Virus record (IMG/VR): IMGVR_UViG_3300009790_000027
Span: 1-39,908 of that record
Strand: one strand, 5' to 3'
DNA: 39,908 nucleotides
Source of the DNA: a virus
The stretch's first letter is position 1. Each line of letters begins with the position of its first letter. Shown piece after piece: positions 1 to 39,908 of this stretch. Under the pieces are notes generated by a model. That model worked only from the letters and a program-made list of their open reading frames with translations. It was not told the origin of the DNA and ran no database searches. Position numbers and translations under genes: made by a program.

Positions 1-339
1 ATTGCAAATCCTGATTACGATGAGGATGATGAGGAGTCTGAGGAACTTATAGATAACCCCGATTACATACCAGCAGTCGAGCAAGAAGGGTCAGCAGTTA
101 TTGATAACCCTGATTACGTAGAAGCTAAAGAAGCTGTCGGGGAGCCAATGATTGAGAACCCTGATTATGTTCCTGCTGTTGGGGAGCCTACGATACCTAA
201 TCCAGACTACACAGTAGGGACTCCTGATCTTCCAAAAACTATTCCACAAGAAGGATTTACAGAAGACAAGGATTATATGAAGTGGGTTATTGAGAAGGCT
301 TGTGAGTCATATGCTAAAGAATTTGGTTTAATTGACTAG
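1..339 (+). CDS. NPDY-repeat protein, C-terminal part (5' end outside window)
   Basis: The frame is open from base 1 to the TAG at 337-339, giving 112 visible residues; an ATG at 148 is internal and unlikely to be the true start. The visible part has five copies of the tetrapeptide NPDY at about residues 3, 19, 36, 53 and 67, spaced 14-17 residues apart. Most have an Ile two residues before the Asn, and two are followed by PAV. The linkers are acidic. The last 35 residues lose the repeat and look helical (KWVIEKACESYAKEF). I do not recognise a family. Short proline-containing tandem repeats are common in phage tail and accessory proteins, but this does not assign a role. It overlaps the next gene by 8 nt, so the two are probably co-transcribed. 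It is in frame with the partial gene at 39840-39908 if the molecule is circular. Confidence 0.75.
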   Translation: MANPDYDEDDEESEELIDNPDYIPAVEQEGSAVIDNPDYVEAKEAVGEPMIENPDYVPAVGEPTIPNPDYTVGTPDLPKTIPQEGFTEDKDYMKWVIEKACESYAKEFGLID

Positions 340-853
340 AAGAAAGAATAAGACAAATACTGGAAAAGAGTTCGAGAATAGAATTTCCCAAATATCAGGG
401 TTTTATGAATCGCAAGGCAAGGCAGTATTAAGAAAATGTGACCCTCCCAGTAGGACTATTAATATTAATGGGAAGGTCATAACCACATTACTTAAAAACC
501 CTTTCCCAGATTTCGTTGGAGTTTGGACGACAGGGGGTGGAAGAGCGCTATATATCGAAGCTAAAAGCACAAAAGAGCCAAGGTTATCAATAATGTGCAA
601 GTCAGGCGGGCTTACTGTCCAGCAGACAAATTCACTTTCATGCTGGCACGATGCTGGCGCTGCTGTGGGAATTGTATGGGAGCATAATATGGCTTGGAAG
701 TTTGTTGGAATTAAACAAGTCCAAAAGACTCTGCTTATGAAAAGAGGGAGCCAACCCAGAAAAAGTATAAGGTGGGATGAAGCAGAGGAGATACCTTCTA
801 ATGGCGTTGTGTATATTGATTTCTTAAAGAATATCGCTCATCATTATGGGTAG
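332..853 (+). CDS. RecU-like Holliday junction resolvase
   Basis: The 173-residue product resembles RecU, a PD-(D/E)XK nuclease that cuts four-way DNA junctions and would resolve recombination intermediates before packaging. Visible landmarks in order are the N-terminal NTGKEFEN (residues 9-16), a YESQGKAVLRK stretch (25-35), PFPDFVGVW with the candidate metal-binding Asp60, YIEAKST with Glu76 and Lys78, and a Gln pair near residue 97. Length is near the shorter RecU proteins. The start is TTG at 332, which overlaps the upstream stop; the next ATG (405) would remove the EFEN motif, so TTG is preferred. RecU is best known from Firmicutes and their phages, but this alone does not identify the host. 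Family assignment is from motif pattern only. Confidence 0.72.
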   Translation: MTRRKNKTNTGKEFENRISQISGFYESQGKAVLRKCDPPSRTININGKVITTLLKNPFPDFVGVWTTGGGRALYIEAKSTKEPRLSIMCKSGGLTVQQTNSLSCWHDAGAAVGIVWEHNMAWKFVGIKQVQKTLLMKRGSQPRKSIRWDEAEEIPSNGVVYIDFLKNIAHHYG

Positions 854-980
854 ATGGCTATAAGAGCAGATATTAAAAATAAACCGAATGAAATGGAATT
901 AATGCCGTAGTTCACGCATAAAGTTATAGCAAACAAGGCGATAAAAGAAGCAATGGTAATAGGAAGTCTTGGTCGCTCAT

Positions 981-1904
981 TCATTTTGCTCTCTCAGTAT
1001 CTATATAGAACCTATATGCTGTAGCATTTTTACCTTCTATTATTGGAACATATGGTTTAAAAACCAGCCATGTAGCTCCAGTTGGTTTAGGTGGAGCGCC
1101 TCTTTCCACGTGCCAACCTTTTACACCTTTTCCATATTCCTCTTTGTAGGTAGGTACTTTAATGTGAACTTGTTCATCCAAATAAGGTATTCCGTTCTTA
1201 CTTAACCTTGCCCTAGGAAGAGGAACCACAAATTCGTTATGACTGTGACCAGTCGCCACAATGTCAGCATCTGGAATAATAGATGCCTGACGTTTCACAT
1301 TAAGAGTTCCAAAAGACATTGGAGCATCACCTCCTGATCCGTGAAACATCCATAATGTTTTAGAGTCTCTTATAACTTTAAGCCCTTCTTTATTTACAAA
1401 TCTAAATTGAAATTTCACCCAAGTTGAATAACCGCCCGTAAAGCATTGAGCCCCAGTTCTTTCCCTTAATGAGTGTGTAAGCCTGTCAGTGAGATTTGTT
1501 TCATGGGCTTTAAGTATCGCGGTTTCGTGATTACCTAATCCAAAAACTGGCATTATATCAGCGTATGGTTCAAAAAAATCGGCTGCGGTATCAACAAGGG
1601 AATCTAAATATTCACCATTTTGATGTTCTGGCCTTACGTCAGATTTGCTTGATCTTCTGTCATATTTGCCCTGCATGGCACAAAATAAATCCCCACCGTC
1701 CAAGCAAAAAGTTTTAAGCTCCTTTGCTTTATCTAAGTGTTTTTTCTCCAGCTTTTGATCTGACTTAGGATTATCGTGATGCCTATCAAATGACAGTAGA
1801 CATTTAAAAGTTGTATCCTTGCCTATAGCCCCATATGGAAAATCCATAGTAATAACAAAGGCGTTTTTGGCGGTTTTTTTTATGCTCCAAAGAGGTGCGT
1901 CCAT
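981..1904 (-). CDS. Calcineurin-like metallophosphoesterase
   Basis: The 307-residue protein carries the di-metal phosphoesterase signature: D40-x-H42, GGD (70-72), GNHE (124-127), a His in FHGSGG (188) and GHSH (219-222). Such enzymes hydrolyse phosphomonoesters or phosphodiesters; the substrate here cannot be read from sequence. It is the only gene on the minus strand in the left 27 kb and is divergent from the ParB-like gene at 2092, so it must have its own promoter in the gap 1905-2091. Mre11/SbcD belongs to the same superfamily and an SbcC-like ATPase is encoded at 30609, but the genes are far apart and oppositely oriented, so a partnership is speculative. Phage nucleotide or DNA phosphatase is an equal alternative. 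Confidence 0.75.
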   Translation of the reverse strand: MDAPLWSIKKTAKNAFVITMDFPYGAIGKDTTFKCLLSFDRHHDNPKSDQKLEKKHLDKAKELKTFCLDGGDLFCAMQGKYDRRSSKSDVRPEHQNGEYLDSLVDTAADFFEPYADIMPVFGLGNHETAILKAHETNLTDRLTHSLRERTGAQCFTGGYSTWVKFQFRFVNKEGLKVIRDSKTLWMFHGSGGDAPMSFGTLNVKRQASIIPDADIVATGHSHNEFVVPLPRARLSKNGIPYLDEQVHIKVPTYKEEYGKGVKGWHVERGAPPKPTGATWLVFKPYVPIIEGKNATAYRFYIDTERAK

Positions 1905-2091
1905 AACATTATTAGTTGCCCAATGACTCTATTCGCTAGAAACCTCCTACATAGATGGAAAGAGTCAAGGAACATTAACAATCTGTAAGGTTTAGGTGTC
2001 ACGACAAATAAAGACCCGTGGCAGTTTCATCAAGAGTTTGACTCTTGGTTAAAATTAGGCGATTGCTTAAAAGATTTATAAAACGAAACAT
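1905..2091. promoter_or_regulatory. Divergent intergenic region with AGAGTC/GACTCT arms
   Basis: This 187-nt gap separates a minus-strand gene from a plus-strand gene and so should hold both start regions. It contains GACTCT near 1925, AGAGTC near 1962 and a perfect 7-bp inverted repeat, CAAGAGT-TTG-ACTCTTG, near 2030-2046. The hexamer and its complement therefore occur four times in about 120 nt, as expected for an operator or a switchable hairpin. A TTGACT inside the repeat could be a -35 box, but I see no good -10 at the right distance. The plus-strand gene is preceded by AAAACGAAAC, the A-rich leader motif seen before several genes here. Confidence 0.4.
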
Positions 2092-2703
2092 ATGGAAATA
2101 GAAAATATTCCGATTGAGAAATTAAAGGTCTATGAGAAAAACAGTCGGACTCATAGCAAGAAACAAGTAGCTCAAGTTGTAGCTAGTATTAAAGAGTTTG
2201 GATTTACTAATCCTTTGTTAATTGATCAGGAAGGCACTCTGATTGCAGGTCATGGGAGATTAATGGCTGCAAAAGAATTAGGTATGGATCTCTTGCCGTG
2301 CGTAAGACTTTCACATCTTTCTGATGCTCAAAAAAGAGCGTATGTTATTGCAGATAATAAGATAGCGCTAAATTCTGGGTGGGATGATGACCTTCTGAAA
2401 TCTGAATTAAATGAATTGGATTCATTGGGATTTGATGTGGGAGTCACAGGTTTTGATGAGCTTTTGGAGGGAACTGGGCTTGAGGATAGTGCTAAAGGAG
2501 AAGTGGAGTTTTCGGAATATTTAAATGAAGCAAATAATTATGTGGTTCTTTTTTTCAACAATGACATTGATTGGTTGCAAGCCCAGACCCACTTCAATCT
2601 AAAGAGCGTTAGCTCTCAAAGAGCAAATGGCAAGCCTTGGAGTAAGGGTATAGGTAGGGTAGTCAATGGAGCAGAATATCTAGACAAGGTAAAAAACAAA
2701 TGA
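2092..2703 (+). CDS. ParB-like nuclease-fold (ParB/Srx) protein
   Basis: The 203-residue product begins with a ParB/sulfiredoxin-fold domain: the NSRTHS segment (17-22), a KEFGFTNPLLID strand pair, the GHGR motif (53-56) and the conserved ADNKIAL helix start (87-93). The C-terminal 80 residues match no family I recognise. In phages this domain is often fused or adjacent to DNA methyltransferases and base-modification enzymes rather than acting in partition. Here a methyltransferase follows with a 4-nt overlap and a glycosyltransferase follows that, so a role in directing or licensing a DNA modification is the most economical inference. There is no helix-turn-helix half as in true partition ParB. 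Confidence 0.75.
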   Translation: MEIENIPIEKLKVYEKNSRTHSKKQVAQVVASIKEFGFTNPLLIDQEGTLIAGHGRLMAAKELGMDLLPCVRLSHLSDAQKRAYVIADNKIALNSGWDDDLLKSELNELDSLGFDVGVTGFDELLEGTGLEDSAKGEVEFSEYLNEANNYVVLFFNNDIDWLQAQTHFNLKSVSSQRANGKPWSKGIGRVVNGAEYLDKVKNK

Positions 2704-3269
2704 AAGAAAGCAGGGTTAGAGAAAGGATCTATTTAGATAGGTCTAAGTTAGAAGAATTTGAAATTGATATATTAAATAGAAGGCATATTGAAAGGTATGC
2801 TATGGTCAGGCAATGGCTTTGGGGTAAAGTATTAGATGTAAGTTGTGGCTGTGGTTATGGAACTTATCTAGTTTCTAAAAACCCAGATGTAGAAAATATA
2901 ATTGGCATAGATATAAGTGATGATGCAATAAATTGGGCTAATGAAAATTTTAAGACCGATAAGTGTAATTTCATCAAAACTAACATTGAAGATTTTACGC
3001 AAGATGCAGATTCTTTAGTAAGTATAGAAACAATAGAGCATTTAGAAAATCCATATATTCTCAATGATTTGGCAGAACGGTGCCAGATTAAAGATATATT
3101 TGTTAGTTACCCAAGCAAAAAGACAACTCATTATAACCCTCACCACTTTAGAGATTTCATTGATGATGAAATAATCAGAGTGTTTTCTAATTATAGATTA
3201 GAACTAGTTATAAATCTGCACGAAGAAGTAAGAATACTTAAGTTATCTAGATATGTTTCAAGTTTATAG
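2700..3269 (+). CDS. Class I SAM-dependent methyltransferase
   Basis: The 189-residue protein has a clear Rossmann methyltransferase core. Motif I is VLDVSCGCGYG (44-54), the ribose-binding acidic residue is D71 in IIGIDIS, a motif II-like NIEDF lies near 95-99, and the motif IV/post-motif region reads SIETIEHLEN (108-117). The IEHLEN type is usual for methyltransferases of small molecules or sugars (UbiE/UbiG style) and lacks the DPPY or PCQ motif of ordinary DNA adenine or cytosine methylases. It overlaps the ParB-like gene by 4 nt and the glycosyltransferase by 17 nt, so the three are translationally linked. Its substrate may be a modified base, a sugar or a precursor; sequence cannot decide. 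Confidence 0.8.
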   Translation: MKESRVRERIYLDRSKLEEFEIDILNRRHIERYAMVRQWLWGKVLDVSCGCGYGTYLVSKNPDVENIIGIDISDDAINWANENFKTDKCNFIKTNIEDFTQDADSLVSIETIEHLENPYILNDLAERCQIKDIFVSYPSKKTTHYNPHHFRDFIDDEIIRVFSNYRLELVINLHEEVRILKLSRYVSSL

Positions 3270-4005
3270 TGCAAGTTATAAGAGAGCTGATATTGCTAGG
3301 ACGCATAAATATATTCCCTTTACAACTTATGTTGTTATGGAAAGTGAGGCAGATGAATATAGAAAAATACACGACAAGGTGTGGGCTATACCTGATGAGG
3401 TTCAAGGAAATCTAGCCAGAGTCTGGAATTATATATTAGATAATGGTGAAGGAGATGGAAACATAATCACTATAGATGATGATGTTAAATATTTTGGGAG
3501 ATGGAATGGTGCTAAACAAATAAAACTATGCAAGGAAGGTGCTTACAATATGATGCAAGAAGGCATGCAGTTAGCAGAAGATATGGATGTCAGGTATTGG
3601 GGGTTAAATTGCATTGCTGATAAGGGATCATATAGAGAGTATACCCCCTTTGGCACAAGGCAGTATATTGGTGGGCCTTTCCAAGCGCATAGGAACAATG
3701 AGCTAAGGTATGATGAAGAAATATACCTTAAGGAAGATTATGATATGACCTTGCAGGTTCTAAATAAATATAGGAAAAACCTAAGGTTAAATATGTATCA
3801 TTATATTTGTGAGCAAGCCACCATCAAAGGTGGGTGTGCAGATTACAGGAGCATAGCAAGGGAGATGGCTCAAAATGAGTTATTGAGGAAAAAATGGGGG
3901 TCAAATATAGTAAAAATGGATTCGGGAGCGTCACAGGTTAATAGGAAAAAGAAAACCACCTATGATATAAATCCCATCATAAAAATACCTATAACTGGAG
4001 TTTAA
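3253..4005 (+). CDS. GT-A glycosyltransferase, TET-associated (TAGT/GREB1-like) type
   Basis: The 250-residue protein opens like nucleotide-sugar GT-A enzymes: SASYKRADIARTHKYI (6-21), YVVMESEADEY (26-36), an IPDEVQGNLARVWN stretch (46-59) and a metal-binding acidic triad in ITIDDDV (72-78). A second acidic motif, KEDYDM (160-165), fits the catalytic or acceptor side. This order resembles the TET/JBP-associated glycosyltransferases described in phages and related to eukaryotic GREB1, predicted to add sugars to oxidised bases in DNA. No TET/JBP dioxygenase is visible in this window, so the hydroxylated base would have to come from elsewhere or the acceptor differs. An ordinary phage glycosyltransferase acting on a virion or cell-surface target is the alternative. 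Confidence 0.62.
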   Translation: MFQVYSASYKRADIARTHKYIPFTTYVVMESEADEYRKIHDKVWAIPDEVQGNLARVWNYILDNGEGDGNIITIDDDVKYFGRWNGAKQIKLCKEGAYNMMQEGMQLAEDMDVRYWGLNCIADKGSYREYTPFGTRQYIGGPFQAHRNNELRYDEEIYLKEDYDMTLQVLNKYRKNLRLNMYHYICEQATIKGGCADYRSIAREMAQNELLRKKWGSNIVKMDSGASQVNRKKKTTYDINPIIKIPITGV

Positions 4006-4027
4006 GGATATTTAAGGCTTTTTCGTA

Positions 4028-4056
4028 TTGACCTTTATATTGCTCTAGGGTATCAG
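4028..4056 (+). promoter_or_regulatory. Candidate sigma70-like promoter upstream of the DUF932-like gene
   Basis: TTGACC (4028-4033) is separated by 17 nt from TATCAG (4051-4056). The -35 box sits in the GTATTGAC context repeated at the stronger promoters near 29358, 34286 and 37664. The -10 box is weak (4 of 6 consensus bases). The leader runs about 75 nt to the ATG at 4134 and ends in ACAAAACGAAT. Confidence 0.4.
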
Positions 4057-4133
4057 TTTTTATTCCGAGAAGCATTCCATATCATTGCGATGAGTGGGTG
4101 TTTCATCTTGATAACAAATAACACAAAACGAAT

Positions 4134-5186
4134 ATGAAAAAAGGAATCACTATAAGTGACCTAGCGCAAAGAGTTGATAAAAACGCCAAAGCCAAAAGAG
4201 ATTTTGTTGCTGATTCTGGGTGCATTAGAATGAAAGCGGATGGTAAAACGCTAAATATAAATGGTGGCAAAGTAGAAGATATAGAGTTCAAAATGACTAA
4301 TATATGTCATAGGCAAATGGGAGGAACTCTAGGGATACCAGCTAAGTATTATGATAAATTAAGGGAAAAATCCCCATCATTACTGGCACAAAATGTTAAC
4401 TGGTGGCTTCATACAGAGCAAAGACAGCAAATGATAAGGACGTTAAGCCTAAAGGATGAGAATCCTATAGCTAGAGCTTTCCTTTCTGAAAGATATAGGC
4501 CACTGGATAATGTTGATTTAATAAATGAGTTGGTTCCACTTATTAATGAAAAAGGAGCTGATGTTAAATCATGTGAATTAACTGATAGTCATTTGTATTT
4601 ACACGCCTCTTTCCCTGAGATTGAAAGGGAAATCACAGAGGGTGATGTAGTGAGGAGTGGAATATTAATTAGAAACTCCGAAGTGGGGCTTTCATCTTTA
4701 AAGGTTCAGCCTTGGATTGAGAGATTAAAATGCCTAAATGGAATGATCGTTGCTGATTCAGGTGTCAGAAAATATCATGTAGGGAAAAATCTATCTAATG
4801 GCGATCTTGCTTATGAGTTAATGTCAGATGAGACCAAGCTAAAAACAGATAAAGCGTTTTGGTCACAAGTTAAAGATGTGGTAAAAAGCACTATAGATAT
4901 AAGCAAGTTTGAAAACATTGTAAATTCCTATGCCGAAAAAGCAAAAATCGAAGTAGCTACACCTGCCCGTGCAATAGAGGTCACTTCTAATCTTTTCAAT
5001 TTATCAGCAGATGAGGGCAACACAATGCTTCGGCACCTCTGCGAAGGTGGTGATTATAGCCAGTGGGGTATTGCAAACAGTGTTACGAGAATGGCTCATG
5101 ATCAAGAGTCTTATGACAGAGCCGTTGAGCTAGAAGAAGTTGGTGGCCATGTGATGGAGTTAAGCCAAAGAGTCTGGGCTGATTAA
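4134..5186 (+). CDS. DUF932-like phage/plasmid protein
   Basis: The 350-residue protein looks like the DUF932 (phage/plasmid-like, TIGR03299-type) family. Visible hallmarks are the LSERYRPLDN motif (about residues 117-126), which is preceded by a WLHTEQRQQMIRTLS stretch, and a central GILIRNSEVGLSSLKVQPWIERLKC block (about 174-198). The family is widespread in phages and plasmids but its biochemical role is unknown. Its strong position here, with a promoter-like sequence and an A-rich leader, suggests early expression. There are no transmembrane segments or metal motifs that I can see. The 84 nt after it contain a strong GC hairpin. Confidence 0.65.
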   Translation: MKKGITISDLAQRVDKNAKAKRDFVADSGCIRMKADGKTLNINGGKVEDIEFKMTNICHRQMGGTLGIPAKYYDKLREKSPSLLAQNVNWWLHTEQRQQMIRTLSLKDENPIARAFLSERYRPLDNVDLINELVPLINEKGADVKSCELTDSHLYLHASFPEIEREITEGDVVRSGILIRNSEVGLSSLKVQPWIERLKCLNGMIVADSGVRKYHVGKNLSNGDLAYELMSDETKLKTDKAFWSQVKDVVKSTIDISKFENIVNSYAEKAKIEVATPARAIEVTSNLFNLSADEGNTMLRHLCEGGDYSQWGIANSVTRMAHDQESYDRAVELEEVGGHVMELSQRVWAD

Positions 5187-5220
5187 AAAATTATTCTGTG
5201 CTGATGAGGACGCAGGATTA

Positions 5221-5257
5221 GGGGGGGGCGGATTTTTAAGCATTTCCTGCCCTCCCC
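5221..5257 (+). terminator. Strong GC hairpin after the DUF932-like gene
   Basis: GGGGGGGGC (5221-5229) pairs with GCCCTCCCC (5249-5257), nine pairs including one G-U. An inner GGA/TCC extension follows with one bulged base. No U-tract follows (GACTTTAAAAAAG), so it may be an mRNA-stabilising or Rho-type element rather than a classical terminator. Confidence 0.5.
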
Positions 5258-5270
5258 GACTTTAAAAAAG

Positions 5271-5603
5271 ATGTATAAAATAGTTAAAATAAAAAAGAAA
5301 TACAAAGGAATGGCCGAGGTTAGGAGCTTTGTTTATGAGGAAGCAAAGCTGAAAAAGAAAGGCTTAAGGTTTCAGTATATAAATTTCGAGGGGAAGATAG
5401 AATCAGTTATGTCTATTCCATTTGAAGAGTTAGGGAGGGGATTTGTAACCGCCCGTGGCATAAGAAGTAAGATAAATAAAAATCAAATATTTGATTTAAT
5501 ATCATTTTATTGGGAGGACGATAGAGAAAAAGAGAAGAAGGAAAAAGAAAAGCCTCAACTTGAATTAATGGATGATTTGTTCGCAGGAGAAAAAAGAATA
5601 TAG
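5271..5603 (+). CDS. Hypothetical protein, basic with charged C-terminus
   Basis: The 110-residue product is not recognised. It is Lys-rich, with an N-terminal KIVKIKKKYKG segment and a C-terminal EKEKKEKEKPQLELMDDLF stretch. The end motif PQLELMDDLF resembles short acidic or hydrophobic tails that dock onto partner proteins, such as clamp-binding or SSB-type tails, but this is only a resemblance. The start ATG at 5271 directly follows the GC hairpin. It ends 6 nt before the next ATG, so it is in the operon leading to the SNF2 helicase. Confidence 0.6.
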   Translation: MYKIVKIKKKYKGMAEVRSFVYEEAKLKKKGLRFQYINFEGKIESVMSIPFEELGRGFVTARGIRSKINKNQIFDLISFYWEDDREKEKKEKEKPQLELMDDLFAGEKRI

Positions 5604-5609
5604 TGAAAA

Positions 5610-5924
5610 ATGACATTAGTAATAATAGGCATAATAGTTTGGTTTTTAGCCATAGTTCTTATTTTAAGATTCTTCACTGTTGCCAAATGTCCGAAAGTAA
5701 AAAGGAAAAAAGAATTGCCTGTTTTTCAGAAACAATTACTCAATATAATGTCTGGAAGGGATCAGAATCAGGACATATCAGAATTACCTGAATCAAATAA
5801 TATATTTGATAGGAATCTGTATGAAAATCTAGATCCTTGGGAGCAGATGCAGTACATGGATGATCTAGCTGAACTTTCCGACAAGGTCACTCAAAAAGAA
5901 AAAGACAAGAAGGAAAATGAGTAA
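5610..5924 (+). CDS. Small single-pass membrane protein with a segment shared with the capsid protein
   Basis: The 104-residue protein has an N-terminal hydrophobic segment (residues 2-23) followed by a basic stretch (KCPKVKRKK), so it is probably an N-out, C-in membrane anchor. Residues 36-49 read LPVFQKQLLNIMSG. The major capsid protein has LPVHQKQLLNIMTG at residues 177-190, 12 of 14 identical, and both are followed by a PES then DR pattern. Third codon positions differ at many sites, so this is similarity at the protein level rather than a recent DNA copy. The C-terminal half is acidic and helical. It overlaps the helicase gene by 8 nt. No family is recognised; a link with capsid assembly or capsid-membrane contact is inferred only from the shared segment. 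Confidence 0.65.
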   Translation: MTLVIIGIIVWFLAIVLILRFFTVAKCPKVKRKKELPVFQKQLLNIMSGRDQNQDISELPESNNIFDRNLYENLDPWEQMQYMDDLAELSDKVTQKEKDKKENE

Positions 5925-7740
5925 TCTATGTTATTTGGATAATAACGAACTTGTAGTTTCTTTTCCTTATGACGTTGATCTAATAGATCGCATTAAAGAG
6001 CTTCCACAGCCTAATAGAAAATATGATCGAGATAAGCAGTCATGGGTTGTTTCGTTATCAAGATATGGAAAAATTAATGAGAGTGTTCTAAATGAGTTTG
6101 AACAGTTTTTAAATGACAATAATTTCAAGATCCATGTTGCTGTAAGGAATTACCTTACCGAGCTTGATGAGAAAATTGCTTCACAAAAATATTCAGATAA
6201 GAAAAGTATAGAGGAATCCATAGCAGGAGATAGCAACCTGTTAGTAGATGGTCTAGGTGGTGAGTTGAGGCCATTCCAGAGGGCAGGAGTGAGCTATATG
6301 ACCGAAAGAAAAAGAGTCTTATTGGGGGATGAAATGGGATTAGGGAAAACGGTACAAGCTATTGCAGCAGTATGCCATACAAAGTCTTTTCCATGCTTGG
6401 TTATATGCCCAGTTTCCTTACAGTTAAATTGGGCTAGGGAAATAGAGAAATGGGCGATAGGAAAAAGAGTCACCATGGAAGTAGAGGAGTCTGCGGACTT
6501 TACAGTTATTCCTTATTCTCAGGTAGTTAAACATGAGAAAATATTAAGTAAGGGAACTCATTGGGAAGCTCTTGTGTGTGATGAAAGTCATTATATAAAA
6601 AATGCAAAGGCTCAAAGAACTAAATCAGTAAGGGCTTTAGCAAAAGGAATACCGAATATCTATTTATTATCTGGCACCCCTATAGTTAATAGACCTGCTG
6701 AATTTATAACTCAGCTACAGATCCTTGATCGGTTAAATGAAATGGGTGGATGGAAGCATTTTACAGATAGGTATTGTGATGCAAAGCAAGAAAGGTTCGG
6801 GTTAAATATAAATGGGGCTAGTAATCTAACTGAATTAAATGGAAGACTAAGGGCGTCTTGTTATATAAGAAGATTCAAGAAAGATGTACTTACAGAGCTT
6901 CCAGACAAACAAAGAAGTGTTATAGAGGTTCCCATATCAAATAGAAAAGAATATGAGTCAACGCGAAAGGAAGTAAGAGATGAGTTAGTTAAGCTGAAAC
7001 TAAAAAGCAAAGACTTTACCCAAAGTATTCTAAATGAAGTAAGTGGCTTTGATTTAGAGCAATTAAAAGAAAAGTGGTTAGAGCTATTCGCAGATGATTC
7101 AGTCCCAAAAGCAAGTAGCTCTGCTAAACTTAAAAGATTGCTCCATGCTCGTTTATTGAGGCGTGAGTCATTTGTAGAAAACAGTGAAGGGATTCTGCTG
7201 TTGAATAAATTAAAGATAAGATCAATGCAAGGCAAGCTAAAGGCTGCTGTAGAGTGGATAGACCATTTCTTAGATTCTGGAGAAAAGCTGGTAATATTTT
7301 GTGAGCATGTGGAGGCACAAGAATTTCTTTATGAGAAGTTAGGGAAAAGGAGCACGGCGATTATGGCTCATATGGATGCAGAAACAAGGCAAAGAAGTGT
7401 AGATAGATTCCAAAACGATAAAAAAATAATTGCCATTGTCTGCTCTCTTGGAGCTGGAGGAGTCGGATTCACAATGACCGCATCCAGCAATGTCTTGTTT
7501 ATAGAGCAAGGGTGGACTCCTGCAATACATGACCAAGCGGAAGATAGAACCCATAGAATTGGGCAAAAGAATGCAGTTACAGCATATTATATGATAGGTA
7601 AAGATACCATAGATGGTGATATTTATAAGATTATAGAAAGAAAAAGAGCGATTGTTTCTGCGGCTTCAGATGGTATAGAAGGACAAGACATCTCTGTAGT
7701 GAAGCTTTTAATTGATCAGCTTGCTTCCGAGCAAGTGTGA
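5917..7740 (+). CDS. SNF2-family DNA helicase/ATPase with HARP-like N-terminus
   Basis: The 607-residue protein has an N-terminal segment (about 10-50: VVSFPYD...IKELPQPNRKYDRDKQSWVV, shortened) like the HARP domain of SMARCAL1-type annealing helicases. This is followed by the SNF2 core: Q-like LRPFQRAGVSYM (118-128), Walker A GDEMGLGKT (137-145), DESH box (222-225), SGTP motif III (252-255), and a C-terminal RecA lobe with SLGAGGVGFTMT and an HRIGQ motif VI. HARP-type enzymes rewind or remodel stalled forks and recombination intermediates on dsDNA. Here it probably serves phage replication or recombination with the RecU-like resolvase and the SbcC-like ATPase. The start is ATG 5917, overlapping the small membrane protein. 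All core motifs appear intact. Confidence 0.88.
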   Translation: MSNLCYLDNNELVVSFPYDVDLIDRIKELPQPNRKYDRDKQSWVVSLSRYGKINESVLNEFEQFLNDNNFKIHVAVRNYLTELDEKIASQKYSDKKSIEESIAGDSNLLVDGLGGELRPFQRAGVSYMTERKRVLLGDEMGLGKTVQAIAAVCHTKSFPCLVICPVSLQLNWAREIEKWAIGKRVTMEVEESADFTVIPYSQVVKHEKILSKGTHWEALVCDESHYIKNAKAQRTKSVRALAKGIPNIYLLSGTPIVNRPAEFITQLQILDRLNEMGGWKHFTDRYCDAKQERFGLNINGASNLTELNGRLRASCYIRRFKKDVLTELPDKQRSVIEVPISNRKEYESTRKEVRDELVKLKLKSKDFTQSILNEVSGFDLEQLKEKWLELFADDSVPKASSSAKLKRLLHARLLRRESFVENSEGILLLNKLKIRSMQGKLKAAVEWIDHFLDSGEKLVIFCEHVEAQEFLYEKLGKRSTAIMAHMDAETRQRSVDRFQNDKKIIAIVCSLGAGGVGFTMTASSNVLFIEQGWTPAIHDQAEDRTHRIGQKNAVTAYYMIGKDTIDGDIYKIIERKRAIVSAASDGIEGQDISVVKLLIDQLASEQV

Positions 7741-7759
7741 GCTTAATGTATAAACGAAA

Positions 7760-8164
7760 ATGGCAGCAGGAAGACCAAAAGTTAACATAGACAAAGCACT
7801 AGTGAAAAAACTTGCAGCACTCCACTGCACGGTAGATGAAATTGCTGATATAGTAGGGTGTGGAAGAGCTACTATCTATAGAGAGGCAAAAGAGGAGTTA
7901 GATGCTGGAAGATCTGAAGGTAAGAAACTATTAAGAACGATGCAGTTTAATTCAGCTCAAAAGGGTTCTGCTGCCATGTTAATATGGTTAGGAAAACAAA
8001 TTTTAGGACAAAAGGATCAGCAGGAAATTGCTGTAGTTGATGAAGAAGAAAAGAGGTTAACAGAGGAGGATGTAGACGCAATGCTCAATAAAATAACAGG
8101 AAATGAAAATAGCGGAAATGGAAATGGGGACAAAGAGAGCAGCTCTCCCCCAGTTAGCGAGTAG
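7760..8164 (+). CDS. Terminase small subunit
   Basis: The 134-residue protein begins with a helix-turn-helix (about 20-46: AALHCTVDEIADIVGCGRAT, then IYREA) that would bind the packaging site. It continues with a helical oligomerisation region (GKKLLRTMQFNSAQKGSAAMLIWLGKQILG, shortened here) typical of small terminases, then an acidic tail. It lies directly before the large terminase with a 62-nt overlap, the usual order. The start ATG 7760 is preceded by TAAACGAAA with no Shine-Dalgarno, the A-rich leader seen elsewhere in the window. The packaging site often lies in or near this gene in siphoviruses, but I cannot point to it. Confidence 0.8.
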   Translation: MAAGRPKVNIDKALVKKLAALHCTVDEIADIVGCGRATIYREAKEELDAGRSEGKKLLRTMQFNSAQKGSAAMLIWLGKQILGQKDQQEIAVVDEEEKRLTEEDVDAMLNKITGNENSGNGNGDKESSSPPVSE

Positions 8165-9518
8165 GAATTTTCTAGCTTTTCTCTGTTATACTGATTCCAA
8201 GTATGATCCTTCTGCGGTTCATAGGCATTTGGCTTCTAAGCTAGAGGATGTTGAATCTGGTAAATGTAAGAGATTAATAATCACAATGCCACCCAGACAC
8301 GGGAAAAGCCGAATGGCGGGCATAGAGTTTCCAGCTTGGTATTTGGGTAAAAATCCCACTAAGAGCGTTATTATGTCATCTTATGGCGATAGTTTGTCAT
8401 TAAAGCACAGTAGGGAAGCAAGAGATCGGTGCAGGGATGTTCCATTCGCTCGAACTTTCCCTGATTCAGTTCCAAACCCAAAACTACAAAGTAAAAATTC
8501 ATGGGGATTTAAGCAGGGAGGTACTTATTCAGCTACCACTGTTGGTGGAGGAATTACTGGATTAGGTGCCGATCTATTGATTATAGACGACCCACATAAA
8601 AACAGGCAAGAAGCTGAAAGTAAATTAGTAAGGGATAGAATTTGGGATTGGTTTACATCAACAGCGTTTACTAGACTTTCTAGAGATGGTGCTGTTGTTC
8701 TAATTATGACTAGGTGGCATGTCGATGACCTTGTAGGAAGATTATTATCTAAAGACTACAACAATCAACTAAGCGAAATGGGGCAAGATGGTGAAAAGTG
8801 GGATCTTGTAGAGTTACCTGCTATTGCAGAAAAAGATGGAGATGAAATAAACAGGAAGGTGGGAGATGCGCTATGGCCAGAGCGATGGGATGTAGATGCA
8901 ATTAAAGGTATAGAAGCTAATATCGGAACTTATGATTACACTTCATTGTATAGATGCACTCCAAGAATAAGAGGTGGTAATATAGCAAATGTGGATGGGT
9001 TAAAATTGATAGACATAAATGACATTCCTAAATCAGTAGAGTTAGTGAGAGCTTGGGATTTGGCTATCACAACAAAAGAAAAATCAGACTACACAGCAGG
9101 ATGCCTTGCTGGATATGATAAAAAAACAGGTAATTTCTACATAGCGCATATTCTAAAAAAGAAAGCAAATTGGTTTGGAGTTAAGAACACAATAGTTCAG
9201 CTTGCCGAGCAAGAAGGGAATCGAATAGGAGTAGAGGCTGTAAGTGGCTTCAAGACGGCCTATGAGGAAATAAAACAAGCCCTGTTAGGAAAGACGCAAG
9301 TTAAGTATTCAGTTCCAAGGGAAAACAAAATGATCCGAGCTAATGGGTGGATATCTCGCATAGATACAGAGAAGGTATTTTTAGCAAAAGGATTATGGAA
9401 TGCAGACTTTATTGACGAATTGAGTCTATTCCCCGATGGTAAGCATGACGACCAAGTGGACGCAGTAAGTTTAGCATGGGAAATGACATATAAAAATAAA
9501 CCTTTATTGATAGCATAA
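8103..9518 (+). CDS. terL: Terminase large subunit (ATPase-nuclease)
   Basis: The 471-residue motor protein packages DNA into the prohead and cuts the concatemer. The ATPase half shows Walker A MPPRHGKS (62-69) and Walker B LLIIDDPH (158-165). The RNase H-like nuclease half shows AWDLAITT with D319 at the end of its first strand, SDYTAG with D329, and the C-terminal KHDDQVDAVSLA with the last catalytic acidic residues. Length and order match TerL. Three in-frame ATGs (8103, 8118, 8124) are possible starts; 8103 follows an AGGAA motif and is retained. The gene overlaps the small terminase by 62 nt and abuts the portal through TAATG. Confidence 0.93.
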   Translation: MKIAEMEMGTKRAALPQLASRNFLAFLCYTDSKYDPSAVHRHLASKLEDVESGKCKRLIITMPPRHGKSRMAGIEFPAWYLGKNPTKSVIMSSYGDSLSLKHSREARDRCRDVPFARTFPDSVPNPKLQSKNSWGFKQGGTYSATTVGGGITGLGADLLIIDDPHKNRQEAESKLVRDRIWDWFTSTAFTRLSRDGAVVLIMTRWHVDDLVGRLLSKDYNNQLSEMGQDGEKWDLVELPAIAEKDGDEINRKVGDALWPERWDVDAIKGIEANIGTYDYTSLYRCTPRIRGGNIANVDGLKLIDINDIPKSVELVRAWDLAITTKEKSDYTAGCLAGYDKKTGNFYIAHILKKKANWFGVKNTIVQLAEQEGNRIGVEAVSGFKTAYEEIKQALLGKTQVKYSVPRENKMIRANGWISRIDTEKVFLAKGLWNADFIDELSLFPDGKHDDQVDAVSLAWEMTYKNKPLLIA

Positions 9519-10930
9519 TGGGCAAAATATTAAATAGCATCAAACGTGTATTCGGCGGAAAGCCAAACGCAAAACATGGGTTTATGCATGTAGGAGGCGG
9601 TTGGGCGCCTGTAATAGAAGATAAATTCCGTGATTATAATTCTTTTCTGGATGCAGGAACTGGGAGCGTTTGGTCTACTTTTAGGGCGTGTGACATTGTG
9701 GGGAATGCCGTAATGCAAACAGGTTACAACCTAATTAGGAAGTCTGATGGGGAATTGGTAGAAAATGACAGAACAGGTCTTGCTGATTTAATGGAAATGC
9801 CCAATTCGGTAGATACACTTGAAGATTTGTTATATTTATATGCTCACCATATAAAACTTACAGGAAATTTCTTTTTGTTAAAAGATGAGATTAACCCGAT
9901 AACAAAACTGCCCGCCTCATTGTGGCCATTAGTTCCTAGTAGAATTACAATAATTCCTTCTGATTCTGGAAGAGAAAAAGTTGCTGGTTATACCTATAGA
10001 GTAGGAACAGATGAAATACCTCTATCTGTAGATGAAGTAATACATTTTAAGCGCCCTCATGCTAATAATCCTTATTGGGGAATAGGTGATATTCAAGCAG
10101 GCACTGGTTTGTATAATGATTTCATCAATAGAGATCTATTAAATAATAATTTCATGAAGAATGGAGGATTACCCTCTGGTGTTCTTGTTAATGAAGAGTT
10201 TGAAGGAGATGAAGCCGAGTGGGAAAGAGTTAAATCTATATGGGGTAGTCAGTATACAGGAAAAAAGAATCTCGGTAAGATTGCGTGGCTTACAGGTAAA
10301 TGGAATTTCATAAAATTAGGAATGACTGCGGAGCAAATGCAGGCAATAGAGAAGGATAAGCAAAATGTAAGTCAGATTTTCCTAAACCATGGAGTGCCGT
10401 TAAGTATAGCTGGTATGGAAAAAGCAGCTAATTATGCTACAGCCAGACAGGATTATATTAATTTCAAGAGATTCACTTGCTACCCATTGGCATTAAATTT
10501 CTTCAGAAAGTTTAACAGGGAGTTAGTTAAGGGTTTTGATGATAATTATAAAATTGATTTCGTAGTCAATGGACTAGTTGATGGTGAGGCAGTCGTTAGA
10601 GAATATTTACCTTTCTTAGATAGGGGAATTATAACCCCTAATCAGATTAGAGATTTAGCTGGATTGCCTAAAGTGGATAACCCTTTATTGGATGGTTATT
10701 ATATCAACACCCAAATAATACCATTAGAAATGGTAGGTTTTGCTAATTCCTTCGGTGATACTCCAAACGAGATCCTAGAAAACCAAGTTGAGAGTGCTGG
10801 CGGTGATCCAAATAGGCTTGCGGAAGAGGTTGCAGAAGAAGCCGCAGAGGAAGCGGCAGGAGAATTAGAAGAAAGGTTGCTCAGTCTTAGAAAACCTAAT
10901 GGTCAAAGACAATGGAACAATCAGGCTTAA
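9518..10930 (+). CDS. Portal protein, HK97 family
   Basis: The 470-residue protein forms the dodecameric DNA entry ring. The pattern fits the HK97-type portal family: an early AC-DIVGNAVMQTGYNL core, LYAHHIKLTGNFFLLKD, VIHFKRPHANNPYWGIGDIQAG (the hallmark wing region), LTGKWNFIKLGMT and the clip/stem segment GVPLSIAGMEKAANYATARQDYINF (quoted in parts). The last 40 residues are Glu/Ala-rich (EEVAEEAAEEAAGELEERL) and probably helical. It starts at the ATG sharing the terminase stop (TAATG) and overlaps the next gene by 19 nt. The position between terminase and MuF-like protein is canonical. Confidence 0.9.
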   Translation: MGKILNSIKRVFGGKPNAKHGFMHVGGGWAPVIEDKFRDYNSFLDAGTGSVWSTFRACDIVGNAVMQTGYNLIRKSDGELVENDRTGLADLMEMPNSVDTLEDLLYLYAHHIKLTGNFFLLKDEINPITKLPASLWPLVPSRITIIPSDSGREKVAGYTYRVGTDEIPLSVDEVIHFKRPHANNPYWGIGDIQAGTGLYNDFINRDLLNNNFMKNGGLPSGVLVNEEFEGDEAEWERVKSIWGSQYTGKKNLGKIAWLTGKWNFIKLGMTAEQMQAIEKDKQNVSQIFLNHGVPLSIAGMEKAANYATARQDYINFKRFTCYPLALNFFRKFNRELVKGFDDNYKIDFVVNGLVDGEAVVREYLPFLDRGIITPNQIRDLAGLPKVDNPLLDGYYINTQIIPLEMVGFANSFGDTPNEILENQVESAGGDPNRLAEEVAEEAAEEAAGELEERLLSLRKPNGQRQWNNQA

Positions 10931-11817
10931 TAACACCAATTAGGAGAGCATCTAAGCAGGATTTTTTAAAGTTGATCACAAGGCGAGTTCCGCCTTCCCG
11001 TTGGACAAAGAGAACAAATAAAGCAGATAAAGTTGCTCTACAAAGAGATGTCGTGCGATTGCAAGCCTCTTTAAAGGCGGAAGCTATGGGGGTACTTCCA
11101 AATGCTTTTAAAAAGATTTTGCAGGATCAGATAGATGTATTCAAACGAACCGCACTCGGTTTAGGGGTAAGAACTGGGTTGAATAGAAAGGCATTCAAAT
11201 CAAGTGATTGGACAGCGGAAGAGATCGCTTTAGGAACATTGTTGTTAAGTTCAGCTAGCCGTTCAGCGTTTGGTAGTGAGGTAGCGTTAAGTCGCATGGC
11301 TAGACCAGTTTATCAAAGTCTAATTGATAGGGCGTATTCTAGATCACGCTATCTGCTTGGAGAGGCTGATGGTTTAGTGAACCCAATGCTAGCAAATAGA
11401 AATGAAAAAATACTTAAAAATCTAAGAGATGTCCAAGTATCGACTAAGAACATGGCAGATTTTAGGATCGATAAGGCTATAAAATCTAATTTGTTTGTGA
11501 ACAACTCTTGGGGGGATGCGGTAAGTATAGCAACTGCGTCTATCGCAGAAAGGATAATATCACCTTCAAGATTAAACACGTTTGGCAGAACTGAATCATT
11601 TATTGCTGTAGATGAAGGATTAAAAGAAGCGGTAAAAATATCAGGTTCAATAACCCACATGAGTGTGGTGGGATGTAGAGCGGTAGAGCCAAACATCCCT
11701 ACATACCAAGGAACACCAACTTGTAATATCGAAAATGTACCAATAAGTGGCGTTGATGGTGTTCAGTTTCATGTAAACCATACGGGAGCTTGGTTTCCAT
11801 CAAGGTTCGCTGTGTGA
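10912..11817 (+). CDS. MuF/SPP1 gp7-like head morphogenesis protein
   Basis: The 301-residue protein sits directly after the portal, the usual place for MuF-type minor head proteins that are packaged in the capsid and influence DNA ejection. The C-terminal block contains RTESFIAVDEGLKEAVK, VVGCRAVEPNIPTYQG and VNHTGAWFPSRF, matching the MuF pattern of a Cys/Glu motif followed by a His and an aromatic-Pro end. The N-terminal two thirds is helical and basic. No toxin domain is fused at the C-terminus, unlike some MuF proteins. It overlaps the portal by 19 nt. Confidence 0.75.
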   Translation: MEQSGLITPIRRASKQDFLKLITRRVPPSRWTKRTNKADKVALQRDVVRLQASLKAEAMGVLPNAFKKILQDQIDVFKRTALGLGVRTGLNRKAFKSSDWTAEEIALGTLLLSSASRSAFGSEVALSRMARPVYQSLIDRAYSRSRYLLGEADGLVNPMLANRNEKILKNLRDVQVSTKNMADFRIDKAIKSNLFVNNSWGDAVSIATASIAERIISPSRLNTFGRTESFIAVDEGLKEAVKISGSITHMSVVGCRAVEPNIPTYQGTPTCNIENVPISGVDGVQFHVNHTGAWFPSRFAV

Positions 11818-11851
11818 TTGACAAATATAAATACTGCAAGCATTGTTTAGT

Positions 11852-12697
11852 ATGATGGGGAAAAAGAAATTACTGAAAGTAAAAAAACAAACTGCAAACA
11901 AGGTTTCCAGTGTTCCTAAAAATGAGGACTCAAAAAAGGTATCTGCGCAAGTAATAGAGATTGAAAACTCAGAAACAAACACAGTTGATTCTGCTATAAC
12001 GGAAGAAAAAAGCGTTACTTTATCAAGATCAGATATAAAGCACATAAGAGGAATTAGAGAAACTGAGGATTCTGTTATCATAGAGTTTGGTAAATCAGAA
12101 GTGGAAGAGAGGCCTTACCATCATGAAGATGAAGAAGATAAATCAAAATCTTATAAGAGGTCATTTATCAAAAATTGCTCAATCGCTGATGATGATGAGT
12201 GTGAGCACACTAAAAGATTCAAAGCTGCGTTACCTATAGAAAGTGGAACATTTGAGCCTATTTATAAAGAGGATAGGATTGTGGACTATAAAAATGTAAT
12301 GTTTAAAGGTTATGGTTCTACAAATGAAACAATTACAAAAGGTGATAGAATTGGCGATTATTTAAGAAAGGGTGCTTTCAAGAAAACGATAAAGGAGTTT
12401 AAAAAGAACCCAGTAATGCTGATAGATCATGAAAATTCAGTTAACAATATAGCTGGAAGTTATACAAAAGTTCTAGAAGATGATAACGGTCTTTACCTAG
12501 AAGGTAAAATTTCAGATGCCCCAGAATTAGCTACAGTAAGAATGTTAATCGCAGAAGGGCATCTCCAAACATTAAGTATAGGTGGCATGTTTTACTATGA
12601 TGATGATGGTAAAGGCATAAGCCAAGTTGATCTAATGGAAGTGTCTTTAGTTGCCATTCCAATGAATCCAGATGCTAGGTTTAGACCAATGGCGTAA
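11852..12697 (+). CDS. Prohead maturation protease (HK97 family) with charged N-terminal extension
   Basis: The frame opens at TTG 11843, but ATG 11852 (MMGKKK) is the more likely start, giving 281 residues. The C-terminal half is the herpesvirus-like serine protease: VMFKGYGS start, MLIDHENSV with the catalytic His, QTLSIGGMF with the catalytic Ser, and VDLMEVSLVAIPMN with the third-member acidic residue. It would cleave the scaffold domain of the capsid protein and itself. The N-terminal 140 residues are strongly charged, with Lys-rich then Asp/Glu/His clusters (YHHEDEEDKSKSYKR), longer than usual for the family; they may be a scaffold or DNA-contact segment. A 136-nt gap separates it from the capsid gene. 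Confidence 0.85.
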   Translation: MMGKKKLLKVKKQTANKVSSVPKNEDSKKVSAQVIEIENSETNTVDSAITEEKSVTLSRSDIKHIRGIRETEDSVIIEFGKSEVEERPYHHEDEEDKSKSYKRSFIKNCSIADDDECEHTKRFKAALPIESGTFEPIYKEDRIVDYKNVMFKGYGSTNETITKGDRIGDYLRKGAFKKTIKEFKKNPVMLIDHENSVNNIAGSYTKVLEDDNGLYLEGKISDAPELATVRMLIAEGHLQTLSIGGMFYYDDDGKGISQVDLMEVSLVAIPMNPDARFRPMA

Positions 12698-12706
12698 TTA
12701 ATGGAC

Positions 12707-12723
12707 GGTTTTTACTAAAAACC
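12707..12723 (+). terminator. Short AT-rich hairpin between protease and capsid genes
   Basis: GGTTTTT-ACT-AAAAACC forms a perfect 7-bp stem with a 3-nt loop 10 nt after the protease stop. It is weak and followed by only a short T run (TCTTTAC). It could be a partial terminator or RNA-processing site separating capsid mRNA from upstream transcripts. The remaining gap to 12833 shows no clear promoter. Confidence 0.35.
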
Positions 12724-12833
12724 TCTTTACAATTTAATGCGTTTAGACGTATTTACCTTTAGAGAAGGACAAAACCATTGGTAGTAGTTCGATTTAACAA
12801 TATCAAACAATAAACTTAGAATTATATTTCGTT

Positions 12834-14453
12834 ATGAACGAAGAACAAAAAAAGCGTTTAGAGGAGCTGCTCGGTAAGTCAGAACTTACTGATGTAGAAT
12901 CTACAGAGCTTTCTGAGTTACAAGCGTTAGAGACTGATACTAAAGGTGGAGAGCCTGAAGAAGAAGCTCCTGCGGTTGAAGAAAACGAGGAAAAAGCTCA
13001 AGAAGAAGAAGCCCTTTCGGAAGAAGAAGCTAAAGCACTTGTGACTGAATCAGTCAAAGAGGCTAATGTGGAAATAAAAGAAGCTATCACTGAGGTTGCT
13101 GAAAAAGCACTTACAGTTGATCAAATAGCTGACAGTGTTTCTGAAAAAATCTCAGAAGAGAATGCTAAAGCTTTAACTCTCGAAAAGGTCGAGGCCATTG
13201 TAACCAAGGCTCTTGAAGATAAATCAAAAGAAGTTGACGAGGAAACCGTCAAACAACTAATAAATAACCAGATCTCGGATATAAAGGGAGAAATTAAAAT
13301 GAAACATGATGCCGCTGATACCGCTAAAGTATCAATTCCGTTAGGGGACAGGAAGGGCAACCTCCCAGTCCATCAGAAGCAATTGCTTAATATTATGACA
13401 GGTAAAGCTCAGGATGATGAAATTCCTGAAAGTTTACTTCATGATGCTAAGTCTATTGGTGATCGTAGAATCGATGCAATCCGTTCAGGTCGTAAAGACT
13501 TAACAACGGATGGATCTGAGCCAGGAACTCACCTGACACCAACCGACCTTTCTAGTGTTTTACAAGAAAGATTGTATGTTGAGTCAGCAGTTGCAGCAGC
13601 GTTTGCTTCTCAGGAAATAAACATGCCAAGTAACCCGTTTAAGTTGCCAGTCGCTACAGCAAGACCAGCATTTACACGTCACACAACTGACATTGTAACT
13701 GCTTCTGCTGATACAACACAGGCTACTGCTAACGTAACTTTGGATGCTGAGAAAATGGTATCTTATGTTCAGTACTCATATGAGTTGGACGAAGATTCTA
13801 TTATTGCAGTTCTTCCAATGATCACTAACCAGCTTGCTGGTGCTGCCGCTGAGGCATTTGAGGACAACCTCATTAATGGTCAAGTTAGTGGAGCAATTGA
13901 TAATGGTTACACCGCAGCTGATTACATCTGTGATGGACTTCGTTATATGGCAGAGCAGGTCGCAGGACTTCAGTACAATGTAAATGGTGCTGTTGAAATT
14001 GCTGATCTTGTTGGTGCAAGAAAAGTTATGGGTAAGTGGGGTACACGCCCATCTGATACTGTTCTTATCACTAGTTATAAGGCATACAACGACATCGTTG
14101 CGCTTGAGCAGGTAAATACACTTGAGAAGATTGGCGGAAACGCTTCAATCTTGAGTGGTGTAGTTCCTCAGATCTTCGGAATGGATGTTATTCCTTCCGC
14201 AGCTCTACTCGACACAGTGCATACTGACGGTCTTGTTAGCTCTACAGGAGGTAACAACATCAAAGGTCAGTTCCTAATGGTGTACAAGCCAGCCTTCACA
14301 GTTGGTGTACGCAGGGACTTCACAGTTGAGACTGATCGTGACATCCAGACTCAGAGTAACAAGGTAGTCGCTAGCTTCCGCAGAGACTTCCAGCCTCTTG
14401 AGACTGTAAGCGCATCTGTTACTCCAATCGCTTGGGGTCAGAACGTAACGTAA
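12834..14453 (+). CDS. Major capsid protein with N-terminal scaffold (delta) domain
   Basis: The 539-residue protein is an HK97-fold capsid subunit made as a precursor. Residues 1-160 are highly acidic and coiled-coil-like (runs such as EEEALSEEEAKALV), as expected for the delta scaffold domain removed by the upstream protease. The mature capsid portion shows typical features: TPTDLSSVLQERLY, SSQEI-like shell strand, a Thr/Ala-rich central region, MVSYVQYSYELDEDS, and the C-terminal VGVRRDFTVETDRDIQTQS. Residues 177-190, LPVHQKQLLNIMTG, are nearly repeated in the small membrane protein at 5610 and lie near the likely scaffold-capsid junction. Codon use (CGT/CGC, AAG, TTC) differs from the AGA/AGG-rich neighbours, fitting high expression. 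A strong terminator follows. Confidence 0.9.
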   Translation: MNEEQKKRLEELLGKSELTDVESTELSELQALETDTKGGEPEEEAPAVEENEEKAQEEEALSEEEAKALVTESVKEANVEIKEAITEVAEKALTVDQIADSVSEKISEENAKALTLEKVEAIVTKALEDKSKEVDEETVKQLINNQISDIKGEIKMKHDAADTAKVSIPLGDRKGNLPVHQKQLLNIMTGKAQDDEIPESLLHDAKSIGDRRIDAIRSGRKDLTTDGSEPGTHLTPTDLSSVLQERLYVESAVAAAFASQEINMPSNPFKLPVATARPAFTRHTTDIVTASADTTQATANVTLDAEKMVSYVQYSYELDEDSIIAVLPMITNQLAGAAAEAFEDNLINGQVSGAIDNGYTAADYICDGLRYMAEQVAGLQYNVNGAVEIADLVGARKVMGKWGTRPSDTVLITSYKAYNDIVALEQVNTLEKIGGNASILSGVVPQIFGMDVIPSAALLDTVHTDGLVSSTGGNNIKGQFLMVYKPAFTVGVRRDFTVETDRDIQTQSNKVVASFRRDFQPLETVSASVTPIAWGQNVT

Positions 14454-14481
14454 TCCTAAAAAGGATTCACATTTTTCACGG

Positions 14482-14513
14482 GAGGGGGAGCAGAAATGCT
14501 CCTCCTCTTTTTT
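14482..14513 (+). terminator. Rho-independent terminator after the capsid gene
   Basis: GAGGGGGAGC (14482-14491), loop AGAAAT, GCTCCTCCTC (14498-14507), then six T. Ten pairs with one G-U. It separates the capsid transcript from the connector/tail operon, which has a promoter immediately downstream. Confidence 0.9.
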
Positions 14514-14518
14514 GTGCC

Positions 14519-14546
14519 TTGACGCAACGCTTCAATGCTTTATGTT
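14519..14546 (+). promoter_or_regulatory. Candidate promoter of the connector/tail operon
   Basis: TTGACG (14519-14524), 16-nt spacer, TATGTT (14541-14546). It starts 5 nt after the terminator U-tract and ends 8 nt before the ATG at 14555, so transcripts would be leaderless or nearly so. Confidence 0.55.
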
Positions 14547-14554
14547 TGATTATT

Positions 14555-14773
14555 ATGGCAGATGCAGACAAACCAAAAACGATAAAGGTTAGTTATAATG
14601 GAAATGACCCAAGACCTAATGGAATGTTAGGGGGATCGGTTCCAGTTAAGGGAAATACATATGTAATTCCTACTAAAACTTGGGAAAGTAAAAACCAAGA
14701 TGATTGGAAAGAAGTAAAACCCACTTCCAGAAAAGCTACCGCTAAGAAAAAAACTACCAATAAAAAAGATTAG
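14555..14773 (+). CDS. Small basic hypothetical protein
   Basis: The 72-residue product starts at ATG 14555, although the frame stays open upstream into the capsid gene; the terminator and promoter between them make 14555 the only sensible start. It has a small beta-like N-terminal part (TIKVSYNGNDPRPNGMLGGS) and a Lys/Thr-rich tail (KATAKKKTTNKKD). Small proteins at this place in siphovirus maps are sometimes head decoration or connector accessory proteins, but no family is recognised. Confidence 0.6.
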   Translation: MADADKPKTIKVSYNGNDPRPNGMLGGSVPVKGNTYVIPTKTWESKNQDDWKEVKPTSRKATAKKKTTNKKD

Positions 14774-14967
14774 TGATTATAAATATAGCTACAGCCAAAA
14801 GGTGGATTCAACAGATGCCAATCTCTGATGAAGAGAAAAAGCATGCTGAAGAAAAAACCAAAGGCATGAACTCAGAGGAGTTAAATGAATTTCTAAACGG
14901 CTTACGTCAAAAGTGTGGCAGTAAGCATTACATGAACAAAAAAGCTAAAAAGCTAGCAGTAAAATGA
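14773..14967 (+). CDS. Small hypothetical protein with GTG start
   Basis: The 64-residue product starts at GTG 14773, whose G is the last base of the previous stop (TAGTG), a coupling also seen at 26088. It is helical and basic with the core WIQQMPISDEEKKHAEEKTKG. No family is recognised. It overlaps the next start by 4 nt, so translation coupling through the three small genes is likely. Confidence 0.5.
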   Translation: MIINIATAKRWIQQMPISDEEKKHAEEKTKGMNSEELNEFLNGLRQKCGSKHYMNKKAKKLAVK

Positions 14968-15176
14968 GTGCAAATATAGAAGAAGTTAAAAAGTTCCTAA
15001 GTGAAAAGGCTAATGAAAAAGATACTGAGACACTTGTTGTTCAGCAATTAGGTGGCACAGATAGTTCCATAGTGTCTTATAAGGTTGCCTTCATATCACT
15101 AGAAGAGGATAAACCAAAAGCAGAAGCACCAAAGGAATCACCTAAGGCACCTGCTAAAAAATCTACAAAGAAGTAA
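14964..15176 (+). CDS. Small hypothetical protein with Lys/Pro/Ala tail
   Basis: The 70-residue product overlaps the previous gene by 4 nt (ATGA). Residues 1-45 form a small fold-like region (EEVKKFLSEKANEKDTETLV), and the tail KPKAEAPKESPKAPAKKSTKK resembles the low-complexity tail of the protein at 14555. The two may be functionally related basic-tailed proteins. No family is recognised. Confidence 0.55.
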   Translation: MSANIEEVKKFLSEKANEKDTETLVVQQLGGTDSSIVSYKVAFISLEEDKPKAEAPKESPKAPAKKSTKK

Positions 15177-15185
15177 GGGTATATT

Positions 15186-15788
15186 ATGGCACTCTCGAAA
15201 CCGTACTGCACGGTTGCAGACGTGCAAAGTTATACAGGGGATAGTAGTATATCTACCTCTACCTGCGAGGATGCAATTAATTATGCAAGCAGGTTTGTAG
15301 AGCAACACTGCCGTAGGAGCTTTTGGTATCAAGATCATACATCTAGTGCTTTCACTATAGATTATAGGGATATTACCCCTGAGATGATCTTCCTTCCTTG
15401 GCCAATCATAACGCTTACAGAAGTAAAGCAAGAGGATAGTGTCTTAGAAACTGATGCTTACACTGGAATGAGTGATGGCAGAATACGATTGCGTAAAAAT
15501 AGTTCATCCTATTGGCAGTCCATAAGACGCAATAAATACCTATTCAATTCTGAGCTAGACATCACAATCAAGGGAACATTTGGATATACCATTAGTGGGG
15601 TTACCGCTCCTCCTACAGACGCAGATTTTCCTGCCTCAGTAAGAAGAGCTGCAATAATAATAGCTTCCGCATTTACGGACGAAAATGAAGAGGCGCCAAT
15701 TTATGGACAAGGAGCACCAATTCCCATCAAAGACATCCCAGAGGAGGCATATAAGCTCTTAAAGGAGTACAGGAGGGCTGCGATCTAA
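15186..15788 (+). CDS. Head-tail connector protein (HK97 gp6-like)
   Basis: The 200-residue protein fits the adaptor ring that joins the portal to the tail. It opens with the helical CTVADVQSYTGDSSIS followed by CEDAINYASRFVEQHCRRSF, and has the conserved strand MIFLPWPIITLTEVK and the C-terminal helical region PASVRRAAIIIASAF. The order and spacing of these elements are those of gp6/gp15-type connectors. It overlaps the next gene by 1 nt. The product is somewhat longer than HK97 gp6. Confidence 0.75.
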   Translation: MALSKPYCTVADVQSYTGDSSISTSTCEDAINYASRFVEQHCRRSFWYQDHTSSAFTIDYRDITPEMIFLPWPIITLTEVKQEDSVLETDAYTGMSDGRIRLRKNSSSYWQSIRRNKYLFNSELDITIKGTFGYTISGVTAPPTDADFPASVRRAAIIIASAFTDENEEAPIYGQGAPIPIKDIPEEAYKLLKEYRRAAI

Positions 15789-16279
15789 TGGCCTCGATAA
15801 GGGTTAGGGTTGATATAAAAAAAGCAAAAGCTAAATTAAATAAAAAAGCAGCTTTTATTGAAAGAAATTTAAGGGAAGGCCAAAGAGCTGTAGCATTAGC
15901 CACAGTTGGTAGTTTAAAGTTTTCAACCCCTTCTCTTTCTGGGAAAACTAGAGCTGCTTGGAAAATGGAAAGAGCTAGAGGAGTTGGAGGCAGATATTCA
16001 TCAGGATATAAAATCAATAACGATGAACCCACCATGATATGGTTAGAAGATGGAACTAGGGCTCATGGGCCTGTAAAAGCATCTAGATTGTATGTCCCAA
16101 GGTCAGCAGCAGGAAGAAGGGGCTACAAAAAAGGTTTAAAGTGGGGCAAGGATTATGTCTTAAAAGACAGGGTTAGGGGAATTAAGCCGCATAGAATCGT
16201 TAGCAAGCAATTGCCTATAACTAGAGCTATGTTATTAAATAATCATAATTCAGTAATCAGAAGAGCAGGGAAAATATAA
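15788..16279 (+). CDS. HK97 gp10-like neck/tail completion protein
   Basis: The 163-residue basic protein lies between the connector and the tail terminator, the usual position of HK97 gp10-type proteins. The motif KINNDEPTMIWLEDGTRAHGP (cited in two parts: KINNDEPTMIW and LEDGTRAHGP) and the later GIKPHRIV correspond to the family signature of an aromatic/Glu/Gly/Thr strand followed by a Pro-rich loop and a final helix. A GGAGG lies 12-16 nt upstream. Overlaps of 1 nt on both sides indicate tight coupling. Confidence 0.75.
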   Translation: MASIRVRVDIKKAKAKLNKKAAFIERNLREGQRAVALATVGSLKFSTPSLSGKTRAAWKMERARGVGGRYSSGYKINNDEPTMIWLEDGTRAHGPVKASRLYVPRSAAGRRGYKKGLKWGKDYVLKDRVRGIKPHRIVSKQLPITRAMLLNNHNSVIRRAGKI

Positions 16280-16818
16280 TGCGTAATATTCCACAAGGAG
16301 AAGCACAGAAGGTATTAATGCTAAACAGGCTTGATTGGGCTACTGCAAGCGGTAGGAGATTGGAAGGTGTAAAGATAAATCCTGCAACAGATGAAAAGTC
16401 TGAATACCAAAAGAAGGATTTACCTTGTATCAATATATTAGAATGGGAAGAAACGGAAGATGCTTTTGAGGGAGGAACAGGTAATTTGATAGAGGTCAAT
16501 GGAAGAATTACCTTTGGATTTCATATTCATCAAAGAAATTTACTTGTAGATTATAATGATTCTTCATCTAGAAATTCAGCTTTATATTACATAAGCAGGA
16601 TAAAGGATGTGATAGAAACGGATTATGATGGATCAATAGATCGCAAACTTGAAGATACCTGCAGAACAGGATTAGAATTTATAGCCACTGAATCTAAGTT
16701 AGATGGAGGTGCCGCCCATCACACATTTGCAATAGAGGTTGCTTATAAGCCTCATTTGATCGTTAGAGGAACTCGGACTGATACAGTTCAGTTAAGAGAT
16801 ATAGGGACATCGGCTTAA
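16279..16818 (+). CDS. Probable tail terminator/completion protein
   Basis: The 179-residue protein is placed where the tail terminator (lambda gpU, HK97 gp11-like) is found. It has alternating helices and strands, with LPCINILEWEETEDAFEG and RITFGFHIHQRN as central strands, and a C-terminal THHTFAIEVAYK-like strand (AHHTFAIEVAYK). These fit the terminator fold, but the primary sequence similarity I can judge is low. Assignment rests mainly on gene order. It is followed by a 69-nt gap before the tail tube genes. Confidence 0.55.
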   Translation: MRNIPQGEAQKVLMLNRLDWATASGRRLEGVKINPATDEKSEYQKKDLPCINILEWEETEDAFEGGTGNLIEVNGRITFGFHIHQRNLLVDYNDSSSRNSALYYISRIKDVIETDYDGSIDRKLEDTCRTGLEFIATESKLDGGAAHHTFAIEVAYKPHLIVRGTRTDTVQLRDIGTSA

Positions 16819-16887
16819 TGATAAATATATTCTTTTTGTTGACGCTGAGTTATTACTAAGCGAAATTATAGAAACACAAATAAAGTT

Positions 16888-17301
16888 ATGGCAATAAAAG
16901 ACGCAATACCATTCGGAATAACCTATGATGCCGCCCAGTTTACGGCAACTGAGTCAATAAGTATAACCAACAGAGCTGATAAGGCTGAAGTGGTTGGGTC
17001 TGACGGAAATTATTTTGCCTGTAGTTATTACAATCAAGGTGGAGATTGGTCTGCAACAGGTTACAGCAATGCCGTAGGAGGCAATACAGGAATCGGGTTG
17101 GCACTTGCTGCTGCTGATGTAGGTAAGGATGGTTCAGATGATACTACAAGGATGGCTCCAGGATTTACAGGTGCATCGGGAGTCACTGGAGGCGCTTCTT
17201 CAGGAGCTGGGGTTTATATCACAGAGATTACTAGGGAGGAAAGTAATGAAGATTTTGTTAAATATTCCTACAGTGGACAATTCTGGGATATAATTGAGTA
17301 A
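16888..17301 (+). CDS. Tail tube-like protein, first of a related pair
   Basis: The 137-residue protein is beta-rich, with ESISITNRADKAEVVGSDGN and a C-terminal YITEITREESNEDFVKYSYSG (cited in part) that matches the general layout of the next gene product: an early strand pair with AE-V/I-x-x-x-x-G, an aromatic/Asp strand, and a final TE-I/T strand followed by SG. The middle is Gly/Ala/Ser-rich. In this position it is expected to be part of the tail tube. Two adjacent related genes suggest tube and decoration or two tube subunits. Upstream lies TTGACG (about 16840), but without a good -10. Confidence 0.5.
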   Translation: MAIKDAIPFGITYDAAQFTATESISITNRADKAEVVGSDGNYFACSYYNQGGDWSATGYSNAVGGNTGIGLALAAADVGKDGSDDTTRMAPGFTGASGVTGGASSGAGVYITEITREESNEDFVKYSYSGQFWDIIE

Positions 17302-17326
17302 GATTAATTTAAATTAGAAAAAAACA

Positions 17327-17704
17327 ATGGCAGTTATAAAAGCAGGTGATAGCGCAACAGAAGAAGCATTAGGATTTGGCGTTTTGTCGGCAGCTGACAC
17401 TGGTTCAGCAGTAACGACAACAAGCTATACCTTAACAACTAATCAGGAAGCTAAGGAAATTAGAAATAAAAATGGAGATGTTTGTGCTGTAGCATTCCAT
17501 AAGAAGAAAGACGACATCACGGTAGAGTTCGTTGGCGCCCCAAGTAATGCCCACCATGTCGGTGGTGTATTGAATGCTGCTTACCATGGTCAAGAGGCAA
17601 TCAATAATCATGAAACACACGTTGATGAAGTGACTACTGAAATTTCTAACGAAGGACATAGAACCACAAGCATTAAAGCGTCTGGATATTATCCAGCAGG
17701 CTAA
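17327..17704 (+). CDS. Tail tube-like protein, second of a related pair
   Basis: The 125-residue protein is beta-rich: SYTLTTNQEAKEIRNKNGDV, AFHKKKDDITVEFVGA and a C-terminal strand set ending SIKASGYYP. The layout parallels the product at 16888. By gene order one of the two should be the major tail tube protein; this one is more tube-like because it lacks the long Gly/Ser insertion. Two strong RNA hairpins follow the gene, as is common after highly expressed tail tube genes. Confidence 0.5.
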   Translation: MAVIKAGDSATEEALGFGVLSAADTGSAVTTTSYTLTTNQEAKEIRNKNGDVCAVAFHKKKDDITVEFVGAPSNAHHVGGVLNAAYHGQEAINNHETHVDEVTTEISNEGHRTTSIKASGYYPAG

Positions 17705-17720
17705 TAGATTATTTATCGCC

Positions 17721-17769
17721 AAGGCAAGTGGCGTAAAATTCTTGCCTTATAATCCTGCCATATTGGCAG
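17721..17769 (+). terminator. Tandem perfect hairpins after the tail tube genes
   Basis: Stem 1 is AAGGCAAG (17721-17728) with CTTGCCTT (17741-17748), eight perfect pairs. Stem 2 is CTGCCA-TAT-TGGCAG (17755-17769), six perfect pairs. No U-tract follows, so they are more likely mRNA 3'-end stabilisers or partial terminators that raise tube-protein output over the tape measure. Confidence 0.55.
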
Positions 17770-17779
17770 AACAACACGA

Positions 17780-18199
17780 ATGCCTAGACAAATCCAAAAA
17801 GGGGATAGTTGGTTCCAAACACAAGTAACTGAGCTTGCTGCCGTGCTCTTGGCGCTAGATTTCAATTTCTGGGATGAAGAAGTAGCCTGCGATTTGCGTA
17901 AAGAGGGGGGAGTAAAGAGAGTAACTTGGTTCTTTTGTTTAGAAGATATAAGGGGTGAGCTTTCTTCAAGAGATGTTTATAAGGCATGGAAAAATTACGA
18001 AAAGTATTGTAAGGAAAATCCAATGTGCCGAATAGCATCAGCTATTTCTGCGGTAAAAAACCTACGCACTATGAATGAGGGGATTAAGAAGTCTTCCGCT
18101 CTGGTAGGATACAAGCTCGGTAAGCAAACTATATGGGTTACGGAAGATTCTGATAAGGAAGAAAAGCTAAAAGCTTCATCTAGAGCGAAAAAATTATGA
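17780..18199 (+). CDS. Hypothetical protein before the tail assembly chaperone
   Basis: The 139-residue product is not recognised. It is mostly helical with aromatic patches (FNFWDEEVACDLRKE, RVTWFFCLEDIRG) and a basic C-terminus. It starts at ATG 17780 after GAACAACACGA and overlaps the chaperone gene by 4 nt. Being translationally coupled to the chaperone, it probably belongs to tail assembly. Confidence 0.6.
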   Translation: MPRQIQKGDSWFQTQVTELAAVLLALDFNFWDEEVACDLRKEGGVKRVTWFFCLEDIRGELSSRDVYKAWKNYEKYCKENPMCRIASAISAVKNLRTMNEGIKKSSALVGYKLGKQTIWVTEDSDKEEKLKASSRAKKL

Positions 18200-18678
18200 C
18201 AACGAACAAAGAAGAAGAAAACAAAAATATAATTGATGATGATATCCAGAAAACTATCGATGCGGATGAGGCGATCAATAAGTTTCTAGGAGGAGATGAG
18301 TTCGTAAACGATTTATTAGGGGTAAAATTAAAGCCTGTTACCCTCGCTTCGTTAGCAATGATGCAAGAAGCAGGGTGTGAGCTTATATCAGGTAAAGAAA
18401 TCGACCAGATGAGCAACATAATGTTAGAAATTCTGTTGTTTGTTTACATTCATACTGAAAACCCTGAAACAATTTCAGAAATCATTTCAAACTCAGAAGA
18501 CCATAAAAAAGCTCTTAAAATGAGAGCATTAACAATGGGTCACGAAATCACCCCTAAGCAAATACCCGAATTAGTTGATCAGGTTGTAGAGATTCTAAGT
18601 GAGGCGACTGGAACAAAGGTTGAGCCTCTCCCTGATGAAGATGCAAAGGGAGAAAAAAAAACGAAAGCGAAGGAGTAA
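18196..18678 (+). CDS. Tail assembly chaperone, short (gpG-like) form
   Basis: The 160-residue protein lies immediately before the tape measure gene and ends in an A-rich frameshift site, as lambda gpG does. It is acidic and helical (DADEAINKFLGGDEFVNDLLG, cited in parts). The last codons are GAA AAA AAA ACG, after which zero-frame translation ends at 18676-18678. gpG-type proteins bind the tape measure protein and keep it soluble while tail tube subunits assemble. The role is inferred from position and frameshift architecture. Confidence 0.78.
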   Translation: MTTNKEEENKNIIDDDIQKTIDADEAINKFLGGDEFVNDLLGVKLKPVTLASLAMMQEAGCELISGKEIDQMSNIMLEILLFVYIHTENPETISEIISNSEDHKKALKMRALTMGHEITPKQIPELVDQVVEILSEATGTKVEPLPDEDAKGEKKTKAKE

Positions 18679-18875
18679 TACCACCTCCTACCGCTAGGTT
18701 ATTATCAGTGGTCAGAGAAGAGTCAGGGCTTGATGCGCTGTATATATATAGACGCTTGCCATTAGTATGCGTTTATGCGTTTGAGCATGTATGGTTTGCC
18801 AAAAATGGAGTAAAGTGCAAGTGGCAAGGAACGCTTTCTGCGGATGAAGAGGCAGCTGCGCTGTTCGCTTCTTGA
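18196..18875 (+). CDS. Tail assembly chaperone, -1 frameshift fusion (gpGT-like) form
   Basis: A run of nine A (18653-18661) forms a slippery site within GAA AAA AAA ACG. After a -1 shift the frame is open for about 70 further codons to the TGA at 18873-18875. The extension begins near NESEGVIPPP and contains LLSVVREESGLDAL, YRRLPLVCVYAFEHVW and GVKCKWQG. There is no ATG that would let the extension be made alone from a normal start near its beginning, and it fills the gap before the tape measure. The G-x-K-C-x-W type ending is common in gpT-like domains. Known siphoviruses make a few percent of the fusion; the level here is unknown. Confidence 0.85.
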
Positions 18876-18905
18876 ATATTCTTACTATTCTACTAGATTC
18901 TATCT

Positions 18906-21900
18906 ATGGCTGGGACAAATATAGCAATCAATATTACTGGTAATACTGCAGACATTACCAAAAAGCTTAATCAAGTTAATACTAATCTTACAAAGATGGG
19001 TAGTAAGGCTGGTGGAGCAAGAACCAAGATGACAGGTCTTGGTAATTCGTTCACTGGAATTATGGGTAAAGCGTCTGCGCTATCTGCGGGGTTTTTGGGG
19101 GTAGCTGCTGCTATTCGTGCAATTAGTGGCACGGTAAAGACAATAGCTAATTTTGGCTTTGAGATGTCTAAGGTTGAAGCGATAAGTGGAGCAACGGGAA
19201 ATACTCTAAGGGAAATGACTTCTCTTGCGAGGGAGATGGGTGCGACAACCATGTATACAGCAACAGAAGCTGGATCTGCGTTGAAGTTTTTATCTATGGC
19301 TGGTTTCAGTGCAAAAGAGTCAATGCAAGCGTTGCCTGCAACACTAGATTTGGCACAAGCTGGCACAATAGATCTTGGAAGAGCTGCTGATATAGCATCT
19401 AACATTATGGCCTCTTATAGAATTGAGGCATCTAAAACAAATGTTGTTGTGGATGACATGGTAAGTGTTGTTAACAATGCGAACACAAATGTTCAGCAGT
19501 TAGGAGATGCTATGAAATATGTGGGCGCTGCTGCCTCTGCTAGTAATGTAGACATCCCAACAACAGCGGCTGCTATTGGTGTTTTATCTAATGCAGGTAT
19601 GCAGGGAGCGATGGCAGGAACAGGCTTAAGGCAGGTCTTTATTAGGCTTACTAATGTTACAGGTGCATCAGAAGATGCTTTAAGCTCAATGGGGTTAACA
19701 TTAGATCAAGTTAACCCACAAATGGTTGGATTAACGGCTGCTATCACTCGATTAAAGGAAGCGGGAATGACTGGTGGTGAAGCTATTAGAATATTTGGCG
19801 CTAGAGGTGCTGTTGCAGCATTGAACTTAGCGAAGGGGCTAGGTAAATACCATGAGTTAAAAGACATCATGTCTGAGAATGAAGGTATTGCCAATAAGAC
19901 TGCTAAAACGATGCAGAATAACCTAATGGGAGCATTTAAGTTATTAAAGTCTGCGGTTCAGGAGGCCATATTAGGGTTTGGCGACAAAGGATTTGCAGGT
20001 GGGCTAAAGGATACAGTTAGTATGTTAACTGAATTTGTTAGAATTTTAGCTGGCACTGGAGATCCTCTTTCAAAATTTCATAAATCAGCAATGAAGATGA
20101 AAGCTGTTTTAGATAAAGTTATCAGTGTTGCAGTAATATTCTTCAAAGTTTGGGCCGTTACTAAAATATATAACATAGTTACAGGATTTGTAGTTATGAT
20201 TAAAAATATATGGGGCATAGCTAGAGCATTTTTGATAGGCGTAATACCAGCCATTAGAACTGCAACTGCGGTAACTAGGCTTTTTTCAGTTGCATTAGTA
20301 TCAACAGGAGTAGGTGCACTTATAGTTGGACTTGGGGTATTAGCTTCGATGTTTATGTCAACGTCAACTAGCGCAGATGCAGCCACGCAAAGCTTGAATC
20401 AGCTAACTTCCGCCAGAGCTAAGTGGATGAAGGATCAAGAGAATTTTAAAGTGGAGGAAGATGAAGGAACTATGCCTGCTTATCTGGACACTGGAGAGTT
20501 AAAGGCGCCTAGAGATATAAAAACATATGGTGAATTACAGGGCAATATAAATAAAGCAAAAGAGATCCAAGAAAGATCACAGGTGGGGATGGATAAAATT
20601 AAAAAAGAATTAGCAACAGGTCGGCTAAGAGTATATGCCTCGAAGGCAGAAGACGGCTCAACGCAAATGAAGGAGGAGGATTTTAATAGAGCGGTAGGGA
20701 CTGGTTATTACGAAAAAGAATTAATGGATATAACAAGGATGTTACATGATATGGGTATAGAGGGGGAGGCTTCTTGGGAAAATATCCAGAGGGCTCAACT
20801 CAAAGCTAATGACCAACAAATAAAATCGAAGTTTTATATAGAAAATTTAGCCAAAGAAGAAATTTTTAATCAAGTTAAGATCCAAATTGAAGCCCATAAA
20901 GCCAACAAAGAATTTCAAAGAAGAATAGGGTTTATAAAGACAATAGGTGAAGAGGCAAGGAGAGCGTCAGGTGGAGAGTTGAGCCAATCTGGCAGCGTAG
21001 AATTAGCTAAATTAAGATTAGAAAAATCAGCGAATGAATTAGAAGAATTAACTAAAGGGGTAGATTTAACTGAGGAGGAACAAAAACAAGCAAACTCTAT
21101 TACAAAAACAATAGGCCTTCAGCAGAAGCGATTAGATTTTGAAGAAAAAAGATTATTATTTCAAAGGGCTGGTAATAAGGGGTTAGAAGAAGAACTGGAG
21201 CTCGCTCAAGAGATTGCTAATTTAGAGAGCAAAAGAAGTGAATTGTATAGAGATAAAGAACAGGTTGCAGTTGGTGGAAAGGATGCTTCAGAACTAATAA
21301 ACGCTTTCAAGTCATTGGATAAGATTGATGAGATGCGAGAAAAAATAAAAGAAAGCACGAGTCAAGGAAGAGTAGGCACTGATGCTAAATTCAATGATAT
21401 GTTTCTTGATGCAGTAAATGCATTTGGGTCAGGTGTAGATTCTAAAGCTATGACGCAATTAGGGCCTTCTATGCAGGGGTTAATTCTTTCCCGACAGGCT
21501 GACATGGAAGCTATAAGGGATAAATATTTTAATAAAGTTACAGGAAAGGATGGATCTATAAGTTATGAAAAAAATATAGATCCAAAAGATAGCAGGAAAG
21601 AAGCAGCTTCTAGACAAGAAATGATGGATGTTTTGAACTCTGCGATGCTGACGGCAGAAAACCCTAAAATTAGGGCTTCTGCAAGGAGTAATGCCATAAC
21701 GTATCTCAAAGAGTTCGCAAAGGGTTTAACTGAAAATCAAAATCTATTAAAGGAAGCATTAGAAAAAGCGGCAAATGTAATAGAAAAAGATCCTAATAGT
21801 AACCCTATAGAAGTGCTGCAAAAAAGTGCGGCTGGCGCAGCTCAGGGCGAACAAGAATTAGGAAATGCTATTCGAAAAAATAATGCCGATCTTTTTGGGA

Positions 21901-22508
21901 AATATGGCGATCAGTCAGATCTGCATAATAAAAATGTTCTAGCTATGAGGAAGCAGCGCAATGAAGTGCGCAAACTCATTAATGATGAAAATGAGTCAGT
22001 CGAAATGCAAAAAAGGAAATTAAAATTACTTGGAGCAAAGGCTGGTGGCAAAGAGTTAGCTGAATTAGAGGGAAGTGAAGCCTTAATAGGACACATGATC
22101 GGATTCCAAGATACACTTCGTAAGAAGCAAGATAACCAAAGATTGCGTAAAGCGAAAGGAGAGGACGTTGATGTCATGACCGATGATGATATTGAAGCAG
22201 CCACAAAAGCTGAAAGAGAAGTTGCTGCCAGTATCATTGCTCAAGAAGTAGCAAAAAAAGCAAAAGAGGGAGGTAGTTTTGGAGTTTCAAGTCTAGCGAA
22301 AATTGGAGGGGGAGGAGGTGTTGGCGCAGGTGGTGATTCTCTATTAAATGCGGCAAGGTTAACAAACGAAATTATGCAGAGAGCGGAGGAAGAAAGAAAA
22401 ATACACACGGGATTATTAAAAGGAATACAAAGCAGCATAGCAAAGAATAATCTCATCAGCCCCATAAAAGAAGATGGCATTAGCTATATCGGAGTAAATA
22501 AAAATTAA
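18906..22508 (+). CDS. Tail tape measure protein (TP901 type)
   Basis: The 1200-residue protein sets tail length and is ejected with the DNA. The N-terminal third matches the TP901-type core: MSKVEAISGATGNTLREMTS, AREMGATTMYTATEAGSALKF (quoted in parts), MAGFSAKESMQALPATLDLA and AGMQGAMAGTGLRQVFIRLT. Several hydrophobic segments lie near residues 405-490. The remainder is a long charged helical, coiled-coil region, ending with a Gly-rich stretch (IGGGGGVGAGG). At about 1.5 angstrom per residue, the tail would be roughly 150-180 nm, an inference from family behaviour. The frameshifted chaperone directly precedes it. Confidence 0.92.
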   Translation: MAGTNIAINITGNTADITKKLNQVNTNLTKMGSKAGGARTKMTGLGNSFTGIMGKASALSAGFLGVAAAIRAISGTVKTIANFGFEMSKVEAISGATGNTLREMTSLAREMGATTMYTATEAGSALKFLSMAGFSAKESMQALPATLDLAQAGTIDLGRAADIASNIMASYRIEASKTNVVVDDMVSVVNNANTNVQQLGDAMKYVGAAASASNVDIPTTAAAIGVLSNAGMQGAMAGTGLRQVFIRLTNVTGASEDALSSMGLTLDQVNPQMVGLTAAITRLKEAGMTGGEAIRIFGARGAVAALNLAKGLGKYHELKDIMSENEGIANKTAKTMQNNLMGAFKLLKSAVQEAILGFGDKGFAGGLKDTVSMLTEFVRILAGTGDPLSKFHKSAMKMKAVLDKVISVAVIFFKVWAVTKIYNIVTGFVVMIKNIWGIARAFLIGVIPAIRTATAVTRLFSVALVSTGVGALIVGLGVLASMFMSTSTSADAATQSLNQLTSARAKWMKDQENFKVEEDEGTMPAYLDTGELKAPRDIKTYGELQGNINKAKEIQERSQVGMDKIKKELATGRLRVYASKAEDGSTQMKEEDFNRAVGTGYYEKELMDITRMLHDMGIEGEASWENIQRAQLKANDQQIKSKFYIENLAKEEIFNQVKIQIEAHKANKEFQRRIGFIKTIGEEARRASGGELSQSGSVELAKLRLEKSANELEELTKGVDLTEEEQKQANSITKTIGLQQKRLDFEEKRLLFQRAGNKGLEEELELAQEIANLESKRSELYRDKEQVAVGGKDASELINAFKSLDKIDEMREKIKESTSQGRVGTDAKFNDMFLDAVNAFGSGVDSKAMTQLGPSMQGLILSRQADMEAIRDKYFNKVTGKDGSISYEKNIDPKDSRKEAASRQEMMDVLNSAMLTAENPKIRASARSNAITYLKEFAKGLTENQNLLKEALEKAANVIEKDPNSNPIEVLQKSAAGAAQGEQELGNAIRKNNADLFGKYGDQSDLHNKNVLAMRKQRNEVRKLINDENESVEMQKRKLKLLGAKAGGKELAELEGSEALIGHMIGFQDTLRKKQDNQRLRKAKGEDVDVMTDDDIEAATKAEREVAASIIAQEVAKKAKEGGSFGVSSLAKIGGGGGVGAGGDSLLNAARLTNEIMQRAEEERKIHTGLLKGIQSSIAKNNLISPIKEDGISYIGVNKN

Positions 22509-22513
22509 ATATT

Positions 22514-23389
22514 ATGCCAACAACAATAGTAGGAAATAGAGGAATATTTGAGACTGTAGGAAGTTCGGTTGAAATAGGAGATTACAAAACCCTTCAACCT
22601 GTTGGGGCTACTGTTAATTTTAATGACACATCAAGTGAACTTGTAGGTAAAAATTATTTTACATCTGGAACTGTATATGGAGATTTTGTGGGAGCTCGAT
22701 CAACAAGTGATGCTAATACTGCCTCAGGTAGCGTAAGTTATAAAAAAACAAGTGATGATGTTGTTTATAAAATGAAGATGAACACTTCATCTGAGCCTAT
22801 AGATACACATCCAGATTTCCAAAAATTTGCAGGGCATGGAGATCAACCCCTTCATGGTGCGCAGTTTGAGCCTAATGGAGTATTTAGAAAGTTTTCACAT
22901 AAATTAGCTGCAGAAGAAGTGGGCACTTTATCAATGGATGACGGTGAGACTTTTACTCAACCTGTTCGCAATGCAAAAGGAGAAGCAGCAGCAGAAGGAG
23001 AACAGAATTGGTATGCTGGAGTTTCATCTTACCTTGAAGCTTCTGGAGTATGGTCGAAAAGTTTTAAATCAACCCGTAATCCCACACTTGAAGGCCTAGG
23101 GAAAATAAGCACTCCAGATGGAAATTGCCCAGTCCTTGAAGGTAGGAATTGGTTGTACACGGGATTTTCTGCTAGTTTTATAAGTCCTGCTAAAAATGAT
23201 CCAAATCGCAAGGTTACAGGAGACATTAATATGGAATGGACTATGTCAGGAAGACGAGGATGGGACGAAGATATTTATGGGGTATCAGCCCCAGAGGGAG
23301 GGCCAGATGAGCCTTTGAATGCAGATGTAGATTTCGTAGGTCTAAGAGAGCTTGGAGATATGCAATTAAAGGGTAATGAAATTAATTAG
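22514..23389 (+). CDS. Tail-region structural protein, paralogue A
   Basis: The 291-residue protein follows the tape measure gene by 5 nt. It shares with the next product the segment SSEPIDTHPDF (next: STEPIDTHPNF), the GAQFEPNGVFRKF-like block (next: AFDPQFNEDGSFKAF), NWLYTGFSASF (next: NWLLISAGYEAI), and MSGRRGWDEDIYG (next: LSGRRGWDELIYG). The two are therefore ancient duplicates. The position corresponds to distal tail or tail-tip genes in other siphoviruses, but neither protein resembles the usual Dit or Tal families to my eye. Confidence 0.65.
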   Translation: MPTTIVGNRGIFETVGSSVEIGDYKTLQPVGATVNFNDTSSELVGKNYFTSGTVYGDFVGARSTSDANTASGSVSYKKTSDDVVYKMKMNTSSEPIDTHPDFQKFAGHGDQPLHGAQFEPNGVFRKFSHKLAAEEVGTLSMDDGETFTQPVRNAKGEAAAEGEQNWYAGVSSYLEASGVWSKSFKSTRNPTLEGLGKISTPDGNCPVLEGRNWLYTGFSASFISPAKNDPNRKVTGDINMEWTMSGRRGWDEDIYGVSAPEGGPDEPLNADVDFVGLRELGDMQLKGNEIN

Positions 23390-23407
23390 ATAGAGAGCAA
23401 GTAACTA

Positions 23408-24172
23408 ATGGCAATACTTAATAACCAAGAATATACAGAGATAACAAAAGGAGTATCTTGGGATGAAAATGGGATAGCTGAAGGCAGTCTTACTGCGTCA
23501 ATAGGTCAAGAAAGTGCGGTAGCTAAAGCGCTATCAATTCAATCTCACCCTGATTACCCTTGGATGCTTAGAAGTGGAGGAAAGATTACAGCAAAAGAAG
23601 GAGGATTAGCTGAAATAAGTATCCAGTTCCGTGGAGTTGATCCAAATCTAGATGGACAAGTAACCAGTAATATAAGAGCTGCTACATCAACTGAACCTAT
23701 AGACACTCATCCGAATTTTGGAAATGGTATCGATGAAGGTTGGGCTGCAGCATTTGATCCTCAATTTAATGAGGATGGCAGTTTTAAAGCTTTTCCACCT
23801 AAACATAAGGTTCCAATACCAAATAATGATTTTGGAGATTTACAAGATGCTGTTAATCCAAAAGCTGGAGTTGACTCATATTTAGAACCAAGTGTTACCT
23901 TTGAGCAAAGTAAAGTGTTTGCTATTTCTAGCATAGAAAAACTACAAGAGCATTGCAAGTATCTAGGTAAGATAGATAGCAATTTCTTTAAAGGAAGCGG
24001 AATACCAACTCCACCTACCCCTTTGATGGATAATGGTAAACCTAGAAATTGGCTATTAATTTCTGCTGGATATGAAGCTATAGGAAAAGGAGGAAAGGTA
24101 ACCAAGGTGTGGAGATTGTCGGGAAGAAGAGGATGGGATGAATTGATATATGGGTATGCAGATATAGATTAA
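23408..24172 (+). CDS. Tail-region structural protein, paralogue B
   Basis: The 254-residue product is the shorter partner of the gene at 22514, sharing EPIDTHPNF and LSGRRGWDELIYG with the same order and similar spacing. It lacks the longer middle and C-terminal parts of paralogue A. Both are beta-rich with conserved Trp and Gly. They may form a hetero-oligomeric ring at the tail tip or be successive tip layers. The gene starts at ATG 23408, 18 nt after the previous stop. Confidence 0.65.
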   Translation: MAILNNQEYTEITKGVSWDENGIAEGSLTASIGQESAVAKALSIQSHPDYPWMLRSGGKITAKEGGLAEISIQFRGVDPNLDGQVTSNIRAATSTEPIDTHPNFGNGIDEGWAAAFDPQFNEDGSFKAFPPKHKVPIPNNDFGDLQDAVNPKAGVDSYLEPSVTFEQSKVFAISSIEKLQEHCKYLGKIDSNFFKGSGIPTPPTPLMDNGKPRNWLLISAGYEAIGKGGKVTKVWRLSGRRGWDELIYGYADID

Positions 24173-24178
24173 AAAGAT

Positions 24179-24880
24179 ATGCCTCAAGAAAATAAACAAA
24201 AGTATAGAAATTTACCTAGAATAATTTTTAATGCTTCTCCAAACCTCGAAAGGGCTATAAATGAAATAGCGGAGGCTGTTGAAAAAATTCAGGGCGCAAA
24301 ACCAATAAAGGTTGGCAAGGGATTATTAATAGATGATGATGAATCCACAACAACTATCAGAATGGGTGCTAATGCCTCCCCGCCTGCTAGGTTTTATCCA
24401 TTCAAGTTGTATCCATTTGGAGGGCCGCAAGATAAGCTAAAGATAAGGGTTTATTATGGAACAATAGATGGCAATGTGCCTAAAATTGAAGTTTCTACTG
24501 ACAATAAGATAGCAATACATGATGATTCTGACACAAGCATTGGTCTTCCGTTCGTAGAAGCAGGAGAAGATGTGGGAGAGTATGTGATATATTTAGCCTT
24601 TACTCCAAATGATCCATGTACTACGGAAAACGAAGTAGTTGCAACTGCTCCTGAGATTAAAATAACAACGAAACCAAAAACAACAGCAGGAGACAACAGT
24701 CGAGGCACTGGAGAGGATCAAGTGCCAGAGGACACTAATGTATTAGGTCATGTAGAGATTGGAAGAGTCACAGTGGTGGAGGTAAATCAGACTGCAGTTA
24801 TAAGTAAAATACATCAATCAGTCACACATAGCTTAAAGCATAAATCATGTGGGGTTTCTCATTTCTTCTGGGGAGTGTAA
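24179..24880 (+). CDS. Hypothetical tail-region protein
   Basis: The 233-residue protein is not recognised. It has an N-terminal helical stretch (NLERAINEIAEAVEKIQGAKP), then a beta-rich domain with VYYGTIDGNVPKIEVS and YVIYLAFTPNDP, a Thr/Gly-rich linker (KPKTTAGDNSRGTGEDQVPE) and a C-terminal beta-like HVEIGRVTVVEVNQ segment ending SCGVSHFFWGV. The helix-then-beta plan is typical of minor tail or fibre proteins. Its stop abuts the next ATG (TAAATG), so the two are probably made together. Confidence 0.6.
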   Translation: MPQENKQKYRNLPRIIFNASPNLERAINEIAEAVEKIQGAKPIKVGKGLLIDDDESTTTIRMGANASPPARFYPFKLYPFGGPQDKLKIRVYYGTIDGNVPKIEVSTDNKIAIHDDSDTSIGLPFVEAGEDVGEYVIYLAFTPNDPCTTENEVVATAPEIKITTKPKTTAGDNSRGTGEDQVPEDTNVLGHVEIGRVTVVEVNQTAVISKIHQSVTHSLKHKSCGVSHFFWGV

Positions 24881-25807
24881 ATGGCAACTAGTAACATTAA
24901 AAAGGTTAATGCAACAGTGCAAGGCACTGGTGTGAATCCAGAAAAAAGCTCAGAGGATATACCCGATAATATTGTAAATGAAGTTGGTTATGCTGATAAT
25001 CTTTTCAAAGATTTCTCTGACCCTGATCCTGAGAATAGTCGGGATTTTGAAAGCATGATCCATTGTTGTGAAAAGCTTCCATATATAGCTATAACAGGAG
25101 GGCTTGAAGCTTCAAATACAATACCAACATTCCCCACGTATGCAGCTTGCGAAGATAAATATGAGTATATACACCCATGCGGCTGCCCTCAGGTCTTTTT
25201 ATGGGAGTGGTATCAAGGCAATAATTTGATGAGGGTTTACCATGAGGCGAATGGACAGTCTAATTTTAAAGCAAACGGCAGTCCAGATAGCCACCCAGAT
25301 CACAATGGAAGTAATGCCGCAACAGATTCAATGTTTGGACAAAGCGGAGCAAGCGGTTTCTGGAGTCTAGGTTCACCTGCCGATCCAGATAACAGTAATG
25401 GGAGTAGTTATGCATTAAGATGCGATAATCTTCATATAGGGTGCAGATATGTTGTATGTGTAGTCTTCACAATGGAAGACGCAGACACCAATGGTGGATC
25501 TACTTTTCATGGAGGAGCGCATATTCTCCGTTTCAAAGCTGATAGTTGTGTTCAGTACCTTGGAGCAGCGGTGACCGTGGCAGAGGGCGGTCAAGTGACG
25601 GTAACGCATGCTGGACAAGATCCTCACCCTAGAAGTTTCCCTGACGATGGCACTGCAAGCACTCAACTTATAGACTTTCCTGATGCCTTTGGAGGGGATG
25701 ATGCTTATGCGAATATAAAAGGATTACATATTCAAATGGATAAAGTTGGAAGAGGTAGGAGTCAGTCAGATGATTCTCACGATTATAATGTTGCGAAATG
25801 CGACTAA
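24881..25807 (+). CDS. Hypothetical Cys-containing tail-region protein
   Basis: The 308-residue protein is not recognised. It carries clustered cysteines (HCCEK near 60; CGC in YIHPCGCPQVFLWEWYQ; HIGCRYVVCVVF) and a Asn/Asp/Ser/Gly-rich middle. The C-terminal region is His/Asp-rich. It might be a receptor-binding or tail-tip protein stabilised by metal or disulfides, or an enzyme of unknown type. No glycan hydrolase or endolysin catalytic motif is evident. It follows the previous gene directly. Confidence 0.6.
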   Translation: MATSNIKKVNATVQGTGVNPEKSSEDIPDNIVNEVGYADNLFKDFSDPDPENSRDFESMIHCCEKLPYIAITGGLEASNTIPTFPTYAACEDKYEYIHPCGCPQVFLWEWYQGNNLMRVYHEANGQSNFKANGSPDSHPDHNGSNAATDSMFGQSGASGFWSLGSPADPDNSNGSSYALRCDNLHIGCRYVVCVVFTMEDADTNGGSTFHGGAHILRFKADSCVQYLGAAVTVAEGGQVTVTHAGQDPHPRSFPDDGTASTQLIDFPDAFGGDDAYANIKGLHIQMDKVGRGRSQSDDSHDYNVAKCD

Positions 25808-25908
25808 GCGATCACAACAAAGTATTGACTGAAGTGTCAATAGGAACGACCTTTAACAAGGCAGTAGTATGAAAAAACTGCAGAACTTTAAAAAACACTT
25901 TAAATATT

Positions 25909-26088
25909 ATGACATACTTAATTGAAAACTGGGATACAGTAGGAGCAATAGCATTACAAGTAATTGGAGTAGCTGCATTGGTAGCAACAATGACACCAAA
26001 TGACACAGATAATAAAATTGTAGATGCGCTTTCTAAGATTATTAATTTAATTGGAGCAAATTTCGGGAAAGCTAAGAACAAAAAATAG
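25909..26088 (+). CDS. Small single-pass membrane protein (holin-like)
   Basis: The 59-residue product starts at ATG 25909. It has one hydrophobic segment (about residues 11-27: VGAIALQVIGVAALVAT) and a short basic C-terminus (GKAKNKK). The short length, a single transmembrane helix and the position directly before lipoprotein and membrane-anchored coiled-coil genes suggest a lysis role, such as a small holin or antiholin. This is inference. Its stop shares a base with the following GTG (TAGTG). Confidence 0.6.
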   Translation: MTYLIENWDTVGAIALQVIGVAALVATMTPNDTDNKIVDALSKIINLIGANFGKAKNKK

Positions 26089-26252
26089 TGAAGATATTTA
26101 AGCTGATATTGGAAGCTTTAGTAAAAATACTGACTATATTCGCAAATGATGTTAAACGAGACGAACAAGTTGCAAAGGATGCTGAACCTATTCCTCGTGA
26201 TTTGCGTGAGCGTTTTAAGCAAAGGGTGCGCAACACCACCAAAAAAAAGTGA
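26088..26252 (+). CDS. Small basic amphipathic protein, GTG start
   Basis: The 54-residue product begins at GTG 26088, with its G the last base of the preceding TAG. The N-terminus is hydrophobic or amphipathic (IFKLILEALVKILTIFA), and the rest is charged (RDLRERFKQRVRNTTKKK). The lipoprotein gene at 26146 is nested in another frame over more than half its length, the overlapped geometry known from Rz/Rz1-type spanin pairs. It is short for an inner-membrane spanin, so the pairing is only suggested. Confidence 0.5.
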   Translation: MKIFKLILEALVKILTIFANDVKRDEQVAKDAEPIPRDLRERFKQRVRNTTKKK

Positions 26253-26415
26253 AGTAATTTTCATTCCTCAAAGCAACGGCATGGTAAGACTAGCAGATGA
26301 CGTGACAGGTCACGTTTATATTTATAAAGAAAAAGGCTGGGTTCGCACTGAGGATAAAGTAAAATTACCAGCAGGATGGTATGCAGGTAGCCTAGAAGAC
26401 GAAGGATATGAGTGA
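26146..26415 (+). CDS. Small lipoprotein, possible o-spanin
   Basis: The 89-residue protein has a signal-peptide-like start: charged NKLQR, hydrophobic MLNLFLVICVSVLS, then KGC with Cys at about residue 28. The lipobox is imperfect (LSKGC). The mature part is 60 residues with a Pro pair (CATPPKKSE) and HVYIYKEKGWVRTEDK. ATG 26146 and ATG 26179 are both possible starts; the first supplies the basic n-region. It overlaps the 26088 gene in another frame. The overlap with a membrane-directed partner suggests a spanin outer component, not proven. Confidence 0.6.
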   Translation: MMLNETNKLQRMLNLFLVICVSVLSKGCATPPKKSEVIFIPQSNGMVRLADDVTGHVYIYKEKGWVRTEDKVKLPAGWYAGSLEDEGYE

Positions 26416-26683
26416 AGATAAACCAGATGGGTTAAGACCCATAACTAAAGTACATGCCTTCTTTGACATAATGTTTAAGATAGGCACTCCTTTAGGGTTA
26501 TTGCTTGTAGCATGGATGGGAAGCCAATTTGCAACTAAATCAGAAGTTAGCGATCTAAAGATCAAAGTCAGCGATATCGAGAAGGTGCTTGCGGTGATGG
26601 TAGAAACAAACAGAGTCAATGATCGCCAAGATGATATATTGGATGACCATGAACTCAGAATAAGAAAACTAGAGGGTAAATAA
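26408..26683 (+). CDS. Membrane-anchored coiled-coil protein (XhlA-like)
   Basis: The 91-residue product has a hydrophobic segment at about residues 25-42 (IGTPLGLLLVAWMGSQFA) followed by a C-terminal heptad-like helix (KSEVSDLKIKVSDIEKVLAV in part, DDILDDHELRIRKLEG). This is the reverse order of XhlA but the same size and composition as small lysis-associated membrane coiled-coil proteins. It overlaps the lipoprotein gene by 8 nt and touches the next by 1 nt. Confidence 0.6.
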   Translation: MSEDKPDGLRPITKVHAFFDIMFKIGTPLGLLLVAWMGSQFATKSEVSDLKIKVSDIEKVLAVMVETNRVNDRQDDILDDHELRIRKLEGK

Positions 26684-27855
26684 TGTCATATTCAGCAACG
26701 GTAAAAACCAGTACTACAGATGTTCTTTATGCACAGATAAATTCTGATAATCCAACTGGATCTATAAGTAATTCTGAGGGAACTACTGCACAATCTACTA
26801 TACCTATAGTGCAAGGTGATAAGATACAATTTAGGGTTTACTTAACTGAGTACAATTATAACACTGGAGTACTCACGCATGGAGTGAGTCTTGGTGCAGG
26901 TGGTAATCTAAAAGGTGGGATAAGAAAATCAGACGATGCCACACAATTAGTTGCCAATCAGACTTTCAGTAAAGTCGAAGAAAGCGCAGAAAAAAAACAA
27001 AGCTATTTCATATCGTTTTCCAAAGATATTAATAATCTAGCAGGAAAGTATTTTACAATAAGCAGAAGAATTGGTGATGCTAGTCTTGAGATAGATAGCA
27101 GTCTTTCAACGCAAACTGCTTCAACAAATGCGAGTTCAAATCCTAGCGTGTTTACGCAAACTACTCCACCAGTAGCTGATGGGGATGCGATAAAGTTTGT
27201 CTATAGTGCGGCTGGAAATACTAATGAAGCTCCTTTTTCAACTCAGCAAGAGTTCTATTATGTAAGAGATAGGACGCCTCTAACTTTTAAAGTGGCGGCA
27301 ACGGCTGGTGGAACCGCTTTAGACGCAACTATGACGGGGGACAATGAGTATCAGTTATATAAGAGTTATAATAGAGATGATGAGGTTGTTGATGCGTTTT
27401 GGTTTAATGACACAGGGGGCACTAAAACAACTACCGCGCCAACTATAGCTTATAATGCTACTCGTATCGATATCGATACAACGACAGCACCGAGCGCTAT
27501 AGCGGATTACCCAGCTAGAAAAGCGGCTTTAGCCATTGCGGAAAAACAGGGATTCACTCAAACAAGCACAAGTAGTTATGCTCTAATAAATTCTACCAGT
27601 GCTGGTAAAGTTGAGCATGTCGCAACAAGCAATGATACTAGTAATATTGGGATATCAGTCCAACAGCATGGAGCGGATGCAGTTTGTTATTATGAAGCGG
27701 TTTTCGACACAACTGCTCAAGCAGCCGCAATAAACACTGCACTAGGTACAGCAGACAGCTTTACCGCCAAGTTTGTTTTGTTTATAGAGGAATCCTCTCG
27801 TATTAAAACAATTGCTCAACAGGATGTGACAATCCATAGAGATTTCGGGGATTAA
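26683..27855 (+). CDS. Large beta-rich structural protein, possible receptor-binding or fibre protein
   Basis: The 390-residue protein is Thr/Ser/Ala/Asn-rich with many alternating strands (FRVYLTEYNYNTGVLTHGVS, FVYSAAGNTNE, YYVRDRTPLTFKVAATAGG), a composition typical of fibre or virion surface proteins. It is the last gene of the virion block and ends 2 nt from a convergent minus-strand gene. Position suggests a tail fibre or receptor-binding protein. No lysozyme, amidase or protease motif was seen. Confidence 0.6.
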   Translation: MSYSATVKTSTTDVLYAQINSDNPTGSISNSEGTTAQSTIPIVQGDKIQFRVYLTEYNYNTGVLTHGVSLGAGGNLKGGIRKSDDATQLVANQTFSKVEESAEKKQSYFISFSKDINNLAGKYFTISRRIGDASLEIDSSLSTQTASTNASSNPSVFTQTTPPVADGDAIKFVYSAAGNTNEAPFSTQQEFYYVRDRTPLTFKVAATAGGTALDATMTGDNEYQLYKSYNRDDEVVDAFWFNDTGGTKTTTAPTIAYNATRIDIDTTTAPSAIADYPARKAALAIAEKQGFTQTSTSSYALINSTSAGKVEHVATSNDTSNIGISVQQHGADAVCYYEAVFDTTAQAAAINTALGTADSFTAKFVLFIEESSRIKTIAQQDVTIHRDFGD

Positions 27856-27857
27856 TA

Positions 27858-28463
27858 TTATTTGCAAGCTCTAGAGAAAGTCACGCAAAAACATAAAACT
27901 CCTGATAGGATCAGCAGTAGTGTTAAAAATTCCGAAAAGGATTCTAGCTTCTTATTAAGAATCTCGCTCTGAGCTTCATTATAGTACATCTTGGCATCGA
28001 TAAGATTATTAATAGCCTCAATAGTGGGGTCAGTTAGATCATACATTGGAGGTATGAGTTCAGAAATACCTTCTAGGTTATTATTCTTTGCAAGTTGGAT
28101 AAGTGTATCGACTAAGTAGTCTATCTTTTTATCTTGCCTAAATACAAACTGAGCATCTTCTTTCTCTGCATCTGTTATTGTCGGCTTGTATAGCCTTAAG
28201 TATTCATCCTTGTTCGCCTTTTCTTCTTGTAAGGTTTCAATCATCATCTCAGGAGTAATTAATCCAGTGGCTACCTTTACGACTGAATCAACTATAATCA
28301 CCCCATACCAATCAAAACACATACCAATCTCCATTGTAGCGGCCTCTTGTTGCCTTGCGTTGTCCTTCAAGGTTTTATGAATGTCTTTATGTAAAAGGAA
28401 TCCCTTGATGCCGAATGCGAAAACTATCGCAGCTAAAAAATAAACTATTACTCGTGGTTTCAT
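27858..28463 (-). CDS. Four-helix-bundle membrane protein with two terminal TM segments (4HB-MCP-like)
   Basis: The 201-residue protein has a transmembrane segment near the start (RVIVYFLAAIVFAFGIKGFLL in part) and another near the end (EFLTLLLILSGVLCFCVTF), with about 150 helical residues between. This layout, and the hydrophobic-polar periodicity between the membrane segments, resembles the 4-helix-bundle sensory domain of chemoreceptors but with no cytoplasmic signalling domain. It is translated from an ATG overlapping the stop of the holin-like gene (4 nt). A role as sensor or lysis regulator is possible, but not shown. Confidence 0.6.
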   Translation of the reverse strand: MKPRVIVYFLAAIVFAFGIKGFLLHKDIHKTLKDNARQQEAATMEIGMCFDWYGVIIVDSVVKVATGLITPEMMIETLQEEKANKDEYLRLYKPTITDAEKEDAQFVFRQDKKIDYLVDTLIQLAKNNNLEGISELIPPMYDLTDPTIEAINNLIDAKMYYNEAQSEILNKKLESFSEFLTLLLILSGVLCFCVTFSRACK

Positions 28464-28777
28464 TTCTTTAAAAAGTTTTCTGGGTTTTTCTCAAACCTTT
28501 GCCCTAGTCTTACTAGCCCCCCTATAACCTCTGGACTTACGACCCCTATTATGCCGTAAGTAATTGCCTTAGTGAATGATGACACATCAGTTTGTTCTAG
28601 TATAAACCAAGCTATACCAGAAGCTAATATAGCGGTCACGATCCTTTTGAATTGCTGCTTAACGGTTAGTTCATTTTGCCCTGATAATAATCTAGCAAAC
28701 ATTGCAGCTGCTCCAATAAGAGGCACAAGCCAGCCTCCATTAAGAAACTCTTTTAAAATTGATTTCTCTGGTTCCAT
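28460..28777 (-). CDS. Holin-like membrane protein
   Basis: The 105-residue protein has three hydrophobic stretches, GGWLVPLIGAAAMFARLL, IVTAILASGIAWFIL and AITYGIIGVVSPEVIGGLV, and a charged C-terminus (RFEKNPENFLKK). Length and topology match class I-like holins such as the LydA-like/superfamily III type. The gene runs opposite to the virion operon and overlaps the 4-helix-bundle gene. A hairpin lies just upstream between it and the lipoprotein gene. Confidence 0.65.
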   Translation of the reverse strand: MEPEKSILKEFLNGGWLVPLIGAAAMFARLLSGQNELTVKQQFKRIVTAILASGIAWFILEQTDVSSFTKAITYGIIGVVSPEVIGGLVRLGQRFEKNPENFLKK

Positions 28778-28807
28778 TCTTTAAGAAATAAGAACCAATA
28801 GGCTGAA

Positions 28808-28833
28808 CACCATATCACTAGAAAGTGATGGTG
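28808..28833. terminator. Hairpin between holin-like and lipoprotein genes
   Basis: CACCA (28808-28812) and TCACT (28815-28819) pair with AGTGA (28824-28828) and TGGTG (28829-28833), with a TA bulge and an AGAA loop: ten pairs. On the minus strand it follows the lipoprotein stop and precedes the holin-like start. It could attenuate transcription between the two. Confidence 0.45.
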
Positions 28834-28859
28834 CTACAGACTATATGATTCAGTTGTTT

Positions 28860-29051
28860 TTATTCAGCTCCGCTTATATCAAGACCGATGCAGAACTTAG
28901 GTGGGATAGGGGTGGCTTTAATGTCCAAGCTGACTCTAGAAGCAGGGTCAGTGAATGGAATAGGGAGACTTGCTCCTGTATCAAGTGAGTTGCAGGAAAC
29001 CCCGCAAGCTAGAATTGAAACTGCTCCAAGAAGGATAATAATCTTTTTCAT
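28860..29051 (-). CDS. Small lipoprotein
   Basis: The 63-residue product has a lipoprotein signal: MKKIIILLGAVSILACG-type start with Cys at residues 16 or 20 (ILACG; GVSCN). The mature part is about 45 residues with Pro-rich SLPIPFTDP and ATPIPPKF. Small Pro-rich lipoproteins near holins can be outer spanin components (Rz1-like). It is minus-strand, upstream of the holin-like gene. Family identity is not recognised. Confidence 0.6.
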   Translation of the reverse strand: MKKIIILLGAVSILACGVSCNSLDTGASLPIPFTDPASRVSLDIKATPIPPKFCIGLDISGAE

Positions 29052-29141
29052 CCATTAGGTTAGCAAATAAAAATCTATTTGCCAAATAGAAACACTATGT
29101 TTCTGTATTGACGAAAGCAAAAATATAGACGAATAGGGTAT

Positions 29142-29348
29142 ATGGAGAGAGAAAACGAAGAGAAAACAAATAAACCCAAAGTGGGTAGAAAGCGGTTACC
29201 AGCTGGTAGTAAAAGAAGAATGTATTCTACTAGGTTACACCCAAAGGTTTTAGAAGGGCTGAATAAATTGAAATCTTTAGAGGGGAAGCCTGCGTCAAGA
29301 ATTATAGAAAATCTGATCTCAAATGAAATAAATAGATTAGGTTTATGA
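29142..29348 (+). CDS. Ribbon-helix-helix-like DNA-binding regulator
   Basis: The 68-residue protein has a basic N-terminus (KVGRKRLPAGSKRR), a strand RMYSTRLHPKVLEGLNKL (R-x-Y-x-T-R), and a second helix PASRIIENLISNEI, the short strand-helix-helix pattern of RHH repressors. It is preceded by GTATTGACG (-35-like) but a weak -10. Position next to the GGCT gene and before a strong promoter suggests it controls the right-end operons. A candidate operator is the TTGTCCATCTATG spacer element near 35469, 36904, 39366 and 39814, but no direct evidence links them. Confidence 0.65.
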   Translation: MERENEEKTNKPKVGRKRLPAGSKRRMYSTRLHPKVLEGLNKLKSLEGKPASRIIENLISNEINRLGL

Positions 29349-29357
29349 ATTAAAGTA

Positions 29358-29385
29358 TTGACATTAATATAAGTAGGGGTATAAT
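29358..29385 (+). promoter_or_regulatory. Strong sigma70-like promoter, leaderless GGCT mRNA
   Basis: TTGACA (29358-29363), 16-nt spacer, TATAAT (29380-29385): both boxes match the consensus. The ATG at 29392 is 6 nt after the -10 box, so transcription would begin at or beside the start codon. Confidence 0.85.
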
Positions 29386-29391
29386 CCCCTT

Positions 29392-29787
29392 ATGAATAAA
29401 GTATTTGTATATGGAACACTTCAGAAAGATTTCGGAAATCATAGATGGATGGAAAATGCAGGAGGAGTTCTTTTAGGTAAGGCTGTTACAGCAGATTGCT
29501 ACCCCCTAATTGTAGAAGGGTTGCCGTATTTAATAGATAAGAAAGGTGAGGGTGAAAGAGTTCATGGAGAACTCTATGAAATCACTGATATAGGCCCATT
29601 AGATTGTTTAGAGAGTCACCCTTCATTCTATGAGAGAAGAGTCAGAGAGGTTGAGTTAGAGAATGGGTCAATAACTACAGCTTGGGTTTATTTCCTAAAT
29701 AGCAAGGATATGTGGTGGGATAATAAAGATCACAAGTATTGGTCATCATATTCAGAAGCTAGACAAATGCCAGTCAGCGCATATTAA
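29392..29787 (+). CDS. Gamma-glutamylcyclotransferase-like (GGCT/AIG2/BtrG) protein
   Basis: The 131-residue protein has the GGCT signature VYGTLQKDFGNH at residues 5-16 (YGTL binds the substrate), GKAVTADCYPL, and the catalytic-Glu region GELYEITDIGPLDCLESHP followed by FYERRVREV. Family members release 5-oxoproline from gamma-glutamyl amines or peptides. Together with the amidoligase (34371) and the class II amidotransferase (35552) it could form a gamma-glutamyl transfer or protection cycle. It has its own strong promoter and a leaderless start. The nearby RHH gene may regulate it. Confidence 0.85.
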   Translation: MNKVFVYGTLQKDFGNHRWMENAGGVLLGKAVTADCYPLIVEGLPYLIDKKGEGERVHGELYEITDIGPLDCLESHPSFYERRVREVELENGSITTAWVYFLNSKDMWWDNKDHKYWSSYSEARQMPVSAY

Positions 29788-29815
29788 TTTTATTAACTAA
29801 AAACAAAACGAAAAA

Positions 29816-30472
29816 ATGATAATATCTAAACCATCAGATTTACTTCAGATGTCAGAAGGAGCAGTTCCAGAAGCAATAACTGGAGTGCTTACCAATCTTC
29901 AAGCTAACCCAGTATCGGGAGGTGAAGGAGATAAGAAATATAAATTCCAAAATGCGACACTGACGCAGGATGGATCAAGCATTAGAATAGTCTTTTCAAG
30001 CAGAGATGATGTTCCGCAAGATCTTGTTGGTCAGCAGATTATTGCTAAGAGCAGAAAGAATGACAAGGGTCTTTATGGTCTAAAGCGCAAGAAAGGCAGG
30101 GAGTACCAAGGGCAAACCCCTCCAGAAATTTGGGTTTTTTCAGGAGCGGAACTATCTGTTAACCAAGGATTCGTAGATAACGGCACTCCAGACTCACCTA
30201 CACCAAAAAGTGCTGTAAGTCAGCCTTCAACTCAGTCTCAGGCAAGCTCTGGAGGTTCCTATGAGGATGCCAAGAAGAGCTTTGTAAAGATGGGTAATAC
30301 CATGAGTATGTGCTATGACGCTGCTCTTTGGGTTAGTGAGAAGCAGAAAGCTAAGAATGGGTTTGAGATGACAGAAGCTCAAGTTCAAGCAATCGCTTCA
30401 AGTTTCTTCATCAAGGCAGATAGAAATGGAATAGTAGAAAGAATGCCTGCAACTCCCATTGAAGCAGCTTAG
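29816..30472 (+). CDS. OB-fold-like single-strand DNA binding candidate
   Basis: The 218-residue protein has a beta-rich first half (AITGVLTNLQANP, KYKFQNATLTQDGSSIRIVF, YGLKRKKG, PPEIWVFSGAELSV) with the alternating strands expected of an OB-fold, then a Ser/Gln/Thr/Pro-rich linker (KSAVSQPSTQSQASSGGS) and a helical C-terminal domain (KSFVKMGNTMSMCYDAALWV). It lies directly before the SbcC-like ATPase. By plan it is a phage SSB or recombination accessory protein, but the usual acidic SSB tip is absent. Codon use is relatively optimised (AAG, TTC), suggesting high expression. The leader has AAAACAAAACGAAA. Confidence 0.55.
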   Translation: MIISKPSDLLQMSEGAVPEAITGVLTNLQANPVSGGEGDKKYKFQNATLTQDGSSIRIVFSSRDDVPQDLVGQQIIAKSRKNDKGLYGLKRKKGREYQGQTPPEIWVFSGAELSVNQGFVDNGTPDSPTPKSAVSQPSTQSQASSGGSYEDAKKSFVKMGNTMSMCYDAALWVSEKQKAKNGFEMTEAQVQAIASSFFIKADRNGIVERMPATPIEAA

Positions 30473-30483
30473 TTAACGAATTT

Positions 30484-30593
30484 GAAACTTAGGAATAGAG
30501 TCGAGGGAGAGCCTCGGACAAAAGCGTTTTATTCGGGGTTTTTCTTCATAGTATCCTCGATGCATTTTCGCTTCATTTGAACACCTAAGTTTC
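30484..30593 (+). promoter_or_regulatory. Structured RNA leader of the SbcC-like gene (three-way junction)
   Basis: A perfect 10-bp stem, GAAACTTAGG (30484-30493) with CCTAAGTTTC (30584-30593), encloses two further elements: GTC+GAGG (30500-30506) with CCTC+GAC (30512-30519, one bulged G), and a two-part helix AAGCG (30522-30526)/CGCTT (30569-30573) plus CGGGG (30534-30538)/CCTCG (30555-30559). This is a closed three-way junction ending 15 nt before the ATG at 30609. It could be a riboswitch, a protein-binding leader or an attenuator. It matches no RNA family I know. Confidence 0.55.
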
Positions 30594-30608
30594 TCTAAAA
30601 AAAATCAT

Positions 30609-32498
30609 ATGAGTCAAAAGCAAATAAATAAGCTAATAATAGATAATCTAAAAGGAACGTCTAGAGATATAGATTTCAGTAAGAAAATGGTATTCTGCGG
30701 TGGTAATGGGAGTGGAAAGTCTTCAATACTAGATGCGATCAAGCTAGCCTTTCTGGGAGAGCATGATGAGTTAGGAAAACAAGGTAAAAACCTATTGCAG
30801 TTAGGCACATATAACAAAAAGACTGAGGCAAAGGTACACTTTGAAGATGGTGATACCTGTGAATTTACCATTATGCCTATGGGAAATAGCGCAAAGACAA
30901 ATCATGTAGCAGGATTCGATGTTGATCCATCGCTTAGATTGAATCTATGCCCAGAAGAGTTCTGGGGTAAGGGAGATACAGCAAGAATGGAGACTTTACT
31001 TCAGATGTGTGGTGATAGCTCGTTAGTCACAAAAGATTTCGTATCTAATTGCATTGGGAGAGTTAGGGTCAGCGGAATGACAACAGAGGGGGAAGATAAT
31101 GACCTCGATGATATTAAAGGGTTGGCTAGTCTCGCAAATGAAATCATTATTGATGGGGATATATCTTCGCTAGCAAATTTAGATGAGCGGTTAGCAGAAG
31201 AAAGAGGGGCAAGAAATAAGATCAAAAAGAATTTAAAGGTAATGGCTAATGATCTCTTGGATGATATTCCTTTATTGGAAGCAACCGAAGAAGAGACTTC
31301 TGCAATTCATGATCAAATACATGAGTTGTTATCTAAGTCAGAAAAGATCGGTAAAAAGATACTTAAAGCAGAAATGGATATGGCTAAGAAGGAAAAGCTT
31401 CTTGATCTGCACATTTCAATCTTGGAAGCCGAGAATAAGCAGGAGATAGATGATTTCACTGAGGATCATGAAAATGGAGAGTTCGATGCAGACCCAAGTT
31501 TTTGTCGCATGCCTGATGAAGAGAAGTTAGGAATAGCAAAAGAGGCGTTATCTTCAGTTAAAAAGAAGATAGAAAAGTTGGTGGAATTAAAGTCTCCAGA
31601 GTACACAAAGCTTGCAGATGCTTCACCTCTCAATGGATGCATGTATAAAGTAAAGGGGAATGCTGTATTTACAGGGAGTTCCTTTGCGTTAGTTAATAGT
31701 ACCGTTTCTTGGTCTGAGGATGGCTTATTTGATGAGGCAGGGAATAATGTGAGAGAAAACAAGGAAGCGTTATCTGAGTTGCAAGTAACGCAAAATAAGC
31801 TCGAATCGGATATTAAGAAGTTAGAAGAGAGAAAGAAGGCTACGCAACCCCTCTCTGATAAAGATGTAGAGTTGCTAGAAAAGTATTTAAAGGTCGATTA
31901 TGAAGCTAAGATCGAGGAACTCAATTCAGAAAAGGAAGGTTTTTCTGTAAGACTTAAAGAACTTGAAGGGGAAATGTTTAAGATCCAGAATATGAGGGCT
32001 AAAAGTGACCTAATGAAGGAGGCGGAAACAAAATTGGGGGTAGCAGAGAGAAAGTGTAATGTCATTAAATCTGTACTTGCTACAGTGAGAGATATGCGTA
32101 AAGACATAGTTTCTTCTGCTGTAAATGATGCTCTAAGCATTGTAAATGCAGTAACTTTTGGCATTATTGAGGAAAATATAGAGTGGGATGGCAAAAAGAT
32201 GGGTCGCAAGATAAATGGTATCACATGGGTACCGATAGATACTTTTAGTGGGGCGGAGAAAGCTGTCACTCAAATGGGGTTAGGTGTAGCTTTAGCAAGT
32301 AGAAGTAATTTCCGTCTAGCAGTATTAGATGAGATTTCCAGATTAGATTCTCGAAATCAGCACCAATTATTCCTTAATTTAAATGAATTAATAGCTCAAG
32401 ATCGACTTGATCAATACATGGGGTTCTGTATAAATGCTCCAGAGGATTGCTCTGTTGATATAATAAGTATAGAAAAGGGTAATAGAGAATTGATGTGA
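30609..32498 (+). CDS. SbcC/Rad50-like (AAA_23) ATPase
   Basis: The 629-residue protein has Walker A GGNGSGKS (31-38), a long central coiled coil (about residues 190-300 and 370-500), an ABC-like signature FSGAEKAVTQMG, and Walker B LAVLDEISRLD, then a D-loop-like SRN. This is the SMC/Rad50/SbcC head plan, typical of phage recombination ATPases (for example T4 gp46-like proteins). They hold DNA ends for a nuclease partner. No SbcD/gp47 gene neighbours it; the metallophosphoesterase at 981 is the only candidate and is far away. A structured leader precedes it, and the NeuB-like gene overlaps its stop. Confidence 0.85.
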   Translation: MSQKQINKLIIDNLKGTSRDIDFSKKMVFCGGNGSGKSSILDAIKLAFLGEHDELGKQGKNLLQLGTYNKKTEAKVHFEDGDTCEFTIMPMGNSAKTNHVAGFDVDPSLRLNLCPEEFWGKGDTARMETLLQMCGDSSLVTKDFVSNCIGRVRVSGMTTEGEDNDLDDIKGLASLANEIIIDGDISSLANLDERLAEERGARNKIKKNLKVMANDLLDDIPLLEATEEETSAIHDQIHELLSKSEKIGKKILKAEMDMAKKEKLLDLHISILEAENKQEIDDFTEDHENGEFDADPSFCRMPDEEKLGIAKEALSSVKKKIEKLVELKSPEYTKLADASPLNGCMYKVKGNAVFTGSSFALVNSTVSWSEDGLFDEAGNNVRENKEALSELQVTQNKLESDIKKLEERKKATQPLSDKDVELLEKYLKVDYEAKIEELNSEKEGFSVRLKELEGEMFKIQNMRAKSDLMKEAETKLGVAERKCNVIKSVLATVRDMRKDIVSSAVNDALSIVNAVTFGIIEENIEWDGKKMGRKINGITWVPIDTFSGAEKAVTQMGLGVALASRSNFRLAVLDEISRLDSRNQHQLFLNLNELIAQDRLDQYMGFCINAPEDCSVDIISIEKGNRELM

Positions 32499-33280
32499 AA
32501 ACTGAAGTAATTGCTGATTTAGGCTTATGTCATGGCGGTAGTGTTGTACTTGCCATAGATTTAATAGATTCTGCAAAAGAGGTTGGATTTACAGCAGTCC
32601 AGTTACAAAAAGAGAAAATAAATGGGGAGGGTGAGCTAAGTTTTGAGGACTTTAAGTTAATTGATGATCATTGCCAGTCCATAGGCATAGAGTGGTCTGC
32701 ATCAGTTGGTAATGAAGAATGTGCGGAGATGATAGCTGAGTTTAGACCAAGGTGGGTGCGGATGCCGAAAGGGAAGGGGTATTACCTAGAACTTCTAAAA
32801 TATTGCATATGGAATTTCAATGAGGTGAGAATATCTACAGAGATGATGGGGTGGAACTCAATTAAAATACTGCATCGATTACTTTGCAGTCCTCCTAGTG
32901 GATTTAATACGGGTACGGTTCCGAAATCTGATAGAGTACTCCCCCAAAAACGGACGGGGGTAATTTTCCATGCAGGTATAGATAGACCTATAAGAGCGGA
33001 CGGGTGTGGAATGAAAGCAATAGAGAGAATGCGGATAGAAATGCAGTCACCCAGAATCGGAGTCGGGTATAGCGGAAATGATAAGTCAATACATTCAGGG
33101 GCGGTGGCAGTCGCCTATGGAGCAACTTTAATAGAGAAGCCATATATGGTGGGAGAGAATCCCTATAATGAAGATATGGGAATCAATGCACCCAGTGAGT
33201 GGGCAAGGCAATGTATAGAAGGAATTAAGGAGGCGGAAGCAATGATCGGTAATGCGGCAGTGTTCCCCATATCAGCATAG
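32495..33280 (+). CDS. NeuB-like nonulosonic acid synthase homologue (SAF domain missing)
   Basis: The 261-residue protein follows the TIM-barrel plan of NeuB: IADLGLCHGGSVVLAIDLID at the start (family: IAEIG-NH-GS), DSAKEVGFTAVQLQKEK, KLIDDHCQSIGIEWSAS, RWVRMPKG (family K-I-x-S), RISTEMMGW, IGVGYSGNDKSIHSGAVAVA, then GATLIEKPYM (family GAxxIEKHF). NeuB condenses PEP with an N-acyl-mannosamine to make a sialic acid. Here the antifreeze-like SAF domain is absent and the RMPKG change differs from the usual KI-S, so substrate is unclear. It starts at GTG 32495, overlapping the ATPase stop. A modified nucleotide or surface sugar route are both possible. Confidence 0.75.
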   Translation: MKTEVIADLGLCHGGSVVLAIDLIDSAKEVGFTAVQLQKEKINGEGELSFEDFKLIDDHCQSIGIEWSASVGNEECAEMIAEFRPRWVRMPKGKGYYLELLKYCIWNFNEVRISTEMMGWNSIKILHRLLCSPPSGFNTGTVPKSDRVLPQKRTGVIFHAGIDRPIRADGCGMKAIERMRIEMQSPRIGVGYSGNDKSIHSGAVAVAYGATLIEKPYMVGENPYNEDMGINAPSEWARQCIEGIKEAEAMIGNAAVFPISA

Positions 33281-34019
33281 GTGAAATACAGATTACAGCA
33301 ATAGTCCCAACAACCATCAGTTTATAAGAATGCGTAAAGCATTCTGCGAAGCCTCCAACTCGAATTTCAAAATCGGAAGTAGTAAATCCCACAGGAAAGA
33401 CACACAAACACACTAAGGGCAATAGAAAGCACAGGTACCCCCATAAGAAAGACAAAGCACCCCCTCCACCTATAGTACACATAACACATCATAACGGCTC
33501 TCTAGGTTAGAGGTGAGAGCCACCCCAAGGTAAATAAAACGGAATTACAGCAGTCAACCAACAACCCAACGTCCAAGATCCAATGCAACTTACAGCACTC
33601 CAACGACAACCCATCGCATTTAAGCTAAACGGGGCATTTACAAAACAACCGAAAACAAAGCAAAGCAAAATAAGGCTCGCGAGCAGAACAGAGAACCGAC
33701 AAAAAGGGGGCAGACGTCTCAAAAATATCAGGAAACGTAAACTATTCGCAGCTAAAGCTAGCGGCGGAAGGCATAACCAGCCTGAAAAGCTGGGCGGCGA
33801 TACAAAAATGTGTAGGTTATTACCTGCGGCGGCGGCGAAGTTGCGACCTATGGGGCCGCTAGGACGAACGAGCTGGGACGGCGGTGTACTTCGGCTATAT
33901 ATAATGCAACAGGAGCTAAACTCTGACGGGCAAACAAGAATGAAAATTTAAATTAAGACGGCGTTTTAAAAGATGCCAAGTTATTACCTGCTAAACAACA
34001 ACAAGAAAGGACAACGGCA
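33281..34019. other. Long non-coding, partly structured interval
   Basis: This 739-nt gap has no convincing gene; the ORFs in it are low-complexity and lack start signals. It holds several perfect hairpins: AGAATGC-GTAAA-GCATTCT (33327-33345), GGCTCTC/GAGAGCC (33496-33521), CCAGC/GCTGG (33777-33793) and the pair GTTGC (33840) with GCAAC (33906). It also contains three TTACAGCA repeats and two copies of TTATTACCTGC. It is GC-richer in its right half than neighbouring genes. Replication origin or untranslated RNA are both possible. Confidence 0.5.
33292..33612 (+). repeat. Three degenerate 23-24-nt repeats
   Basis: Copies at 33292-33315, 33544-33567 and 33590-33612 each begin TTACAGCA and continue with a C/A-rich arm containing CAAC and ACAACC. 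Copies 2 and 3 are 46 nt apart. The region 33281-33720 is markedly A/C-rich on the plus strand and has no convincing gene. Iterons of a replication origin, or protein-binding sites, are possible. Confidence 0.45.
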
Positions 34020-34235
34020 ATGCCAAGCAATCATATATCGAACGAGCCATATCACGAGTGGCTGAGAGAACAGAGCAAAAAACGAAGGGAAACCGAAAAG
34101 GTAACTGGGATTAAAGCAACCCCGAAGACAGGAGGTGGCTGGACGCTGACCTTGGATATTAAAAGTGACGATGATTTACCAGTGGTGATGAGAGGGCTGA
34201 CTGATTGGCTAAATGCCTATTCGGACGGCAAGTAA
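34020..34235 (+). CDS. Small hypothetical protein
   Basis: The 71-residue product starts at ATG 34020, with AAAGGA 9-14 nt upstream, one of the better Shine-Dalgarno matches in the window. It has a basic helical N-half (YHEWLREQSKKRRETEK) and a strand/helix C-half (GWTLTLDIKSDDDLPVVMRG). No family is recognised. It lies just after the TTATTACCTGC copy at 33980. Confidence 0.55.
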   Translation: MPSNHISNEPYHEWLREQSKKRRETEKVTGIKATPKTGGGWTLTLDIKSDDDLPVVMRGLTDWLNAYSDGK

Positions 34236-34285
34236 ATCGCTACTATATAGCCATAAAATAATTTAACTTTTATTGTTTTAATGTA

Positions 34286-34314
34286 TTGACATAAATAATT
34301 AGGTGTGATATAAT
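34286..34314 (+). promoter_or_regulatory. Consensus sigma70 promoter of the amidoligase gene
   Basis: TTGACA (34286-34291), 17-nt spacer, TATAAT (34309-34314), both perfect. The leader contains an 8-bp hairpin, GGTAGAAT (34322-34329) with ATTCTGCC (34338-34345), followed by AAACGAAACGAAAATC and ATG at 34371. The hairpin may stabilise mRNA or block early translation. Confidence 0.88.
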
Positions 34315-34370
34315 CTAATCAGGTAGAATTAAAAAAGATTCTGCCAGAACTAAACGAAACGAAAATCATT

Positions 34371-35441
34371 ATGCCTAATAATTCTAATAATCTGCTCTCA
34401 CACCTACCGAGTGAGTTTGCAAACTATGGTGGGAAGTGCCCTACCTATATCAGACCACTAAGTGGCTTCACTTTTGGTGCTGAATTTGAAGTTCTCTTGC
34501 CAAGGCTTGAGTCCACTAGCGATAATGCCGATGTACGTAATACGTATATTAATGGCTATCATGCCAGAAACCCAAGTCCAACCGATTGGTTACCTAGGTA
34601 TGTAGGATCACGGAACGGAAGACTTACCCATAGCTCAACTCATTGTGAGCGTGATGCGAGTGTAAGCACTAGCCGAAGTGGTTTCACTGGAGTTGAGTTT
34701 GTTACCCCTGCGGTGACGGGCGCTTTAGGTGTTAAGTATATCTGCGATATAGCCGATAAGCTTAGAGAAGAAGGTTGCCGAGTGAATACCACTTGTGGGC
34801 TTCATCTTCACGTAGGCCTTAAGGGCATAGTTGGTAATGCCAAAGTGGATGACGTTGTCGCTTTTCTCGCTCAGCTTAATAAGTTGGTTCTGAATTTCCA
34901 AGATGGGTTATATGCCCAGACGGGAACTAGGAGAGATCGCAATCACTATTGCAGACGCCATAATGAGAACGAAAACCTAATGGCTGTAGCCAAGACAGTT
35001 GGTGATAAGTCCAAGGGCTCTAAGGATCAAAGTGATTATACTCGTATATGGGATTATGCTGAGAGATACCGTTGCCTTAATCTTCGCAATCTGAATAGAG
35101 GAATGGGAGATAGTAGAGCGACCTTGGAGTTTCGCTTTCCTGCGGGAACTTTGAATACCGATAAGATCGCCATGCACTTAGCGACCATCGTTTTCCTCTG
35201 CCGATTGGCTTGGAAAACTCGCCATACGAAATCGGATTCGGTTTCTTGGAATCTTAATAAGGGGTACCAGAAGAATGCCTCTAAGGCAGGAGTAAGAACC
35301 CTAAAGGTTCTGCTCCGTAAGATGAACTCTGCCAAGCAGGGTAAGTATCTTAAGTACGAGTCCACGATCTTCGCCGATAAGTGGGAATCGATGCAGGAGA
35401 CTGCCTTAAGGATGGCTGAAAAGTATGATAATAGAGCGTAA
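34371..35441 (+). CDS. Amidoligase (Amidoligase_2, COOH-NH2 ligase)
   Basis: The 356-residue protein has the hallmarks of the Amidoligase_2 family of glutamine-synthetase-like/ATP-grasp-related ligases: GAEFEVL (36-42), THCERDASV (90-98), GVEFVTPAV (107-115), TCGLHLHVG (near 140), RCLNLRNLN and LEFRFPAGTLN (about 250-260). Such enzymes are predicted to form amide bonds between amino or carboxyl groups, often with a class II amidotransferase and a GGCT. Here both are present within 7 kb. The gene has a perfect promoter, an optimised codon pattern (CGT/CGC, AAG, GAT) and a leader hairpin, all pointing to strong expression. The acceptor and product are unknown. Confidence 0.85.
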   Translation: MPNNSNNLLSHLPSEFANYGGKCPTYIRPLSGFTFGAEFEVLLPRLESTSDNADVRNTYINGYHARNPSPTDWLPRYVGSRNGRLTHSSTHCERDASVSTSRSGFTGVEFVTPAVTGALGVKYICDIADKLREEGCRVNTTCGLHLHVGLKGIVGNAKVDDVVAFLAQLNKLVLNFQDGLYAQTGTRRDRNHYCRRHNENENLMAVAKTVGDKSKGSKDQSDYTRIWDYAERYRCLNLRNLNRGMGDSRATLEFRFPAGTLNTDKIAMHLATIVFLCRLAWKTRHTKSDSVSWNLNKGYQKNASKAGVRTLKVLLRKMNSAKQGKYLKYESTIFADKWESMQETALRMAEKYDNRA

Positions 35442-35460
35442 AATAAATTAAATAAATCGC

Positions 35461-35488
35461 TTGTCTTATTGTCCATCTATGATATAAT
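35461..35488 (+). promoter_or_regulatory. Promoter with TTGTCCATCTATG spacer (site 1)
   Basis: -35 TTGTCT (35461-35466), 16-nt spacer carrying TTGTCCATCTATG (35469-35481), -10 TATAAT (35483-35488). The leader holds the hairpin TCCCC-TATAAA-GGGGA (35506-35521) and ends in ACGAAAGGA before ATG 35552. The spacer motif recurs at 36904, 39366 and, in variant form, 39814. Confidence 0.8.
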
Positions 35489-35551
35489 AATAAGTATTAA
35501 ATAACTCCCCTATAAAGGGGAACAAAATCAAAACAAAACGAAAGGAAAAAA

Positions 35552-36289
35552 ATGTGCCTAGCAATTTATAAACCCAAAAACAAGGAGGTAAGTAAGTCAC
35601 GACTTCAGGAAGCCTTCAGACGCAACCCGCATGGAGCAGGTATCGCTTATGCCAAGGATGGTAAAGTAGTAATCAAGAAAGGCTTCTTTAGCTTTGCCAA
35701 GTTCTGGAAAGCTTACAAAAAGATCAGGACTAGCAGAGCGATGCTGATTCACTTCAGGTGGGCTACCCATGGTGAACACACCACGGAGAACTGCCACCCA
35801 TTCAAGATCAACGGACATACGGCGATGATTCATAATGGAGTTATCGACCGAGTGCGAGTTGACGATGATGGAAGTGACACTTCAAACTTTGTTGATCGGA
35901 TACTTGGGCCGATAGTTAATTCTCACCCAAGCTTCATCCACACAATTCATGGCAAGAAAGTCATCAATTTAGCGATTGGCGAAAGCAAGGTGGTAGTAAT
36001 GAGCGGAGACGGTGAGGCTGTTATCTTCAACGAGAAGAAAGGCCACTGGGACAAAGGCGTATGGTATTCAAACCATAGCTATGAAGCTCCAAGACGCGCC
36101 CCAAAGTATACAAACTTTAGTACCCAAGGGTACGGGACTTACTGGGGTGGTAAGAAGTCCAAAGCCAAACCCAAGGTTCATTCAAGCGAGATAGTTGGAA
36201 GTGGCTTCACTGATCCACACGCCAACAATAGAGCGAATGGCAGAAGCTGGATTGACGATCTAGAAGACGCAACAGCGGGAAAGCGATAG
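35552..36289 (+). CDS. Class II glutamine amidotransferase (Ntn), zero-frame form
   Basis: The 245-residue protein starts MCLAIYK, with Cys2 as the N-terminal nucleophile after Met removal. Further motifs are NPHGAGIAY (25-33), LIHFRWATHGEHTTENCHPF (65-84), MIHNGVID and DTSNFVDRIL (about 109-118). The class II fold releases ammonia from glutamine for transfer to an acceptor. As a partner of the amidoligase it could provide amide nitrogen or deamidate a peptide. The frame ends at TAG 36287-36289, but the codons before it (GCG GGA AAG) form a slippery heptamer with a hairpin just downstream, so this may be one of two products. Confidence 0.85.
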   Translation: MCLAIYKPKNKEVSKSRLQEAFRRNPHGAGIAYAKDGKVVIKKGFFSFAKFWKAYKKIRTSRAMLIHFRWATHGEHTTENCHPFKINGHTAMIHNGVIDRVRVDDDGSDTSNFVDRILGPIVNSHPSFIHTIHGKKVINLAIGESKVVVMSGDGEAVIFNEKKGHWDKGVWYSNHSYEAPRRAPKYTNFSTQGYGTYWGGKKSKAKPKVHSSEIVGSGFTDPHANNRANGRSWIDDLEDATAGKR

Positions 36290-36441
36290 GGGCGGAAGCC
36301 CCCACTCCCGCAGAAATTGATGCCCCATATTGTGAAGATTACCTGCCCATGGAGTTGGACTTCAGCCCAGATCTAGGCGAGATTTACGAAGGGCTTGACG
36401 CTTACGAGGGATTTAGCTTAGATGATAAAAGCCAAGGTTAA
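35552..36441 (+). CDS. Class II glutamine amidotransferase, predicted -1 frameshift extension
   Basis: The heptamer G GGA AAG (36277-36283) is read as GCG GGA AAG in the zero frame. It is followed by a 5-nt spacer and a perfect hairpin GGGGC-GGAA-GCCCC (36289-36302) that begins on the stop codon. After a -1 slip, the frame is open from 36283 to TAA 36439-36441, adding 52 residues such as APTPAEIDAPYCEDYLP and an acidic FSPDLGEIYEGLDAYEGF. No normal start exists near the beginning of this extension; the first ATG in that frame is at 36349. The extension fills the gap and overlaps the next gene. GGGAAAG is the same heptamer used by the lambda gpG-T frameshift. The signal is read directly; function of the tail is unknown. 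Confidence 0.6.
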
Positions 36442-36727
36442 CATGAAAGATTTAGCACATGGGCTCCAGTGGCTGAAAAGGCAATCGGAGTTCGACAGAG
36501 ATCACCAAGTAATAATGCTAGCTTGTTCACGGGAGAAATACCTATGGACAAGCTATTCTCTTATAGAGAAACGGGCAGGGTTAGGGGATCAAGATCTGCA
36601 CGACACGCTCCATTACTTATGTAAAATAGGCATATTGTATATTTATATATCAGAAGATAAGCCACGAAGAGTTTTCTTTGCACTTCGCGAAAGAGTGGAA
36701 GAAAGTAACGAGGGGTTTTTGGAGTAA
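36422..36727 (+). CDS. Winged-helix-like small protein
   Basis: The 101-residue product resembles a small winged helix: helix MKDLAHGLQWLKRQSEF, LIEKRAGLGDQDLHDTLHYL (recognition helix) and ILYIYISEDKPRRVFFAL as wing strands. It starts at ATG 36422, inside the end of the -1 extension of the amidotransferase, so it depends on the same mRNA. No catalytic motif is visible. It may regulate the right-end operon or bind RNA/DNA. Confidence 0.5.
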   Translation: MIKAKVNMKDLAHGLQWLKRQSEFDRDHQVIMLACSREKYLWTSYSLIEKRAGLGDQDLHDTLHYLCKIGILYIYISEDKPRRVFFALRERVEESNEGFLE

Positions 36728-36780
36728 CCCTTAGACCACTTGGTCGCGGTGACGTCTGCTGTGGGGGTTAGGCGTCACCG
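36725..36780 (+). terminator. Hairpin/pseudoknot after the winged-helix gene
   Basis: CGGTGACG (36747-36754) pairs perfectly with CGTCACCG (36773-36780); TAACCC (36725-36730, including the stop codon) can pair with GGGTTA (36765-36770) inside its loop; GACCA/TGGTC (36734-36745) is a further small stem. Together they form a pseudoknot-like fold followed by TTTCGGTTT. It may terminate transcription or protect the mRNA 3' end. Confidence 0.5.
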
Positions 36781-36895
36781 TTTCGGTTTACGGACGGCAC
36801 CCTCGCCTCCTAATTATTACCTACAGTTGCCCGAATCTACGCAAACTACGGTAATTCGCTCTACAAAAAAAATAACAGTAATACATAAATAATAC

Positions 36896-36923
36896 TTGTC
36901 TAGTTGTCCATCTATGTTATTAT
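36896..36923 (+). promoter_or_regulatory. Promoter with TTGTCCATCTATG spacer (site 2), leaderless
   Basis: -35 TTGTCT (36896-36901), spacer with TTGTCCATCTATG (36904-36916), -10 TATTAT (36918-36923). ATG at 36930 begins 7 nt after the -10 end, predicting a leaderless transcript. Confidence 0.8.
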
Positions 36924-36929
36924 AGTCAT

Positions 36930-37235
36930 ATGAACAAAAATCCTATTATTTACACAATCGCTAAGTCAGCAGCAAAATCAGCCCCTCGCTACATTGAGGA
37001 TGCTGACTTGCTAATCTCCCAAATCATCAGGGAGCTTGAGCTTAAGTCCGAGCAGGAGCTTGAGTGGTGCGGTAAGATCGTCAATAGAGCGATTCACATC
37101 TGCAAGCAAGGCAAAGGAGCCAAAGGCCTCGAACGCTTCGAGCGGGCCGCCTTCAGGGCTTGCTTCATTACTCCTTGGGAAGAGGATAATGAAAACCCTA
37201 TCAACGGCCCTTGGGGACTTTGGAACGGAAGATAA
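36930..37235 (+). CDS. Hypothetical protein from a leaderless transcript
   Basis: The 101-residue product is not recognised. It is helical: AKSAAKSAPRYIEDADLLI, IIRELELKSEQELEWCGKI and ERFERAAFRACFITPWEE, ending NGPWGLWNGR. Codon use is optimised (AAG, CGC, TTC). The promoter shares the TTGTCCATCTATG spacer, so it belongs to the same regulatory group as the amidotransferase. It precedes another small gene by 19 nt. Confidence 0.6.
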   Translation: MNKNPIIYTIAKSAAKSAPRYIEDADLLISQIIRELELKSEQELEWCGKIVNRAIHICKQGKGAKGLERFERAAFRACFITPWEEDNENPINGPWGLWNGR

Positions 37236-37254
37236 TATAAAGAAAGACTATACG

Positions 37255-37650
37255 ATGAACGAATTAATCACTTATAAATCAGAGACAGAAACCAGCGAGG
37301 GAACTTTCAAAACCACATTCGGGGGCGTGGAGTACACAGGCTATTATGAAGGTGTGATAGAAACCACCACAGAGTGGAGTTCCGAGTTCGGTTGCATGGG
37401 AGTTACAAACCAAGAAATTTTAGAGGACACTATACATATAACGAGCGAAGCCTCAGGGGTGGAGAATTTAGTGTGCCGAGACGATCACGAAGAGATATAC
37501 GAATGGGTTTACAATAACGTAGATTTACTAGATGTCTGGGATAACAGTAGGTGGACGATAGAAAAGCCCGCACCTAAGATTATGATGGCGAGGTATCTAT
37601 TGGATAAGCATGCATTGTATTTCCCACATGGATATTTAAATGCAATTTAA
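37255..37650 (+). CDS. Hypothetical acidic protein
   Basis: The frame opens upstream inside the previous gene, but ATG 37255 is the best start: it lies 19 nt after the previous stop, giving 131 residues. The product is acidic and beta-rich at first (ETSEGTFKTTFGGVEYTGYYEGV, in part) and helical later (EIYEWVYNNVDLLDVWDN, MMARYLLDKHALYF). No family is recognised. Confidence 0.6.
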   Translation: MNELITYKSETETSEGTFKTTFGGVEYTGYYEGVIETTTEWSSEFGCMGVTNQEILEDTIHITSEASGVENLVCRDDHEEIYEWVYNNVDLLDVWDNSRWTIEKPAPKIMMARYLLDKHALYFPHGYLNAI

Positions 37651-37663
37651 TTCAATTAAAGTA

Positions 37664-37692
37664 TTGACACTAATATATAAGTGTAGTATAAT
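37664..37692 (+). promoter_or_regulatory. Consensus promoter of the structured RNA region
   Basis: TTGACA (37664-37669), 17-nt spacer, TATAAT (37687-37692). Transcription should start near 37699. No gene follows for 640 nt, only structured RNA. Confidence 0.88.
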
Positions 37693-37698
37693 AGAATC

Positions 37699-38235
37699 AG
37701 TTCTTTGAAATAACCAATTTTAAGCAGTGACCAGAAAAACATGCCAGTAGGCGAGTAACACTGGAGACACGCCCTCGATGGAGACCGCAACAGTGCCTCA
37801 GGCCAAGCGACTCAACAGGAGGGTAGGAATTAACCTAGAAAAGAAATGTGAGTTTCTCGCCACTTGGACACTGTAAAATTTAGCTTTAATTAGCCGAGGT
37901 AGAGAGGGAGGAGTCCCGCTTTACCCACTTTGGGCCGCAAAACTTCCCTAGCAATAGGGATCGGAGGAGGATGAGAAGAACCTCGGGTCTGGCGCACAGG
38001 GCCAAAGCTAATTAGAGTTACCCCCTCTAGGGACAGACGATACGTGCAGGGAATTACAAGATAAGGCCCCATAGCGATAAGCTGTTTCCCTACAGGGGGA
38101 GTACCTACCGTATTTGGGAGGTGTAGCATCAGTTTTTGATTTTACTGAAGCGATAAATATGTGCAGGCTAGCCCGCCAAGGCATACACTGAAAGGCTAGT
38201 TATGCGGGTGCAGTTATTTTGATCTGCGCTGACGT
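37699..38235 (+). ncRNA. Large ornate structured RNA (about 540 nt)
   Basis: After a consensus promoter the sequence has no credible ORF but many complementary segments: CCAGT/ACTGG (37744-37764) with GGCG/CGCC (37750, 37770) as an H-type pseudoknot; CAGTG+CCAAG (37791-37807) with CTTGG+CACTG (37863-37873); TAGG/CCTA (37824-37837); TAGCTTTAATTAGC (37881-37894) with GCTAATTAGAGTTA (38007-38020), 14 pairs; CCGAGGT/ACCTCGG (37894-37986); CCCTA-GCAA-TAGGG (37946-37959), a GNRA hairpin; CCCCCTCTAG/CTACAGGGGG (38021-38099); CTAGCC/GGCTAG (38168-38199). Size and phage context recall ROOL and GOLLD RNAs, but I cannot assign a family by eye. No tRNA-like or RNase P core is seen. The 3' end is uncertain. 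Confidence 0.75.
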
Positions 38236-38297
38236 TCATCATATTTATTGTGCGCTATACCTCCCTTTTTTTATTTTCATTTTTTTATCTTTTTCTC

Positions 38298-38325
38298 TTG
38301 TCAACCATCCATAATAATGTATAAT
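38298..38325 (+). promoter_or_regulatory. Promoter of the 38332 gene, leaderless
   Basis: -35 TTGTCA (38298-38303), 16-nt spacer, -10 TATAAT (38320-38325), then 6 nt to ATG 38332. It shares the -35 TTGTC with the spacer-motif promoters but lacks the full TTGTCCATCTATG element. A leaderless transcript is predicted. Confidence 0.8.
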
Positions 38326-38331
38326 GTATAT

Positions 38332-38784
38332 ATGAACGAATTAAATAAATCTACTTATGAGGCCCTTGCGGGAGAATATGAAGAGCAGCAGGAAGTGTTG
38401 CGTAACGAGAATCTTGTCGCTCCTTACATAACAGGAGCAAAATTCTTAGACAGGCTAAGAGCGTGGTCTAAGGAGAATCTCCCTGAAGACCTTCACAAAG
38501 CTTGGCTTGTAGAAGCTGCAGTTGAGTACCACTTTAAGGGAGGAAGACCAAGCCAAACTTACAACAGGCAGATCTCCAAGGCGGTGGAGGCCTATAAAAC
38601 AGGAGAGGTATATGAGGCTCCGTATACGAAAGCAAATGAGGAGGAGATTGAGAGGGATAAGAAGCGCAGAGATATGGGGCTAATCTATGAAGGGATTGCC
38701 GAGCACGAGGATTTCATCGATGAGCATGAGGAGCATAGACTTAGGGCAGAGGAGCATGAGTATTACATGGCGCAGATGGATTAG
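38332..38784 (+). CDS. Hypothetical charged helical protein
   Basis: Although the frame is open from 38248, ATG 38332 is placed 6 nt after a consensus -10 box and is the likely start, giving 150 residues. It is helical and charged with HKAWLVEAAVEYHF and YEGIAEHEDFIDEHEEHRLRA, and His/Glu-rich at the C-terminus. No family is recognised. A Rho-independent terminator follows 20 nt downstream. Confidence 0.65.
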   Translation: MNELNKSTYEALAGEYEEQQEVLRNENLVAPYITGAKFLDRLRAWSKENLPEDLHKAWLVEAAVEYHFKGGRPSQTYNRQISKAVEAYKTGEVYEAPYTKANEEEIERDKKRRDMGLIYEGIAEHEDFIDEHEEHRLRAEEHEYYMAQMD

Positions 38785-38803
38785 GATAAGAGATATCACG
38801 AAG

Positions 38804-38831
38804 GGAGGGGCTAACGCCTCTCCTTTTTTTT
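38804..38831 (+). terminator. Rho-independent terminator
   Basis: GGAGGGGC (38804-38811), loop TAAC, GCCTCTCC (38816-38823), then eight T. Eight pairs with one G-U; a textbook intrinsic terminator ending the 38332 transcript. Confidence 0.92.
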
Positions 38832-39356
38832 GCCTACATTACTTACTAGTAAACTTACATGTATGCTGGGGGCCTGTGCCGCTGGAATGCAAAACGCTAT
38901 AAAAATAGGGAAATGGTAATGTTGGAGTAGGTACCACCTCGCCTTCGACATAGCAAAAAAGGGGTAGTTTGGAATTTTACCGCTGGGACTCCGATGTTCC
39001 CAGTAAGTTCCAAAAAGTTCGCAACTCAATATTAGCGGGCAAGAGTTCACAAGAGACGGCCAAGGGCGATAGATTTTTTAGCCGCCAAATTATTACCTAC
39101 AACGTATGCTGACTAAGCGGCGTCCCGCCTAACCTAAGAGCAGCCAATTCCCTGGTTCTCCTCAGCTTTATCTACATTTTACGGCCTGCGACATAGCATT
39201 TCTAATACATGGCATTTGGTGCCAATAACATAGCAAAATCCACCTTGTAACGAGTTGGTGCCCAGTCTATTAAAGCTTTTGTGTTTTTTTAACAATTTAC
39301 GTGAAAAATGTTCGCTTTTCAGATCTTACTATTTTCACTTTTAATCATTTTATTAT
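38832..39356. other. Non-coding structured interval between terminator and site-3 promoter
   Basis: This 525-nt stretch has no convincing gene. It contains hairpins CTGGGA/TCCCAG (38983-39003), GCGG-CGTC-CCGC (about 39118-39129), TGGCA-TTTGG-TGCCA (39210-39224), three copies of ACATAGCA (38948-38955, 39191-39198, 39228-39235), and the fourth RTTATTACCTRC copy (39089-39100). The composition is GC-richer than the phage genes. An RNA or a replication/packaging region is possible. Confidence 0.45.
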
Positions 39357-39385
39357 TTGCTATTGTTGTCCATCTATGATACTGT
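39357..39385 (+). promoter_or_regulatory. Promoter with TTGTCCATCTATG spacer (site 3), leaderless
   Basis: The spacer motif lies at 39366-39378. The aligned -10 is TACTGT (39380-39385), and a TTGCTA -35 lies at 39357-39362. ATG 39392 is 6 nt after the -10 box. The -10 is weaker than at the other sites, so activity may depend on a regulator at the spacer. Confidence 0.65.
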
Positions 39386-39391
39386 GCGAAT

Positions 39392-39622
39392 ATGAACGAG
39401 ACAATAGACTTAGAAGAATTGGAAGAGGAGTTCTTAGCAACCCGTCCAGAAACTACAAAGATATTGGAGGCTCACAATCCAGAGCTTACCAAGGTAATAC
39501 ATATGGAGTACATCCTAGACCTAGGAGAGAGAGGGATTGTAAGATCCTTTGAGTGGAATGACAAAGATGGGCTGACTCTTGAAATGAAACCAAATTGGAG
39601 GAGATCAATAGCATGTTTATAG
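39392..39622 (+). CDS. Small acidic hypothetical protein
   Basis: The 76-residue product starts at the leaderless ATG. The first half is acidic and helical (DLEELEEEFLATRPETTKIL), the second half is beta-like (SFEWNDKDGLTLEMKPNW). No family is recognised. It overlaps a very small membrane protein gene by 10 nt and is in the same operon. Confidence 0.6.
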   Translation: MNETIDLEELEEEFLATRPETTKILEAHNPELTKVIHMEYILDLGERGIVRSFEWNDKDGLTLEMKPNWRRSIACL

Positions 39623-39708
39623 CACTTACTGTATTAATTGTATCCGTAGCCTGCGTAGTAGCTGGTGTACTTGCGAAGATCGCAGATAAATTTAACTGGT
39701 TAGACTAA
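39613..39708 (+). CDS. Tiny single-pass membrane protein
   Basis: The 31-residue ORF begins at ATG 39613 and is nearly all hydrophobic (FIALTVLIVSVACVVAGVLA) before a basic/aromatic end (KIADKFNWLD). It lies inside the same operon, overlapping the previous gene. It may be a small membrane peptide; no family is recognised, and expression is unproven. Confidence 0.4.
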   Translation: MFIALTVLIVSVACVVAGVLAKIADKFNWLD

Positions 39709-39709
39709 T

Positions 39710-39781
39710 ATGAGAATAGATAAGAGTAACCCACATGATGATGAGCCGATAGATATCTATGGCTCAGGTGATGAAGATTAA
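39710..39781 (+). CDS. Tiny acidic ORF
   Basis: The 23-codon ORF starts 1 nt after the previous stop (TAATATG) and reads MRIDKSNPHDDEPIDIYGSG and then DED. It is short and could be a leader or an overlap artefact. It is listed because spacing and start position are similar to its neighbours. Confidence 0.3.
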   Translation: MRIDKSNPHDDEPIDIYGSGDED

Positions 39782-39805
39782 TTGAAAAAAAAGATAAAGT
39801 TTTTC

Positions 39806-39833
39806 TTGTATTGTTGTCCGTCTGTAGTATTAT
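39806..39833 (+). promoter_or_regulatory. Promoter with TTGTCCGTCTGTA spacer (site 4), leaderless
   Basis: -35 TTGTAT (39806-39811), spacer with TTGTCCGTCTGTA (39814-39826, two or three changes from the other sites), -10 TATTAT (39828-39833), then 6 nt to ATG 39840. The conserved spacing and spacer place it in the same promoter family. Confidence 0.75.
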
Positions 39834-39839
39834 ATAATC

Positions 39840-39908
39840 ATGAACGCAATAACAGATATTTTGACTTACATCAACTACAAACACAATAGGGAGCTTAGCC
39901 CGCATATC
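39840..39908 (+). CDS. N-terminal part of a gene cut by the window end
   Basis: The ORF starts at ATG 39840, 6 nt after a site-4 promoter, and runs to the last base of the window, 23 complete codons (MNAITDILTYINYKHNRELS, then PHI). Its frame is the same as that of the partial gene at 1-339 if the end joins the beginning: the junction would read PHI-IANPDY. The visible start is helical. It may be the promoter-proximal part of the NPDY-repeat protein. Confidence 0.6.
   Translation, partial: MNAITDILTYINYKHNRELSPHI

Follow-up and report, generated by a model that had tools for sequence, protein, structure and literature searches.

The 39,908-base window analysed here, a whole virus record that carries terminase, portal, head protease, major head and tape-measure genes, encodes a 261-aa protein that is a genuine homologue of NeuB, far beyond chance, by both sequence and fold. 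Judged from its aligned residues, the gene product is very probably not a working sialic acid synthase. The reading that we favour, with a probability of roughly 0.6, is that of a very divergent single-domain NeuB barrel that has lost the canonical condensation of PEP and is kept as a pseudoenzyme or for some other purpose, possibly together with the ATPase encoded immediately upstream.

NeuB family membership, fold and relatives

The 261-aa protein matches the Pfam NeuB family (PF03102) with 58.4 bits against a curated cut-off of 22.1 (E=9.5e-16). It matches the NeuB_NnaB equivalog TIGR03569 with 67.5 bits (E=1e-18) and TIGR03586 with 29.1 bits, both below the equivalog cut-offs of 399.65 and 340.25, respectively. 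Since the first of these scores lies far under its cut-off, the name N-acetylneuraminate synthase is not warranted. The gene is one intact frame, with AGAGAA-type purines directly 5' of its GTG start, and the start shares 4 nt (GTGA) with the TGA stop of the upstream ATPase gene (Table 1). An earlier reading of this DNA from the sequence alone (the sequence-only reading) had given the same gene limits, the same overlap with an SbcC-like ATPase gene and the same family, and reading the sequence together with the Pfam match and the modelled barrel confirmed all three.

Table 1. Positions of the features in the window (position 1 is its first base)
Feature	Position	Strand	Remarks
Metallophosphoesterase-like protein	981-1904	-	weak match to phage DNA repair exonuclease phrog_7339
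ParB-like protein	2092-2703
Methyltransferase	2700-3269
TET-associated glycosyltransferase	3253-4005		PF20691, E=2.4e-9
Gamma-glutamylcyclotransferase	29392-29787		flanks the ATPase/NeuB pair
Orphan protein, 218 aa	29816-30472	+	upstream of the ATPase; OB-fold ssDNA-binding look, by eye only
SMC/SbcC/RecF-like ATPase, 629 aa	30609-32498	+	Walker A GGNGSGKS; SMC_N E=8.6e-11; AAA_15 E=9e-9
NeuB-barrel protein, 261 aa	32495-33280	+	GTG start; single domain, no SAF
Amidoligase_2	34371-35441		flanks the ATPase/NeuB pair
Class-II glutamine amidotransferase-like protein	35552-36289		flanks the ATPase/NeuB pair

The AlphaFold (AF2) model of the protein, calculated with an alignment of 41 viral relatives, has a mean pLDDT of 89 and a pTM of 0.87. 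The model is guided by these NeuB relatives and its confidence depends on the alignment, a single-sequence prediction used as the control being uninformative at pLDDT 33. In structural comparisons, NeuB, PseI and SpsE structures made up the eight best PDB matches (Z 27.6-30.4 over 236-240 residues; 6ncs at Z 30.4), and DAHP and KDO8P synthases came next (Z 20-23). The sequence-only reading had called for an alignment with such structures and had made its assignment depend on the prediction of a NeuB barrel; the barrel formed, at Z ~29-30. In the model, the alpha/beta barrel of NeuB type thus appears to be kept. It superposes on the barrel of Neisseria meningitidis NeuB (1xuu) with a Z of 29.4 over 240 residues at 2.5 Å, and is alike in SpsE/PseI-type synthases (1vli, 8h2c; Z 27.6-28.4). 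Unlike N. meningitidis NeuB and the SpsE/PseI-type synthases, the 261-aa protein has no SAF domain and its metal and PEP residues are replaced.

The SAF (antifreeze-like) domain, which carries the catalytic Arg314 of N. meningitidis NeuB, was correctly reported as missing by the sequence-only reading, and Pfam confirmed its absence. However, this absence is the rule in this branch rather than an oddity, since there is no SAF match in any of the 42 proteins tested (the query and 41 viral relatives) and the bacterial relatives, which come from many phyla, are mostly of a similarly short length (~290 aa). Because the 41 viral relatives likewise have no SAF domain, its loss alone is not decisive for the function of the query. 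Nor are such genes rare in phages, as had been supposed: at least 304 IMG/VR viral contigs encode a NeuB relative, and the best 80, which were retained, are 266-324 aa long. A genome scan showed that NeuB-type enzymes are widespread in bacteria, among the matches listed. In three sampled viral contigs (L012, L020 and L067), the NeuB gene lies beside a cytidylyltransferase gene (CTP_transf_3), with methyltransferase, GT2 or aminotransferase genes as neighbours; these are likely viral nonulosonic-acid cassettes with an intact-site, SAF-less NeuB.

Two further NeuB-like genes were noted. An E. coli plasmid (L006, 2290-3834) encodes a 514-aa protein annotated as NeuB family, whose barrel follows an N-terminal domain of ~200 aa and is 29% identical to the aligned query. 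In phage DLP4, a NeuB-like call was made within the lysis cassette (PMC6469090), and a short literature search for phage NeuB/NulO genes and TIM-barrel pseudoenzymes returned nothing closer.

Active-site residues

Residues were compared in the numbering of Neisseria NeuB, verified on the printed 1xuu alignment, using as a yardstick 160 relatives, of which 80 are cellular and 80 viral (best 80 of at least 304). The equivalents of N29, K53, K129, S132, Y186, H215 and H236 (N12, K36, K89, S92, Y164, H195 and H216 in query numbering) are invariant in all 160, partly as a selection effect at positions 12 and 36, because the patterns used to retrieve the relatives cover residues 3-13 and 31-39; positions 89, 92, 164, 195 and 216 lie outside these patterns and are hence unbiased. 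None of the seven is kept in the query, which has C12, Q36, R89, K92, R164, N195 and P216 instead. In the 1XUZ structure, the metal is bound by His215 and His236, and PEP by Lys53, Lys129 and Ser132. Going by the alignment, the query has neither of the two metal-ligand histidines and little of the PEP site. The sequence-only reading had named a loss of PEP-binding residues as an outcome that would refute it, and this is the outcome observed. Since the residues that hold the metal and PEP are gone, the protein is most likely no sialic acid synthase.

The differences extend beyond the seven positions. Of the 46 positions with a conservation of at least 90%, the query retains 26, while the other viral proteins retain nearly all of theirs (36 of 55 at the lowest). 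The SAF-less NeuB-like proteins of ~270-300 aa (such as viral L012, L041 and L108, and Leptospira 6ncs_A) have the same barrel and length class and share with the query the GYSG and E-K/R-x strands, and their motifs align with it ungapped. However, they keep all seven invariant residues, whereas the query keeps none. The residues around the ligand have been given as Glu25, Gln55, Asn74, Thr110, Phe112, Lys129, Asn184, Tyr186, Ser213, His215, Glu234, Phe288 and Arg314 (PMC6795526). The equivalent of Glu25 is D8 in the query, which retains H13 and, as Q38, S114, S193, E214 and D227, the equivalents of Q55, S154, S213, E234 and D247. Some chemistry at the mouth of the barrel is possible with the latter five residues.

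RMPK occupies the position of the K-I-x-S motif, where the sequence-only reading had noticed RMPKG; on the aligned residues, this alteration was one sign of a more extensive active-site loss that it had overlooked. Its description of the barrel motifs as clear is apt for the fold and the retained residues, but not for the equivalents of K53, Y186, H215 and H236. Misalignment was ruled out as the cause of the losses, given that there is no gap in the alignment of any of the five motif stretches. Sequencing error was also ruled out, as the changes from serine to lysine and from tyrosine to arginine need at least two base changes and seven sites are affected.

An improbable alternative is that of a synthase of NulO, KDO8P or DAHP type that still works, with PEP bound at a remodelled, perhaps metal-free site. 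The barrel fold and E214, D227, S193 and S114 are retained, R89 and K92 could hold the phosphate, and metal-free KDO8P synthases are known and appear among the structures that the model matches. However, both metal-ligand histidines and the equivalents of K53, S132 and Y186 are all replaced together, and no sugar-pathway partner was detected among the window ORFs scanned. In the metal-free KDO8P synthases, the metal cysteine is replaced by asparagine, and the lysines and the histidine are retained.

In the favoured reading, the Mn2+-dependent PEP condensation of the family would have been lost upon the replacement of the seven invariant residues. Positive charge is found at three aligned positions of the catalytic face, retained at one (K129 to R89) and added at two (S132 to K92 and Y186 to R164). 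With these three residues on the former PEP face, an anionic ligand at this place is plausible.

Divergence and maintenance of the reading frame

The nearest sequences are 25-29% identical to the query, among the matches listed in pattern-dependent searches. No close relatives were found by tblastn in 50,697 phage records or by peptide patterns in viral contigs, and alignment patterns of the N-terminal and C-terminal halves returned no relative closer than 25-29% from the viral contigs. When viral contigs were searched with a DNA pattern in which both histidines are lost (G-Y-x-x-N...G-A-x-x-x-E-x-P), 20 of them matched, of which none was a NeuB by tblastn. On the tree of the relatives, where the query is not placed firmly, its end branch has ~4-5 changes per site compared with a median of ~0.27. 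Whole-genome searches for kin of the phage gave weak matches only. The only near relative of the phage found is a 4.1-kb viral contig (L087); its portal protein and that of the window share 92% identity.

An open frame over such a large divergence, with the barrel core apparently kept, favours a selected protein over drift. For this single sequence without close relatives, selection would have retained the barrel as a pseudoenzyme, or the barrel may have adapted to another ligand. The corresponding alternative is that of a decaying auxiliary metabolic gene, in which an ancestral phage NulO synthase drifts neutrally after the loss of its pathway. The concentration of the losses at catalytic residues, the lack of close relatives and the lack of a pathway partner among the window ORFs scanned would fit such decay. 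However, despite several changes per site, the 261 codons contain no stop or frameshift, where a saturated neutral frame would be expected to hold roughly a dozen stops, and numerous glycines of the fold and residues of the core are kept, which makes decay unlikely.

Genomic setting and possible roles

The ATPase encoded upstream matches phrog_1499 (E=1.3e-12) and the SbcC-like phrog_77. No relatives of it were found in viral contigs, and none in phages at E<=1e-5, where only weak partial matches (E>=0.04) were present. The sequence-only reading had proposed a survey for the ATPase-NeuB pair; no ATPase match was found near 80 other viral NeuB genes (best 80 of at least 304). Searches of Pfam, PHROG, NCBIfam and the PDB gave no match for the 218-aa protein upstream of the ATPase. 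In contrast to the three sampled viral NeuB loci, the window gave no Pfam match to a cytidylyltransferase (CTP_transf_3), GT2, aminotransferase or any further nonulosonic-acid gene in the ~30 ORFs scanned, which include only part of the small ORFs of a record that may be incomplete. With the active-site residues lost and no such partner among these ORFs, the earlier proposal of a sialic acid synthase, or of a sugar product that modifies DNA, is unsupported.

The overlap of the two genes suggests joint expression, with translation probably coupled to that of the SMC-like ATPase, and makes an accessory role in the ATPase operon the likeliest setting. Such a role, rather than sugar synthesis, is our leading guess, though a tentative one, the link being adjacency and the 4-nt overlap. 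Overlaps of 4 nt are common in phages. A more specific version, in which the NeuB barrel has become a non-catalytic or new-ligand partner of the SMC/SbcC-like ATPase in phage DNA metabolism and binds an anionic ligand, for instance a nucleotide or DNA, at the former PEP face, is doubtful.

It is very unlikely that the protein serves as a decoy or regulatory subunit, binding a NeuB-type enzyme of the host or the ligands of that enzyme to alter the host surface sugars in infection: such enzymes are widespread in bacteria (among the matches listed) and mixed dimers with a dead paralogue are conceivable, NeuB being dimeric (PMC6795526), but an identity of 25-29% to any other NeuB among the matches listed makes hetero-dimerisation doubtful, and NeuB dimers form by swapping of the SAF domain, which the 261-aa protein does not have.

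Other parts of the window showed further features. The metallophosphoesterase-like protein is possibly an SbcD-like partner of the SbcC-like ATPase, 29 kb apart from it. The ParB-like, methyltransferase and PF20691 glycosyltransferase genes follow one another at 2092-4005 and may form a module that modifies DNA or glycans; a TET gene was not noticed. The right arm (33500-39900) has a G+C content of ~0.43-0.45 compared with 0.35-0.41 elsewhere and few long ORFs, pointing to a different origin or to small genes that were called poorly.

The comparison indicates that viruses commonly encode SAF-less NeuB proteins whose active sites are intact, some of them in cytidylyltransferase cassettes. If the 261-aa protein has been kept once its metal and PEP residues were lost, it would stand as a clear example of a phage pseudoenzyme in the PEP-condensing synthase superfamily; from a short literature search, we know of no described case. 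Should the reading as a NeuB pseudoenzyme be true, annotation of viral proteins as 'N-acetylneuraminate synthase' by a profile match alone would call for caution.
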